Virus record (IMG/VR): IMGVR_UViG_3300009285_000570
Coordinates: 1-49,243 of that record
Direction: 5' to 3' (one strand)
DNA from: a virus
Length of the DNA: 49,243 nucleotides
Shown piece after piece: positions 1 to 49,243 of this stretch. How positions within the stretch are numbered: position 1 is the first letter of the stretch; every line of letters starts with the position of its first letter. Both the position numbers and the translations under genes were made by a program. The notes beneath the pieces were generated by a model. The model was not told the DNA's origin. It made no database searches and was given only the letters and a program-made list of their open reading frames with translations.

Positions 1-77
1 TAATAGTTGACTAGCAGATATAGGATCAGTCACTCCATAAATTTGATATAGAGTAAATAAATTTATACATTAAAACA

Positions 78-452
78 GTGAATATAACAAACAGATTTAA
101 CATAGGCGACGTAGTATACTACCCAGCCGCAGACTTAAGAGCAGCCAGAATATTTAAAGCTGCAATTACAGGAATAATAATTAGAGAAACAGAAGGTAAG
201 TTAGAACTCATATACCAGACTGGACAGTCCTATGGTGTAAGTGAAGAGGATATGTTTAAAACAGCCAAGCCAGCTAAGAGGAGACTGATTAATATTCTCC
301 AAGAGAAGAAGAAGGAAGTAGCTAAGGATATAGATGGGGCCGTTAAAACAGTTGACGGTACTAAAACAGAAGAATTAGTTTATGATTTAACTGCTAAAAA
401 TGAGGAACCAAAAGAAGAACCAGAAGATGTTGAAACAACTGAAGATGCATAG
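78..452 (+). CDS. Hypothetical protein with acidic tail
   Basis: Not recognised. 124 aa, GTG start, no Shine-Dalgarno sequence. The N-terminal half looks like a small beta barrel (GDVVYY near residue 10, KLELIYQTG near 41). It is followed by a basic stretch (KPAKRR, QEKKKE) and a strongly acidic C-terminus (EEPKEEPEDVETTEDA). An SH3-like fold is a guess from this pattern only. The stop overlaps the next small gene by 8 nt, so the two are probably co-transcribed. The window begins only 77 bp upstream, so the promoter may lie outside. Confidence 0.6.
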   Translation: MNITNRFNIGDVVYYPAADLRAARIFKAAITGIIIRETEGKLELIYQTGQSYGVSEEDMFKTAKPAKRRLINILQEKKKEVAKDIDGAVKTVDGTKTEELVYDLTAKNEEPKEEPEDVETTEDA

Positions 453-582
453 TTGGGTAGACTCTACTTACCTACTAGACTTTGAGAAACATTTGTTAAG
501 TAAATCGCTCTTAAAAAACCTACCTATCTTCAGGCAGTGGAGACTAAGTAGGGCCATAGATAAGTGGAATAAGGAAGTCTAA
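445..582 (+). CDS. Small hypothetical protein, 45 aa
   Basis: Not recognised. The ATG at 445 is chosen over an in-frame ATG at 400 because it gives the tight overlap (8 nt) with the previous gene that is common in this genome. The 45-aa product is rich in Leu, Lys, Arg and Trp (DFEKHLLSKSLLKNLPIFRQWRLSR) and is probably a basic helical protein. It could be a DNA- or RNA-contacting microprotein, but nothing shows that directly. A perfect inverted repeat and a terminator-like hairpin follow it. Confidence 0.4.
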   Translation: MHSWVDSTYLLDFEKHLLSKSLLKNLPIFRQWRLSRAIDKWNKEV

Positions 583-588
583 CAAGGC

Positions 589-607
589 AGGACCAGGTCC
601 TGGTCCT
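589..607. repeat. 8-bp perfect inverted repeat (hairpin)
   Basis: AGGACCAG at 589-596 and CTGGTCCT at 600-607 are perfect inverted repeats with a 3-nt loop. There is no T-run, so it is not an intrinsic terminator. It lies just after the small gene ending at 582 and before a true terminator-like hairpin. It may be an mRNA 3' stabiliser or part of a structured RNA that runs into the tRNA region. Confidence 0.4.
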
Positions 608-648
608 TGTAGGGAGACCACGGGTCAAGACGTGCTCCGTCGTAGGCG

Positions 649-668
649 AAGAGCCCTATGGGCTTTTT
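649..668 (+). terminator. Rho-independent terminator-like hairpin
   Basis: AGCCC (652-656), loop TAT, GGGCT (660-664), followed by TTTT. The stem can be extended by a G-T wobble and two A-T pairs at its base. It would end the transcript of the two genes at 78-582 before the tRNA. The remaining bases of 583-759 hold no convincing ORF. Confidence 0.55.
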
Positions 669-759
669 CATAGCGACGTTAAATGGCAGAAGCCCTAGCC
701 AAAGAGATTAGCCCTTAAGATGCTGACTCACGGAAAGCATTTGGTCTTCCTACAGGGAC

Positions 760-834
760 AGCGGGGTAGAGCAGTGGCAGCTCGTCAGGCTCATAACCTG
801 AAGGTCGTTGGTTCGAATCCAACCCCCGCAACCA
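760..834 (+). tRNA. tRNA-Met(CAT), initiator-like
   Basis: Complete 75-nt cloverleaf with encoded CCA. Acceptor 761-766 pairs with the C/G run ending at 829. D stem is GAGC/GCTC. Anticodon stem is TCAGG/CCTGA with loop CTCATAA (anticodon CAT). T arm is GTTGG/CCAAC with loop TTCGAAT. Initiator features are an unpaired first position (A1 opposite A72), as in bacterial initiators that have C1-A72, and an A11-U24 pair in the D stem. The anticodon stem carries AGG/CCU where the usual initiator has GGG/CCC. I believe AGG/CCU variants are known in some bacteria. An elongator tRNA-Met or tRNA-Ile2 would normally have a paired 1-72. Confidence 0.88.
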
Positions 835-907
835 AGGGGAGACGAGCATAGAACCCAAGGGGTAATGCCTGGAGGGTTTGACGTGGGTGCAACTCCCACC
901 TCCTCTA
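835..907 (+). ncRNA. tRNA-like element with missing anticodon arm
   Basis: Begins at the base after the CCA of the tRNA. A 7-bp acceptor-like stem (835-841 with 900-906, one G-T wobble) stacks on a clear T arm (GTGGG 883-887, loop TGCAACT, CCCAC 895-899). The middle cannot form normal D and anticodon arms. Instead it folds as one hairpin: AACCC 852-856 with GGGTT 874-878, with AGG/CCT further in. No CCA follows. It could be a decayed tRNA gene or a minihelix that recruits RNase P to cut at 834/835. A 22-nt spacer separates it from the next gene. Confidence 0.5.
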
Positions 908-929
908 ATATAATTTAATACAATTAAAA

Positions 930-1688
930 ATGAGTAAGATTCTTATATTTGATATTGAGATAAGCCCTATAATTTCTTATAACTGGAGACTGTGGCAGTC
1001 TGACGCTATAGACGTGGTAGAAGACTGGCAGATACTGTGTTTCGCTTATAAGTGGGCTGATGAAAAGAGAGTCCATGTGGTGGCACAGGACGATTTTAAA
1101 GACTGGAAGCCAGGCACTAACGACGATAAGAACGTGGTTACTAGACTACACGAACTGTTCGACGAGGCCGACATAATAGTAGCCCACAATGGGGATGCTT
1201 ACGATATTAAAAGAGCCCACGCTAGAATGATGGTACACAAACTACCCCCTCCATCGCCTTCCAAGACCGTAGACACCCTTAAAGTAGCACGTAAAGTGGC
1301 TGGCTTTTCTTCAAACAAACTAGCCTCGCTAGTACTACAGCTTAACCTGGGGGAGAAAGACGACGCTGGGGGTATTGAAGTTATTAAAGGAGTACTTAAA
1401 GGAGTTAAAAAAGATTGGAAACACTTAAAGAAATACTGTAAGAAAGACGTTACCATACTAGAAGCACTCTACTACGAACTACTACCCTGGATGTCTAACC
1501 ACCCTTCACTCGCCGTACTAGACGACCAGCCTGAGGCATGCCCTAGGTGTGGGTCTACCCATATGCGTAAGGGTGGCTTCTACACTACCAAGACCGGTAA
1601 GTATAAAAGATACCAGTGCCTTGATTGTGGCGGCTGGACTAGAGGCCGTAAACTACATAAGTCTAATGTTGAATGCCTAATCATATGA
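930..1688 (+). CDS. DnaQ/RNase H-fold 3'-5' exonuclease with C-terminal zinc ribbon
   Basis: Predicted metal-dependent nuclease of the RNase H-like (DEDD) superfamily. Exo I motif is D8-I-E10. Exo II is H86-N-G-D89 followed by YDIKR. Exo III has Y169..D173 (YCKKDV). The C-terminus holds a zinc ribbon with Cys pairs near 204/207 and 230/233 (CPRCGS, CLDCGG), resembling ribbons of transposases and YprB-like nucleases. The four acidic positions needed for two-metal catalysis are present, so it is probably active. Role could be processing of replication intermediates or host DNA/RNA. It has no Shine-Dalgarno sequence. The next tiny gene starts inside its stop (ATGA), implying translational coupling. 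Confidence 0.85.
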   Translation: MSKILIFDIEISPIISYNWRLWQSDAIDVVEDWQILCFAYKWADEKRVHVVAQDDFKDWKPGTNDDKNVVTRLHELFDEADIIVAHNGDAYDIKRAHARMMVHKLPPPSPSKTVDTLKVARKVAGFSSNKLASLVLQLNLGEKDDAGGIEVIKGVLKGVKKDWKHLKKYCKKDVTILEALYYELLPWMSNHPSLAVLDDQPEACPRCGSTHMRKGGFYTTKTGKYKRYQCLDCGGWTRGRKLHKSNVECLII

Positions 1689-1819
1689 AAAAGAAAACCG
1701 CTATTAAAATACTGACCGTCATGACACTCACTCCTATGTTCTTCTTCCTACTTTACACTTATAAGGATTGGATTCTAGCTGTCCTTATATGTCTATGCCT
1801 ACCTAATTGTAAACTATAA
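1685..1819 (+). CDS. Small membrane protein, 44 aa
   Basis: ATG at 1685 overlaps the TGA of the nuclease gene (ATGA), a strong sign of a real coupled gene. The N-terminus is basic (MKKKTAIK). Two hydrophobic stretches follow (TVMTLTPMFFFLLY, then WILAVLICLCL) split by YKDW, so it is probably a two-segment inner-membrane protein. It ends PNCKL. Function unknown; it is one of several tiny membrane proteins in the early region. Confidence 0.55.
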   Translation: MKKKTAIKILTVMTLTPMFFFLLYTYKDWILAVLICLCLPNCKL

Positions 1820-1832
1820 CTTGTAAACTGTA

Positions 1833-1940
1833 ATGGCCTTGGACCAGATAAACGATATACTACACCATATAGGACTGACTGCCATCCTGTTCTGGCTACT
1901 GGCTGTATTCTTCTTCTGGGCCGCTAGTAAACAAAAATAG
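1833..1940 (+). CDS. Small membrane protein, 35 aa
   Basis: 35 aa with a single hydrophobic helix (GLTAILFWLLAVFFFWAA) flanked by a short polar N-terminus (MALDQINDILHH) and a basic tail (SKQK). It starts 13 nt after the previous tiny gene and ends 1 nt before the convergent regulator gene. Not recognised; a host-membrane effector is possible. Support rests on the open frame, the clear transmembrane pattern and the compact packing. Confidence 0.45.
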   Translation: MALDQINDILHHIGLTAILFWLLAVFFFWAASKQK

Positions 1941-1941
1941 C

Positions 1942-2181
1942 CTACTTAAAGTAACTCCTGAAACCCTCCACCTCCTGACTCGGTAACTCCTTTTTACCCT
2001 TTGTCATGACAGAAGCCTTTGCCTTACCTACCCCCTTTTTAGGCAATTCCTCCGCACTCCTACCCATTGCTTCCATTATGAGAGATGTTAAGGTCACACC
2101 CCTAACCCTAGCCCTCTCTATCCACTCTGCCTTCATCTCAGGCTCTATCCTTATTTGTAGCTTCACTTCTCGCATACTCAT
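1942..2181 (-). CDS. Ribbon-helix-helix DNA-binding protein (probable autorepressor)
   Basis: 79 aa, and the only leftward gene in this block. The N-terminus (REVKLQIRIEPEMKAEW, then TLTSLIMEAMGR) matches the beta-strand/helix/helix plan of Arc/MetJ-type ribbon-helix-helix proteins. The C-terminal half is basic. The frame stays open to 2217, but upstream ATGs at 2217 and 2205 lie in the spacer and just after the -10 of its promoter. The ATG at 2181, with GGAG four bases before it, is therefore preferred. A perfect palindrome sits between -35 and -10. Expected role: dimeric repressor of its own promoter, perhaps of others. It could also be a lone antitoxin, but no toxin gene is adjacent. Confidence 0.75.
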   Translation of the reverse strand: MSMREVKLQIRIEPEMKAEWIERARVRGVTLTSLIMEAMGRSAEELPKKGVGKAKASVMTKGKKELPSQEVEGFRSYFK

Positions 2182-2205
2182 CCTGCTCCATAATTTATTA
2201 CCCAT

Positions 2206-2235
2206 AGTATAACACATGTCATGACACTATGTCAA
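2206..2235 (-). promoter_or_regulatory. Leftward promoter with operator palindrome in the spacer
   Basis: On the minus strand, TTGACA (2230-2235), an 18-bp spacer, then TATACT (2206-2211), giving a start near 2199. The 10-bp palindrome TGTCATGACA occupies 2217-2226, within the spacer. A second perfect copy lies at 2002-2011 inside the regulator gene, and CGTCATGACA is at 1717-1726. The arrangement is what is expected for a small dimeric repressor blocking its own transcription. Confidence 0.7.
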
Positions 2236-2832
2236 GGGGGGGGGGCATATCCGTGGCGTGGGACCCCGCCCTCTGTATCCCCAAAAGGCAATCCGTGTGG
2301 GGAGGGGGGTACCCTATAGTGTTTACTACTGGGCTTATCCTACAGTTCTAAAAAATATACCACCATACTATGGGTCTACTACATAACATCAGCCGATAGT
2401 AGCTACCCACTACTTACTATAGGCTTACTACATAAGGATTATCCTATAGTATATACGGGGAAACAACCCAAAGACTACGGGCTTATTATGTAATTAGTAA
2501 CCTTGTAGTATTCCTTATAGGTTTCTAGTATGTAGTTAGTACCTATAGTGAGCATCTGGTAGCTTCTGCGAAGTGTTTCACATATATTAGCTTGGTTTCA
2601 CATATATTTTTTAATCCTATAGTGCTATAACTTATATCTCATAACATTATATTGTATATTTGTTTTATCCTTTTATATAGGCATATTCACACTTAATACA
2701 TCATATATTCACACCCTATAACAATTTTCTTTTATTTACCTATTGTGTTATTTTTTTATCTATGCTAATCTATTCTTAGTAGGATAGAAATATCCCACTG
2801 GCTCATTTACATAATTTTTTATCCATATATCA
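2236..2832. other. Noncoding repeat-rich region, possible origin or control region
   Basis: About 600 bp with no convincing gene. It begins with a run of ten G (2236-2245) and G/C-rich sequence, then becomes very A/T-rich toward 2832. It holds CCTATAGT or its complement at 2313, 2416, 2443, 2542 and 2616. Four diverged repeats of the form ACTATAGGCTTACTACATAA start near 2325, 2367, 2416 and 2474. The mix of repeats with an A/T-rich flank between divergent genes suits a replication origin or a multi-operator control region. This is inference. Confidence 0.5.
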
Positions 2833-3057
2833 ATGGTTAAAAATATAATTGTTAAGGTTGCTAATTTCCCGAATAGCAACAAGAGAGATTTTTTTATTGC
2901 TACAATATATATAGGCAATAATGGGGCTGAGATGTATTATATATCTTCTAAGGGTGAAATTCTTAATCGTGTTATGGAAGATATATACAAGGAAGTAGGG
3001 GCTTTAATAAGAGATTACACTGCTCGAGGGTTTAGTGTTAAAGTAGTAGAAAAGTAA
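2833..3057 (+). CDS. Hypothetical protein, 74 aa
   Basis: Not recognised. 74 aa, ATG start, no Shine-Dalgarno sequence. Alternating pattern (IIVKVANFP, FFIATIYIG, EMYYISS) suggests an N-terminal beta sheet, followed by a helix (EILNRVMEDIYKEVGALIRDY) and a final strand (FSVKVVEK), giving a compact alpha/beta fold. It stands alone between two long noncoding stretches full of CCTATAGT-like motifs, where early regulators are often found. No DNA-binding motif is visible. Confidence 0.5.
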   Translation: MVKNIIVKVANFPNSNKRDFFIATIYIGNNGAEMYYISSKGEILNRVMEDIYKEVGALIRDYTARGFSVKVVEK

Positions 3058-3142
3058 TATCTTATAGTTTAGGGATAATATACCAATTATCCCTATTATA
3101 TAAGAGATTAGAAATTAGTTAGTACCTTATAGTAAAAAAAAC

Positions 3143-3171
3143 TTGACTTGTTTAGAATATTCCTGTAATAT
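3143..3171 (+). promoter_or_regulatory. Sigma70-like promoter (rightward)
   Basis: TTGACT (3143-3148), 17-bp spacer, TAATAT (3166-3171). It lies in the 288-bp gap 3058-3345 and would drive the small gene at 3346. CTTATAGT, a variant of the recurrent octamer, ends about 10 bp upstream of the -35. The rest of the gap (3172-3345) shows no gene. TATAAT occurs 3 nt before the ATG at 3346 but has no good -35. Confidence 0.65.
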
Positions 3172-3345
3172 TTAAACATACTAAAAACAAGTGATATATA
3201 CAAGTGTAAAGTATATACCATTTGATAGAGTAGGGTAGCTTATAAAATCGTTAGCATAGCTAACAACAAAGATTACCCAATGAGTTTAGCTATTCTACTC
3301 TATTAGGTATATAGATTCTACAATTTAATATAATCGTATAATAGT

Positions 3346-3672
3346 ATGAAAGACCTACAAAGGTTCGGTAATCTATTGAACGAGCAAGATAATCCTATAC
3401 TTATTAAGGATTTCGAGGAGGTAGCAATACCCCAGAAAAAGTATAGAGATGGTAATATACAGCTGTATATATATGAGGATATGTTGGCTGTAGCTACATT
3501 AAACAAGGGTAAAATTACCCGTTATACCTTGCTCGGTAATAGAGATGAATACAAAGTATTGTATTCGGGTTCGAGGGCTACTGAAGATATTTTTAGACAG
3601 GCATTATGGCATGGGGCTTGTATATTGACTAGGAGGGCAGGAAGTACTATAGGACTAGACTACAACCTATAG
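3346..3672 (+). CDS. Hypothetical protein, 108 aa
   Basis: Not recognised. 108 aa, ATG start in an A/T-rich leader. Begins with a short helix (MKDLQRFGNLLNEQ), continues with beta-type strands (NIQLYIYEDMLAVATL, ITRYTLLG, YKVLYSG) and ends with a helix (ATEDIFRQALWHGACIL) and RRAGSTIGLDYNL. Possibly a small alpha/beta protein. Its last codons run into the cluster of CAACCTATAGT repeats: the final codons and stop overlap the first repeat. Expected to be early because a strong promoter lies upstream. Confidence 0.5.
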   Translation: MKDLQRFGNLLNEQDNPILIKDFEEVAIPQKKYRDGNIQLYIYEDMLAVATLNKGKITRYTLLGNRDEYKVLYSGSRATEDIFRQALWHGACILTRRAGSTIGLDYNL

Positions 3673-3738
3673 TAGTACAACCTATAGTAAGGGGGTTAAA
3701 TAAAGGTTTCAACAACCTATAGTCTAGCAACCTATAGT
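3663..3738. repeat. Four CAACCTATAGT iteron-like repeats
   Basis: Four exact copies of the 11-mer CAACCTATAGT start at 3663, 3678, 3713 and 3728. They form two pairs, each with 15-bp spacing between starts, and the pairs are 35 bp apart. An inverted octamer (ACTATAGG) follows at 3785. The remaining bases up to 3991 hold a promoter and a 120-nt leader but no gene. The spacing suggests cooperative protein binding: operator cluster, iterons of an origin, or partition site. Confidence 0.7.
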
Positions 3739-3835
3739 GTTGTTGGGTTGTGTTGAATATATTGAATATAACACTTGCCCCTTTACTATAGGTCAGATTA
3801 CAGAAAAGACCTAGAGTGTGAATTATTATAAGTAG

Positions 3836-3864
3836 TTGACAAGTGGCTAGGCTTTTGCTAAACT
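3836..3864 (+). promoter_or_regulatory. Promoter of the amidoligase cassette
   Basis: TTGACA (3836-3841), 17-bp spacer, TAAACT (3859-3864). A perfect TATAAT further on (3870) is 27 bp from this -35 and so is not its partner. The transcript would have a leader of about 120 nt before the ATG at 3992. That leader contains GTGAAAAG near 3876 and CTTTCAC near 3903, which can pair. A CCTATAGT-type site lies about 45 bp upstream. Confidence 0.5.
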
Positions 3865-3991
3865 AGGATATAATGTGAAAAGAAAAGAAATCAAGCTTTA
3901 CACTTTCACATGAAACATTAGATAAATTGTAAATAAAGGTAAAGTGTGTGCTGTGTGTTTAGTGTGCGATTAAAATGTAATTAATATAATT

Positions 3992-5086
3992 ATGAGTGAG
4001 CTAAGAAAGTGCTTAGAGTGTGGAGAGTACTTACCTAGTGAAGAAACTACATACATACTAAGTCAGAGTGGGTATGTATGTGATAAGTGCTTAGAGGATT
4101 GTTACTTCACTTGTGAGGGATGTAATAAGTATCACCACCTTGATAACGCCTATTACATAGATAGTGAAGGCATTTATGTATGTGAAAGCTGTTATTATGA
4201 AAGCTATGGTAGATGTACTAGTTGTGATTACAGGATGAGAATAGAAGATATGTACTATTACTGTGGCGACTACTACTGCCCAGACTGTTACAATGATTGT
4301 GAGGATGAGGAAATTATAGATGAATATCATTGTGGTGGTGGTAGAGGTGACTACTCTAAGGATTACCGATATAGAGTAGGGGTAGAACTTGAGAGAGAAG
4401 ATAGAGATACAAAGGAGAGTATTGATACTTACAAATTGAGAAATGACTATGGGTGGGTGGTTGAAAGTGATAGTTCTCTTGATAGTTTTAGTGGATTTGA
4501 AGCTATCAGTCCTATACTACCACTAAGACTTGGCGATTTAGAAAAGCTATTCAGTGATGAGGATATTAGAAGTCTAGTGAGAGCTGAATATACTTCTGAT
4601 TGTGGAGGACATATGACTATATCAGATACCAAGAGAAATCCAGACCAACTGATAGATGATATAGCAGGATACTTGCCTATACTATATGCCTTATTCCCTA
4701 ACAGAACCACTAACCATTATTGTGAACCAAGGGAGAAGGATTTTTATAAGGTGGGTGGTAGGTATGCTTTGAATAAGAGGGGTAGTTATAAAGGGGATGG
4801 ATTAGAGATAAGACTATTTGATGCCCCAAAAGATGAGGTAGATTTGATGAATAGATTTAGACTACTCAAGTTCATGCTAAGTCATAGGGCTACAACCATA
4901 GAGCAAGGGCTTAGGTTGTTAAGTGAGAGTAAGAAATTAAGAAAGGTAGTAAAGAACCACCTTGATATGTATGAGATAGCATACAAGGATTTTTATAGTA
5001 ACCTAGTAAGGTATGCTAGAGAGATAGATAAAATACGGTTAAGAAATATTGATATAGAGGATATAGATAGTATTCTTAATAGATAA
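3992..5086 (+). CDS. Amidoligase (COOH-NH2 ligase) with N-terminal zinc-binding array
   Basis: Predicted ATP-dependent ligase of the glutamine-synthetase-like amidoligase family (Amidoligase_2), which forms amide or peptide bonds. The N-terminus (about 1-110) is a string of paired cysteines (C7/C10, C30/C33, C41/C44 and more), read as tandem zinc ribbons or LIM-like knuckles. The ligase domain shows GVELERE (130-136), GWVVESDSSL (154-163), GFEAISP (168-174), CGGHMTIS (204-211) and LEIRLFDAP, the expected metal- and ATP-binding acidic and basic positions. It is first in a four-gene cassette with a glutamine amidotransferase, a second amidoligase and an ATP-grasp enzyme. The substrate is unknown; the zinc array may bind the target protein or nucleic acid. 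Confidence 0.8.
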   Translation: MSELRKCLECGEYLPSEETTYILSQSGYVCDKCLEDCYFTCEGCNKYHHLDNAYYIDSEGIYVCESCYYESYGRCTSCDYRMRIEDMYYYCGDYYCPDCYNDCEDEEIIDEYHCGGGRGDYSKDYRYRVGVELEREDRDTKESIDTYKLRNDYGWVVESDSSLDSFSGFEAISPILPLRLGDLEKLFSDEDIRSLVRAEYTSDCGGHMTISDTKRNPDQLIDDIAGYLPILYALFPNRTTNHYCEPREKDFYKVGGRYALNKRGSYKGDGLEIRLFDAPKDEVDLMNRFRLLKFMLSHRATTIEQGLRLLSESKKLRKVVKNHLDMYEIAYKDFYSNLVRYAREIDKIRLRNIDIEDIDSILNR

Positions 5087-5112
5087 ATAAATTGTGTAAG
5101 GAATAAAAATAT

Positions 5113-6147
5113 ATGTGTGGAATAGCGAGTTTGATAAACGTAAACCCAGAGAATAGGGAACTAGCAAAGAGGATATTCAAATCAATTCTTCTAGCTAATG
5201 AGAGTAGGGGTAGTGATAGCACAGGGGTGCTATCTATTGAGAGAGAGAGCAACCAGTTCTCCCTATTCAAAGATACCCTAAGAGCAAGTGAGTTCTTAAA
5301 GAGAAGAAAGTTTAGACAAGTGGAGGGTGATGTGTGGATAGGGCATACCAGACAGGCAACAACTGGTAGTGTGAATATAAGAAATGCCCACCCACTACAG
5401 CGAAAGGATATATTTTTAGTACATAATGGTATGATAAGTAATCATAGAGATATAGCTAAGAGCCTTGAGCTAGAGTATGAAGTGGATAGTGAGGTACTAA
5501 TACCGATAGTAGAGAAGGGGGATTGGGATTTGTTAGTGGATGTAAAGGGTAGCTTCAACTTCATAGCATGGGATAAACCTAATGAAAAGATAATAGTTGA
5601 AAGGCACGACAATCCTCTCTACTGTTTAACCTTAAAGGAATTAAACATGGTGATGTTTAGTTCTATAAGAGATGTGTTACAGTTTATAGCAGGACACTAT
5701 GGAGATGGCAGTGGGGTATTTGAATTCACTGAGGATACCATAGTAGAATTAGATATGAAAGGTAATGTTATAGGTGAGCCTAAGAAGTTAGAGTTCCCAG
5801 AAATACTATTACCTAGTACACAGGTAGTGAATAAAGTTTATAGTAGCTACTCAGATGAGAGATACCCTAGCTATTATAGTGATGATGATGATGAGAGTGA
5901 TATAGATGAATACATGAGGATATACAAAGACAACAAAGATGAAGACCTATTTTGTGAGGGGTGTGGGTGTGAGATAGAACCAGATGAGAAAGAAATGGGT
6001 ATTAAAGAGTGGGGCTTTGGTCTATGCTATCAGTGTCTAGGTGAGTTGGCAGTAGCAGAAGAATGTATTAAGCATGGAGAACCAATAGACCTAAAGGATA
6101 AACAGTGGAATAAGTTCTCCCATATACTAGAATATTATTTACCTTAG
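5113..6147 (+). CDS. Class II glutamine amidotransferase (Ntn hydrolase) with C-terminal zinc ribbon
   Basis: N-terminal glutaminase domain like that of GlmS or PurF. The start is fixed by the catalytic Cys2 (MCGIASL). Other family motifs are RGSDSTG (32-38), GHTRQATTG (77-85), AHPL (92-95) and HNGM (104-107). Such domains release ammonia from glutamine. No sugar-isomerase or other acceptor domain is fused. The C-terminus instead has an Asp/Tyr-rich linker and a small zinc ribbon (CEGCGCE, then CYQC). It probably supplies ammonia, or acts as an amide hydrolase, in concert with the amidoligases on either side. Gaps of 26 and 21 nt indicate one operon. Confidence 0.9.
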   Translation: MCGIASLINVNPENRELAKRIFKSILLANESRGSDSTGVLSIERESNQFSLFKDTLRASEFLKRRKFRQVEGDVWIGHTRQATTGSVNIRNAHPLQRKDIFLVHNGMISNHRDIAKSLELEYEVDSEVLIPIVEKGDWDLLVDVKGSFNFIAWDKPNEKIIVERHDNPLYCLTLKELNMVMFSSIRDVLQFIAGHYGDGSGVFEFTEDTIVELDMKGNVIGEPKKLEFPEILLPSTQVVNKVYSSYSDERYPSYYSDDDDESDIDEYMRIYKDNKDEDLFCEGCGCEIEPDEKEMGIKEWGFGLCYQCLGELAVAEECIKHGEPIDLKDKQWNKFSHILEYYLP

Positions 6148-6168
6148 TTAAATTAATCATTAAAATAT

Positions 6169-7893
6169 ATGACAGAAAAAGAATTATTAGAAGAAAAGAA
6201 GTCTATGCTACACCACTACTTTAAGGTGGTACTGTGTAGTATGACAGGTGGTGGTTCGGATAGTTTGTATGACGCCTTTGAGTTAGAGTACCTACCTAAA
6301 ATAAAGGTTAAGAAACTAGGAGAGAGTACAACCCTATTAGAAATACCAGAGCTAGACTTTGAAAGACTGTACATAGGTACGTCTGAGAAGATGACAAGAA
6401 TAGGGTTCATGCTAGGGTTCTCAGTGGGTGGTAGTTCACCAATAGAGTTAGCATTAGAGAGAGTTAATGAGAGGTTGGCAATATTAAACCCAGACCTAAG
6501 GGTAGTTGAAAGGCATGATGAGTATGATAATGAGTACTACTACTACCTTGAAATGTTAGGTACAAGTAGGGAGTGGGAGGAGGGTGAGTGGTGTAGGATA
6601 TCAGAGATACTGGTAGAGGGTAATAGTATGATGAATAGAACTAGAGAACATTGGGCATGGGTATTCAATTCCTTTGCTGGAATGAATGTGTCAGTAGATA
6701 AGGACATAGTAGACTTTGTAGGTGGGGTACATGGAATATTAACAAACACTTGTATTGAGTGTGGTACTACAATAATAGGGGCAGAAATGATTGTATGTCC
6801 TATGTGTCAGCATAAATACGCAAGGTGTGATGATTGTGGTGAGCTTATAAAGATAAGTGAGGGTGTGAGTATGAACAGAGGGTTCTTATGTAAGGGGTGT
6901 GCTACTAAGCCTAGATGTAGGGCGTGTGGAAGAACAGTTAATCTTGATAGTGGTAACCTGTGTGATAGGTGTAGTGATTTACATAGCATACTAGATTACC
7001 ATACTAACATAGGTAGGCAGGATGAGAGTAAGGATAGTAGGTTAAAGATAGGGTATGAGGTAGAAAAAGAAGATAAGAAAGTCAAGAATGGTCTTGATAA
7101 TGCCAAGTTAATGTCAAGTTCTGGGTGGGTAGCCGAAAGGGATGGCTCACTAGGTTGGACAGGGTTTGAGTTGATTAGTCCAGTACTACCACTAGATACT
7201 ACAAAGCTACCAGAATTACTAAGACCATTGAAGGAATTATTAAAGGCTGATGTTACTGATAGGTGTGGTGGACACATACATGTGTCGGATACTAAAAGAA
7301 CCCCTTATGAAATACTGTTAGATATAAGAGGATACCTACCCCTACTGTATGGGTTGTATCCTAAGAGGTCTATCAATCCATACTGTGAGGCTAAGGAGAA
7401 GGAGAGTTACATACAAACAGGACACAGACAGGCTGTCAATGTAACAGGTAGGACACTAGAGTTTAGAATATTCCCAGCAGTAAGGAACATGGAACAGCTG
7501 TTGTTTAGAACCAAGCTATTAGAGTACATGTTAAAGAACAAGGAGACAGATGTGGTAAGGGTAGGTGAACTACTACTCAATGAGGATAGTGAATTGTATA
7601 AGATACTAATAGAGAGAATAAGTACTAGTAAAATAAGGAAGAGAGCTGAAGCATTCATAGACTTTGCTAACTATATAGATAGAGACGCCTTAGTATTAAA
7701 GGGTAATAAGATAGAGAGGGTAATCAAAGTACCACAAATTAAGATAGATAAAGAGATACAGTTTGAAGCTATATCTAAACAGCTATCAGATGAGATGAGA
7801 AGTTCTAGAAGACCACCCTTTGGTAACTATCCTAGGCCTACTATGATAGATAGCAATGATTACGGATACTTTGCTAATTTAATTGAGGATTAA
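6169..7893 (+). CDS. Second amidoligase with central zinc ribbons
   Basis: 574 aa. Residues 1-190 form an unrecognised domain. About 195-268 is a run of CxxC pairs (CIECG, CPMC, CDDCG, CKGC, CRACG, CDRC), i.e. three zinc ribbons. From about 290 comes an amidoligase domain similar to that at 3992: IGYEVEKED, GWVAERDGSL, GFELISPVLPL, CGGHIHVSDTKR (from C366) and LEFRIFPA. The two ligases share the order of motifs and even the phrase SDTKR, so they are probably paralogues from a duplication. Having two in one operon suggests a two-step ligation, or two subunits. ATP and a carboxylate are expected substrates; the amine donor could be ammonia from the neighbouring amidotransferase. Confidence 0.8.
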   Translation: MTEKELLEEKKSMLHHYFKVVLCSMTGGGSDSLYDAFELEYLPKIKVKKLGESTTLLEIPELDFERLYIGTSEKMTRIGFMLGFSVGGSSPIELALERVNERLAILNPDLRVVERHDEYDNEYYYYLEMLGTSREWEEGEWCRISEILVEGNSMMNRTREHWAWVFNSFAGMNVSVDKDIVDFVGGVHGILTNTCIECGTTIIGAEMIVCPMCQHKYARCDDCGELIKISEGVSMNRGFLCKGCATKPRCRACGRTVNLDSGNLCDRCSDLHSILDYHTNIGRQDESKDSRLKIGYEVEKEDKKVKNGLDNAKLMSSSGWVAERDGSLGWTGFELISPVLPLDTTKLPELLRPLKELLKADVTDRCGGHIHVSDTKRTPYEILLDIRGYLPLLYGLYPKRSINPYCEAKEKESYIQTGHRQAVNVTGRTLEFRIFPAVRNMEQLLFRTKLLEYMLKNKETDVVRVGELLLNEDSELYKILIERISTSKIRKRAEAFIDFANYIDRDALVLKGNKIERVIKVPQIKIDKEIQFEAISKQLSDEMRSSRRPPFGNYPRPTMIDSNDYGYFANLIED

Positions 7894-7894
7894 T

Positions 7895-8803
7895 ATGAAA
7901 ACAATAATAACAAAAACAACAAGTAGAGATACCATTGGTAATGTAACAGCATACATGACCGAACAACTTAACCCTCTGTGGTATAGGTTAAGCAGACACA
8001 GGTACACAAGTAGACCACCCGATAGGGTAGACCTACTCATAAGATGGGGTTGTTCAGTACCACTTGACACACACATACCTCTTGTGTATAATAAGGGTAT
8101 AGGTAGTATGAATAATAAGGGGAGAGTTAGACAACTCTTATATGAAAACAATATACCAGTACCTAAACCAGTATCACATGATGATATCTTTGGTGCTAGA
8201 TATAACTATACTTTTAGATTTCCTATAGTGGTGAGACCTGCCTTTCACCAGAGAGGAAAAAACTTTTTGCTCTTTAATAATTTAACAGAGCTAGGTGAGG
8301 GTTGGGGTAAGATAGGTAGGCTAGACAACCCCTACATCTCTGAGTTCTATCCGAAGACTACAGAGTACAGGGTACACGTTGGTCACGGCAAGGTTCTCTT
8401 GGTACAACAGAAAGTCCAAACTTCTGTACCAGTTGGAGAGAACTGGAGTCATGAGAATGGGTATACCTTTGAGGTAATAGGATGGAAGCAATATCGTAAA
8501 GAGATTGTAGACCTAGCAGTAAGAACCATTGAGGTAGTCGGCTTAGACTTTGGAGCTGTTGATATAATGGCAGACCCATTAGACTCTAGCCTGCCAGTGG
8601 CAGTAGTGTGTGAGGTTAACACCTCTCCACGATTAGAGGGGTACACAGCCCAACGTTATGCCGAGTACTTTGATTGGTTAATAAGAACCAGAGAAGTAAG
8701 ACACTTCAAGATACCAGTAGATTTAAAAGCCAGACACTATGCCTTCAAGCATAGGGAACTGAGAGATAATAACTATGATTTAATTTTTAAAGAGGAAAGA
8801 TAA
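7895..8803 (+). CDS. ATP-grasp ligase (RimK/YheC-like)
   Basis: 302 aa. The ATG at 7895, one base after the previous stop, is preferred to an in-frame TTG at 7883. ATP-grasp features: pre-domain NNKGRVRQLLYENNIPVPKP, nucleotide-binding VVRPAFHQRGK (113-122), a hydrophobic ISEFYPKTTEYRV block, and the metal-binding end GAVDIMAD and EVNTSPRLEG (240-249, E240 and N242). Enzymes of this group activate a carboxylate as acyl-phosphate and join it to an amine, for example adding glutamate to proteins or making peptides. It is the last enzyme of the cassette and overlaps the next small gene by 1 nt (TAATG). Confidence 0.85.
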   Translation: MKTIITKTTSRDTIGNVTAYMTEQLNPLWYRLSRHRYTSRPPDRVDLLIRWGCSVPLDTHIPLVYNKGIGSMNNKGRVRQLLYENNIPVPKPVSHDDIFGARYNYTFRFPIVVRPAFHQRGKNFLLFNNLTELGEGWGKIGRLDNPYISEFYPKTTEYRVHVGHGKVLLVQQKVQTSVPVGENWSHENGYTFEVIGWKQYRKEIVDLAVRTIEVVGLDFGAVDIMADPLDSSLPVAVVCEVNTSPRLEGYTAQRYAEYFDWLIRTREVRHFKIPVDLKARHYAFKHRELRDNNYDLIFKEER

Positions 8804-8940
8804 TGGGAATAGAAATAATATATGTATATGTGGGGTTAGTTTTTGCCCCTGTTGTCTTATTATTTTTAGGAACAGTAATAGGGGTCTCTATATTAATAGC
8901 AACCTCGCTTATTAAGGCAATTAAAGAGTTACTTGAATAG
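8803..8940 (+). CDS. Small single-pass membrane protein, 45 aa
   Basis: Starts in the stop of the ATP-grasp gene (TAATG), so translation is probably coupled. Nearly the whole chain is hydrophobic (IIYVYVGLVFAPVVLLFLG, then VIGVSILIATSL) and it ends with IKAIKELLE. One long or two short membrane helices. Not recognised. Its link to the ligase cassette could mean it anchors the system or is its substrate, but this is speculation. A 108-nt noncoding stretch with a pseudoknot follows. Confidence 0.55.
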   Translation: MGIEIIYVYVGLVFAPVVLLFLGTVIGVSILIATSLIKAIKELLE

Positions 8941-8989
8941 ACCGAAATGTCTGTAAACTTCTAGTCTAATCGCAGACTTTAAACACAGC

Positions 8990-9021
8990 AAGACCAAGGG
9001 GTAGGGTCTTAGTACTACCCC
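8990..9021 (+). promoter_or_regulatory. H-type RNA pseudoknot in the 5' leader of the next gene
   Basis: Two interleaved perfect helices: AAGACC (8990-8995) with GGTCTT (9005-9010), and GGGGTAG (8998-9004) with CTACCCC (9015-9021). The connecting loops are 2, 0 and 4 nt, which fits classical H-type geometry. It ends 27 nt before the ATG at 9049, which has no Shine-Dalgarno sequence. It may regulate translation, cause pausing, or bind a ligand or protein. No riboswitch class was recognised. Confidence 0.55.
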
Positions 9022-9048
9022 ACTTATATAAATTGTTAGGGTAATACA

Positions 9049-9336
9049 ATGTTCAATATACCAGAGGGATATGACGAGAACGGTACTAGAGGTGGGCTTG
9101 GTGAGTGGTACGAAGACACCGATGAACTAGACGAGTTCGAAGAAACATGTCCAGAGTGTAGCTCATTGAATGTTCACAGGAATGAGTATGACTTCCTAGT
9201 CTGTGAAGACTGTGGGTACGAAGAGGTACCTAAGGAAGACATGGCAGAGTGTGAAAGGTGTGGTACCCCAGTACCAACAGGACTACTTAGTAGTGGTCTG
9301 TGTCCCGTATGTGCAGATGACATGGGACTTACTTAA
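9049..9336 (+). CDS. Double zinc-ribbon protein
   Basis: 95 aa. Acidic N-terminus, then CPECSS and CEDCGY (first ribbon, TFIIB-like spacing), followed by CERCGT and CPVC (second, rubredoxin-type). It resembles the ribbons in the amidotransferase and amidoligase genes upstream. No catalytic domain. Probably a protein- or nucleic-acid-binding adaptor. It may belong to the same functional module, or be a small transcription or recombination accessory protein. Confidence 0.6.
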   Translation: MFNIPEGYDENGTRGGLGEWYEDTDELDEFEETCPECSSLNVHRNEYDFLVCEDCGYEEVPKEDMAECERCGTPVPTGLLSSGLCPVCADDMGLT

Positions 9337-9353
9337 ATTGTCAGTACAAAAAC

Positions 9354-9674
9354 ATGGTAATCAAGCCAAGATTTTTTCTGAAGGCACCCATACAAGGGAT
9401 ACCCTTCTCTAATGAGGAGGTCGGTCTCGAGATAGAGTATGATGTTTCAGATGGTGATTGGGAAGAGGTAGACTCTATCCTCATGAAGCAAATGAAACTA
9501 GTGTCTAAAGAATACATGGATAAGCTAGCCTCTGAGATAGAGGATGGTCAGTCCAAGGTAGTTGAGAAACTACAGATAAAACTAGCCGAAGAGTACGAAG
9601 ATAAACTTAAGAAAGCTAGTAACGAAATATATAAACTTAGAGATTTATTAAAACAAAATGGAATATCCTATTAA
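9354..9674 (+). CDS. Hypothetical coiled-coil protein, 106 aa
   Basis: Not recognised. The first 30 residues are mixed (MVIKPRFFLKAPIQGIPFSNEE, GLEIEYDVSDGDW); the rest is a long charged helix (EYMDKLASEIEDGQ, KLQIKLAEEYEDKLKKASNEIYKLRDLL) with a heptad pattern. Probably dimeric. The stop overlaps the start of the SSB-like gene by 17 nt, so the pair is likely co-translated and could act together on single-stranded DNA. Confidence 0.55.
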   Translation: MVIKPRFFLKAPIQGIPFSNEEVGLEIEYDVSDGDWEEVDSILMKQMKLVSKEYMDKLASEIEDGQSKVVEKLQIKLAEEYEDKLKKASNEIYKLRDLLKQNGISY

Positions 9675-10035
9675 CGATATAAAGATAGAAAGAGTAACCT
9701 CTTTCAGTACCAAGAGAGATGGTACACCCTTAGTTACACAAGCAGGTAAACCTTTCAAGAAGGTACTAATAGATGTTAGTTCTAGTGTGATAGATGAGAT
9801 AAGCTTCAATGGTAAACTATCCATGCTAGACTTCGATGGTGTAGCAGATAACTGGAGGGAGGGAGACCTATTGACAGGTAAGATAATTAAGGATGGTGAT
9901 TGGTGGAACTTCGAGCTACCTAAGGTAGACTACAAGTCTAAAATAGCAGAGCTAGAGCTAGAGAACTCAGAGCTAAGGAGAAAGATATTAGAGTTAGAGA
10001 GAGAGTCACTCAACGAGGATGACCTACCATTTTAA
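9658..10035 (+). CDS. SSB-like OB-fold protein with acidic DDLPF tip
   Basis: 125 aa. The N-terminal 95 residues have the strand pattern of an OB fold (KIERVTSFSTKRDGTPLVTQ, KKVLIDVSS, WREGDLLTGKIIKDGDWWNFELP). A short helix (ELELENSELRRKILELERE) leads to the C-terminus NEDDLPF. That tip closely resembles the DDDIPF tail by which bacterial SSBs recruit replication and repair partners. I infer a phage single-stranded DNA-binding protein. Its neighbour, a RecB-type nuclease, fits a replication/recombination cluster. Confidence 0.65.
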   Translation: MEYPINDIKIERVTSFSTKRDGTPLVTQAGKPFKKVLIDVSSSVIDEISFNGKLSMLDFDGVADNWREGDLLTGKIIKDGDWWNFELPKVDYKSKIAELELENSELRRKILELERESLNEDDLPF

Positions 10036-10050
10036 TTTAACCTATACCTA

Positions 10051-10629
10051 ATGAGACACTACACTAAAGACAACAAAGAGTATGCTTCAGTAACCAGTCT
10101 GTTGAAAAATATATTTCCCTTTAATAAGGAAGCATTCGAGAAGTGGTGTAGGAGAGAGGGCTATGACCCTAAGGAAGTTAAGGTTCTTTCTACCTCCATA
10201 GGTAGCAAGGTGTCTAGTTGGATAAACAATAAGACACGTGGTGTTCTCTACCTTGACCCTCCAACTGTGGGTGCCACAGAAGAGGGGCTTTACAGGGGCG
10301 TACAGGACTTCACAGATACGTACAAAGTCCTAGAGTCAGAGGTCACGGTTTTCTGTGACGAGTACCTCTACGCAGGTACGTTTGATGGGATAGTTCTTTA
10401 TCAGGATAAAGAGTATCTCATGGATTGGAAGACGTATGGTGCGTGGCGTGGTGTGTATAAGAGAGACCCAAAGAAAATCAAAGAGGTCTCATACCAGTTA
10501 AGTATGTATAGGTATGCTCTTGGTAGGGAACTACCCTTAGCAGTCGTAGTCTTTAAACCAGACGGAACATACGAGGTTGAAGAACTTACCTATACAGAAG
10601 ACTGGATATCTAAATTATTTAAGGAGTAA
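10051..10629 (+). CDS. PD-(D/E)XK nuclease, RecB/Cas4-like
   Basis: 192 aa. The catalytic core reads YAGTFDGIV (D112), LMDWKT (D125, K127) and SYQLSMYRYAL (Q and Y of the RecB motif IV), which is the GxxD...DxK...QxxxY order of RecB-family exonucleases. There is no Cys cluster, so it lacks the iron-sulphur site of Cas4 and AddB. Probably a DNA end-processing or exonuclease activity used in phage recombination or host DNA breakdown. It lies 15 nt after the SSB-like gene and 3 nt before the next gene. Confidence 0.8.
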   Translation: MRHYTKDNKEYASVTSLLKNIFPFNKEAFEKWCRREGYDPKEVKVLSTSIGSKVSSWINNKTRGVLYLDPPTVGATEEGLYRGVQDFTDTYKVLESEVTVFCDEYLYAGTFDGIVLYQDKEYLMDWKTYGAWRGVYKRDPKKIKEVSYQLSMYRYALGRELPLAVVVFKPDGTYEVEELTYTEDWISKLFKE

Positions 10630-10632
10630 CCT

Positions 10633-10953
10633 ATGCCAATAAGAATAAACACAGAAGACATTCTTCTATGGGAGTATGTTACACTGATGGAGGAAGTATT
10701 AAGTTCCCATGACACACCAACTATAGAAGAGCTTATAGAAAATATAGCAACCAACTCTGTTACCTGTACATTTATAGGTGACGATGAAGAGGAACCCGAT
10801 GATTCAACAGGTCAAACAGGACTGGCAGGCCCTCCTGGTGTTACAGGACCGTCTGGAATAATGGGTTGGGTTGAGGATGAGGAGGAAGAAGAGCATGAGA
10901 GTCCGTTGAAAGACATAGCTCTTAAGTATACGGAAGATAATATAAATTGTTAA
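10633..10953 (+). CDS. Acidic protein with a short collagen-like insert
   Basis: 106 aa, not recognised as a whole. The N-terminal half is helical. About residues 59-77 form six Gly-X-Y triplets (GQTGLAGPPGVTGPSGIMG), flanked on both sides by strongly acidic runs (DDEEEPDD; EDEEEEEHE). Collagen-like repeats are common in fibres but unusual in an early gene beside nuclease and SSB genes. It could trimerise, or be a low-complexity acidic linker or DNA-mimic. Start ATG is 3 nt after the nuclease stop. Confidence 0.55.
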   Translation: MPIRINTEDILLWEYVTLMEEVLSSHDTPTIEELIENIATNSVTCTFIGDDEEEPDDSTGQTGLAGPPGVTGPSGIMGWVEDEEEEEHESPLKDIALKYTEDNINC

Positions 10954-10962
10954 TTAAAACAA

Positions 10963-11166
10963 ATGAAGAATCTACTTAAAGTAATTAATATATTTAGGTG
11001 GCTAGAGTTTAAGCGTGAAGCTATAATAGTCTTTGCCAACCTAAAGAGAAATGATAAGGCATACAAGCACCTTGATGAACTAATGAAAGTAACATGGATA
11101 GTAGCCTATGTATTAGGCATGTTAATTTACGCAGGCTTAAGGGAACTTGTATGTTACGTGCTATAG
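10963..11166 (+). CDS. Small membrane protein, 67 aa
   Basis: 67 aa. A basic, amphipathic N-terminal half (FRWLEFKREAIIVFANLKRNDKAYKHL) is followed by a hydrophobic helix (WIVAYVLGMLIYAGL) and a short tail (RELVCYVL). Predicted single-pass inner-membrane protein with the long domain facing the cytoplasm by the positive-inside rule. Function unknown. The next tiny membrane gene begins 16 nt before its stop, so the two may act together. Confidence 0.5.
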   Translation: MKNLLKVINIFRWLEFKREAIIVFANLKRNDKAYKHLDELMKVTWIVAYVLGMLIYAGLRELVCYVL

Positions 11167-11258
11167 TATACGCACTAGGATTTCTAGTACTAACCATACT
11201 ATCACCCCTTTGGCAGATAGCCTTGATAATTATTAAAGCACTTGACAAGAGACTGTGA
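11151..11258 (+). CDS. Small membrane protein, 35 aa
   Basis: 35 aa. Starts inside the end of the previous membrane gene. Almost wholly hydrophobic (IVYALGFLVLTILSPLWQIALIII) with a basic end (KALDKRL). Its last codons contain the -35 of the strong promoter for the HNH gene, so expression of the two genes is separable. Not recognised. Confidence 0.45.
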   Translation: MLRAIVYALGFLVLTILSPLWQIALIIIKALDKRL

Positions 11259-11270
11259 GTGGTGTATAAT
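11242..11270 (+). promoter_or_regulatory. Perfect-consensus promoter giving a leaderless mRNA
   Basis: TTGACA (11242-11247), exactly 17 bp, TATAAT (11265-11270): a full match to the sigma70/sigmaA consensus. The ATG of the HNH gene begins only 5 nt after the -10. The expected start, about 7 nt downstream of the -10, falls on the start codon, so the message should lack a 5' leader. Confidence 0.8.
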
Positions 11271-11275
11271 ATAAC

Positions 11276-11638
11276 ATGAAGACTAGAAAGATTAAGAGAA
11301 CAACGGTTAAGAATAAGCTAGACAAGGCGTGGAGTAAGAGGATATTGTCAAAGGGTAAGTGTGAGGTATGTGGTAGCACCAGTTATCTTAATGCCCATCA
11401 CATTGAGGGGAGGAGAAACCTCCGTTTGAGATGGGACTTAAGGAACGGTGTGTGCCTGTGTAGTGGGTGTCATATGTTTAGGAAAGAGTCAGCTCATCAG
11501 AGTCCAGAGTGGTTTCACTTCTGGTTAGAGGAGAACAGATGGGAGGACCTACAGCATATCATGTGTGTGCGTAATGAGATAGTTAAGTGGAGTGATGAAG
11601 ATATGCAAGAACGATTAAATAATCTTTTAGATAAATAA
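11276..11638 (+). CDS. HNH endonuclease
   Basis: 120 aa. Zinc-finger HNH core: CEVCG, LNAHHIEGR, LRNGVCLCSGCH. The paired histidines and the central Asn (LRNG) match the beta-beta-alpha-metal site, and four cysteines bind structural zinc. Likely a DNA nicking or cleaving enzyme; HNH proteins in phages serve packaging, homing or host DNA attack. It has its own strong promoter, with the ATG predicted at or near the first transcribed base. No other in-frame ATG precedes the zinc site, which supports this start. Confidence 0.85.
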   Translation: MKTRKIKRTTVKNKLDKAWSKRILSKGKCEVCGSTSYLNAHHIEGRRNLRLRWDLRNGVCLCSGCHMFRKESAHQSPEWFHFWLEENRWEDLQHIMCVRNEIVKWSDEDMQERLNNLLDK

Positions 11639-11640
11639 TA

Positions 11641-12462
11641 ATGAAGAGTATAAAGAAGACATTTAGTGCAAATGGTTTAACAATAAAAGTAGAACTAGAA
11701 GGTAGGGTTGACGAGGAAGTTGGAAAGTTTTACAACTCTCTTGTGCATCAGATAAACCTTTCTATGCAAGATGTTATGAACAGAGTTGCAACGGAAAAGG
11801 TGTTAGACCAATCCCAGAAGCAACCAGAGGGACAGGTGATACCAGTAGTAGGTGAGATAAAACCAATGTCAAAGAAAGAATGGACGGAATTTTGCAAACA
11901 AATGGAACGAGAAGAGTCAACCCCAGAGAAGCAACCAGAAGGAGTAAGTGATGCAGAAGAAGGTATTGGCCTATGTGTGGATATGGCATTTGCAAGGAAT
12001 AAAGAGCTAGAGGAGGAGACAATAAAAGATATAGAAAGACGTTATCAAGAATGGAAAGAGTATAAAAAAGAGTTTGACAAAAAAGCAGAAGTACAATTAG
12101 AAAGGTTTAAGTATAAACCAGAGAAGCAGGAGGAGTGGAGTGATAGATTACTTCTTTTATCACCTTGTAAGGGTTTAATAGGAGATGTTAAAAGTGGGAA
12201 GATTAAAGATATAGAACTGTCTTTTAAGCAAAGTGAGTTGCTAGATTTTATATCCCAACTACTATCCGAGAGGACATTTAATAAAGAGGAGTTAAACTTC
12301 TTAGTAACTGGATTGCGAGTATATTACGGAGATATGGAAAGAGAGTTACTATTCAAGGAAATAAATTCTCTGAGATTCTCAATTCTGAAGGAGGAGATGG
12401 AACAGATTGATATATTAAGAGAAAAGTTATCTAAACTATTAGAATTAAAGGAAGAAGAATGA
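11641..12462 (+). CDS. Hypothetical coiled-coil protein, 273 aa
   Basis: Not recognised. 273 aa, 2 nt after the HNH gene. The N-terminus is a beta-type segment (GLTIKVELEGRVDEE). The centre has a repeated proline-containing phrase (SQKQPEGQ, EKQPEGVS), and most of the C-terminal 160 residues are charged helices (EEETIKDIERRYQEWKEYKKEFDKKAE, then ILKEEMEQIDILREKLSKLL). Probably a scaffold or DNA-associated dimer. The stop overlaps the next small gene (ATGA). Confidence 0.55.
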   Translation: MKSIKKTFSANGLTIKVELEGRVDEEVGKFYNSLVHQINLSMQDVMNRVATEKVLDQSQKQPEGQVIPVVGEIKPMSKKEWTEFCKQMEREESTPEKQPEGVSDAEEGIGLCVDMAFARNKELEEETIKDIERRYQEWKEYKKEFDKKAEVQLERFKYKPEKQEEWSDRLLLLSPCKGLIGDVKSGKIKDIELSFKQSELLDFISQLLSERTFNKEELNFLVTGLRVYYGDMERELLFKEINSLRFSILKEEMEQIDILREKLSKLLELKEEE

Positions 12463-12617
12463 AATTTATGATTGTATTTATGCTGTGGGCTATCCTTGCA
12501 ATTGCAATGATACTGTCCATAACAAGGGACCTAGTCTATTACAAACAGGGGTATGAAAGATGTGTTAAACAAATGAATACCTTTATATTAAATGATATAG
12601 AAAGTAGAAATGATTAA
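12459..12617 (+). CDS. Small N-anchored membrane protein, 52 aa
   Basis: 52 aa, start codon inside the previous stop (ATGA). An N-terminal hydrophobic helix (MIVFMLWAILAIAMILS) is followed by a polar tail (TRDLVYYKQGYERCVKQMN). It looks like a signal-anchor protein with its tail across the membrane. It could also be one half of a spanin-like pair, but no partner is evident and lysis genes are elsewhere. It overlaps the next gene by 8 nt. Confidence 0.5.
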   Translation: MKFMIVFMLWAILAIAMILSITRDLVYYKQGYERCVKQMNTFILNDIESRND

Positions 12618-13095
12618 TGCAGAAGAACTATCAGTCAATGCCAACCTAGAGTGGGAGAACGAGAAGGATATAAACGAACAGCTTGCCCAGATATTTGAAA
12701 TCAAGGGTAGAATAGAGGCTAGACCTGTCAATGAGTGGAGTATGGACAGTCTAGTAGACCATGTGTTTACACTGGCTAAGATAATGGATAACCTATCTGA
12801 CCTTAAGGACTATGCTATACTGGTAGCCGAGGCAACAGAGGAGGAGTATGACTCAGCAGTAAGGGATAGATACATTGAACTTAAAGAGGGTGGTGATAAA
12901 ATAACAGACGCCATGGCTAAGGCTAAGGCAGAGCAGGGGTGTGAGAATATTAAAGAGAGGGAGTTAAAGGCTAGGTATAATAGCAGGCTACTAACGGACT
13001 TATACAAAGACTGTGAGAGGTTGATATCATTCTCCCAGACAAAGGTTAAGTCCTTAGTAGACAATTCAATAAGAACTAATATAAGTACAAACTAA
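12610..13095 (+). CDS. Hypothetical all-helical protein, 161 aa
   Basis: Not recognised. 161 aa, predicted almost fully alpha-helical (EKDINEQLAQIFEIKGRIE, SLVDHVFTLAKIMDNLSDLK, NSRLLTDLYKDCERLISFSQTKVKSL). Length, helicity and position beside a DNA-binding protein fit phage recombination-accessory proteins placed next to annealases, but no annealase is seen here, so I do not assign one. Translationally coupled to the membrane gene before it and 1 nt from the HTH gene after it. Confidence 0.5.
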   Translation: MINAEELSVNANLEWENEKDINEQLAQIFEIKGRIEARPVNEWSMDSLVDHVFTLAKIMDNLSDLKDYAILVAEATEEEYDSAVRDRYIELKEGGDKITDAMAKAKAEQGCENIKERELKARYNSRLLTDLYKDCERLISFSQTKVKSLVDNSIRTNISTN

Positions 13096-13096
13096 A

Positions 13097-13534
13097 ATGG
13101 ATAACAAAGAGAAGATAACTAAACTATACATGTCAGGTGTACCAGTATCGGACATCTCTGAGATGTTTAGCATAACACGTGAGGCTGTGTACCAGAAGCT
13201 AAGGAAGTCTAGTGGGTGGAAAGGTATGAAGAGGCACCATTCTGATTATCGTTCGTCTACGAGGCTCTCAGGACTTCAGGAACATACAGAAGAGATAGTA
13301 GCTGGGTGGTTGGCAGGTGTAACTATGAGTGATTTAGCTAAGGAGTTTGGTACTATAAGAAAAACTATTAGTGCTATTATAAAAGAGAACATGGGTACTA
13401 CGAAGAGGAGATATAAGAGAGACCTCGAGATAGTGGAGGCATACAATAACGGAGTAACACAGGTGGAATTAAGTAAGAGGTATGGTATTAGTCAACCGTG
13501 TATAAGTAGGATTGTTAATGCACTTAATGATTAG
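13097..13534 (+). CDS. Triple helix-turn-helix DNA-binding protein
   Basis: 145 aa made of three homeodomain-like helix-turn-helix units of the resolvase/transposase kind. Unit 1: KITKLYMSGVPVSDISEMFSI then REAVYQKL. Unit 2: EIVAGWLAGVTMSDLAKEFGT then RKTISAII. Unit 3: EIVEAYNNGVTQVELSKRYGI then QPCISRIV. Each has the G(V)xxxxLxxxFGI turn. No catalytic domain, so probably a regulator binding a long or repeated site. It is a reasonable candidate to read the repeated CCTATAGT sites, as is the ribbon-helix-helix protein; that link is only a proposal. Confidence 0.75.
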   Translation: MDNKEKITKLYMSGVPVSDISEMFSITREAVYQKLRKSSGWKGMKRHHSDYRSSTRLSGLQEHTEEIVAGWLAGVTMSDLAKEFGTIRKTISAIIKENMGTTKRRYKRDLEIVEAYNNGVTQVELSKRYGISQPCISRIVNALND

Positions 13535-13562
13535 TGTGAGTATTTAGTTGAGGGTTATGCGA

Positions 13563-13727
13563 ACCTATTGCGAAAAGATAGGTGCAAGTATGGAGTGATT
13601 ACCATACCCAAGATAACACAAGGGTGTAAGTCCTTGGGGTGTACCCATCTTAATCAGGTGATTAAAAGCTAACTTAGGTAGCGTACCCCTAAATCATAAC
13701 TCTCTACTGAATACTCAATGGAGTATT
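13563..13727 (+). other. Structured noncoding RNA region before an SD-led gene
   Basis: The 217-bp gap 13535-13751 has no credible gene but several helices. ACCTAT 13563-13568 pairs with ATAGGT 13578-13583. GATT 13597-13600 with AATC 13652-13655 and AAGAT 13610-13614 with ATCTT 13647-13651 enclose CAAGG 13619-13623/CCTTG 13632-13636. AATACTC 13710-13716 pairs with GAGTATT 13721-13727 over a 4-nt loop. It sits just upstream of a strong Shine-Dalgarno sequence (AAAGGAG) for the next gene. Possibly a regulatory leader or stable RNA; no known family recognised. Confidence 0.4.
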
Positions 13728-13751
13728 AATGGCTCTTTAAAGGAGACTATA

Positions 13752-13925
13752 ATGGAAACCCGTATTGGAAAGTGTATCGATTGTGGTTCAGTAGAATCTC
13801 ATGATTGCCCACTGTATATATGTGAGGACGGTGAGTTTCTAGTTGTGTGCTGTATAGTATATGCAGTACTTAAACATCTATATATCATTCAGATAATGGA
13901 TGGTCTACTAGGCTACGATGATTAG
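13752..13925 (+). CDS. Small Cys-rich protein with a membrane-like segment, 57 aa
   Basis: 57 aa. One of few genes here with a good Shine-Dalgarno sequence (AAAGGAG, 6 nt before ATG). The N-terminus carries CIDCG and a second pair (CPLYIC), so one zinc site is likely. A hydrophobic stretch follows (FLVVCCIVYAVLKHLYIIQIM). Unrecognised. It lies 9 nt before the second HNH gene and probably shares its mRNA. Confidence 0.5.
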   Translation: METRIGKCIDCGSVESHDCPLYICEDGEFLVVCCIVYAVLKHLYIIQIMDGLLGYDD

Positions 13926-13934
13926 AGGTGTGTA

Positions 13935-14174
13935 ATGGACGGTTACAAGGAGATTGTTCATGCAAGAGATGGCTGTTGCCAATGTTGTGGAACAAAGGGT
14001 TCTAAAAATAACCCACTCACTGTACATCACATCATACCAAAATGCAAGGGTGGCCCTAACACTCCGAACAATTGCCAACTGTTGTGTCAGACGTGTCATC
14101 GTGACCTTCACCAACAGCAAGGTTATCCAACTCGCCTAAGAAAAAATCGTTTAAGAAAAAGACGACGACGATAA
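13935..14174 (+). CDS. HNH endonuclease, small
   Basis: 79 aa. Compact HNH core: CCQCCG, TVHHIIPKCKGG, NNCQLLCQTCHRDLH, with both zinc-binding CxxC pairs and the HH motif, close to the minimal McrA/HNH_5 type. The C-terminus is very basic (RLRKNRLRKRRRR), suited to DNA binding. No intron or intein boundary is visible around it, so homing activity is not implied. Last rightward gene before the convergent late operon; a terminator-like hairpin follows. Confidence 0.82.
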   Translation: MDGYKEIVHARDGCCQCCGTKGSKNNPLTVHHIIPKCKGGPNTPNNCQLLCQTCHRDLHQQQGYPTRLRKNRLRKRRRR

Positions 14175-14177
14175 CCT

Positions 14178-14219
14178 AAGGGAGGGGTATACATAGACTT
14201 AGTTCTTTACCCCTCCTTT
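14178..14219. terminator. Terminator-like hairpin between convergent blocks
   Basis: AAGGGAGGGGTA (14178-14189) pairs with TACCCCTCCTTT (14208-14219) over 12 bp with one G-T wobble and an 18-nt loop, followed by AAAAAG rather than a T-run. It lies at the meeting point of the rightward early genes and leftward late genes. The rest of the gap to 14347 includes small hairpins (ACCGG/CCGGT near 14255, GTGAG/CTCAC near 14300) and an ACTATAGG octamer at 14335, and no gene. Confidence 0.5.
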
Positions 14220-14347
14220 AAAAAGTTTCCTATCTTTGAATTCAGATTGCTTACCGGCGTTCCATTGTGAAACCGGTCTTATATATCCAACAACACGTGA
14301 GTATACCTCACACTTCTGGCGAGTTATCATATTTACTATAGGCTAAA

Positions 14348-15295
14348 TTACATATACTGACTCATAGTCTCTATCATCTGGTCTGTGTCCATTATCCTTA
14401 ACATCTTCTTATCATGGCCGAACATAACCCAATACATACCTAGCTCTGCTCCTCTCTGTGTACCATACCCACTGTCTTTAGTGTACTCACTACCTAACTG
14501 GTAGGTACCATTGATTAATCCGTAAGTAGTTCTTGAACCTGTGAACTCTCTTACTGGTTGCTCAATGTGACCCTTCTTATGAGTGTGGCCTGCGAAGGTA
14601 AGGTCTAATCCTTGTACCTCTCTGTGTCCACGTACTGCAGGGTGTGCGTTGTTATACACACTGTTACCCCTAAGCCTATGGCTACCCATGAGTTTGTAGT
14701 TAACGTCGTTGACCTTGAGGTCTACGTATGCGTTACCATAGAATACGGGTGCTTCATACTTCTTACTTAGTCCTGCGTACTTACTTACTCCATTCTTTCT
14801 CTCCCACTTGTGGTCGTGGTTACCCTTCCACATAGCCAGTACCCTGTCCTTACCTATGAAGTCCATGATGGATAACATCCATGCCCTCTGTTCTTCTAGT
14901 GACAGGTATGCCTCATCCTCTGCAGGATTAAAGTTGGCACTGTCTGTTAAATCTCCCATTAAAAATACCCCCGCAACCAGTGGATGGTTGGCCATAAGGT
15001 CGACGTCTCTCTTTAACATATCAACATCTATTGTACCACCCAAGTGCCAGTCTCCTGTAAACCCTATGCATATGGGCCTGTCACTAGTGAATTCTATTTT
15101 AGCATAGTCATAAACATCCTCGGACTCTGCCCGTGTATCTTGTCTACGCTCTGCTTCATTAAACCATTCGTCTGCTTTCAGACCTTCTGGTCTAGTGAAG
15201 GTTATCTTTGCCTTAGGAGATTCTATTTCTGGTACTACTTCTTTGAAACTATCTTCTCTACTCCCAGTGTAGAGACCAAGTTCTTTCTCTGTCAT
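14348..15295 (-). CDS. Calcineurin-like metallophosphoesterase
   Basis: 315 aa. All metallophosphoesterase motifs are present: GDWH (81-84), GDLTD (114-118), GNHDH (158-162) and GHTH (236-239), so a two-metal active site is intact. The N-terminal 70 residues are a separate, charged region. It could hydrolyse nucleic acids, nucleotides or phosphoproteins. It is the last gene of the late transcript, beyond the lysis genes, so it may be made late or packaged. No signal peptide. No Shine-Dalgarno sequence. Confidence 0.85.
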   Translation of the reverse strand: MTEKELGLYTGSREDSFKEVVPEIESPKAKITFTRPEGLKADEWFNEAERRQDTRAESEDVYDYAKIEFTSDRPICIGFTGDWHLGGTIDVDMLKRDVDLMANHPLVAGVFLMGDLTDSANFNPAEDEAYLSLEEQRAWMLSIMDFIGKDRVLAMWKGNHDHKWERKNGVSKYAGLSKKYEAPVFYGNAYVDLKVNDVNYKLMGSHRLRGNSVYNNAHPAVRGHREVQGLDLTFAGHTHKKGHIEQPVREFTGSRTTYGLINGTYQLGSEYTKDSGYGTQRGAELGMYWVMFGHDKKMLRIMDTDQMIETMSQYM

Positions 15296-15348
15296 CTTTA
15301 AGTGACTAAAGTTAAGTTACGATAAGACGCCGCTGACGAACTTAATAA

Positions 15349-15579
15349 CTATTCAGCCTGTTTCTCTCCCTCTACGTACTTGGCAATGCTATATATAAGT
15401 GTGTTAATAATTAAATATGCACCTAGTGTGATTACACTTGGTAATTGTATTTCTGCTAACAAATCTAACAACCCTATTAAAAAGAATGTTGCCGTACCTG
15501 ATAGTGCCATCCATTTTAAAGCACCCCACAGTTTTTCTCCTGCAAACTTTGCTCTATCTGAACCACTAATCTCTGCCAT
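15349..15579 (-). CDS. Probable holin, 76 aa, two membrane helices
   Basis: 76 aa with two transmembrane stretches (WMALSGTATFFLIGLLDLLA and VITLGAYLIINTLIYSIA), a short charged N-terminus and a charged tail (KYVEGEKQAE): a class II holin layout. It lies in the late block near the amidase endolysin, which supports a lysis role. Its ATG overlaps the stop of a tiny membrane gene (TAATG). Another small membrane function, such as an antiholin, cannot be excluded. Confidence 0.65.
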   Translation of the reverse strand: MAEISGSDRAKFAGEKLWGALKWMALSGTATFFLIGLLDLLAEIQLPSVITLGAYLIINTLIYSIAKYVEGEKQAE

Positions 15580-15665
15580 TATCTTGATATTAAAAATTTA
15601 ATTAGCATAGAACAAAATAATACGAAGCCAGAACCGTATATCATTATGTTCAGTATATTATCCAT
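15579..15665 (-). CDS. Tiny membrane protein next to the holin, 28 aa
   Basis: 28 aa (MDNILNIMIYGSG, then FVLFCSMLIKFLISR), essentially one membrane helix. GAGGAAGAG lies just before the ATG, a Shine-Dalgarno-like leader that is rare in this genome, and the stop overlaps the holin start (TAATG). It may be an antiholin, a pinholin partner, or a leader peptide whose translation sets holin output. Confidence 0.45.
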   Translation of the reverse strand: MDNILNIMIYGSGFVLFCSMLIKFLISR

Positions 15666-15698
15666 TCTCTTCCTCTCTTGTTTAATTATGTGACCGAT

Positions 15699-15719
15699 AC
15701 TATTACAAGTTCTAATAGT
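15699..15719 (-). other. 7-bp hairpin between endolysin and holin genes
   Basis: ACTATTA (15699-15705) and TAATAGT (15713-15719) are perfect inverted repeats with a 7-nt loop, in the 76-bp gap between the endolysin stop and the tiny membrane gene. There is no T-run on the transcribed (minus) strand. Possible mRNA processing or attenuation site setting lysis-gene ratios. Confidence 0.35.
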
Positions 15720-15741
15720 TCTCGCTATAATAATTTAAGCC

Positions 15742-16596
15742 TTACTTTATACTTCGCTTTATACGTTTCCAAAGTTCGGCAAATATCTCTCCTGTTGTAG
15801 CAACTAATAGACTACCTGCTATAGCCTCGTTTCTTTCTCTCTCATAGGTATCCCTATCTGTTTCAGCCTTTGTTAGTTCCTCTTCTGTTTCTTTCAATTC
15901 ATCGTTAGTTAGTTTAAGGCTGCCCTCTAAGAACTGAACCCTGTCTAACCCCATTCTAACCTCTATTTCTAGGGCCCCTATATTTTCACTCATCTTATTA
16001 ATCTCATCTTCAAGTCTCTTTACCTCAAGCTCACAGTCTGTTGGCTCTGGTGGTGCTGGTGGTACTACAATTACTGGTGGATATTTAGGATTGTTTACGT
16101 TTGTAATGAGTGTCTTTAACCAACCTGATTGTGATGTACCTAGGTTACTACCTGGACACCCAGTGTTAGCTACTATCTCCCTGTGTCCCCTGACCTTAGG
16201 GTCTATGTTATACCTAGTCTGTATGTTTCTTATAAGCTCTACTGCTGCTCTCATCATAGCCTCAGTTGGTTTCTCCTCTGAGAAGTTACCCTCAAACAGA
16301 ATGGCTATACCCCAATAGTTAAACTCCCCTGTTACTCCATCACTTGAATGATATAAAACATACTTCTCATCTTGGAGTTGTATTACATCCCCGTTCTTTG
16401 ATATGGCCCAGTGATATCTAAGCCACTTATAACCATACTCCCCTGGTGTAGTGTTATTCCACCCCTCACTCTTTGTCTTGTGATATATATTGTGAGAGGC
16501 AACACGTGCCTTTAATTCTGCCATGTCACCGACCACTGTCTTAACAGCTGAGTGGTGGATAGCAATGTTCCTTGGTTTACCGCTTCTAATAATCAT
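15742..16596 (-). CDS. N-acetylmuramoyl-L-alanine amidase endolysin
   Basis: 284 aa. Residues 1-150 are an Amidase_2/PGRP domain: AIHHSA (H14/H15), a central WAISKNG block, RGHRE (H138) and TGCPG (C147), giving the zinc ligands and active site that cut the bond between muramic acid and L-alanine. A Pro-rich hinge follows (PPVIVVPPAPPEP), then a coiled coil of about 85 residues and a hydrophobic stretch (AGSLLVATTGEIFAELW) before a basic end. No signal peptide, so release should need the holin. A coiled-coil tail instead of a wall-binding domain is unusual. It is expressed from a promoter only 5 nt upstream. Confidence 0.9.
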   Translation of the reverse strand: MIIRSGKPRNIAIHHSAVKTVVGDMAELKARVASHNIYHKTKSEGWNNTTPGEYGYKWLRYHWAISKNGDVIQLQDEKYVLYHSSDGVTGEFNYWGIAILFEGNFSEEKPTEAMMRAAVELIRNIQTRYNIDPKVRGHREIVANTGCPGSNLGTSQSGWLKTLITNVNNPKYPPVIVVPPAPPEPTDCELEVKRLEDEINKMSENIGALEIEVRMGLDRVQFLEGSLKLTNDELKETEEELTKAETDRDTYERERNEAIAGSLLVATTGEIFAELWKRIKRSIK

Positions 16597-16601
16597 ACCT
16601 T

Positions 16602-16630
16602 ATTCTATCACAACTTAGATAAAATGTCAA
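16602..16630 (-). promoter_or_regulatory. Endolysin promoter giving a leaderless mRNA
   Basis: Minus strand: TTGACA (16625-16630), 17 bp, TAGAAT (16602-16607), then 5 nt to the ATG at 16596. The predicted start falls on the start codon, as at 11,276. The amidase domain begins at once, so no internal start is plausible. CTATAGG sits 3 bp upstream of the -35. Confidence 0.75.
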
Positions 16631-16644
16631 TGGCCTATAGCCTA

Positions 16645-17622
16645 CTACCAACTATACATATTTCCGAACTTGGTATTAGAACCGGCCATCTTACCTAGGT
16701 AATCATCGAGGAGTACCTGACTAAACTTTGCGTTTGGCCCAAGGTGATAGTTGTGTGCATACTGTCCCTTTAGTCCTTTATTTTCTAAGACTTTAAATGT
16801 ATTTATTAACTGGTTAACTGCGTAGTCTGCCATTTCGCTTCTATTTTCTGGGTCGTAGTTTGCATCATAACCCCTATTAGAATTGAATCCTGCATTAAAC
16901 ATATTTGCAGTCTGCCTATTTCTGTTACTTGCTGGTAGGTCCTCCCTAAAAGCCTTATGATAATCAGCACCCATGTGTGATTCTGCCCAGGCTATATCTA
17001 ACATCTCTCTAAAGAAAGACTGCTTGTCCTCCAATGGTAAGTCTGGTGCTTGTTGGTTTATTTCTGCCCATATGGCCATTGCATAGTCGTTGTCCAACCA
17101 TGTTGGATTGCCTGTGTTACTATATACATATGATGTTGCCTTATCTACCAAGTCCTGTGGAAATCCTTCCTCTGTCAAGGGTGCACGGGTCCACGTGACA
17201 CCTTGTGGGTTCTTCCTAGTGATAAGCATTTCATCTGTATAATACTTTGGGGTTGTCACTAATGGATTTAATGGTGGTATAAACTTTTCTTTTGGTTCCT
17301 CTGCATACCCACCAAGTACCGCAGGCTGTGACTCTCTGTTACCAGTACGACCACTTGCTATGCCTGCCATCTCTGCTAAGAATGGTATGCTCTCATCATA
17401 GTTTTCACCGTATTCATTCTGTACATAGGGTACCAACTTACTAGTGTCACCACCGGAAGCCTTAGCTATTGGATAATAACTAGCTGCTATTCTAGCCTTC
17501 TCCTTTTCTGCTACTCTAGTTCTAGGTAGTACCTCGTTGATTAAACTTTCTTTTATATAACCACCAAGATACGGGTTATTCTTCATGGCTTTAAAAGCCC
17601 CTAATATATCCTCAATATTCAT
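16645..17622 (-). CDS. Virion-associated protein, possible transglycosylase-like region
   Basis: 325 aa, not firmly recognised. The segment DIAWAESHMGADYHK (about 208-222), followed by AHNYHLGPNAKFSQVLLDDYLGKM near the C-terminus, recalls the E-S-x-x-x and Y-x-x-G elements of lytic transglycosylases, but the match is weak. The N-terminus is helical and basic, the middle Pro-rich. Its place between the endolysin and the large internal proteins fits a wall-degrading ejection protein of a short-tailed phage. It could also be plain structural. Confidence 0.45.
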   Translation of the reverse strand: MNIEDILGAFKAMKNNPYLGGYIKESLINEVLPRTRVAEKEKARIAASYYPIAKASGGDTSKLVPYVQNEYGENYDESIPFLAEMAGIASGRTGNRESQPAVLGGYAEEPKEKFIPPLNPLVTTPKYYTDEMLITRKNPQGVTWTRAPLTEEGFPQDLVDKATSYVYSNTGNPTWLDNDYAMAIWAEINQQAPDLPLEDKQSFFREMLDIAWAESHMGADYHKAFREDLPASNRNRQTANMFNAGFNSNRGYDANYDPENRSEMADYAVNQLINTFKVLENKGLKGQYAHNYHLGPNAKFSQVLLDDYLGKMAGSNTKFGNMYSW

Positions 17623-17639
17623 TCTATTATATAATTATC

Positions 17640-18080
17640 TTAATGACCTAAACTCTGTAACCACTCCACTAAATCTATTATGTATGGGAGTGCATTGAGT
17701 AATGTGGTAAATCCAATGAGTGCAAGTAACCATCTTACATTCATATAGAACTCTATAAGTTTTCCTAATGATTCTAACTTTGACTCCTTCTGACCTGGTT
17801 CTATAGCACTCATATCTTCAAACCAACCAAGTGCAGGTGTGGCCCTCTCTACTATCCTGCTATCAGTACACTTTTTAGCATATAAATAAGCAAAGTTAGC
17901 TCTTGATTTAAGTGTGTCCTCCTCATTGGTACCTAGTTCACCGAGGAGTAGTCGTTCTAATCTGGATAAGGTAGTCTTAATATCAGATATCTCTTTGAGG
18001 AATTCTTTCTGTGCTTTGATAGCCTCCTCTCTAGCTATCAGTCTTATTTCTTTCTCTGTTAACGGCCTTGTATCTGGCAT
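17640..18080 (-). CDS. Hypothetical protein with C-terminal membrane helix
   Basis: 146 aa. Charged helical N-terminus (TEKEIRLIAREEAIKAQKEFLKEISDIKTTLSRLERLLLG), likely a coiled coil, and a C-terminal hydrophobic region (VRWLLALIGFTTLLNALPYIIDLVEWL). This resembles small tail-associated membrane or ejection proteins, or haemolysin-XhlA-like lysis proteins, which also have a coiled coil and one membrane helix. Its place beside virion and lysis genes does not decide between them. Confidence 0.45.
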   Translation of the reverse strand: MPDTRPLTEKEIRLIAREEAIKAQKEFLKEISDIKTTLSRLERLLLGELGTNEEDTLKSRANFAYLYAKKCTDSRIVERATPALGWFEDMSAIEPGQKESKLESLGKLIEFYMNVRWLLALIGFTTLLNALPYIIDLVEWLQSLGH

Positions 18081-18092
18081 AGTTGTTTTAAA

Positions 18093-21000
18093 TTATTTTA
18101 ATAACTGTTCTCGTAGGCCCTCTGGTATATAGAAGGACCTGTATACATCAGCAAGTCCCTTCTTCTGTAAGAGCTTATATAAATCCTCTTCTTGTTTTCT
18201 CTTTATTCTTTCCTTAGCATCATCCACTCTACCTATATTTATTCTACCAGGAAAAAACATGTTTGTCAAGTTTTCGGCAGCCTTTCCTTTGTCCTTAACA
18301 CTAGCCGCCCTACCTGCAAATGTATTAACTGTACTTAAAAAGGGTGTGTTCTCTAGGAAATACCTGAATGTTGGGGACACTGTCTGCTTCTCATACTCTC
18401 TACCATCCTTTAATTGTACAGGGTACTTCTGGTAGTTCATTAGTTTCTTTAATAACTCAGACCTGTTCTCATAGTTATAACCCTGGTTACCCTCAACTAT
18501 ATCCTCACCCCTAAAGAACTCCTTGCCCGACATTAGTTCTAGTATCATACCTAACTCTGGTGATAGGTTACCTGCTGCATTACGTAGCCCCTCCTCACCT
18601 ATAGGTAGGTCGTTAAGATTCTCTATACCTAGGTTCATACCAGTTAAATATTTAAGTTCACCGTCTTTAGATTCACCGAATGGTATAGACAGTGTGTTCT
18701 TAACGTAGTCTGGCATAGCCTCCCAGTCCTCACCGTACTTACTCTGGCTACCACTCTGTAATCCTTCATATACATTATAGAACCTACCTAGTTTCTCTGG
18801 GTTATCCTTTAACATATCCATATAGAATCTTAGATTGTTCTTAACAAAACCATAGAAAGGAATTACTCTTCTGAATACTTCTTTCTCTACCTTAGTTAAT
18901 TCGTTATAGTTAAAGTTCACCCTCTGTACTGCGTCTATACCTGCACTCTCTACTCCTTCCTTCCTCCAATTGTTAAAGTAAGTAGCCATTCTTGTAGCCT
19001 GCTCCCTCTGAGGTAGCTTACCACCTAGTGTCATTATATCCTCAGCCCCTGACTGTGCCTTATCTATAGCCCCCTCCTTCTTGTCTAAACCAATAGCCTT
19101 AACAACCTCCCTTGGCTTACCCATATGCATTTCAGTTACTGACTTACTTACGTCCGAATAGGTACCACTCTTAATAGACCTCTGCCATAGTTCTTCTAGT
19201 GGATTGTCTGCCTTAATACCCACCTCCTTTAAGAACTTAGCTGCTCTTGACTGGTCTATCTGCTTGAGTGCCTCCTCCTTACCTACCTTATTCATTAGGT
19301 CCTCATACTTAAAGATATCCATAGCTATCATGTAGTCTCCTGGTAACTTTGTTATATCGGCACCGTCTACTATTAACCTGATGTTGTCATCAAGTAGGTT
19401 TCTTAGGTGGTAGGCTGGTGCATTAGGACCCATACCTGTAACCCACTTCTTCCATGTCCTTTGTATCTGGTCAAAGCCTGAGAGTAATTTATTAATACCC
19501 TCTTCTGTTGTATACTTTTGTATATAATCCTCGGCTATCTTAGCCATGTGCTTGTCTGTGTAGTAGGTACCTACCCCTGGTACTGTGACTGGTGTTCTCA
19601 TCTTACCCTTAGCCACCTTAGAGAAGGCCTCCTCGTCTTGTACCATTCTCTGTGCAAAGTCAGCAGCCAATATCTGCTCCTCTTGCCTTACTGACTGAGT
19701 GTATATTTCTTCCAAAGGATTATCCCCATACACTATACCAGCAGCCTCTGCCTGCTCACGTGTGAGATACTTCCTAGCCTTAGTAGCACCACCACCCGAT
19801 ATCATTTCACCTAACATACCAGGGTCATAACGCTTAAAGGCTTCTAGTTCATTCTCATTAAGCACACTCTGTAAGGTTTCCCTCTTTACATACTTAAACT
19901 TCTCAAGGTCCCTCTTTACAAACTTGTTGTCTAGTATTTTATTATAAGTATCTTCCATTCCTGCGTTCTTAAGTGTACTCTTTAAGGCCTTCTGTCTGTA
20001 TCCTGCTGGCATCCTAGATATATAACCCATTTGTTTAGGGTCTAGTGTTGGAAGCCCAAGCTCTTTCATTCTATTTATCTTACCCCTCTCAAATTCAAAG
20101 TACCTGGATAGGAAAGTCTTTCCCTCTTCAGATACACCCTCTGGTATAGACAGTAATTGTCCTGTCTTGTCTGTATAGTTACCTATTGTGTTATCAAACA
20201 GCTTAGACAACTGCTTGTCTGTTACCGGCTCACCACCTAGTTCTTTTATTTTATTTAGTAGTGGGTCTAACAATGGCTTCTGGTCCTCGTCTAGAGACTC
20301 ATAAATAATATCCCTTCTACTACCTGCTGGCATAGCCCTCTTATCTATTCCCCTCATTATATCAGGAAGGGTTTCGTCCAGTCCCATCTGCCCAGAAGAT
20401 TCTGTTATAGTGCCAAACCTTGCCTCTGGGAATAATTCCCCTACCTCTTTAACCTCTGTACCTGCATACTCTTTAAGTGCTTTAATTATCTCAGGTTTTA
20501 TTTTTATTAATTCACCTGCCTGGTATGAGGTGTATGCTGTCTCTTTAGTTGCCTCAATAAGCTTAGCCATCTTAGCCTTCTCATCATCACCTAGTTTGTT
20601 GAATGTTTCAAGTAGGTCTGCATCTCTTAACTCACCCAGTATACCCATATATATACTAGAAGATTCCCTATTAAACTTAAGGAAGTTAGCGGCCTGTGCA
20701 CCATGACCACCCTCTATTGCCCCTTGTACTGGGTCAAAAGTATCTAAAAGATTAGCCCTTAATCCAGGGGTAAACTTCTTGGAGCCCCAGTCTAGTGCGT
20801 CCATAGCACCACCTAACGGACTAATGAGTGCCTTAGCACCCTTAACCACTGGTTTACTCTCTGAAATTGTTTCACCTAATAGCTTAAGTGCACCACTCTT
20901 AGCAGTACTCTTACCTACATTCTGCATGATATTAACATAGAACTTGTCTGCTATGTCAGCACCCAACTCCTTTACTAATATCTTATTTGCATCTGTTAGT

Positions 21001-21521
21001 GTACTACCTGACAGTTTAGGTAGTAACTTCTTAGCACCCTTTGCTGAAAGTCCTGCTGCCCTTAAACCACCCTTAATAACATCATCTGCTAATGAAGCAG
21101 CACCAAAACTAAAGTAGGTTGTCGGGTCTGTGAGTAGTCCAGCTGCTATGTCTACCCCTATTCTACCTACTGCACTACCACCTATGGCTGAGTTTTTATA
21201 GCCCGGATTTAGCTTATCTAGTAAAGCCGAAGCACCCTCTATATCCTCATAGTTAGTACCTGAGGCTAGTGTACCAAAACCCTGAAGTATATTCTGTCCA
21301 TAATTCTTGAGTACATTTAACAATCCAGAGTCTCCCTGCTCAAACCTTGCGTCATGATAGGCGTCTATACCAGAACCTATACCTGTAAGTGGGGCTAGTA
21401 AACGCTGAAGACCACCAACCTTAGGGGTGGTCTGTCTTCCATACTCTTCCATGAGTTGCCTTAGTAAGGCGTCTTGCGAGTTACTTGATATTCTCTTTAT
21501 ATTGCTACTACCTATTGCCAT
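18093..21521 (-). CDS. Large internal virion/ejection protein, 1142 aa
   Basis: Largest gene in the window. No catalytic signature. A Gly/Ala-rich N-terminal third (SAIGGSAVGRIGVDIAAGLL, KGGLRAAGLSAKGAKKLLPKL) with amphipathic or membrane-prone helices is followed by long charged helices. This pattern is typical of podovirus core proteins that form a channel across the host envelope and of large polyvalent proteins. It lies among other ejection-type proteins. Start codon has no Shine-Dalgarno sequence. Identification as an ejection protein is inferred from size, composition and position. Confidence 0.6.
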   Translation of the reverse strand: MAIGSSNIKRISSNSQDALLRQLMEEYGRQTTPKVGGLQRLLAPLTGIGSGIDAYHDARFEQGDSGLLNVLKNYGQNILQGFGTLASGTNYEDIEGASALLDKLNPGYKNSAIGGSAVGRIGVDIAAGLLTDPTTYFSFGAASLADDVIKGGLRAAGLSAKGAKKLLPKLSGSTLTDANKILVKELGADIADKFYVNIMQNVGKSTAKSGALKLLGETISESKPVVKGAKALISPLGGAMDALDWGSKKFTPGLRANLLDTFDPVQGAIEGGHGAQAANFLKFNRESSSIYMGILGELRDADLLETFNKLGDDEKAKMAKLIEATKETAYTSYQAGELIKIKPEIIKALKEYAGTEVKEVGELFPEARFGTITESSGQMGLDETLPDIMRGIDKRAMPAGSRRDIIYESLDEDQKPLLDPLLNKIKELGGEPVTDKQLSKLFDNTIGNYTDKTGQLLSIPEGVSEEGKTFLSRYFEFERGKINRMKELGLPTLDPKQMGYISRMPAGYRQKALKSTLKNAGMEDTYNKILDNKFVKRDLEKFKYVKRETLQSVLNENELEAFKRYDPGMLGEMISGGGATKARKYLTREQAEAAGIVYGDNPLEEIYTQSVRQEEQILAADFAQRMVQDEEAFSKVAKGKMRTPVTVPGVGTYYTDKHMAKIAEDYIQKYTTEEGINKLLSGFDQIQRTWKKWVTGMGPNAPAYHLRNLLDDNIRLIVDGADITKLPGDYMIAMDIFKYEDLMNKVGKEEALKQIDQSRAAKFLKEVGIKADNPLEELWQRSIKSGTYSDVSKSVTEMHMGKPREVVKAIGLDKKEGAIDKAQSGAEDIMTLGGKLPQREQATRMATYFNNWRKEGVESAGIDAVQRVNFNYNELTKVEKEVFRRVIPFYGFVKNNLRFYMDMLKDNPEKLGRFYNVYEGLQSGSQSKYGEDWEAMPDYVKNTLSIPFGESKDGELKYLTGMNLGIENLNDLPIGEEGLRNAAGNLSPELGMILELMSGKEFFRGEDIVEGNQGYNYENRSELLKKLMNYQKYPVQLKDGREYEKQTVSPTFRYFLENTPFLSTVNTFAGRAASVKDKGKAAENLTNMFFPGRINIGRVDDAKERIKRKQEEDLYKLLQKKGLADVYRSFYIPEGLREQLLK

Positions 21522-21541
21522 TTAACTTCTTATTAAATTAG

Positions 21542-22168
21542 TTAAAGACCGTAGGCATTCCTTACAGCCCTCTCTCTAGCCTTAGTAGATGGTTCTACAT
21601 TTCCACCTAATATCTTTGGTACGCTACTGAATAGATAATTCCAGAAAGTAGGCTTAGCTCCATAATAAGCAGAGGTTGCCTTTGGGTCTCCACTTGCAAG
21701 GAGATTATAAAGCTGCATGTCTTCTGGTTTTGATGCGGTTTCTAGCATAGGACTATACATATTTTGTAAGGACTGTGATTGATAGTCTCCTAATCCACCT
21801 TGTGACTGCTGTGAACCAAATCCATAACCACTTAAAATCTGCCTTGCTGTGTCTACATCTCCAAGTTCCATTAAAGCTAACGCCATGTTTAGGTCGTCGG
21901 TTCTTTGCTGATACTGTTGTTGCTGTTGCATCATAGGATTCATTGAGTCAAAGTAACTACCCAGTAAGGACATCTGTAAGTCGGGATTCTGTGGGTTTGC
22001 TTCTGTCCAGTTCATAAGCTCTGACTGGTATCCTGCATAAGGGTTTATATCCATACTACCACCCATACTACCACCAAATTGAGACATGGCACTAGGGTCT
22101 ATTCCTACATCCTGTAAATACGGGGATGCCTCTTGTGACATAGCCCATTTTAATATTTCTGGATTCAT
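21542..22168 (-). CDS. Q/M-rich virion protein
   Basis: 208 aa, not recognised. Low-complexity run MMQQQQQYQQRTDD in the middle, Ser/Gly/Gln-rich stretches (GFGSQQSQGGLGDYQSQS) and short helices. Such composition is frequent in internal or ejected proteins of short-tailed phages, and the gene lies directly between the 1142-aa protein and two similar Gly/Pro/Gln-rich proteins. Role inferred from context. Confidence 0.45.
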   Translation of the reverse strand: MNPEILKWAMSQEASPYLQDVGIDPSAMSQFGGSMGGSMDINPYAGYQSELMNWTEANPQNPDLQMSLLGSYFDSMNPMMQQQQQYQQRTDDLNMALALMELGDVDTARQILSGYGFGSQQSQGGLGDYQSQSLQNMYSPMLETASKPEDMQLYNLLASGDPKATSAYYGAKPTFWNYLFSSVPKILGGNVEPSTKARERAVRNAYGL

Positions 22169-22170
22169 TA

Positions 22171-22860
22171 TTATCTTTTAAATAAGTTAGATAGAGCCCC
22201 TGTTATGTTGGGCTTAATTAATTCATTGTAATTACCCCTTAGTATATTTCCACTGTTGATTAGATTGTTACCAGTCTTTGCCCAGAACCCGCTACTCCTA
22301 TCTGCTATATCAGCTTGAGTCTGTCTAATAATTTCTGGTGAATTCCCCACTAATACTGACCTGTTGTATGCGTCTATAATACTCTGTGGGTCTACTGGTG
22401 TTGGTGTTGGTGTTGGTGTTGGTCGGTTTACATTCATTGCTGCTATCTGTGCCCTCTGTATTCTCATCTGGTCTTCATGCTGCTTCTGTGCCCACCATCT
22501 CTGCCATGAATTCTGTGCTCCAGTGTAACCCTGCTGCCACTGGTTCATTCCACTCTTAATCAAATCTTCCATGCCTGCCCTTCTTACATCAAACACATCA
22601 CGTGCTACGTTGGCTGAAGTGGACCTTCTGCCTACCTCTCCCCAAGCGTTTTGTAATTGTGCTGTTGGAGATAGGTCTGCTGCCCCTGTTCCGTACCCGT
22701 TTAAGGTACTATAGAACGATGGGAACTGTGAATTCTCATATGTGTGTACCAATTCAGATTCTGGCTTGAGGTCTTGGTACGCTTCTGTAATAGCCTTCCT
22801 AATATTAGCCTCAGCATTGGTGTCTTTTTCATATATTGCTAACTGCTCTTCAGGACTCAT
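22171..22860 (-). CDS. Virion protein with a (Pro-Thr)n linker
   Basis: 229 aa, not recognised. Helical N-terminal part, a Trp/Gln-rich stretch (NQWQQGYTGAQNSWQRWWAQKQHEDQ), then a rigid linker PTPTPTPTPVDPQ near residue 150, and a C-terminal region with Asn/Ile/Gly. The Trp/Gln-rich block could be membrane-active. Two nucleotides separate it from the next gene. Probably an internal or ejection protein of the virion. Confidence 0.45.
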   Translation of the reverse strand: MSPEEQLAIYEKDTNAEANIRKAITEAYQDLKPESELVHTYENSQFPSFYSTLNGYGTGAADLSPTAQLQNAWGEVGRRSTSANVARDVFDVRRAGMEDLIKSGMNQWQQGYTGAQNSWQRWWAQKQHEDQMRIQRAQIAAMNVNRPTPTPTPTPVDPQSIIDAYNRSVLVGNSPEIIRQTQADIADRSSGFWAKTGNNLINSGNILRGNYNELIKPNITGALSNLFKR

Positions 22861-22900
22861 AGTTATTATTAATAAATTTAGTTTTCTACCCGTGTCTTAT

Positions 22901-23668
22901 TTAACTATAAACTGGTGTTGGTTGGTTATACATGACCGCTGGTCTTGAGTAACCACCAAGGTTAAATGTCTTTGTAAAGTCAACAGCCGGTGTGTATCCA
23001 TAACTGGTTGGTGTTGCACCTGTTGGTGATGTAAACGTTGGCATTTCTACCCCAAACTTATTCATTTGGTATGCACTTGGTGCCTTTGACTTCATATAAT
23101 TTGCCATCTCCGTGTTGTACCATGTGTTATATAACTGGTTCTGTGACTGTACATACTCATTGACTGCCTCTTTCCTCTGTCTCTCTAATTGGTTCATTGC
23201 GTTCTGCCTTGCTAATAATGTGGAGCCACTAACCCTACCACCACCACCACCTATCGCTCTCTGCCAGTCCATGTTCTTCATCTGTTGTGAGGCTATCCTC
23301 ATCTGCTCTGGGTTTACCCTCTCTTCTCCTGCTGCCATAAACATCTCATCTGGTCTCAACCCCTGTACTAGGTTACCCTCTGCATCATAGTAATCTTCCT
23401 CTCTTCCATACTTCTTTATAAAGTTCTCCCTTGTTGGGTCCTCTACTGCTGCTGCTATTGTCGTACCTATTCCTGTAGATGGTGCACCTGTAGTAGAACT
23501 AGAACCACCTGAGCCTGCATAGTTATATACTTGTCCTGCATATATTAGGTTAGGGTTATTACCTATCACTTGCTTATTTGCATTATAAAGGTCTTGCCAT
23601 GTTTTATACCCCAACTTTTTATAGAGACTGCTTAGTGTATCACCACTCTTAACTTTATACGTAGACAT
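22901..23668 (-). CDS. LysM-domain virion protein
   Basis: 255 aa. Residues 1-52 are a LysM module (YKVKSGDTLSSLYKKLG, TWQDLYNANKQ, NPNLIYAGQVYN), which binds N-acetylglucosamine in peptidoglycan. The rest is Ser/Gly/Gln-rich with helical parts (SQQMKNMDWQRAIGGGG). The start is supported by a true Shine-Dalgarno sequence (AAGGAG, 8 nt before ATG), one of few in the late block. Likely positions the tail or ejected proteins on the cell wall. No catalytic domain. Confidence 0.75.
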   Translation of the reverse strand: MSTYKVKSGDTLSSLYKKLGYKTWQDLYNANKQVIGNNPNLIYAGQVYNYAGSGGSSSTTGAPSTGIGTTIAAAVEDPTRENFIKKYGREEDYYDAEGNLVQGLRPDEMFMAAGEERVNPEQMRIASQQMKNMDWQRAIGGGGGRVSGSTLLARQNAMNQLERQRKEAVNEYVQSQNQLYNTWYNTEMANYMKSKAPSAYQMNKFGVEMPTFTSPTGATPTSYGYTPAVDFTKTFNLGGYSRPAVMYNQPTPVYS

Positions 23669-23669
23669 A

Positions 23670-24416
23670 TTATGTTCTCCTTAAGAAAAACTTATTAACG
23701 TCCTTCCTGCTCATCTTTATTTTCTTAGTTCCCTTTGATGTAATTGACTGTTCTTGTGAGAAGAAGGATTTTATCTGTGAATTGTATTTATTTTCTAAAT
23801 AACCTGCTGCTTGATAATCCCCCATCTTTTCAAATGCTGGTATAGCAGCCCCTATTACTACTAATTTGTGCAGCTCTGAAGGTAGCTTCTCTGGTATGTC
23901 TGTGTCTGCAGTCATAGTAGGAGGCCTCTCTATATACCTTACCTTCAATCCATCCGTTACTGCCTCGTCTGGAATACAATCCTCTAAGAATTCTATTCCC
24001 AATACATAGTGCTCCGTGTCTGTGTTGTAAACCTGTATCTCTGAGTACCTTGGACAACCACTAGGTACCTTCTCAGAACCAGATAATACAAAGTCATTAA
24101 TCTCTATAGGATATACTCTTGTATAGTCTGTGTCCGTGGTATCATACATAATATAAACAGACTCTATTGCTAGTAAGTCTGCTGCGTCACCACCAAATGT
24201 ATAAATAGCCTGGTCTTCTACCGTGTCTACAGTAGCTGATACAGAAAAACGCCCCTTATTTGCGAGTGCGTACCATTTATAAATTTCTTCAAATGACTGG
24301 TTGGCCCACCTTTTAACCTCTGCTGTTGTTACAAAGCCAGAGACAAATGAGTCAGTACTGGCGTTGTACTGGTTTATTCTAGAGCCGACATCGTTTAGTA
24401 TTTCAAGTAATGTCAT
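23670..24416 (-). CDS. Head-tail adaptor/tail tubular protein A-like
   Basis: 248 aa. N-terminal helices with the typical adaptor phrase (TLLEILNDVGSRINQ, FVTTAEVKRWANQSFEEIYKWYA), a central beta region (FSVSATVDTVEDQAIYTF) and helical end (LVVIGAAIPAFEKMGDYQAAGYLENKYNSQIK). This matches the plan of gp11/gp4-type connector proteins below the portal in short-tailed phages. It is followed upstream by its own promoter. Assignment rests on fold pattern and on the beta-propeller nozzle gene nearby. Confidence 0.55.
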   Translation of the reverse strand: MTLLEILNDVGSRINQYNASTDSFVSGFVTTAEVKRWANQSFEEIYKWYALANKGRFSVSATVDTVEDQAIYTFGGDAADLLAIESVYIMYDTTDTDYTRVYPIEINDFVLSGSEKVPSGCPRYSEIQVYNTDTEHYVLGIEFLEDCIPDEAVTDGLKVRYIERPPTMTADTDIPEKLPSELHKLVVIGAAIPAFEKMGDYQAAGYLENKYNSQIKSFFSQEQSITSKGTKKIKMSRKDVNKFFLRRT

Positions 24417-24441
24417 CTTCTTCTAATTATAATTATTTTAT

Positions 24442-24470
24442 ATAATACTACATTTTCCTAAGTTTGTCAA
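24442..24470 (-). promoter_or_regulatory. Late promoter before the adaptor gene
   Basis: Minus strand: TTGACA (24465-24470), 17 bp, TATTAT (24442-24447). Start expected about 20 nt before the ATG at 24416. Its -35 sits only 4 bp from the stop of the gene upstream. A variant octamer (TTATAGG) is 7 bp upstream of the -35. Confidence 0.65.
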
Positions 24471-24473
24471 GCC

Positions 24474-25499
24474 CTAACCTATAAGAAGATTAAACTCCTC
24501 GTCTGCCCTATTATAGAAAACAGTGTAGTCAACTGTTACAGTACCTGCTGGTTCTGGTTCATATGTATATATTGGTTCGTCACTTGCAGTTACAACTCTT
24601 TTATATTCTAATACTAATTGCGTGCTAGTAGAATAAAGATATATGTAATAATAGTTATGTTGACCATCATCGCCAAATACCCATAAGTTAACCTTAGTGT
24701 CCTCTAGGTTATTAACATAGGTATTTGTATAGTCTACATCCTCTGCTAACTCCCAGTAGGTAGACCAATTAACCCCCACTCCGGGTTCATCAGCCGCACT
24801 TGAGGTGTGTGTTTTTATACAAGTATATAGAACACTACCAGAATCCATAACATCCTCCCCTGTTTTATAAATTGCACTAGCTTGCCACGTACCACCATTT
24901 ACAATAGAAGTGTTAAAAGTACCGTTGGCCATGTAGTAAAAGTAGAGGTCTGTTTCATATTCCACAAACGGTGCAAATATTGGAGCATACCCAAGCCCAT
25001 GGTTAAATGTAGCAGTCTGTGTGTCAGTTCCCCCTCCAGACCCAGGGTCATAAGCATCAGCCTCTATTGTTAAAGTACCAGTAGTAAATACTTTAAATGT
25101 ATCATAACCACTGTGTAGTTTGTAGTCATAGTCTGAGACCTTTCCATCACCAATTAGTATACATGGCCTACCCTTCATTCTTTTCTTGAAACTCCCTGTT
25201 GTTAGTGGGTCTACAAGTATATAGGTCCATGTTGCATCATCAGTGCCAGGATTTGGATAAATATAAGTACTATCCACAACACAAGATGCACCATAAGCAA
25301 ACTTACCCGTAGGTACTTCTCTCATAGCTAGTATCTTTGGGGTATAAGTAAGACCATGTTCAGTTGCGGCAGTACCCTCTGATTTTATAGCCCGTGCTAT
25401 CTTGTTAAGGTTATACCTTGTATCAAAGGCCATATTTACAAGGTCTCCACCTAATGCGTCCTCTCCTATTTTAGAAACAGTTGCTCTAGCTCCAGGCAT
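24474..25499 (-). CDS. Tail protein with chitin-binding-like (CBM5/12) module
   Basis: 341 aa, mostly beta. Around residues 203-252 the order W-x-A-x-x-I-Y-K-T-G-E-x-V, then VLYTCIKTHTS and NWSTYWELA matches the small carbohydrate-binding module family 5/12 found in chitinases and phage tail proteins. The flanking regions resemble tail-fibre or baseplate beta domains (HGLGYAPIFAPFVEY). Likely a receptor-binding or tail-tip protein that recognises a GlcNAc-type polymer. Its start overlaps the end of the preceding paralogue-like gene by 14 nt. Confidence 0.65.
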   Translation of the reverse strand: MPGARATVSKIGEDALGGDLVNMAFDTRYNLNKIARAIKSEGTAATEHGLTYTPKILAMREVPTGKFAYGASCVVDSTYIYPNPGTDDATWTYILVDPLTTGSFKKRMKGRPCILIGDGKVSDYDYKLHSGYDTFKVFTTGTLTIEADAYDPGSGGGTDTQTATFNHGLGYAPIFAPFVEYETDLYFYYMANGTFNTSIVNGGTWQASAIYKTGEDVMDSGSVLYTCIKTHTSSAADEPGVGVNWSTYWELAEDVDYTNTYVNNLEDTKVNLWVFGDDGQHNYYYIYLYSTSTQLVLEYKRVVTASDEPIYTYEPEPAGTVTVDYTVFYNRADEEFNLLIG

Positions 25500-25905
25500 C
25501 CTTATAAGGGTCTATGTAAATTATATACTTATAGTCAAAATCCTCTTCATAGTCTGCTGCAAATGGGTCTGCGGTATAAAAACACAATTGTAATATATTA
25601 TCATTGGGCCTTGATATCCCAGCTCCAAAATATACTAATGAAATTACTTCACTAGTTGGCATCTTACGCCAAGTATCTGAGTCTGCACTCCTAAACCACC
25701 CATGAAATAAGGGCTGGTATCCAAGATTGTGTTCTATTTCTACTATCTCCTTGTCTACTGCAAACCCTGTTTTTGCCAGGGTAACTGTACCACTACCACT
25801 CATATACTCTTTAAGCTGATTTTTAGTAGAGTCTATAGTACAGAATCTAGGGTGACAATTCAATGCATTGTATCCACGACGGGCAGTTTTAATAACACCT
25901 CTCAT
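25486..25905 (-). CDS. Small beta-rich tail protein
   Basis: 139 aa, not recognised. The segment VEIEHNLGYQPLFHGWF resembles FNHGLGYAPIFAPFVEY in the neighbouring CBM-bearing protein, and the following strands are also similar in type, so the two share a beta domain seen in tail proteins. It overlaps both neighbours (14 nt and 1 nt). Probably a tail-tip subunit. Confidence 0.5.
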   Translation of the reverse strand: MRGVIKTARRGYNALNCHPRFCTIDSTKNQLKEYMSGSGTVTLAKTGFAVDKEIVEIEHNLGYQPLFHGWFRSADSDTWRKMPTSEVISLVYFGAGISRPNDNILQLCFYTADPFAADYEEDFDYKYIIYIDPYKDAWS

Positions 25906-26117
25906 TACTTTATTCCTATAAATACACTTATAACACTATTGGTATCTTTAATGATTATATTACCTTGATAGTTAACTGGTGAGTATGCTCCCCCTGGGCT
26001 GTCCGACAACACAGAGGTTTCACTCTCTGTCTTACTTGCAGGTTCATTCTTTATTTCTTCTCTCTCCATAGAACCCTCTATGAGTTTTCCTTTAGCGTCA
26101 TATATACCACTAATCAT
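25905..26117 (-). CDS. Small hypothetical tail-cluster protein, 70 aa
   Basis: 70 aa. N-terminal SGIYDAKGKLIEGSMEREEIK, a Ser/Thr/Glu linker, then NYQGNIIIKDTNSVISVFIGIK, a beta-type end. Shares single-base junctions with both neighbours, so it belongs to the same translation unit. Unknown; perhaps a tail chaperone or small fibre part. Confidence 0.4.
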   Translation of the reverse strand: MISGIYDAKGKLIEGSMEREEIKNEPASKTESETSVLSDSPGGAYSPVNYQGNIIIKDTNSVISVFIGIK

Positions 26118-27652
26118 TATACTGTGTAGTTTAAGTTAGAGTTGAGGTAAGAGAACTCTTGGGAAAACCCTAAGAGTGTTACATCTACCCCACTGTCTGC
26201 ATTTTTAAATTCATATGAAGCTGTCCTTGCTCTTAGTCCACCTAAGGATACCCTCTCAAACTGGTACTCTAAGGTAGCAGCACCTGTTAAGGGAAGCCTC
26301 GTGTTACTTGCACTGTTAAGAAGCGTGGTGTATGTGTTACTTCCGTTCTTAGATACTGCCACACTTATGTACTTAGTAGTTTCTGCTGACGGTCTGTATG
26401 TTACGTACAAATTATTAAGAACCTTCTCAACCTCAGGGTTGTCAAAGTCAAAGTACTTAGTTCTTACCACCGATGTAATAGCCGCTGTGTTATGTGTGTA
26501 TGTATAACCCCTCTGGTATGTTTGTCCGTCTGCATTACTACCAAATATAAGTTGCTTATTGTCGCTGGTGTTGGTTATTGTAGCCCACTGTCTAACAGGG
26601 TGGTTGTCATAGAAACTCCAGGTACCCCTATAGGTATCAAACACTATCACTACATTGTTTAAGGCAGCAGAATCACCCGGTAAAGCTGCGGTTAAGTTTC
26701 CTATCCATAAGTAATACCTACCATCTAACACACCGGCAGACATCTTAGTCCAGTTAGTACCATTTATTAATCTCCATAACGAATTAGTAACCCAGTTGGT
26801 TATAGGTAAAGATATTAGGGATGGCATATTATTCCCATCAAACCTATAGACACCGTCCTTACCAGCCCAGTAGAGAATACCATCTATTTCCTGTATCGTA
26901 TCATGTGCTACACACCCAGTACCTGCTAATATCTTAGCCTCACCTAGAGTAGCCGGGTTCCACTGCCATACATCACTGTTTGTAAATATTAAAAGCATTC
27001 CTCTATATCCTTTAATACCCGTTATATCCCCTATTACTGGTATTATATGTGAGGTGGTTGCATAAGTAGCAAAACCTTCCTCATTAGCATCGTAGAAGGT
27101 ATGACTATCTGGCATAGTATACACAACATCACTAGTCCTATGTACTGTGGTTATATTTCCCAGGTACATGGTACTACCTATAGTGGTTAAGTACTTTCCT
27201 CTTACGTTTGCGTCTGCATTATCGGTATAAATATCTGAGACATTAGTGCCATCAAAATAATGTATATCTGTACTAGCCTCTACAAAATACATTCGGTCTA
27301 AATAATTAACCGCACTGCACTTGTAGTTTGCTGTTGTTACTCCTGTTGCCACGACAGACCATGCTGCTGTACCCGTAAAGTCTGCCTCATACAATCCACC
27401 ACCGGACACTTTCATTATTGTGTGTGCCCCGTCATAGTCTGTATAATCAAACACTAAATCATCCCCAGTTACTGTGGCTATCTTATCTAAAAATACTGAG
27501 TATCCACCATCCTTACTAAGAGACCCGTTCTCATCATGATTAACGTTTCTTAAATAAGTGTAGGCTGTGTCCTCCATCATAAAGGGGTTAGTTCCCATGT
27601 CCATTCCACCGGAAAGGTCATACCTCCTCATTAAGTATGTATCTGCTTTCAT
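26117..27652 (-). CDS. Beta-propeller tail nozzle-like protein (gp10-like)
   Basis: 511 aa. Starts RRYDLSGGMDMGTNPFMMEDT, a phrase typical of phage tail-nozzle/stabilisation proteins of the P22 gp10 kind. Repeated beta blades follow (YDGAHTIMKVSGGGLYEAD, YLDRMYFVEASTDIHYFDGT, IDGILYWAGKDGVYRFDG). A C-terminal beta-sandwich (YISVAVSKNGSNTYTTLL) completes it. It would sit under the adaptor and close the short tail. Own promoter just upstream. Confidence 0.65.
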   Translation of the reverse strand: MKADTYLMRRYDLSGGMDMGTNPFMMEDTAYTYLRNVNHDENGSLSKDGGYSVFLDKIATVTGDDLVFDYTDYDGAHTIMKVSGGGLYEADFTGTAAWSVVATGVTTANYKCSAVNYLDRMYFVEASTDIHYFDGTNVSDIYTDNADANVRGKYLTTIGSTMYLGNITTVHRTSDVVYTMPDSHTFYDANEEGFATYATTSHIIPVIGDITGIKGYRGMLLIFTNSDVWQWNPATLGEAKILAGTGCVAHDTIQEIDGILYWAGKDGVYRFDGNNMPSLISLPITNWVTNSLWRLINGTNWTKMSAGVLDGRYYLWIGNLTAALPGDSAALNNVVIVFDTYRGTWSFYDNHPVRQWATITNTSDNKQLIFGSNADGQTYQRGYTYTHNTAAITSVVRTKYFDFDNPEVEKVLNNLYVTYRPSAETTKYISVAVSKNGSNTYTTLLNSASNTRLPLTGAATLEYQFERVSLGGLRARTASYEFKNADSGVDVTLLGFSQEFSYLNSNLNYTV

Positions 27653-27684
27653 CTTCTAAATAATAATATTAGCTTTAATCATAT

Positions 27685-27713
27685 ATTCTAACATAAGCAG
27701 CTTTAATTGTCAA
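27685..27713 (-). promoter_or_regulatory. Late promoter before the nozzle gene
   Basis: Minus strand: TTGACA (27708-27713), 17 bp, TAGAAT (27685-27690). Start expected about 25 nt before the ATG at 27652. The -35 lies 3 bp from the stop of the methyltransferase/glycosyltransferase gene. No CCTATAGT octamer is next to this one. Confidence 0.65.
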
Positions 27714-27715
27714 TG

Positions 27716-29020
27716 CTACAACCAACTGAATCTGTTAAGGTTAGACTCCTTAAGAAACTCTCTTGTCTTTGTGTTAGGCTTCTTCTCTTTCTGTAGTTCT
27801 TTTACTTTTATCTTAAGGTCTTCACTGCTTTTTATAGTATGCCCACCTTCTATTGGAATTCTAGATACTATATGGTGTCCCCATAAAGCAGCCTTGATTA
27901 CCAATTGACTAAGTCCATCATGTCTATTTAATCTTAAACACACATGGTGTTGTGACATTTTCTTGTCTGCATCCTCTTCTTCAAACCACCCCATGTAGTG
28001 AATATTACCACTACTATTTCCTTCAATCCCATAAACATACAACTCTACCCCTTCCATGCCTTCTAGGGTCATCACAGCCTCTGTAACACCATACTCCTGC
28101 TCCCTGTCTGGGTGTGCATTTATATAAACTTCTAATGGCTTACCTGGCTTGAATGATTCCTTGTAGTCTGACACGTACGCAAAGAAGATTGGCTCCACTA
28201 TTGCAGTGATACCCACACTAGCTAGCTCCTCCCTTAACATCTCATTGTGGCACACGTGTATACCTGGGTGCTCCTTTAATATCTCAACCCCCTCTGGGTG
28301 TTGTAGTAACCTAGATACATCAGACCCATTCCAGAACACTACCTTCTGGCCTGTGTGTTTCTTATACACCTCATAGTCCTCCTTAAAGTATAATCCCATA
28401 AAGAGTAGTCTTTCCTCCTCAGTACCTGAGTATTCTCTAAACCCAAAGGTACTCTTCATTCTCTCACCGTAGAACTTCATACCCTCACAGTAGTACACCT
28501 CGGGTCTCTTCCATGTGGCTATTAAACTATTGTGTATTTGTAGTACATCAAAGTTCGGAAAGTCCATGGGTGCCCACTCACTCCTATGGGTCTCGTGTTC
28601 ATTACCGTACACAGCACCCTGCTCAGATACCTGTACTGGTGTTACTATTATAAGATACCTACACCTCTGTTTAAGTTTCTCTAATAGTATCTTACCCTCC
28701 TCTTTATTAAAATGCTCTAGTACATCCCCTATGTATATGAGTTCATAAAAACCCATACCATCTATTAGGTCCATTATATCTCCTATATAAATGTTGTCAT
28801 AGATATCCCTCTGTAAGTCTGTTATATATTCTGGGAATATTTCCACCCCGTCTATGATTGTATAATGTTCAAACATCTTACCATTCCATACGTCTGTGTA
28901 TTCCCTAAACAACATACCCTTAGAACCATACCCAATACCTACGTCTAGTATAGTCCTAGGTCTAATCTTTATTATCTGGTCACACAACCAGGTTAAGTGA
29001 TATGGTCTACTTGTTGGCAT
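27716..29020 (-). CDS. Class I methyltransferase fused to a GT-B-like domain
   Basis: 434 aa. N-terminal SAM-binding domain: ILDVGIGYGSKG (24-35) is motif I, GVEIFPEY the acidic strand 2, and YIGDVLEHF the motif IV region. The C-terminal half, from about residue 225, has GT-B-like features (HPGIHVCHNEMLREEL, LEVYINAHPDREQEYGV, NIHYMGWFEEEDADKKM, RHDGLSQLVIKAALWG), ending with the glycosyltransferase-4 type acidic motif region. It could both build and cap a glycan. It is encoded within the fibre cluster and overlaps the next glycosyltransferase by 14 nt. The substrate may be tail fibres or a host glycan. Confidence 0.7.
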   Translation of the reverse strand: MPTSRPYHLTWLCDQIIKIRPRTILDVGIGYGSKGMLFREYTDVWNGKMFEHYTIIDGVEIFPEYITDLQRDIYDNIYIGDIMDLIDGMGFYELIYIGDVLEHFNKEEGKILLEKLKQRCRYLIIVTPVQVSEQGAVYGNEHETHRSEWAPMDFPNFDVLQIHNSLIATWKRPEVYYCEGMKFYGERMKSTFGFREYSGTEEERLLFMGLYFKEDYEVYKKHTGQKVVFWNGSDVSRLLQHPEGVEILKEHPGIHVCHNEMLREELASVGITAIVEPIFFAYVSDYKESFKPGKPLEVYINAHPDREQEYGVTEAVMTLEGMEGVELYVYGIEGNSSGNIHYMGWFEEEDADKKMSQHHVCLRLNRHDGLSQLVIKAALWGHHIVSRIPIEGGHTIKSSEDLKIKVKELQKEKKPNTKTREFLKESNLNRFSWL

Positions 29021-29915
29021 TTCCTATATTCCTTACAAATAATACATTCTCGTTAGTAGCTGACTCTGCATACCTGTGCCATGCTACCTTGTTGACCGCA
29101 TCCATGTGGTCTCCTATGAATTTAAGGGCTTCTTTAAAGTTGGCGTTATATTTAATAGCCTGCCATGCTGCGTCACAAGCCTCTTCATATTTCTTTAAGC
29201 CTGCTAGACAGTATGCCTTCATCATCCATGCGTCGTTCCTCTCCCCTAAGAACCTACTCCTTGGTATGTATTCATTTAAATGCTCTAAACACTTCTCCCA
29301 ATTCTTTCTGTAAAAATACTCCCTTGCTAAGTAGTATCTCTCCCTTGTTAACTCACCATTTTCTTCTACTGCAGCCTTTAGTATTCTTAAGGTTCTCTCT
29401 GGGTCCTTCTTGTGTGCAGGTGAATAACCATATACTATTTTAATATCTGACTTATAACTCTTACCTACCATACTACCCTTGTAATTAAGGTAGTTATGAG
29501 CAGGACCATTCCAGGTTATCTCAGGTATGTTCTTATAAATTCTAGGAAATATATTACTACCTGCTTTGCCCTCTGCTTCTACAATTACATTAACAAACAC
29601 GTGGCCTTCCTTGTCTGCCTTCTTTATAATCTTCCTTACTTCCTTAAGGTCTGTCTCTAAATACTCATCTGCGTCTAAGGTTATTATCCAGTCCCCAATA
29701 CACTTATCTTTACTATGCTGCCTTGCCTTACCAAAGTGGTCTACCCATTTAAAATCTGTAAACACCTTATCCGTAAATTTCTTGGCAACCTCTATAGTGC
29801 TGTCCTCGCTACCTGTATCACACACTACTATCTCGTCGGCTCCCTTTACAGACTCTAACGCACGAGGTAGCATCTCCTCCTCGTTCTTTACAATCATTGC
29901 TACTGATATCTTCAT
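29007..29915 (-). CDS. Family 2 glycosyltransferase with helical repeats
   Basis: 302 aa. The GT-A domain starts ISVAMIVKNEEEMLPRAL, with DTGSEDST (33-40) for nucleotide-sugar binding and DADEY (81-85) as the DxD metal motif. The C-terminal 100 residues are TPR-like helices (ERYYLAREYFYRKNWEKCLEHL, AWMMKAYCLAGLKKYEEACD). This layout matches TPR-linked protein glycosyltransferases such as those acting on bacteriocins and fibres. Intact active site. Expressed from a promoter 27 bp upstream of the start. Confidence 0.85.
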   Translation of the reverse strand: MKISVAMIVKNEEEMLPRALESVKGADEIVVCDTGSEDSTIEVAKKFTDKVFTDFKWVDHFGKARQHSKDKCIGDWIITLDADEYLETDLKEVRKIIKKADKEGHVFVNVIVEAEGKAGSNIFPRIYKNIPEITWNGPAHNYLNYKGSMVGKSYKSDIKIVYGYSPAHKKDPERTLRILKAAVEENGELTRERYYLAREYFYRKNWEKCLEHLNEYIPRSRFLGERNDAWMMKAYCLAGLKKYEEACDAAWQAIKYNANFKEALKFIGDHMDAVNKVAWHRYAESATNENVLFVRNIGNANK

Positions 29916-29941
29916 AGCTTTAAATATTAATTTAATGATAT

Positions 29942-29970
29942 ATTGTACTACACTTTACATTATTTGTCAA
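29942..29970 (-). promoter_or_regulatory. Late promoter before the glycosyltransferase pair
   Basis: Minus strand: TTGACA (29965-29970), 17 bp, TACAAT (29942-29947). An octamer (ACTATAGG on this strand) ends 3 bp upstream of the -35 at 29974-29981. It provides separate expression for the glycosyltransferase and methyltransferase genes. Confidence 0.65.
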
Positions 29971-29982
29971 GGACCTATAGTA

Positions 29983-31197
29983 TTAAGCCCTCCCACTTGG
30001 TGGTAAAGGGTACGCCTTATTTAATACTGGTCCCGATTCTGTGTCAGGGCTAGGAATATATTCTACAACAGCCCATATTGTAGACATTTGAACCTCTACT
30101 CCAAAAGCTGTATGTCTAAGCCCAATTTGCATTGAGTCTATATCAGGCGGAGTCCATGCGTTAGAAGTACCAGGCTTAACATAAGAAGTTAATAGTGGGG
30201 TTTTAAGGTAATATTGATTAACACTGTTTATCTGCCAATCTCCATAAGTAGTTGTTATATTAGAACCCTCTAATACCGTACCACTAGCACTCGGCTTGAT
30301 TCTCAAATAACTATAATAGTCGTCATTAGAACATTTTACATAAGCATTAACAGCAACAAGAGTAATCTCTTCAGAGGTTAGCCCAGAATTATCTACATTA
30401 TAATCATCAACACCAGTAACCTCAGGAGAACTTGACGTTTTAACATAATCTGTAGTATTTAACGGAATTTCATCTACTAGCGTATAGTTATTTGAATCAC
30501 CCGCACTACCATCTGTTTTTTGAAGAGTGTTGTTATCCCCCGAAGCGTTAGGTCTTAACACTATAACAGCACCTTCTCCTGGATAACCAGTCTGGTAGCT
30601 TCCAGCACTACTGTTAACAGCAACATCGTCAAAATACCAATCCCCCTGGGTTTGTGACTCTCCAATGAGGTTTCCTCCGAACGCTATAGTGTAAATACCA
30701 GTCCCTAACGTCAAAGAAGAAGAAGAAGCTACAGATTCCCCATCAACCTTTAACTCTGCAATTTCCGAACCTGCCGAAGGACTGTTGTTGTACCTAACCT
30801 CTATCCTATACCATTCTCCTATTGTAAGAGCACTAGAGCTACTTCCTATTTGAGTAGAAGTATTATAGTACAATCCTAGCTGCCTACCAGAACTCAATTT
30901 AACACTAATGTCTCTATCAGCAAAATCTAGATTTCCCTCTCCTAAAAAAAATATCATGTTATCTGCACTGGGAGCAGTATCAACCCTCAAGTAGAATCTA
31001 ATATAAAAATCTCCTGCAGAACCATCATGACCAAAATACACAGCTTTCTTAGTGCCAGAAGATAAACTGTTAAACCTACAAGAGTAACTTCCACCCCTAC
31101 TAACTGAGTCAGTAAATGCACCTGTATGGTTGTAGACCAACATGCCCTCACTTGTATAGCTCTGCTGTTCAAATCCAACAGTTATTAACCTACTCAT
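29983..31197 (-). CDS. Tail fibre protein with ConA/LamG-like lectin domain
   Basis: 404 aa, beta-rich. Residues 1-200 look like a concanavalin-A/laminin-G sandwich (SYSCRFNSLSSGTKKAVYFG, DFYIRFYLRVDTAPSADNM, GEWYRIEVRYNN, GDWYFDDVAVN), the FDDVAV ending being typical of phage LamG domains. The C-terminal half is another beta region ending with Pro-rich PLPPSGRA. Likely binds cell-surface carbohydrate. No hydrolase motif visible. Confidence 0.65.
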   Translation of the reverse strand: MSRLITVGFEQQSYTSEGMLVYNHTGAFTDSVSRGGSYSCRFNSLSSGTKKAVYFGHDGSAGDFYIRFYLRVDTAPSADNMIFFLGEGNLDFADRDISVKLSSGRQLGLYYNTSTQIGSSSSALTIGEWYRIEVRYNNSPSAGSEIAELKVDGESVASSSSLTLGTGIYTIAFGGNLIGESQTQGDWYFDDVAVNSSAGSYQTGYPGEGAVIVLRPNASGDNNTLQKTDGSAGDSNNYTLVDEIPLNTTDYVKTSSSPEVTGVDDYNVDNSGLTSEEITLVAVNAYVKCSNDDYYSYLRIKPSASGTVLEGSNITTTYGDWQINSVNQYYLKTPLLTSYVKPGTSNAWTPPDIDSMQIGLRHTAFGVEVQMSTIWAVVEYIPSPDTESGPVLNKAYPLPPSGRA

Positions 31198-31226
31198 TGT
31201 GTACTCTGCGTAAAATTATATGACTA

Positions 31227-32477
31227 TCAACTAAATACTTCCTTCCACGTGTCCCCTACATTCACCTGTACCTTTGTAACTGGCTTCCACGAATCTCCCA
31301 CATTAACTTTTACTGCTGTTACAGTTTTCCACGAATCACCCACGTTCAACTTCATGTCAGTCCCTGTAGCTCCAGCAGGTACTTCTACTGCAAAGACCTG
31401 TACAAAACCATCAGAACTTACTCCACAGTAGAAGTTTATAAAGTGATTACTGTCTATTTGGTAACACGAATTGTAATTACTACCTATCGTATCAAACTCT
31501 AGACTAGCATTTGCTGTTGTTACTGCCCAAGTAGAAGTGTTCACTGCAAATACTTGTACATAACCATCATCTCCTGTTCCTCTCCAGAAGTTTATAAAGT
31601 GATTACTGTCTACCTGATAGCAAGAATTGTACCATCCTATGTCAGTATCAAACTCTAGACTAGCATTTGCTGTTGTTACTGCCCAGGTGCTCGTATTGAC
31701 CGTGAATACCTGTACAAAACCGTCAAAACCGTCTCCACTGCAGAAGTTAATAAAATGATTACTGTCTATTTGATAACACGAGTTGTGTGTGCCATTAACT
31801 ATATCAAACTCTAGACTAGCATTTGCTGTTGTTACTGCCCAAGTACTTGTACTAACTGTAAATACTTGTACATAACCATCTGTACTACTTCCAGCCCAGA
31901 AGTTTATAAAGTGATTACTGTCTATTTGGTAACACGAATTATAAGAGTTATCTACCGTATCAAACTCTAGACTAGCATTTGCTGTTGTTACTCCCCAAGT
32001 AGAAGTGTTCACTGCAAATACTTGTACATAACCATCCAAATCCCCCGTTCCCTGCCAGAAGTTTATAAAGTGATTACTGTCTATTTGATAACACGAATTA
32101 TAAAGGCCCTTATTCGCCTCAAACTCTAAGCTAGCATTAGCTGTTGTTACTGCCCAAGTACTTGTACTAACTGTAAATACTTGCACAAAACCCTTGCTAA
32201 ACTCTTGCCTCCAGAAGTTAATAAAATGATTACCATCTACCTGGTAACAAGAGTTGTCTGCACCGTATGCTGTATCAAACTCTAGTCTAGCATTTGCTGT
32301 TGTTACTCCCCAAGTAGAAGTGTTCACTGCAAATACTTGTACATAACCATCCAAACCGTCTCCAGCCCAGAAGTTTATAAAGTGATTACTGTCTATTTGA
32401 TAACATGAATTATAAAAACCGTATGCTGTATCAAACTCTAGACTAGCATTTGCTGTTGTTACTGCCCAGTCAGCCAT
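31227..32477 (-). CDS. Seven-repeat protein, probable beta-propeller adhesin
   Basis: 416 aa. Seven near-identical units of about 52 aa with the core VTTANASLEFD...NSCYQIDSNHFINF...DGYVQVF, one per expected blade, make a seven-bladed propeller likely. Each unit has one Cys and a conserved DSNHFINF. After about residue 365 come three short repeats (VNVGDSWKTVT, VNVGDSWKPVT, VNVGDTWKEV), another tail-protein motif. A lectin-like tail component is the best guess. It overlaps the next gene by 1 nt (TAATG). Confidence 0.7.
   Translation of the reverse strand: MADWAVTTANASLEFDTAYGFYNSCYQIDSNHFINFWAGDGLDGYVQVFAVNTSTWGVTTANARLEFDTAYGADNSCYQVDGNHFINFWRQEFSKGFVQVFTVSTSTWAVTTANASLEFEANKGLYNSCYQIDSNHFINFWQGTGDLDGYVQVFAVNTSTWGVTTANASLEFDTVDNSYNSCYQIDSNHFINFWAGSSTDGYVQVFTVSTSTWAVTTANASLEFDIVNGTHNSCYQIDSNHFINFCSGDGFDGFVQVFTVNTSTWAVTTANASLEFDTDIGWYNSCYQVDSNHFINFWRGTGDDGYVQVFAVNTSTWAVTTANASLEFDTIGSNYNSCYQIDSNHFINFYCGVSSDGFVQVFAVEVPAGATGTDMKLNVGDSWKTVTAVKVNVGDSWKPVTKVQVNVGDTWKEVFS
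31430..32470. repeat. Seven 156-bp in-frame tandem repeats
   Basis: Direct repeats of about 52 codons each, recognisable by CAAACTCTAGACTAGCATTT and by GAAGTTTATAAAGTGATTAC (plus strand), recurring every 156-159 bp. Some neighbours differ at only a few bases, so copies are recent or are kept alike by recombination. They encode the blades of the protein above. Confidence 0.85.
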
Positions 32478-33169
32478 TAGTCTTTATACTGAATTAAATT
32501 ATATGTTGTAATATGGAAAGGTCTTACCCTATCGTCTAGCCAAATCTCAAATCCTTCTTTAACAGCCCTTTCACTAAACTCACAATCCTCACTCATAGTC
32601 CTCCTGTCATACTCTTTCCCCTTAACTACCACCTTCTTTTTAAATTTTATATCTCCAAACTCAAAGATATACTCTCCATACTTAGCAAAAAGTTTCTCTA
32701 AAACCTTTCTCTTAACAAGCATACAACCTGTTCCTGCTGCATCAATCCTATGCAAATAATCGTCTTCCTTAAACTTCTCTATATTCTCATAAAGATTTAT
32801 CTTCTTACCATCTGCCTTCACCTCTCTTTTATAAAAAGCACACAAAGGATGAACCCCATTCTTATCAGGATTTCTCCCTAGTATAGGAGCAATTACAATG
32901 TCCTTATCATCCTCTATAAACTTTTCAAGTGTATCTGGTGGTATTGGATTATCGTCATCAACAAAGAAAACATAATCAACCCCATTCTTAAGAGCCTCTA
33001 AAGCAATATTATTTCTAGCCTTGTCTATCCTCTGTCTCTCGACTACCATAAAAGCACAGGGTAAGGGCTTGTGTAATTGTAATAAGCTCTGCACTGTAGC
33101 ACTAGGTATAAACCCACTATAAGAGGGCATACCCACTAAGATTGTTTTATTTTTGTATTTCTGTGACAC
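32477..33169 (-). CDS. GT-A glycosyltransferase, 230 aa
   Basis: Rossmann-like start (TILVGMPSYSGFIPSATVQSL), then YVFFVDDDNPIPPDTLEKF with the DxD-type motif at 71-73, and a later acidic catalytic region (MSEDCEFSERAVKEGFEIWLDD). It resembles GT2-like or Anp1-like enzymes of phages and bacteria. It sits between the propeller and collagen-like fibre genes and is translationally linked to both sides (1-nt and 23-nt overlaps), which suggests that it modifies fibres. Confidence 0.8.
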   Translation of the reverse strand: MSQKYKNKTILVGMPSYSGFIPSATVQSLLQLHKPLPCAFMVVERQRIDKARNNIALEALKNGVDYVFFVDDDNPIPPDTLEKFIEDDKDIVIAPILGRNPDKNGVHPLCAFYKREVKADGKKINLYENIEKFKEDDYLHRIDAAGTGCMLVKRKVLEKLFAKYGEYIFEFGDIKFKKKVVVKGKEYDRRTMSEDCEFSERAVKEGFEIWLDDRVRPFHITTYNLIQYKD

Positions 33170-33401
33170 TCTCTTTTGTGAGTGAAATTATAGATTCCTC
33201 TTGCTGAGCTATCCTCTGCAAGGTTTCATCTTTTATTCTCTGATAGTAGGTAGTCTTCTCTTCATCTGCACTTTCGACAGCTATTTTCCCGTCAATTTCT
33301 TTAACATAAAGACTGTCTCTAAGGTGAGACTCCTCTATCCCTTTTATGTATTCTGCCTTAATAGCATTCTGCTCTTCTGTTGTAAGGTATGTATACTCCA
33401 T
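33147..33401 (-). CDS. Small hypothetical protein, 84 aa
   Basis: 84 aa, helical and charged (LTTEEQNAIKAEYIKGIEESHLRDSLYVKEID, RIAQQEESIISLTKE). Lies between a fibre gene and a glycosyltransferase and overlaps the latter by 23 nt. Small acidic helical proteins in this position are often fibre-assembly chaperones. Not recognised. Confidence 0.5.
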   Translation of the reverse strand: MEYTYLTTEEQNAIKAEYIKGIEESHLRDSLYVKEIDGKIAVESADEEKTTYYQRIKDETLQRIAQQEESIISLTKESVTEIQK

Positions 33402-33426
33402 TCAAATAAAAATAATAAATTAAATA

Positions 33427-37366
<3,940 letters not shown>

Positions 37367-37368
37367 TC

Positions 37369-37650
37369 TTAAGATTCGGTAAAGTTACGTCTAACCCATG
37401 TTGAAATTTTTGTGTTTATCTCTTTCCAGTTACCTAAATACCCAAGGAGAATTTGATATAAATCCTCTGTAAGTATCTTATCATCCGTTCCCTCTTCTAC
37501 TAAATAGAAGGGGTTCCCACTTGTAGTTGTTATATCTGAGTCACCAAATGTAGAGGTATCTGCATCCACTCTTTCAAAAGCAGAGGCAGTAGCCCCTATA
37601 TCTGTATCACTCCAGGAGCTGGTAGTAGTTATATCTCTCCTGTTAAACAT
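37369..37650 (-). CDS. Small hypothetical fibre-cluster protein, 93 aa
   Basis: 93 aa. The first half is Thr/Ser/Asp-rich with the repeated phrase [12 protein letters not shown] and [10 protein letters not shown]; the second half is helical ([29 protein letters not shown]). Not recognised. It starts 4 nt after the previous gene and ends 2 nt before the collar-fibre gene, so it is probably a virion or fibre-attachment protein. Confidence 0.5.
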
Positions 37651-37654
37651 GCTC

Positions 37655-38020
37655 TTAGTAGTCTAATATTAACCACGCACTGTTTGAACCGTCCGTTGAT
37701 ACGTCTGCTGTTACCTTTATAGTATCAAAGGTATCCTCTGAGCTCATTGTTAGAAAACCTACTCCGTCTGCACTTAAGGTTAAGCTTGCTACCCTTGTTG
37801 GCATTTGAGCATTTGTGTTGGTCACATTACTTATCCACTTATTATATGTGGTTAAGTCTGCACCTACCCCTACAGTTGCTGAGAATACAGTATTTCCACT
37901 AGTGTGGCTTGCCCTCTTACAGACCAATACTACTTTCTTTGCACCAAGAATACTTACTGCACCACTTGTCTTATCAGCTGTCTGGCTTTCAAACAAAGGT
38001 ATAATTCTTCTTCTCTCCAT
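37655..38020 (-). CDS. Hypothetical structural protein, 121 aa
   Basis: 121 aa, beta-rich (GAVSILGAKKVVLVCKRASHTSGNTVFSATVG, RVASLTLSADGVGFLTMSS, TIKVTADVSTDGSNSAWLIL), consistent with a small immunoglobulin-like or fibre-base domain. Unrecognised. The upstream hairpin at 38058-38075 and an A/T-rich leader separate it from the previous gene. Confidence 0.5.
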   Translation of the reverse strand: MERRRIIPLFESQTADKTSGAVSILGAKKVVLVCKRASHTSGNTVFSATVGVGADLTTYNKWISNVTNTNAQMPTRVASLTLSADGVGFLTMSSEDTFDTIKVTADVSTDGSNSAWLILDY

Positions 38021-38057
38021 TTAATTATATTATTATATTAAATATTAATAACTAATC

Positions 38058-38075
38058 ACAGCCCCGTAGGGCTGT
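38058..38075 (-). terminator. Strong 7-bp hairpin after gene 38086-38541
   Basis: ACAGCCC (38058-38064), tetraloop, GGGCTGT (38069-38075). On the transcribed minus strand the loop reads TACG. No T-run follows at once (GATTAGTTATT), so it may act as a weak terminator or as a 3' end stabiliser that sets expression between the neighbouring structural genes. Confidence 0.5.
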
Positions 38076-38085
38076 CCATTAACTA

Positions 38086-38541
38086 TTAATCTGCTGGTGG
38101 ACTTGTTACTTCTCCAGTTGAACTGAAGTTGAGTAAAATCCATTGTGTTGCTGACTTGCAAGTTGCCTCAAATGAAGCATTTGCTGCCAATGCACACTCT
38201 ACTGCCGCACCTGTAGTCCCGTTGAGGGCTATAGATGATGGTGCAGAACTTCTTATTTCACAACCTGTTCCTGCAATAGCTCCTCTTACTACTTTACCAA
38301 CAACTGGTGCTGGTAAGATAGCAATATTGTTTGCTCCTGCTGATGTGATTGTTACAAAGTCTGTATTAGCTGGCATGGCTACACCCGTAGTGTTTGTGGT
38401 TACTGCTCCAGCTACCTTGGTTACATACCCAGTTATATTACCAGTTATGTTTCCAGTTACATTTCCAGTTACATTACCTGTTAAGTTTCCAGTGAAACCT
38501 CCCGCTGTAATGGTCTGTGCTGTATGAAATCTGTTTGACAT
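38086..38541 (-). CDS. Tail-fibre/decoration-like protein with TGN repeats
   Basis: 151 aa. Residues 14-42 are a short repeat (GGFTGNLTGNVTGNVTGN, then ITGNITGYVT) as in trimeric fibre shafts. A beta domain follows (FVTITSAGANNIAILPAPVVGKVVRGAIAG) with CEIRSSAPSSIALNG. Possibly a head fibre or decoration protein, given that it follows the capsid gene. Not identified further. Confidence 0.55.
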   Translation of the reverse strand: MSNRFHTAQTITAGGFTGNLTGNVTGNVTGNITGNITGYVTKVAGAVTTNTTGVAMPANTDFVTITSAGANNIAILPAPVVGKVVRGAIAGTGCEIRSSAPSSIALNGTTGAAVECALAANASFEATCKSATQWILLNFSSTGEVTSPPAD

Positions 38542-38574
38542 TTTTATTATCTATTAACTAATATATTTTCCCTC

Positions 38575-38642
38575 ACTTATCCCTGAGGTCAACTTAGTTG
38601 TTGGGAGGCAGAGTTATACTCCCCTGCCATGAGTCCACACTA
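38575..38642 (-). other. Structured region after the capsid gene
   Basis: The 101-bp gap between the capsid stop (38643) and the next start holds inverted repeats. On the minus strand GGCAG...CTGCC with GGGA...TCCC lie interleaved (38609-38634), and CCTCA...TGAGG follows near 38575-38592. It may be a processing or attenuation site that makes capsid mRNA more abundant than downstream messages. No T-run. Confidence 0.4.
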
Positions 38643-39644
38643 TTAAGCTGTGTGTGTAGAACCGTCTCCAAGACTTCCTACAATACCCTGCCATCCGGAA
38701 ACTCCGTAAGCATATACGTCTGCTACCTTAGCATACATAACGTCGGTATCTTCATCTTCCCAAGCCTTTATCTCAAAGTTCTGAAGTTGTTTGAACTTCA
38801 AAAGTCTTCCAGTAAATGATGGGTCAATTAAGAAGTATCTCTTGTCGTAAGTTACTCTATCTGTAGAAGCTGTTTCGCCTCTGTTATAAGCAAATCTCCA
38901 TGACATGTATGGGTTTACCAATACATCCATGTTTCTTCCCTTGAAGTAGTTGACAGATTCGTCAACGCTTCCTGGAACCATATCTGCTTCAGCTATTTGT
39001 AATGCTTCCTCTCTGTTATAAGGGGTTACCATTAATATTAGCTTACTCTCTAGACCGATGTTAAGAGGAATACCCTTGTTAGAGAATACCTCATACATTA
39101 CATCTTCTAAATCTTTCAATGCGTCATAAGAAAGTGCATCTTGTACACCATCTAAGAAGGTGTTCCTTTGTGCAGTTCCACCATCTTTTCTAGGATGCTG
39201 TACTGAAATCAAAGGCATTCCATCACCGTATAATACAGTGTTGTCGAATGCATTTCTAAATATTGAGAAGGCATTTATATCCCTTCCCTGAGCTGCTTTT
39301 CTTGCAAGCTCTCTTGACATATCCTCTGCTTGAGCGATACTATACTGGTCTACTTTGTTAAGTAAACTAGAGATAGCCATCTTTCTCTTATAAGTGTTTA
39401 GCTCATACCTGTATGTGTACCCGATTAAGAGTTCATCTTCAGGAGATGCTGCTGATTCACCTACTAGTTCAGGATAGTCAATGCCAGACCAACTTGAGTC
39501 GTCCTCGAAGAGTTTGTTTGTGGTTTCTACAGAGAAAAGCTTACTGAGTAATGTTTTTACCATTACGTTGTCTGCTTCCTCTTGAATCCAGTTTTCAACT
39601 CCGCATACTGTTAGTTCTGGGTATGTACTTGTTATCATAGCCAT
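38643..39644 (-). CDS. Major capsid protein (Mu gpT/HK97-like)
   Basis: 333 aa. Features seen in gpT-type capsid proteins: E-loop-like region with YRYELNTYKRKMAIS, a long helix AQAEDMSRELARKAAQGRDINAF, the phrase VLYGDGMPLISVQHPRKDGG, a beta hinge (KLILMVTPYNREEALQ) and the final domain (VLVNPYMSWRFAY, YFLIDP). Position after a scaffold and a probable decoration protein agrees. Its length is near the family norm. Start ATG (MAMITSTYPEL) has an A/T-rich leader. Confidence 0.82.
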   Translation of the reverse strand: MAMITSTYPELTVCGVENWIQEEADNVMVKTLLSKLFSVETTNKLFEDDSSWSGIDYPELVGESAASPEDELLIGYTYRYELNTYKRKMAISSLLNKVDQYSIAQAEDMSRELARKAAQGRDINAFSIFRNAFDNTVLYGDGMPLISVQHPRKDGGTAQRNTFLDGVQDALSYDALKDLEDVMYEVFSNKGIPLNIGLESKLILMVTPYNREEALQIAEADMVPGSVDESVNYFKGRNMDVLVNPYMSWRFAYNRGETASTDRVTYDKRYFLIDPSFTGRLLKFKQLQNFEIKAWEDEDTDVMYAKVADVYAYGVSGWQGIVGSLGDGSTHTA

Positions 39645-39670
39645 TGCTATCTAAAAATCAAAATTAATTA

Positions 39671-40207
39671 TTAAGCTCCTACGTTTCCGTTACTCTGGTT
39701 TTCTACCAATTTAACGTCTACAAAGTTACCCTTACCAGGTTGACCTACAATTAAGAACTGTAGCTGGCTTGCTGAAGTGTTACTCTCATCAAGTTTTCTC
39801 TCGTCTGTGGTTAATACATCAATGTAATAACCTACTAAATCGGAACCAGTTGTGGTTCCCAATGTTGCATCTGCTTCTGCTCTTATTATGTCATTAGGTA
39901 GAATTGGTTCTACTAATGCATAAACGGTTTCAACAGTTACGTTATCACTAGCTGCGGTGAATGAAACACCATCTACTAATGTACCGTCATGTGCTGTATC
40001 TAGAGCGTTCTCTAAAGGTGTCATTCCTGACCCCATTACCCATCCTCTACATATTCCGTAGATAGGGTCTGATACTGCGTCTGCTCCGTCTACCCCTGTA
40101 GCAACGACCTTAACAGTTCCGCCGTTATATACGACTCCGCTGTTAATTACTGGCCATCTCTCTAGTGGTCTACTTGATGCACCATCTGCATATTTTATAA
40201 TTTTCAT
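39671..40207 (-). CDS. Probable capsid decoration/stabilisation protein
   Basis: 178 aa, beta-rich with a Gly-rich middle (PIYGICRGWVMGSGMTPLE) and charged ends. It lies directly before the capsid gene in the transcript, where head decoration or DUF2190-like proteins are usual. The start MKIIKYADGASSRPLERWP is typical of small head proteins. Assigned by position and composition only. Confidence 0.55.
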   Translation of the reverse strand: MKIIKYADGASSRPLERWPVINSGVVYNGGTVKVVATGVDGADAVSDPIYGICRGWVMGSGMTPLENALDTAHDGTLVDGVSFTAASDNVTVETVYALVEPILPNDIIRAEADATLGTTTGSDLVGYYIDVLTTDERKLDESNTSASQLQFLIVGQPGKGNFVDVKLVENQSNGNVGA

Positions 40208-40224
40208 TATACAAATGTTTTAAA

Positions 40225-41103
40225 TTATCTATTTTTTTGTGCCAATCTCTCGGCGTATTTCCTCCTGAGTTCATTGACTGCTTCACCCTTGAGTCCTTTT
40301 CTTTGGACTTCTGACTGAATGAATGCCTCATCTCTAGCGGGTAGTTTTATTGTCTCTTCAGACTTCGCACTACCACCACTAAATCCTCGGGTTATTCCTC
40401 CCGTCATAGAATCCCGGACTCCCTCTGTGTAGCCCTCATCTCTGATTGCCTCAGGGTCCAAAATCCTCTTCCTTGCAACTTCTAGGGCCTCTTGTGGTTT
40501 GTATCCAAACTCCTGGTCAAGCATTGCTGCTGTTGCCCTTATAGATTCTTGTACTGTATTGGGGAGTTTTTGATTCTCCTCTCTACTGAAAAAGTCTCTC
40601 GTTGCACTTACCTGCATCTCCCATTTATCTCTCTCTTGAGAGTCCAACCTGTTCATCCATGATTGTCTAATTGGGTCCACTTGCTGTGGAACTAGACCAT
40701 CTGATGGAGGTGGCGTACCGGCGGGTTTCTCTGTTACCTTACTCGTGAGTTTGGATGGTGCTATCTTCGTATCATAGATATTCATATAGTACTCCTTCTC
40801 TTGAGGGGAGAGTCCCTGCTCGTTAACGAACTCTTCGTAATCCTCTCTAGTCTTGGTTATTCGGTTGAGAAGTTTAGACTGTGCATCCTCTGCCTGTCGT
40901 CTATATGTCTCGGCCTCTTCCTTGATTCGAGCGGCTTCCTTAGAACTGTCGCTATACCTTTTCTTCCAGTCGACGCTGTCATCCTGAGTTAAATTAGGAC
41001 TATCTTCGTTACCACCCTCAGGAGTGGAGGAAGACTCTGTAGCGGAGGATGAGGTTACTGTCTCGTCGACAGGGCTCTTCTCCTGAAAATCTACTTCTGC
41101 CAT
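40225..41103 (-). CDS. Scaffolding protein
   Basis: 292 aa, low-complexity acidic N-terminus (EKSPVDETVTSSSATESSSTPEGGNE), a long charged coiled coil (DSSKEAARIKEEAETYRRQAEDAQSKLLN), a Pro-rich linker (KPAGTPPPSDG) and a basic helical end (FIQSEVQRKGLKGEAVNELRRKYAERLAQKNR). This is the normal plan of phage scaffolds: disordered, helical, basic capsid-binding tail. Order portal-scaffold-decoration-capsid agrees. Confidence 0.72.
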   Translation of the reverse strand: MAEVDFQEKSPVDETVTSSSATESSSTPEGGNEDSPNLTQDDSVDWKKRYSDSSKEAARIKEEAETYRRQAEDAQSKLLNRITKTREDYEEFVNEQGLSPQEKEYYMNIYDTKIAPSKLTSKVTEKPAGTPPPSDGLVPQQVDPIRQSWMNRLDSQERDKWEMQVSATRDFFSREENQKLPNTVQESIRATAAMLDQEFGYKPQEALEVARKRILDPEAIRDEGYTEGVRDSMTGGITRGFSGGSAKSEETIKLPARDEAFIQSEVQRKGLKGEAVNELRRKYAERLAQKNR

Positions 41104-41194
41104 GCTATGTTGTTAAAGAATTTATCTAGCCATAAAGGCTCTTATTGCCTAGCCTCGAGAACTAGTCTCAAGAACTTTTATGGTTACTATAGTT

Positions 41195-41224
41195 ATTATA
41201 CTATAAGTCTATGTTATTTGTCAA
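41195..41224 (-). promoter_or_regulatory. Late promoter of the head genes
   Basis: Minus strand: TTGACA (41219-41224), 18 bp, TATAAT (41195-41200). It overlaps the last codons of the small gene 41214-41468. An ACTATAGT site at 41186-41193 covers the expected start, so a bound protein could block it. A leader of about 85 nt precedes the scaffold gene. Confidence 0.7.
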
Positions 41225-41468
41225 GCCCATCTCTTATTTTCTCTACCTCTTGTATCATCCATAAGATAGAGCCCGTACCAAATTTGAGCTTGTTTGCTAG
41301 TGCTAGCATCTTATCTCTATCTTCTGCTGGAGCTATCATTATCTCCCTTTCTGTCTCTAATACAAAGGTGTGAACCATCTCTTTAATAAACTGCCACCCC
41401 TCCATCTCTGCTACTGCGGCCACCTTTCTTCTATTGTCCCTTATTTCCTCTTTAGTATATTTATCCAT
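41214..41468 (-). CDS. Small helical protein between portal and scaffold, 84 aa
   Basis: 84 aa, helical and charged (YTKEEIRDNRRKVAAVAEMEGWQFIKEMVHTF, AEDRDKMLALANKLKFGTGSILWMIQEVEKI). Not recognised. Position suggests a head-assembly or portal-associated small protein. Its stop codon overlaps the -35 of the head promoter. Confidence 0.55.
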   Translation of the reverse strand: MDKYTKEEIRDNRRKVAAVAEMEGWQFIKEMVHTFVLETEREIMIAPAEDRDKMLALANKLKFGTGSILWMIQEVEKIRDGLDK

Positions 41469-41485
41469 TACTGGTTATTAAAAAT

Positions 41486-43834
41486 TTACATCATCATACC
41501 ACCAGCCATTTGGCCAGTCATATCTTCTTGACCCATATTATTAGGCATTGGCATCACCCCACCCATAGGGTTTGGTAATCCTGCTGCTCCCGGCATCTGT
41601 GGAATCTGTGGCTGGTTATTCATAGGCATTCCCATAGGTGCTCCCATAGGCTGTTGCATACTCTGTGTTATTGCGTCTGCGTCTGCTACTGCAGCTTCTC
41701 CTGCTTGTTCGGCAAGTAATCCATCTAATCTCAAGTGGTCTGCTAACTGTAGTCTATAGCTCTCCATAGCTTCTGCAAAGGCCCCCATCTGTGGGTCTAC
41801 ACCTTCCATCATAATCTTAAACTCCTCGGAGGACATAGTATCGTTTAATCTCCTTAGCTCTACAGAGTGTGTATACCTATGTGCTAATGGTTCTCCTGCT
41901 CTACCTGGTACATCATCTCCATCTTGCATTTTCTTCTGCTGTTCCATAGCCTGCTGTATCTCCTCTATCTTATCCTCATCATCGTCTATTAAGAGGTCCT
42001 CATCATCCATTTCCATTTCCTTTAGGTACCACTTTGTTAGTTTTCTTATATCTATTACTGGTAATGTACCATCTGGCTTTGGTGTAGCCCTATCTCCTGC
42101 TAATTGTACTAACTGTGGTAGTACCTCCTCTGCTTTTCTCATCTTGAATGCTGATGATATAGGAGAAACAAAGTCTGGGCTTATATAAACTCTTGCCTCA
42201 CCCTTCCATTCAAACATCTGCTTATCAAGAGGCATTATCTTAGAACCCTTTATCTCCCTTACCTTATAGTTATCATCCATATCCTGGTAAAGGTCTATAT
42301 CTTCTAGCCTCAACTCTCTCATTTCCTTCTTACCAAACTCTAATGAAGACTTCTTAGTTGGTTTGCTATAAAACTGTGTTATTCTACTTAAAAGTAATTT
42401 ACCCCATGTGGTCATACCAGCCATAAGGTTGTCAGTGTACATGTTTACCATATCAGAAGCATTCTCCTTCATGGCTAGTGTGTTTGTAGCAGGTGTAGAA
42501 CTCATAGGTAGACTTAATCCCTGTGGATTAATACCTGTGTTCATTACCGCCTCGTCCTTAAGCTCTTCACTTATTCTAAAGGAATCAAAAGGTATACTAG
42601 GAATTTCTAACGGTCTTATTTGGTTAACATCACCTACTTTAATAAGCATGTTAGGCTCCATTCTATCCCACTGGTCGTCTACATCACCAAAGATTGTAGC
42701 ACCAACAAATGTTGGGGGGTTAGTAGCAAACTTTATTCTGTTTAATCTTGCATTTTTAATAGCACTCTCCTCAGAAGACTGCTGTATTGTAATATCTCCT
42801 ACCCCTAATCCATAAAAACTACCCGGATGTCTTATAAAATGAAAGGATACAAATGGAATTTGCTTATCTATATAAGGAATTGGTCCATCCTTAAGTAATA
42901 CGTCCTCGTAGATTATAACTTCTGAGTCTGTCTCTACGTTATAGTAGTATATAAGCTCCCCATAACCCTTCTCTGCGTCTCTAGGTGGTTTGAAAAATGG
43001 TGAAGCATATGATTCTGTATTACTTACATTATCAATCTTCTCCAGATTTTTAATTTCTCCATTACCCTGGAACATAAGCTTTACCTGTGCTGGTGTTACA
43101 TACATTATACCAGCGGCATCAGTTGCTGCATGGCTAGTACCGTGTAGGTACTGTGCATTAGGGTCTATATAAAAATCTCTTATATCCCATGGAACAAAGT
43201 CCATGTCCTCATATTCAACAATAGTTTTCTTCTCATACTCTTGGGCTGGAATCTCTCCCTTCTCTAAGTCCTCTTTCTTTATATCCATGTCCTTAGGGAA
43301 TTGTACTGCCCTTGTTCTTATTGTATAAGGTATGTAAGCAATTGATGTACCAAATATTTTAGCTCTCTTCGATGTGTCTAAGAACTTATACCTGATATCA
43401 GGGTTTCTTCTTAGATAATCATCTAACATATATCTGTACGTGTAAGCCCTACCTTTCCTTTCATCCTCTTCGTGCCTAGCTTCTATTAAGAACTTAATCT
43501 CTTGCTTTCTTTCTCTAGCATCTATAAATGCTACAGTCCTATAAGCTATACTAGACCTGAGGCTACTCTCCCAGTCATCATTACCATCAAAATCAGACCA
43601 CATTAAGTAGTCTTTTTCTAATAGATTCCAGTGGGAATCCCAACTCTTGGACCCATCATAATTAATTAAATTACAAGAACCCTGTCTGGCATTATACATT
43701 TGCTGGATTCTACCTTTAACCTTTCCAACAATCTTCCACTCAGACTTGTTAGTCCAGATTTTATAGTTACCTACATAATCTATGCCAGGACCATCTAAAT
43801 AACGCTCTAAGGAAACTGCTTTTGTTTTGCTCAT
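41486..43834 (-). CDS. Portal protein, 782 aa
   Basis: Large portal of podovirus type. Features: N-terminal Trp-rich wing (EKDYLMWSDFDGNDDWESSLRS), a crown of mixed helices (GTSIAYIPYTIRTRAVQ, FVPWDIRDFYIDP), the stem region PGSFYGLGVGDITIQQSSEESAIKNARLNRI and a downstream clip (QGLSLPMSSTPATNTLAMKENASDMVNMY). The C-terminal 100 residues are Met/Pro/Gln/Gly-rich (GAPMGMPMNNQPQIPQMPG), disordered and probably inside the capsid. Located next to terminase and scaffold. About 780 residues fits large podovirus portals. Confidence 0.82.
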   Translation of the reverse strand: MSKTKAVSLERYLDGPGIDYVGNYKIWTNKSEWKIVGKVKGRIQQMYNARQGSCNLINYDGSKSWDSHWNLLEKDYLMWSDFDGNDDWESSLRSSIAYRTVAFIDARERKQEIKFLIEARHEEDERKGRAYTYRYMLDDYLRRNPDIRYKFLDTSKRAKIFGTSIAYIPYTIRTRAVQFPKDMDIKKEDLEKGEIPAQEYEKKTIVEYEDMDFVPWDIRDFYIDPNAQYLHGTSHAATDAAGIMYVTPAQVKLMFQGNGEIKNLEKIDNVSNTESYASPFFKPPRDAEKGYGELIYYYNVETDSEVIIYEDVLLKDGPIPYIDKQIPFVSFHFIRHPGSFYGLGVGDITIQQSSEESAIKNARLNRIKFATNPPTFVGATIFGDVDDQWDRMEPNMLIKVGDVNQIRPLEIPSIPFDSFRISEELKDEAVMNTGINPQGLSLPMSSTPATNTLAMKENASDMVNMYTDNLMAGMTTWGKLLLSRITQFYSKPTKKSSLEFGKKEMRELRLEDIDLYQDMDDNYKVREIKGSKIMPLDKQMFEWKGEARVYISPDFVSPISSAFKMRKAEEVLPQLVQLAGDRATPKPDGTLPVIDIRKLTKWYLKEMEMDDEDLLIDDDEDKIEEIQQAMEQQKKMQDGDDVPGRAGEPLAHRYTHSVELRRLNDTMSSEEFKIMMEGVDPQMGAFAEAMESYRLQLADHLRLDGLLAEQAGEAAVADADAITQSMQQPMGAPMGMPMNNQPQIPQMPGAAGLPNPMGGVMPMPNNMGQEDMTGQMAGGMMM

Positions 43835-43861
43835 GATATTATACTTTTAAATCAATGATAT

Positions 43862-43890
43862 ATTCTACTATATTTCTTCCTCTCTGTCAA
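43862..43890 (-). promoter_or_regulatory. Late promoter of the portal gene
   Basis: Minus strand: TTGACA (43885-43890), 17 bp, TAGAAT (43862-43867). It lies mostly within the 3' end of the small DUF2292-like gene. A CCTATAGT octamer (complement at 43905-43912) is 14 bp upstream of the -35, inside the coding sequence. Portal start is at 43834, so the leader is about 20 nt. Confidence 0.7.
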
Positions 43891-44095
43891 GTCCTTCGTC
43901 AGAAACTATAGGTTTGTAGTGGTGTGTGACTTGAATTGCCTCCACCTCACCGTTGATTACTTTAATTATTATTTCTCCAAACTTTAATTTTTCAAAAATA
44001 TCCCTGAGTCCCTGAAATTTTGTAGAGTTGGGGAAGTTACCCTCCCCCATTTCTACTACCTCATAGACTATTTCACTAAGCTTTGGCTTTCTCAT
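43868..44095 (-). CDS. DUF2292-like small protein, 75 aa
   Basis: 75 aa. The central part FEKLKFGEIIIKVINGEVEAIQVTHHYKP resembles the small DUF2292/YezF-type proteins, which have the consensus IKKIKYGSVTIIIQDGKVVQIE. The N-terminus is a helix (PKLSEIVYEVVEMGEGN). Function of that family is unknown to me. It overlaps the gene before it by 20 nt and contains the portal promoter in its end. Confidence 0.55.
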   Translation of the reverse strand: MRKPKLSEIVYEVVEMGEGNFPNSTKFQGLRDIFEKLKFGEIIIKVINGEVEAIQVTHHYKPIVSDEGLDREEEI

Positions 44096-44735
44096 TATTG
44101 CCCTCCTTAATAGCTTTCTTCATTTTCTTTACTTCCTCTTCTTTAGCAAGTCTCTCTCTGTCTTCGTCTGTCTCAGGCATGTACTCCTCGGCCATAAGTC
44201 TGTGTACATAGCTTTCTTTCTTATTAATAGTTCTACCCTCATCATCCTTAACACGGGAGAATATTTTGTTAAATACTCCCTTAAGCCACTCCCACTGGGG
44301 TTCGGTTATATCCGCATACATAGTAGCCTTTTTAAGTGTATCCTTTGTTTCCTCTAATGGTGGTAATATTACATATATACCAGCACTCTTTTTAATCTCC
44401 TGTTCTCTTGCAATGCTACTCTCATTCATAAGGTCGTTAGAGTTGAAGGCATCCTCCTGTTCTGGAGTCCAGTACTCTCTTGGTATAAAGAACTTAATAG
44501 TGAGAATATTCCTTAGTTCATCCACTATTTGTCTTTTACTCTTGGGTTCTAGGGATTCCTGGGTCTTTGTAGTAGACCTCCCCTTGTTAATTATCTCCAC
44601 CTCTTTGGAGACAAATCTCTGCCACCCTATCTGGTACTTAGCTGCAGCCTTCCTTAAGTCTGCCTCTGAAGCCTCATCCAGGTTTGGAATTTTACACTCT
44701 AGGGCTAGCCGGTTATTGTAAATTCTAACCTTCAT
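44076..44735 (-). CDS. Hypothetical protein downstream of terminase, 219 aa
   Basis: 219 aa, not recognised. Charged and helical with a short beta part at the start (KVRIYNNRLALECKI). Phrases: EADLRKAAAKYQIGWQRFVSKEV, IVDELRNILTIKFFIPREYWTPEQEDAF, then a basic C-terminus (EEVKKMKKAIKEGNNEKAKA). It lies between terminase and portal, so a packaging or head-vertex role is plausible. Confidence 0.5.
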   Translation of the reverse strand: MKVRIYNNRLALECKIPNLDEASEADLRKAAAKYQIGWQRFVSKEVEIINKGRSTTKTQESLEPKSKRQIVDELRNILTIKFFIPREYWTPEQEDAFNSNDLMNESSIAREQEIKKSAGIYVILPPLEETKDTLKKATMYADITEPQWEWLKGVFNKIFSRVKDDEGRTINKKESYVHRLMAEEYMPETDEDRERLAKEEEVKKMKKAIKEGNNEKAKA

Positions 44736-44753
44736 TTAAATAATATTAATAAT

Positions 44754-46136
44754 TTATATTCCCGCAATAGGGTTGCGGACCCGTCTGCTGTGTTTGACAA
44801 CAAACTGGTCACCCACAGGGCTGTGATATTGTATCACGTATCTGAGGGCGTCCATTGCATCGTCAAAAATCTTTCTAGGAGCATCCTTTCTTTTATTAGC
44901 CAGCCTCATTGTAGGGTCTACCTCAATAGCTTCGTCGTTGTATCCATACCAGGAGTAGTTTTCAAACTCTCTTATAGTATTTGTACAGTTCCTACACACA
45001 AATAGCTTAGGCCTGTTTGTTATCTTGTCCTTTTCTAGTCTCTTTCTAACATCACTTATCCCCTCGTCTACACTATCTGCTCCCTTTAAAGTAGGGGTTA
45101 TATAATACCCCTGTGCAGCATAATCCATTAAGGTTTGCTTAGCCTGACTATCTCCTATCCTTTTTATTCTCTTCTTTCTCAACGGCATAACCCACATATC
45201 TTCCTTAGCCATAATAGCACTAACATGTTTATCTGTAGTCCACTCACTTTCATAGTGTTCGTCTACAACATAGGCTGTGTCTGTAACGTGGTCAAACATT
45301 ACAAAGATAGCAGCTGTTGGGTGTGACGCACCAAAGTCTAGTCCTATCTCTAACTGCCACTGACTAGGTATATCCTTAGGTAGTATCTCAGGTATCACGT
45401 GGTCCTGCCTATTAAACTCTTTATAAACTAAACCACTCCTCTTTCTAAACTCTGCCTCATACTCCTGAGAGTATAGGTCGTCTCCCACCTCTTGTTTAGC
45501 AGCGTCTAATTCTTTCTTTGAAATAAAAGGATTAGTACTAGTGGGCATCTTCCAGCTCTCCCACCCTTCTGCTGTTTGTGAATAATCATAGAGTTCATAG
45601 AAGTGGTTGTATCCCCTAGGAGAACTAATAAATATAGCCCATCCTCTCTTGTCTGATAGGGCTGGCCTAATAGCTTCCTTCCATACTGGTGCCATACCAT
45701 AGGTTTCCATTGCATACTCGTCTAACACCACCCCATCTAACCCACTACCTACTAAACTATCCGGGTCCTGTGCTCCTTTAAGTTCTATAATAGCGTGATT
45801 GGGCAGTTCTATTATGAGATTATTCTTTTCAATCCTACACTTATCCTGATACCACTTAGGAAATAACCTAACCTTAGCCATGAGTAGCCTCCATGCTATG
45901 TTCTTAGCCTGTCTATACGTAGGGGCTACATACCAGTATAATCCATTAGGGTTATTTAAAGCCTCTAACAGAATAGTTACTATGGCTAATAGGGTTTTAC
46001 CCCACCTTCTCCCACATACAATAACCTTAAACCTAGCATTAGACCTTATAACTTCTTCCTGCCCTGCATGTGGGGCACTAGTGACCTTACCACCCTTATG
46101 TACTGTGTGCCATAGATTAATATTAATTGCCATCAT
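44754..46136 (-). CDS. terL: Terminase large subunit
   Basis: 460 aa, ATPase-nuclease motor. Walker A is VCGRRWGKT (40-48), Walker B is DGVVLDEYA (134-142), followed by a coupling ISSPRG motif. The nuclease domain starts IGLDFGASHPTAAIF, continues IKRIGDSQAKQTLMDYAA and ends with DDAMDALRY, giving the catalytic Asp residues. Terminase_6-type. It cuts and pumps DNA into the head. It overlaps the small-subunit gene by 14 nt and starts MMAININL. Confidence 0.93.
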   Translation of the reverse strand: MMAININLWHTVHKGGKVTSAPHAGQEEVIRSNARFKVIVCGRRWGKTLLAIVTILLEALNNPNGLYWYVAPTYRQAKNIAWRLLMAKVRLFPKWYQDKCRIEKNNLIIELPNHAIIELKGAQDPDSLVGSGLDGVVLDEYAMETYGMAPVWKEAIRPALSDKRGWAIFISSPRGYNHFYELYDYSQTAEGWESWKMPTSTNPFISKKELDAAKQEVGDDLYSQEYEAEFRKRSGLVYKEFNRQDHVIPEILPKDIPSQWQLEIGLDFGASHPTAAIFVMFDHVTDTAYVVDEHYESEWTTDKHVSAIMAKEDMWVMPLRKKRIKRIGDSQAKQTLMDYAAQGYYITPTLKGADSVDEGISDVRKRLEKDKITNRPKLFVCRNCTNTIREFENYSWYGYNDEAIEVDPTMRLANKRKDAPRKIFDDAMDALRYVIQYHSPVGDQFVVKHSRRVRNPIAGI

Positions 46137-46644
46137 CGCCCTCCTCTATAGAAAGCCCACCATTAACTATAATCTGCATGTCTGGGGTGGCCGCCTCTAC
46201 CATCTTGTCTACTAATGCCAACTTAGAAATGTACTGCATCCATTGTAATTGTAACTGTTTAACCTTTACTTTGTCCCCTGTTGTTTTAGCTTTCTCAAAT
46301 AAATACTCACAATTCTTAACCTCATCCCATGCCTTCTTAATCTGCATAACCCTCTGTGTAGACGCAAACTCATAAACGTCCTTAGTCTCTTCTAACCACT
46401 TCTGTGTTATCTTGTCTATCATGTAACTTATAGACTTGTTTCCTATACTCTCTATACCAAGCCACTGTCTGACCTTATCTGTTTCAATAAGACCCATCAT
46501 CATAGCTGATTCTACAAGTCCTTCTAAGACTCTATCTCTTTCTCCCTTAGGTAATTCTGCCAATATAATAGCACGTACTGGTGCTTCGGCTTCGGCCAAG
46601 TGGCCAACTTCAATTGTAGCGTCTGATTTCAAAGTCTTGCTCAT
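46123..46644 (-). CDS. Probable terminase small subunit
   Basis: 173 aa with the ATG at 46644; the frame stays open to 46683 but the earlier ATGs lie within the -35 and spacer of the promoter, so they are not transcribed. Helical: IILAELPKGERDRVLEGLVESAMMMG, YEFASTQRVMQIKKAWDEVKN, VKVKQLQLQWMQYISKLALVDKM. No clear HTH match, but first position in the late transcript and overlap with terL make small subunit likely. The leader would be only about 4 nt. Confidence 0.65.
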   Translation of the reverse strand: MSKTLKSDATIEVGHLAEAEAPVRAIILAELPKGERDRVLEGLVESAMMMGLIETDKVRQWLGIESIGNKSISYMIDKITQKWLEETKDVYEFASTQRVMQIKKAWDEVKNCEYLFEKAKTTGDKVKVKQLQLQWMQYISKLALVDKMVEAATPDMQIIVNGGLSIEEGDDGN

Positions 46645-46654
46645 TGCTAAATAC

Positions 46655-46683
46655 AGTATATCACACTCCTTCATATTTGTCAA
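46655..46683 (-). promoter_or_regulatory. First late promoter (leftward)
   Basis: Minus strand: TTGACA (46678-46683), 17 bp, TATACT (46655-46660), expected start about 46648, 4 nt before the ATG at 46644. CCTATAGT (complement 46686-46693) ends 2 bp upstream of the -35 and is shared with the divergent promoter. It opens the late operon. Confidence 0.8.
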
Positions 46684-46706
46684 GTACTATAGGTTTATTA
46701 AAGCTA

Positions 46707-46735
46707 TTGACAATTCTTGAGATACATGATATACT
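46707..46735 (+). promoter_or_regulatory. Early promoter (rightward), divergent from the late promoter
   Basis: TTGACA (46707-46712), 17 bp, TATACT (46730-46735). The -35 elements of the two divergent promoters are only 23 bp apart with one ACTATAGG octamer (46686-46693) between them. A protein bound there could act on both, forming an early/late switch point. The start near 46742 leads a leader of about 135 nt. Confidence 0.8.
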
Positions 46736-46743
46736 GATACTAC

Positions 46744-46847
46744 AATTAAATTTAGCGGAATTCAAACATCAACAAAATAAAAATTTAGTGTCTCACATAA
46801 TATTTAGATGGTCCTGTGGGCGGGTAGGTTTCGCTAAATTCCTACCC
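46744..46847 (+). promoter_or_regulatory. Structured 5' leader with loop-leader complementarity
   Basis: The transcript begins with AATTAAATTTAGCGGAA (46744-46760). Further on, GGGTAGG (46822-46828) and CCTACCC (46841-46847) form a hairpin whose 12-nt loop (46829-46840) is complementary along its full length to 46749-46760 (one G-U pair). So a long-range kissing or pseudoknot fold is possible. The same 17-mer (16 of 17) lies directly before the helicase start at 47741, and a 14-of-17 version opens the transcript at 49035. A Shine-Dalgarno-like AAAGGAAAT precedes the ATG at 46877. Confidence 0.6.
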
Positions 46848-46876
46848 CCCTACAAGGCTAAAAGAAAGGAAATAAA

Positions 46877-47131
46877 ATGAAAAAAGAAAAACAGGAGTTA
46901 TTATCAATGCGACGTAATGTTCTCGAGCAACTAGATAGGATGGCCTTTATCTCAAGGTTATCTTGGAAACTGAATGATTTAAAAAATATTTACAATATTA
47001 ATACCACCGACCCAGAAGAGTTGCTTAGCTATATGCAGGATATGATGACTATAAGAGAAAGTATACTAGAGGAGGCGTATAACTTAGACCGGTTCTATGC
47101 AAGGAGAAAGGAGGAACAAAATGAAGAATAG
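46877..47131 (+). CDS. Hypothetical helical early protein, 84 aa
   Basis: 84 aa, helical (SMRRNVLEQLDRMAFISRLSWKLNDLKNIYNI, DPEELLSYMQDMMTIRESILEEAYNLDRFYARRKEE). Unrecognised. First gene of the early transcript with an AAAGGAAAT leader about 6 nt before ATG. Its 3' end contains the Shine-Dalgarno sequence of the next gene and overlaps that gene by 11 nt. Possibly a replication accessory protein. Confidence 0.55.
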   Translation: MKKEKQELLSMRRNVLEQLDRMAFISRLSWKLNDLKNIYNINTTDPEELLSYMQDMMTIRESILEEAYNLDRFYARRKEEQNEE

Positions 47132-47720
47132 TTTTATTTTATATCACTCTTATAAAAAACACTTTAAGTTTCTCACTAATGAGCAGAAGGGTATCCTATT
47201 TGATGCATTCCTCGAGTACTCAGAGAATCAAACAATACCAGAATTAGAACCAGTCTTAGCAATGGCCTTTAATTTTGTAGCAGAAGATATAGATATTAAT
47301 AGGCAGAAGTGGGAAGATATGGCAGAGGTAAGAAGTGAGGCAGGTAAAAAGGGTGCAGCAGCAAGGTGGGGAGATAATAAAGATATGGCAAACGATGGCA
47401 AACGCATTTTGCCAATGGCAAAGGATGGCAAACATGCCGTTAGTGTTAGTGTTAGTGATAGTGTAAATGTAAGTGATAATGTTAGTGATACTTCTTATAA
47501 GAAATCTAGTATCTCTTTATTAGAAAATAGGCTATTACACAAGAAGTTAGCAGATAAGTTTGGGGTAGAGGTTAAGTATGTGGCCAATGAATGTGATATA
47601 ATGTCGGATTGGCTTAAGTCAAAGGGAAAGACACAGAAGGATTACGAGGCCTTTGCACGTAACTGGATAAGGAGAAACACTACAGAGAAGGTAACGGCAG
47701 AGCCTACGCCTTACTTATAA
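47121..47720 (+). CDS. DUF6291-type replication protein
   Basis: 199 aa. Start fixed at 47121 by an excellent Shine-Dalgarno sequence (AAAGGAGG, 6 nt before ATG), not the ATG at 47097. Residues 1-80 (SFILYHSYKKHFKFLTNEQKG, AFNFVAEDIDINRQKWEDMAE) match DUF6291, found at the start of Bacillota-phage replication proteins. A low-complexity linker (VSVSVSDSVNVSDNVSD) leads to a helical C-terminal part (VEVKYVANECDIMSDWLKSKG, YEAFARNWIRRN) like DnaD-type helicase loaders. It precedes the DnaB-like helicase by 20 nt. Likely loader or initiator. Confidence 0.7.
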   Translation: MKNSFILYHSYKKHFKFLTNEQKGILFDAFLEYSENQTIPELEPVLAMAFNFVAEDIDINRQKWEDMAEVRSEAGKKGAAARWGDNKDMANDGKRILPMAKDGKHAVSVSVSDSVNVSDNVSDTSYKKSSISLLENRLLHKKLADKFGVEVKYVANECDIMSDWLKSKGKTQKDYEAFARNWIRRNTTEKVTAEPTPYL

Positions 47721-47740
47721 TTAAATTTAGCAGAACTTAA

Positions 47741-48988
47741 ATGAAAAAGGATAGAGTATTTTTAGTAAGTTTGATAGTGAGGGGTTATAAGGACAAGTTT
47801 TATGGGCCACTAACTGAAGAGATGTTTAGTGAGGATGTGGACAAGAAAATATTCAGGGCTATAAAGGATGGTTACAAATTTGACCCTGATAATTTAAAAG
47901 AACTTAGGGATGTAGCGGGTATAGGGCTTGCAGACGTTGTAAGTCTATCAATAGATATTGGGGCTATGGGTGAAAGCTGGGTTCAAGAAGAGGATGTATT
48001 AGACTTTGTAAAAGAGTTTAACACACAAAAATCTAAGGAGTACTACGAGAGGGGTGAAATGGAGAAAGCTATGGAGTGCCTTAACGGAAGTGCATCTGTG
48101 CAGATGGATGTGATAGGAGACTACCAAAAGCATTTAATAGAAACCAGACAGTTCTCAGACCTAGGCCTATTAGGAATACCAACGGGTATTAGTAAAATAG
48201 ACGAGGCCACATCTGGATTTAGACCTAGTAAGATTTGGGTGGTTGGTGGTTATAATGGATTTGGTAAGACCTATTTTATGACTAACATGGTTAACAAGGT
48301 ATTGTCACTAGGTAAGAGAGCATGCGTAATCACACTAGAGATGTCTAAAGAGGATATAATAGACCGACTCTTAAGTGAGAGATTAAATATTGGTATATAT
48401 GAACTAGCAAAGACTACAAATAAAGAGATAGTAGAAAAGGAACTAGGGAAGATAGAAACTTATATAGACTCAGGGAAGCTGATAATAGTAGATTCCCTAT
48501 ATGACATAGAGGCCATTAAAACAAAGCTTAGGGTTGTGAATGCAAATGGTGCAATAGACGCTTTGTTCATAGACTTTGTACAGCTTATAAATGATAAGGG
48601 TAGTAAGAGTGTATATGAATCTATAAGAAGCGTGTCTGTTGCACTCCAGGCCCTTACTAAAGAGCTTAACTGCTGTACTATACTGCTGTCTCAGATAAGT
48701 AACGAGGCACAAAGTGACACAGCCAGCTCAACCTATGGATTTAAAGGGGCAGGTGAGATAGGACAGATAGCCGATGTAGCTATTAGAATCGTGCGTGAGA
48801 AGGATACTGCCGGAGAAACGACTGATGACTATATATTAAACGTTGTTAAAAACCGTTCAGGTAGAAGTGGTAAGGTCTCCTGTAAAATTACCTTTCCTAG
48901 TGGAAAAATTACAGAGGTTCTTTCTCTAGAAGAGAAGAATGAGAGTACAGAAAGATATGATGCCTTAGAGTCATTGTTTGGCCTATAG
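47741..48988 (+). CDS. dnaB: DnaB-like replicative helicase
   Basis: 415 aa. RecA-type core with Walker A GYNGFGKT (170-177), the ITLEMSKE segment, Walker B ALFIDFVQLI and SQISNEAQ with a C-terminal DYILNVVKNRSGRSG arginine-finger region. The N-terminal part (1-150) would be the primase-interaction domain, shorter than in cellular DnaB. It unwinds DNA at the fork. Its start has no Shine-Dalgarno sequence but is preceded directly by the AATTAAATTTAGCAGAA leader motif. The stop overlaps a CCTATAGT octamer. Confidence 0.92.
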   Translation: MKKDRVFLVSLIVRGYKDKFYGPLTEEMFSEDVDKKIFRAIKDGYKFDPDNLKELRDVAGIGLADVVSLSIDIGAMGESWVQEEDVLDFVKEFNTQKSKEYYERGEMEKAMECLNGSASVQMDVIGDYQKHLIETRQFSDLGLLGIPTGISKIDEATSGFRPSKIWVVGGYNGFGKTYFMTNMVNKVLSLGKRACVITLEMSKEDIIDRLLSERLNIGIYELAKTTNKEIVEKELGKIETYIDSGKLIIVDSLYDIEAIKTKLRVVNANGAIDALFIDFVQLINDKGSKSVYESIRSVSVALQALTKELNCCTILLSQISNEAQSDTASSTYGFKGAGEIGQIADVAIRIVREKDTAGETTDDYILNVVKNRSGRSGKVSCKITFPSGKITEVLSLEEKNESTERYDALESLFGL

Positions 48989-48998
48989 TTAAAAAGAC

Positions 48999-49027
48999 TT
49001 GACAAATAGCTATACATATGGTAGAAT
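48999..49027 (+). promoter_or_regulatory. Early promoter after the helicase gene
   Basis: TTGACA (48999-49004), 17 bp, TAGAAT (49022-49027). CCTATAGT at 48982-48989 is 9 bp upstream of the -35 and overlaps the helicase stop. The transcript should start about 49034, at the leader motif AATTAAATTAATCGGAA (49035-49051). Confidence 0.75.
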
Positions 49028-49058
49028 ATATTATAATTAAATTAATCGGAAGAAGTTT

Positions 49059-49243
49059 ATGCAAGACCTTGGTAAGCTCAAAAAGAATGAGTTGATAGCC
49101 ATGGTGGAAGACCTCCAATTGGAGAACATTTCGCTCAAGGCAGAGGTAAAGATTCTTAGGGACAAGTTTCCTAAGGAGCCCTCGGTAGTCTATAAGGAGT
49201 GGAGGGGAACAACAGAGAGTAGCTATTGCAAGAGCATTGGTTG
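49059..49243 (+). CDS. Partial gene, coiled-coil protein, cut by window end
   Basis: At least 61 residues, open to the end of the window. ATG at 49059 follows GGAAGAAG in a 24-nt leader from the promoter at 48999. The start is a charged coiled coil (LGKLKKNELIAMVEDLQLEN, LKAEVKILRDKFPKEPSVV) followed by KEWRGTTESSYCKSIG. The product cannot be named from this part. It continues the early replication region. Confidence 0.6.
   Translation, partial: MQDLGKLKKNELIAMVEDLQLENISLKAEVKILRDKFPKEPSVVYKEWRGTTESSYCKSIG

Follow-up and report, generated by a model that had tools for sequence, protein, structure and literature searches.

A phage locus with an initiator-class tRNA-Met between an orphan structured RNA and a candidate TLD-only tmRNA

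Introduction

Among phages, the closest described counterpart of one of the RNAs reported here is found in mycobacteriophage DS6A, whose tmRNA is listed as 'TLD only' (PMC4131195), that is, as little more than a tRNA-like domain (TLD). According to the same source, which cites Mao et al. 2009, a DS6A-like molecule is a strong inhibitor of tmRNA whether or not it can be charged, and titration of SmpB may be the cause; the statement is repeated in a 2025 database paper (PMC11915505). DS6A is the one phage case of a TLD-only tmRNA that these two sources report, and the database paper counts 9 'standard, no CDS' tmRNAs among 97,179 unique sequences. A second point of comparison is the permuted (two-piece) tmRNA (RF04321), in which a tmRNA-like acceptor and T arm are likewise found and several RNA domains share one locus. 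Finally, initiator-type tRNAs in phages are of a known kind.

Here, we describe a locus of a virus sequence in which an initiator-class tRNA-Met is flanked by two further RNAs. Taken by itself, the tRNA belongs to the known kind; the combination of a structured core, an initiator tRNA and a TLD is new. The window referred to below is the whole 49,243-nucleotide stretch of DNA that was analyzed.

Results

Organization of the locus and its relatives. The window is an IMG/VR virus record with terminase, portal and tail genes, in line with the description of the tRNA as phage-encoded in an earlier note made from the sequence. That note's account of the locus holds in part: it classed the tRNA correctly but overlooked the orphan core and the tmRNA-like RNA that borders the tRNA, both of which are kept by relatives (Table 1). 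These relatives were located through the exonuclease gene downstream of the RNAs. A near twin of the window (contigs L002 and L006, 99.92–99.95% identical) carries the tRNA, and in L006 the tRNA and its flanks show 0 differences in 360 nt. Two further contigs, L003 and L004, encode an exonuclease that is 75% identical. ARAGORN detected no tRNA in either of them, while the sequence on both sides of it, i.e., the core RNA and the TLD-like RNA, is kept. As the initiator tRNA is missing from these two nearest relatives, it is dispensable in the L003/L004 lineage.

Table 1 Features of the RNA locus and related candidate RNAs in other viral contigs
Feature	Position	Strand	Basis or remark
Orphan structured RNA core	609..753	+	11-bp closing helix 609-619/743-753
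Initiator-type tRNA-Met (CAU)	760..834	+	ARAGORN, Rfam, Dojkabacteria identity
Candidate TLD-only tmRNA-like RNA	835..907	+	Covariation, host tmRNA similarity, sub-threshold RF00023 match
RNase_H_2/DnaQ-like exonuclease with C-terminal zinc ribbon	930..1688	+	Gene downstream of the RNA cassette
Candidate TLD-only tmRNA-like RNA	L310:1418-1490		RF00023; no ARAGORN call
Candidate TLD-only tmRNA-like RNA	L324:2852-2929		RF00023; no ARAGORN call
Candidate TLD-only tmRNA-like RNA	L284:13024-13126	-	RF00023; no ARAGORN call
Candidate TLD-only tmRNA-like RNA	L261:3727-3809	-	RF00023; no ARAGORN call

Several other properties of the window were recorded. Contig L002 crosses the window ends (1-45 and 49220-49243), with its position 4097 falling on 49220 and its position 4117 on 46, and the genome is therefore probably circular or circularly permuted. 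Three adjacent genes at 5113-8803 match glutamine amidotransferase, amidoligase_2 and RimK-like ATP-grasp, which is odd for a phage, and the non-coding stretch at 2217-2832, in which words like CTATAG/TACTAC recur and a run of G is present, is a possible origin or control region. The earlier note had also remarked on many starts lacking an SD sequence. This depletion is real in the window: an SD-like 4-mer precedes 7 of 51 ORFs (chosen by hand, 47 of them starting with ATG), compared with 31% of 330 internal ATGs. The count does not, however, bear out the connection that the note drew between such starts and the initiator tRNA, which L003 and L004 lack.

An initiator-class tRNA-Met. The sole tRNA called by ARAGORN in the 49-kb window is a tRNA-Met(CAT), which scores 65.6 bits on the Rfam tRNA model (gathering score 29). 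Its first nucleotide, A1 (760), stands opposite A72 (830), followed by A73 (831) and an encoded CCA (832-834). The D loop has 7 nt, and all stems are intact. The anticodon (792-794) lies in the loop CUCAUAA, closed by the stem UCAGG (785-789)/CCUGA (797-801), which places AGG/CCU at positions 29-31/39-41. Bacterial initiators are marked by the absence of a Watson-Crick pair at 1:72, by a purine 11:pyrimidine 24 pair and by three G:C-rich pairs at 29-31/39-41 (GGG/CCC or AGG/CCU), for which the window tRNA has A1xA72, A11:U24 (770/782) and AGG/CCU, respectively. In published counts (PMC5143459), 98.6% of bacterial initiators have a mismatch at 1:72; A11:U24 is present in 4430 of 4438 initiators but in none of 2762 elongator Met and none of 2717 kIle tRNAs; AxA at 1:72 is present in 39, 0 and 2 of the same sets; and the AGG,CCU stem is present in 522 initiators, one elongator Met and one kIle. 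These trait counts therefore place the tRNA in the initiator class, and, judged by its sequence, it is a complete initiator-class tRNA-Met. The identification as initiator-type in the earlier note is thus borne out. The note had pointed out AGG/CCU in place of GGG/CCC, but this stem is an ordinary variant: besides its share of the published initiators, it occurs in 54 of at least 120 bacterial loci with the same D-loop type (the window subtracted).

The usual role of phage tRNAs in elongation, invoked in the note, has exceptions, as initiator-type tRNAs are present in cultivated phages. In nine INPHARED regions that were read, the tRNAs of Gordonia phage GodonK (U1) and of Stenotrophomonas phage QDWS359 (C1) appeared by eye to be of the initiator type, and a tRNA-fMet was annotated in one of the nine, that of QDWS359. 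Both share the 1:72 mismatch and A11:U24 (again by eye) with the window tRNA, from which they differ by their other hosts, their longer D loops and a U or C as nucleotide 1. When the window locus was compared to INPHARED with blastn, the tRNA part was the sole match in each of the 25 records listed out of 428.

Origin of the tRNA. When bacterial genomes were searched with an initiator pattern that has a short D loop, at least 120 loci were returned. The best among the matches listed were in two contigs of Candidatus Dojkabacteria (L060 and L156), which are identical to the phage tRNA at 74 of 75 positions, the sole difference being nucleotide 1. Of 76 Dojkabacteria genomes, 8 have an initiator that is fully identical over nucleotides 2-75 (74/74), and at nucleotide 1 the phage tRNA has A where the host gene has C (or U). 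A stricter pattern that allowed A, C or T at this position returned 14 Dojkabacteria matches, of which 12 had C1, two had U1 and none had A1. The window copy also differs from these host genes in being phage-encoded beside other RNAs, and no flanking sequence was shared with the two host loci L060 and L156. Given the 74/74 identity, the phage seems to have captured the tRNA gene recently from its host, which is probably a member of Candidatus Dojkabacteria (CPR), an assignment drawn solely from the RNAs. Among the at least 120 bacterial loci listed, the sole A1xA72 initiator was that of Candidatus Stammera capleta (L136), which has a reduced genome.

A passive origin was considered, in which the tRNA would be a recent recombination hitch-hiker without function for the phage. 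The 74/75 identity to the host tRNA leaves little time for drift, and the absence of the gene from L003 and L004 would also agree with this. However, the tRNA is unchanged in the near twin, a second contig that does differ elsewhere, all of its stems are intact, and its single change preserves the 1:72 mismatch. On these grounds the hitch-hiker explanation was rejected as unlikely, in favor of a captured host gene that is retained.

Nucleotide 1 in viral initiator-type tRNAs. Two patterns retrieved 34 and 10 initiator-type tRNAs from viral contigs (L009-L042 and L359-L367). After removal of one copy truncated at the edge of its contig, the set comprises 43 and includes the window twin L006. 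The 1:72 combinations in this set were CxA (11), AxA (9), UxC (7), UxA (5), AxC (3), GxA (3), CxU (2), AxU (2) and UxU (1), and C1 is thus absent from 30 of the 43. A1 was found in 14/43 viral copies versus 41/4438 published bacterial initiators (p = 2e-17) and AxA in 9/43 versus 39/4438 (p = 4e-10; PMC5143459 for both bacterial counts), p values that overstate the case because the viral copies are related, with the seven UxC copies looking like one lineage. With the 7-nt-D-loop pattern, A1 was present in 5 of 9 viral copies versus 1 of at least 120 bacterial ones. For the set with a 9-nt D loop the alphaproteobacterial control is thin, with matches in 9 of 115 genomes (8 C1, 1 A1).

Another explanation of the phage tRNA would be that it replaces a host initiator tRNA hit by defense toxins (VapC-type cleavage, acetyltransferases), with the change from C1 to A1 perhaps aiding escape. 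VapC-type toxins are reported to target tRNA-fMet (PMC10264068, PMC12482277), and the A1 count would fit, except that its viral entries are not independent. Against this, the VapC target is the anticodon stem-loop, which is the same as that of the host, and the eLife authors report that phages generally avoid encoding VapC-targeted tRNA-fMet. We regard this replacement as an unlikely explanation.

A TLD-only tmRNA-like RNA. Directly after the CCA of the tRNA starts a 73-nt RNA with an acceptor (835-841/900-906) that contains G3.U70, a D region without stem (842-850), a P2-like stem (851-856/874-879), a T arm (883-887/895-899) and A73 at 907. It has neither an encoded CCA nor an anticodon loop, and its size and its inner loop of 17 nt leave it without a tag reading frame. 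The spacing 7-9-6-17-6-3-5-7-5-7 is kept in 3/3 distinct sequences (those of the window, L003 and L004), as are the stemless D region, the T arm of 5 bp and 7 nt, the helix that replaces the anticodon arm, and the 7-bp acceptor with G3.U70 and A73. G3.U70 and A73 constitute alanine identity. All 18 pairs form in the three sequences and 7 of the 18 are changed on both sides (0/500 for shuffles, 0 for slid controls), in a comparison of three distinct sequences of which two are close kin. For a pseudoknot between the D region and the P2 loop, 4 bp were seen in the window and no consistent helix in L003 and L004.

The Rfam tmRNA model (RF00023) gives 22.9 bits for the window copy and 33.0 and 32.8 bits for those of L003 and L004, all below the gathering score of 47. 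Since a host tRNA-Ala gene reaches 32.1 bits on the same model, the Rfam score alone is not decisive. On the Rfam tRNA model, the L003 copy reaches 27.2 bits, just below the gathering score of 29. The RNA was therefore compared with the RNAs of one Dojkabacteria genome (G001) at 32 positions, comprising the acceptor, the T arm and nucleotide 73. The references covered 30 of 32 tRNA places and comprised 33 distinct sequences including the tmRNA. The tmRNA matched the window, L003 and L004 copies at 25, 27 and 28 positions, respectively, and the best host tRNA, among those examined, at 21, 22 and 21. In addition, the pattern of T arm plus CGTCTCCA had 25 matches in the 76 Dojkabacteria genomes, 24 of them within tmRNA genes by coordinates; the remaining one (G332) lies near the start of a contig without tmRNA call. 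The acceptor GGGGACG/CGTCTCC of L003 and L004 is that of most Dojkabacteria tmRNAs, its 5' strand being present in 18 of the 25 that ARAGORN read at 31 loci. From the placement of the CGTCTCCA pattern and the 32-position comparison, the most fitting identification of this RNA is a TLD-only tmRNA without tag. It should be noted that the window copy, whose T loop (TGCAACT) has G55, lacks a GG in the D region as well as an encoded CCA, and it may therefore be decaying.

Compared by description, the RNA of DS6A is alike in being phage-encoded and in comprising little beyond the tRNA-like domain of tmRNA. It differs in that its host belongs to another phylum and in that the window RNA is part of a cassette of core, tRNA and TLD. 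The TLD-only RNA might also act as a minimal rescue RNA that takes the stalled peptide without tagging it, instead of as an inhibitor. Mitochondria and some plastids retain tmRNAs without a tag, and a partial rescue function has been suggested for mitochondria (PMC11915505). The closest phage case, the DS6A-like RNA, is nevertheless reported to be inhibitory (PMC4131195, PMC11915505), and the window copy, with its altered T loop, lacks the encoded CCA, so that we hold minimal rescue to be improbable. An inhibitory TLD-only tmRNA is the reading we prefer.

Similar RNAs in other viral contigs. Outside Dojkabacteria, CGTCTCCA was rejected as a mark of tmRNA: the T arm plus CGTCTCCA motif occurred at no fewer than 120 places in viral contigs, including 26 tRNA-Tyr, 16 tRNA-Ala, 24 tmRNA, 51 uncalled and 3 others, and the argument above is thus restricted to Dojkabacteria. 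To filter these places for viral TLDs, a pairing 5' strand was sought 62-111 nt upstream and the entries without a tRNA call were read. ARAGORN and the pairing scans covered all 120 listed viral places, and model R1 was applied to 91 of the 119 new viral loci. The candidates were in L310 (70 nt), L324 (75 nt), L261 (80 nt), L284 (100 nt) and L269 (69 nt). RF00023 gives 65.4 bits for L310, 43.3 for L324, 41.0 for L261 and 49.4 for L284, of which the values for L310 and L284 exceed the gathering score of 47; L324 reaches 53 bits on the model of the window lineage. The RNA of L269 is TLD-like by folding and was left out of the count because it had no Rfam match at E 0.01. In L310, a sub-threshold match to Y RNA (YrlA; 33.6 bits, gathering score 69) was seen at 1872-1994, flanked by the TLD-only RNA and a tRNA-Asn.

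An orphan structured RNA core. Upstream of the tRNA, the 11-bp helix encloses inner hairpins, and a CGUG/CACG pseudoknot is possible. In L003, 10 of the 11 closing pairs form, and 4 of the 11 are changed on both sides relative to the window. RNAalifold predicted 46 pairs from the three-row alignment, 7 of them with two-sided changes. Overall identity is 76.6%, versus 69-73% in the neighboring genes; the core is therefore scarcely more conserved than its coding neighbors, and structure, more than conservation, supports it. No Rfam family matched the core. A pattern made from it had 0 matches in genome contigs and 3 in viral contigs, and model R2 found it in 0 of 76 Dojkabacteria genomes and, of 16 sources, in the window, L003 and L004 only. 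In these searches, the core has thus been seen only in the window/L003/L004 lineage. A looser pattern returned L183, which we read as unrelated and probably protein-coding. An 18-mer of the core (up to 2 mismatches) matched 5 of 286 Patescibacteria genomes; the reversed-pattern control gave at least as many, and these matches are attributed to chance. A short strong hairpin (GGACCAGGTCCTGGTCC) lies just upstream of the core, at 588-606.

The order of core and TLD raises the question of a rearranged tmRNA in which the core would be an mRNA-like domain (MLD) placed first. Both parts are structured and follow each other in this order in three sequences, and the TLD matches the host tmRNA. However, the frame GCA...TAA of the window (AEALAKEISP) is not closed by a stop at the corresponding place in L003 and L004, the permuted model RF04321 gives only 16.5 bits, in L003 only and far under threshold, and the TLD is closed on itself by its own P2-like hairpin. 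As the tag ORF is not conserved and the permuted model does not recognize the locus, an MLD-first tmRNA was rejected as very improbable. Least probable of all is that the phage once integrated at the initiator gene of its host and that the tRNA is the attachment site that resulted: tRNA genes are common att sites (PMC10865867) and a weak Arm-DNA-bind_3 match (38643-39644, E 0.005) lies below the cut-off, but the gene is a complete 75-nt tRNA and not merely a 3' half, its flanks are not common to the two host loci, and no integrase reached the Pfam cut-off in 30 ORFs scanned, which led us to reject it.

Discussion

Our main reading, to which we give a probability of roughly 0.55, is that the locus is a small cassette of translation RNAs, in which an orphan core is joined by a captured host initiator tRNA and a TLD-only tmRNA, in a phage probably of Dojkabacteria. 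One transcript could yield all three RNAs, and a single RNase P cut at 834/835 would free both the CCA end of the tRNA and the 5' end of the TLD. The phage tRNA would be charged with Met, formylated and used in initiation, where it may add to or replace the host initiator tRNA, for example under attack by host toxins; an extra initiator tRNA could also supply late translation. By analogy with the DS6A-like RNA, the TLD-only RNA may bind SmpB and/or AlaRS and block host trans-translation. We propose that it most likely competes for both. A role of the core as an RNA-processing or stability element is a guess.

More tentatively, and with clearly less confidence than for the cassette itself, the locus may serve a takeover of translation, combining the phage's own initiator tRNA, with its virus-typical change at nucleotide 1, with silencing of ribosome rescue by a TLD-only RNA and with an undescribed structured RNA. 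Under the same tentative proposal, TLD-only tmRNAs (those of the window lineage, L310, L324, L284 and L261) would be a class of anti-rescue RNAs of phages that has been overlooked, and the loss of C1 would be a recurrent viral adaptation; the viral departure from C1 is directly testable.

If these functions hold, a single phage locus would intervene both where translation starts and where ribosomes are rescued, in a group of bacteria with hardly any cultivated members. ARAGORN does not call the TLD-only RNAs described here, and, if the proposal is true, their presence in five viral lineages (that of the window and the four contigs) would mean that anti-rescue RNA is more widespread among phages.

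Follow-up and report, generated by a model that had tools for sequence, protein, structure and literature searches.

A divergent phage cassette of two zinc-ribbon amidoligases, a class II glutaminase and an ATP-grasp ligase

The phage genome analyzed here carries four tightly spaced plus-strand genes, in the order amidoligase (AMDL1), class II glutaminase, second amidoligase (AMDL2) and RimK-like ATP-grasp ligase (Table 1), with intergenic gaps of 26, 21 and 1 nt. Re-reading of the window, that is, the whole stretch of 49,243 nucleotides that was analyzed, agrees with the coordinates, gene order and gaps of an initial annotation. The cassette represents a diverged form of the amidoligase/class II glutaminase/ATP-grasp set of phages, a kind already known, and its novelty consists of two ribbon-bearing amidoligases in a genome where the PF14395 ligase and the gamma-glutamyl cyclotransferase were not found. 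On balance we favour a function in ammonia-fed amide or peptide ligation, for which the likeliest substrate would be a host wall-precursor peptide, with a host protein as a close second. The phage-borne peptide-tagging or amidation system suggested in the initial annotation is sound as an idea but not new, having already been proposed for related cassettes (PMC5498523, PMC10580990).

Table 1. Cassette genes and adjacent small open reading frames (window coordinates)
Feature	Position	Strand	Basis
AMDL1, 364 aa, amidoligase (GS/GCS-like fold) with N-terminal CxxC...CxxC zinc-ribbon array	3992..5086	+	AMDL2 paralogue; conserved motifs; model
Class II glutamine amidotransferase (MCGI; stand-alone glutaminase), C-terminal zinc ribbon, 344 aa	5113..6147	+	GATase_6, PHROG 4736
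AMDL2, 574 aa, amidoligase with ~190-aa uncharacterised N-terminal region and zinc-ribbon array	6169..7893	+	Amidoligase_2; motifs
RimK-like ATP-grasp ligase, 302 aa	7895..8803	+	RimK, PHROG 2599, profile vs structures
Single-span membrane ORF, 45 aa, probably accessory	8803..8940	+	Hydropathy; sister-phage comparison
Free double zinc-ribbon protein, 95 aa	9049..9336	+	DZR-like score; kept in sister phage

Enzymes of the cassette

AMDL2 matches the Pfam Amidoligase_2 profile (PF12224) with 27.1 bits, above the cut-off of 22. AMDL1 has no Pfam match of its own; the two proteins share 34% identity over 343 residues (E = 2e-55), ribbon array included, and are paralogues. The columns that are invariant across seven amidoligases correspond in AMDL1 to G130, E132, E134, D160, S162, E170, C204-G205, H207, E272 and R274, which we take, from general knowledge of the fold, to be the GS/GCS-type metal and substrate motifs. 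Both paralogues retain these catalytic-motif residues, which suggests that both are active. The predicted model of AMDL1 (mean pLDDT 79.7, pTM 0.64) matches YbdK (1r8g, E = 2.7e-5), glutamine synthetases, Dop and PafA in the PDB, with low TM-scores of 0.28–0.37 (0.36 for YbdK over the whole chain); the model supports the fold family but, because of these low scores, not a close relative. Among viral models, the best matches to AMDL1 are phage proteins, several of them named amidoligase and one 'LIM domain containing protein', which makes it probable that comparable proteins rich in cysteine exist in further phages. A LIM identity of the ribbon array is not claimed, as the matches are weak (E about 0.002) and the cysteine spacing differs. 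The model of the ~190-aa N-terminal region of AMDL2 (mean pLDDT 56.8) is not confident and was not usable.

The zinc-ribbon arrays contain six CxxC motifs each in AMDL1 and AMDL2. Ribbon-bearing amidoligases are found in the present phage, its sister phages and phage L018, and CxxC ribbons are absent from the amidoligases of CW02, RIO-1, O4, GAP52, 1.293.O and ctfjg026. One scan of genome contigs revealed no cellular homologues of the zinc-ribbon amidoligases, and no plasmid copies were found at megablast sensitivity. No match to PF14395 was obtained either, in a weak test against a single PF14395 sequence (that of CW02). Relatives in viral contigs were found by an alignment-based scan, whereas single-protein scans with AMDL1 and AMDL2 found none.

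The glutaminase matches GATase_6 (57.7 bits, 1.6e-15; Pfam cut-off 27) and PHROG 4736 (1.6e-35). It retains an intact N-terminal Cys (Cys2), together with R80, H104-N105-G106 and D125, and has no fused acceptor domain. Its predicted C-terminal ribbon, a CxxC...CxxC arrangement of C281/C284/C305/C308, is invariant among eight aligned phage homologues, and at least two CxxC motifs are present in 12 of 16 phage relatives, the exceptions being L006, L032, L034 and L036. Unlike the amidoligase ribbons, this putative ribbon is common in the phage family, and it would provide many members of that family with a defined docking element open to experimental test.

The ATP-grasp protein scores 21.2 bits against RimK, barely above the Pfam cut-off of 21, and matches PHROG 2599 (2.1e-22). 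Its profile matches the structures of cyanophycin synthase (best) and RimK, and the conserved residues E240 and N242 are kept. Against TIGR00768 (RimK family alpha-L-glutamate ligase) it reaches 38.9 bits, below the curated cut-off of 143.4. The enzyme families named in the initial annotation are thus upheld, with the glutaminase, AMDL2 and the ATP-grasp protein placed above profile cut-offs and AMDL1 assigned by paralogy and fold. Alignments of the amidoligases, the glutaminase and the ATP-grasp protein show intact catalytic residues, and the cysteines of the zinc ribbons reported in AMDL1, AMDL2, the glutaminase and the free double-ribbon protein at 9049 were all found.

Genome context and conserved neighbourhood

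Two fragments of the same population (L008 and L009) bridge window base ~49,200 to base ~46. These joins indicate a circular or circularly permuted phage genome of about 49.2 kb, contained in the window essentially in full. Given these joining fragments, the record ends (window 1–46 and about 49200–49243) look like assembly artefacts; the final bases of the record encode, in one frame, SGGEQQRVAIARALV, an ABC-transporter signature. The cassette sits amid the early DNA-metabolism and replication genes. Just upstream, 150 bases contain six CTATAG-centred repeats, mostly AACCTATAGT (window 3647–3790), which are possibly a regulatory or origin repeat. Shine-Dalgarno-like sites occur at 11 of the 57 starts in the whole window, and the upstream stretches are AT-rich and enriched in TAAATT and TTAATA, which suggests that the host does not depend on Shine-Dalgarno sequences. 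Two glycosyltransferase-like proteins (window 29007–29915 and 32477–33169) lie amid structural genes, and collagen-like GPT-repeat proteins are located at window 33427–37366.

The gene order is identical in a sister phage (L014; IMGVR_UViG_3300040801_001654, 45.8 kb, TerL 71%), which encodes AMDL1, the glutaminase, AMDL2, the ATP-grasp ligase, the double-ribbon protein and a 106-aa protein; the tblastn identities of the four enzymes are 55%, 58%, 49% and 64%, respectively. A third relative shows a ribbon-bearing AMDL1 start with seven CxxC motifs at its contig end. A survey with profiles built here revealed 15 additional loci that combine genes of the three classes, amidoligase, glutaminase and ATP-grasp (L002–L006, L018, L019, L030–L033 and L035–L038); they were chosen from matches to the window's own proteins and are not a random sample. 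The co-occurrence is therefore conserved, as anticipated, in the sister phage and 15 other phage loci. In L015–L017, an ATP-grasp gene is found without the other cassette genes in the stretch examined.

A PF14395-type ligase (phiEco32-like COOH-NH2 ligase) is present in 13 of the 15 relatives' loci, with no match in L018 and L032, and the gamma-glutamyl cyclotransferase PF06094 is present in eight and hence not universal. Neither was found in the ~49.2 kb genome, and because essentially the whole genome is covered, these negative results carry weight, as far as the two models are sensitive enough. The pathway would consequently not be identical to that of the relatives, and the compact four-enzyme set suggests which parts are dispensable. 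In other phages, glutaminase and gamma-glutamyl cyclotransferase form one protein beside an amidoligase gene (L007:8944-10161; L028:10356-12068).

The start codon of the 45-aa membrane ORF shares 1 nt with the stop codon of the ATP-grasp gene, and the hydropathy of the ORF product reaches 2.58 over 19 residues. This ORF, described initially as a coupled membrane protein, is present in the window; the sister phage has no equivalent, and its ATP-grasp and double-ribbon genes are only about 84 nt apart. The peptide is therefore probably not part of the system, and the proposal that it is a core component or substrate was set aside. The double-ribbon protein has a DZR-like score of 20.5 bits, below the cut-off, and no match in the phage collection. 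It is 56% identical in the sister phage, where it also lies next to the cassette, and it is a candidate, as yet unproven, for the cassette pathway. The following 106-aa protein (window 9354–9674; 75% identical in the sister phage) opens with EEVGLEIEYD, which resembles an amidoligase strand; its interpretation as a degenerate amidoligase was rejected, as a profile comparison gave no match.

The membrane ORF is followed, ahead of the double-ribbon gene, by a conserved non-coding element (window 8939–9022; about 8877–8961 in L014), of which these are the only two copies found. It comprises the hairpins AGAC/GUCU and AGUCU/AGACU, followed by AAGACC-AA-GGGGUAG-GGUCUU-AGUA-CUACCCC, a stretch arranged like an H-type pseudoknot. 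All 22 of 22 pairs are kept between the two genomes, two of them via changes on both sides, and slid versions keep 37–52%; with two sequences only, the shuffle control, in which 124 of 500 shuffles reach the observed value, is not decisive. Folding without the pseudoknot gives z-values of -0.92 and -2.39 relative to shuffles, so that one of the two sequences folds no better than its shuffles. No Rfam match was obtained. The element may represent a conserved RNA that is possibly pseudoknotted.

Proposed chemistry and candidate substrates

From the enzyme families, we infer that the stand-alone glutaminase, with no acceptor domain fused to it, would free ammonia from glutamine and supply a partner synthetase with it. 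Both GS/GCS-fold amidoligases would use ATP to activate a carboxylate as an acyl phosphate, leading to an amide or isopeptide bond, and the ATP-grasp enzyme would extend the same substrate by an amino acid, as RimK-type ligases do. The glutaminase ribbon and the amidoligase ribbon arrays may serve as docking sites, either between the enzymes or for a macromolecular substrate, and the shared recruitment role assigned to them initially is possible. None of the four enzymes contains a transmembrane-like segment, and they therefore probably work in the cytosol.

The substrate would most likely be a cytosolic host wall-precursor peptide that is altered early in infection, perhaps blocking superinfection. 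A seven-gene phage set has been termed a 'peptidoglycan modification cassette' and hypothesised to prevent superinfection (PMC5498523), and the peptidoglycan-modification idea is repeated, citing Iyer et al. 2009, in PMC10580990. Amidoligase-glutaminase-ATP-grasp cassettes are widespread in phages, yet the papers found report no substrate, and the literature searched yielded no experiment naming one for such a phage cassette. Murein is probably present in the host, as the phage genome also codes for a LysM protein and an N-acetylmuramoyl-L-alanine amidase. Because the literature and these wall-lysis genes favour the wall, a wall precursor is ranked as the most likely substrate, a little above a host protein. 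To our knowledge, zinc ribbons are not usual in wall-precursor ligases, which counts against this assignment.

Protein targets stay in consideration on account of the ribbons and the Dop/PafA-like fold. It is conceivable, with a lower probability, that the cassette adds glutamate or other amino acids to a host protein, or amidates its carboxylates, with the ribbons recognising the target; a ribosomal protein, RNA polymerase or a defence protein are tentative examples. Dop and PafA, which neighbour AMDL1 in fold by a weak match, act on the protein tag Pup, and RimK modifies ribosomal protein S6. The ribbon arrays in both amidoligases, the ribbons in the glutaminase and the free neighbour protein, and the location amid early DNA-metabolism genes are consistent with such a role. 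By contrast, no candidate tag or target was seen, the ribbons could serve enzyme assembly alone, and typical relatives with the same enzymes have amidoligases without ribbons. A phage system distinct from wall modification, in which a specific host protein is modified by a ribbon-scaffolded, ammonia-channelling complex of the two diverged amidoligases and the ATP-grasp enzyme, is unlikely.

Two further substrates were considered. A small-molecule product, such as a gamma-glutamyl or cyanophycin-like peptide, or a boost of nitrogen assimilation during infection, appears rather improbable. It would agree with the best fit of the ATP-grasp profile to cyanophycin synthase structures, with the GCS-like fold of the AMDL1 model, and with the fusion of glutaminase to gamma-glutamyl cyclotransferase beside an amidoligase in some phages; nitrogen metabolism was proposed from growth data for phage ZRK32, which has such genes (PMC10945688). 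However, no cyclotransferase was found in the present genome, and three ligases plus ribbons exceed the needs of simple assimilation. The DNA-linked groups listed in the initial annotation find no support. Class II amidotransferases act in archaeosine-type base modification in other phages, but the genome has no QueC match and the scanned proteins showed no further gene of this type, so that hypermodification of DNA bases with amino or amide groups is very improbable.

Comparison with known systems

The present cassette shares with the 'peptidoglycan modification cassette' of RIO-1-like, phiEco32-like, LUZ24-like and PA11-like phages (PMC5498523) a class II glutaminase, mostly with a C-terminal ribbon, and Amidoligase_2-type and RimK-like ATP-grasp enzymes, encoded no more than a few kb apart amid the early genes for replication. 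By contrast, it contains two paralogous zinc-ribbon amidoligases where most relatives have a PF14395 ligase and a PF12224 amidoligase; it lacks the PF14395 ligase, the gamma-glutamyl cyclotransferase and the ~190-aa companion protein between genes, and adds the free double-ribbon protein.

The ATP-grasp protein resembles RimK and cyanophycin synthetase ligases in its ATP-grasp core and the conserved E/N near the C-terminus, but falls far below the NCBIfam curated cut-offs. AMDL1 resembles YbdK-type carboxylate-amine ligases and Dop/PafA in its predicted fold, and differs in its about 12% identity, low TM-scores and the zinc-ribbon array in front of the domain. In L018 (IMGVR_UViG_3300029811_000124), a class II glutaminase with a ribbon likewise comes immediately after a zinc-ribbon amidoligase, and an ATP-grasp gene is found 1.3 kb further along; this phage differs in having one amidoligase only, an AAA-ATPase gene in between, and another backbone with clamp and clamp-loader genes.
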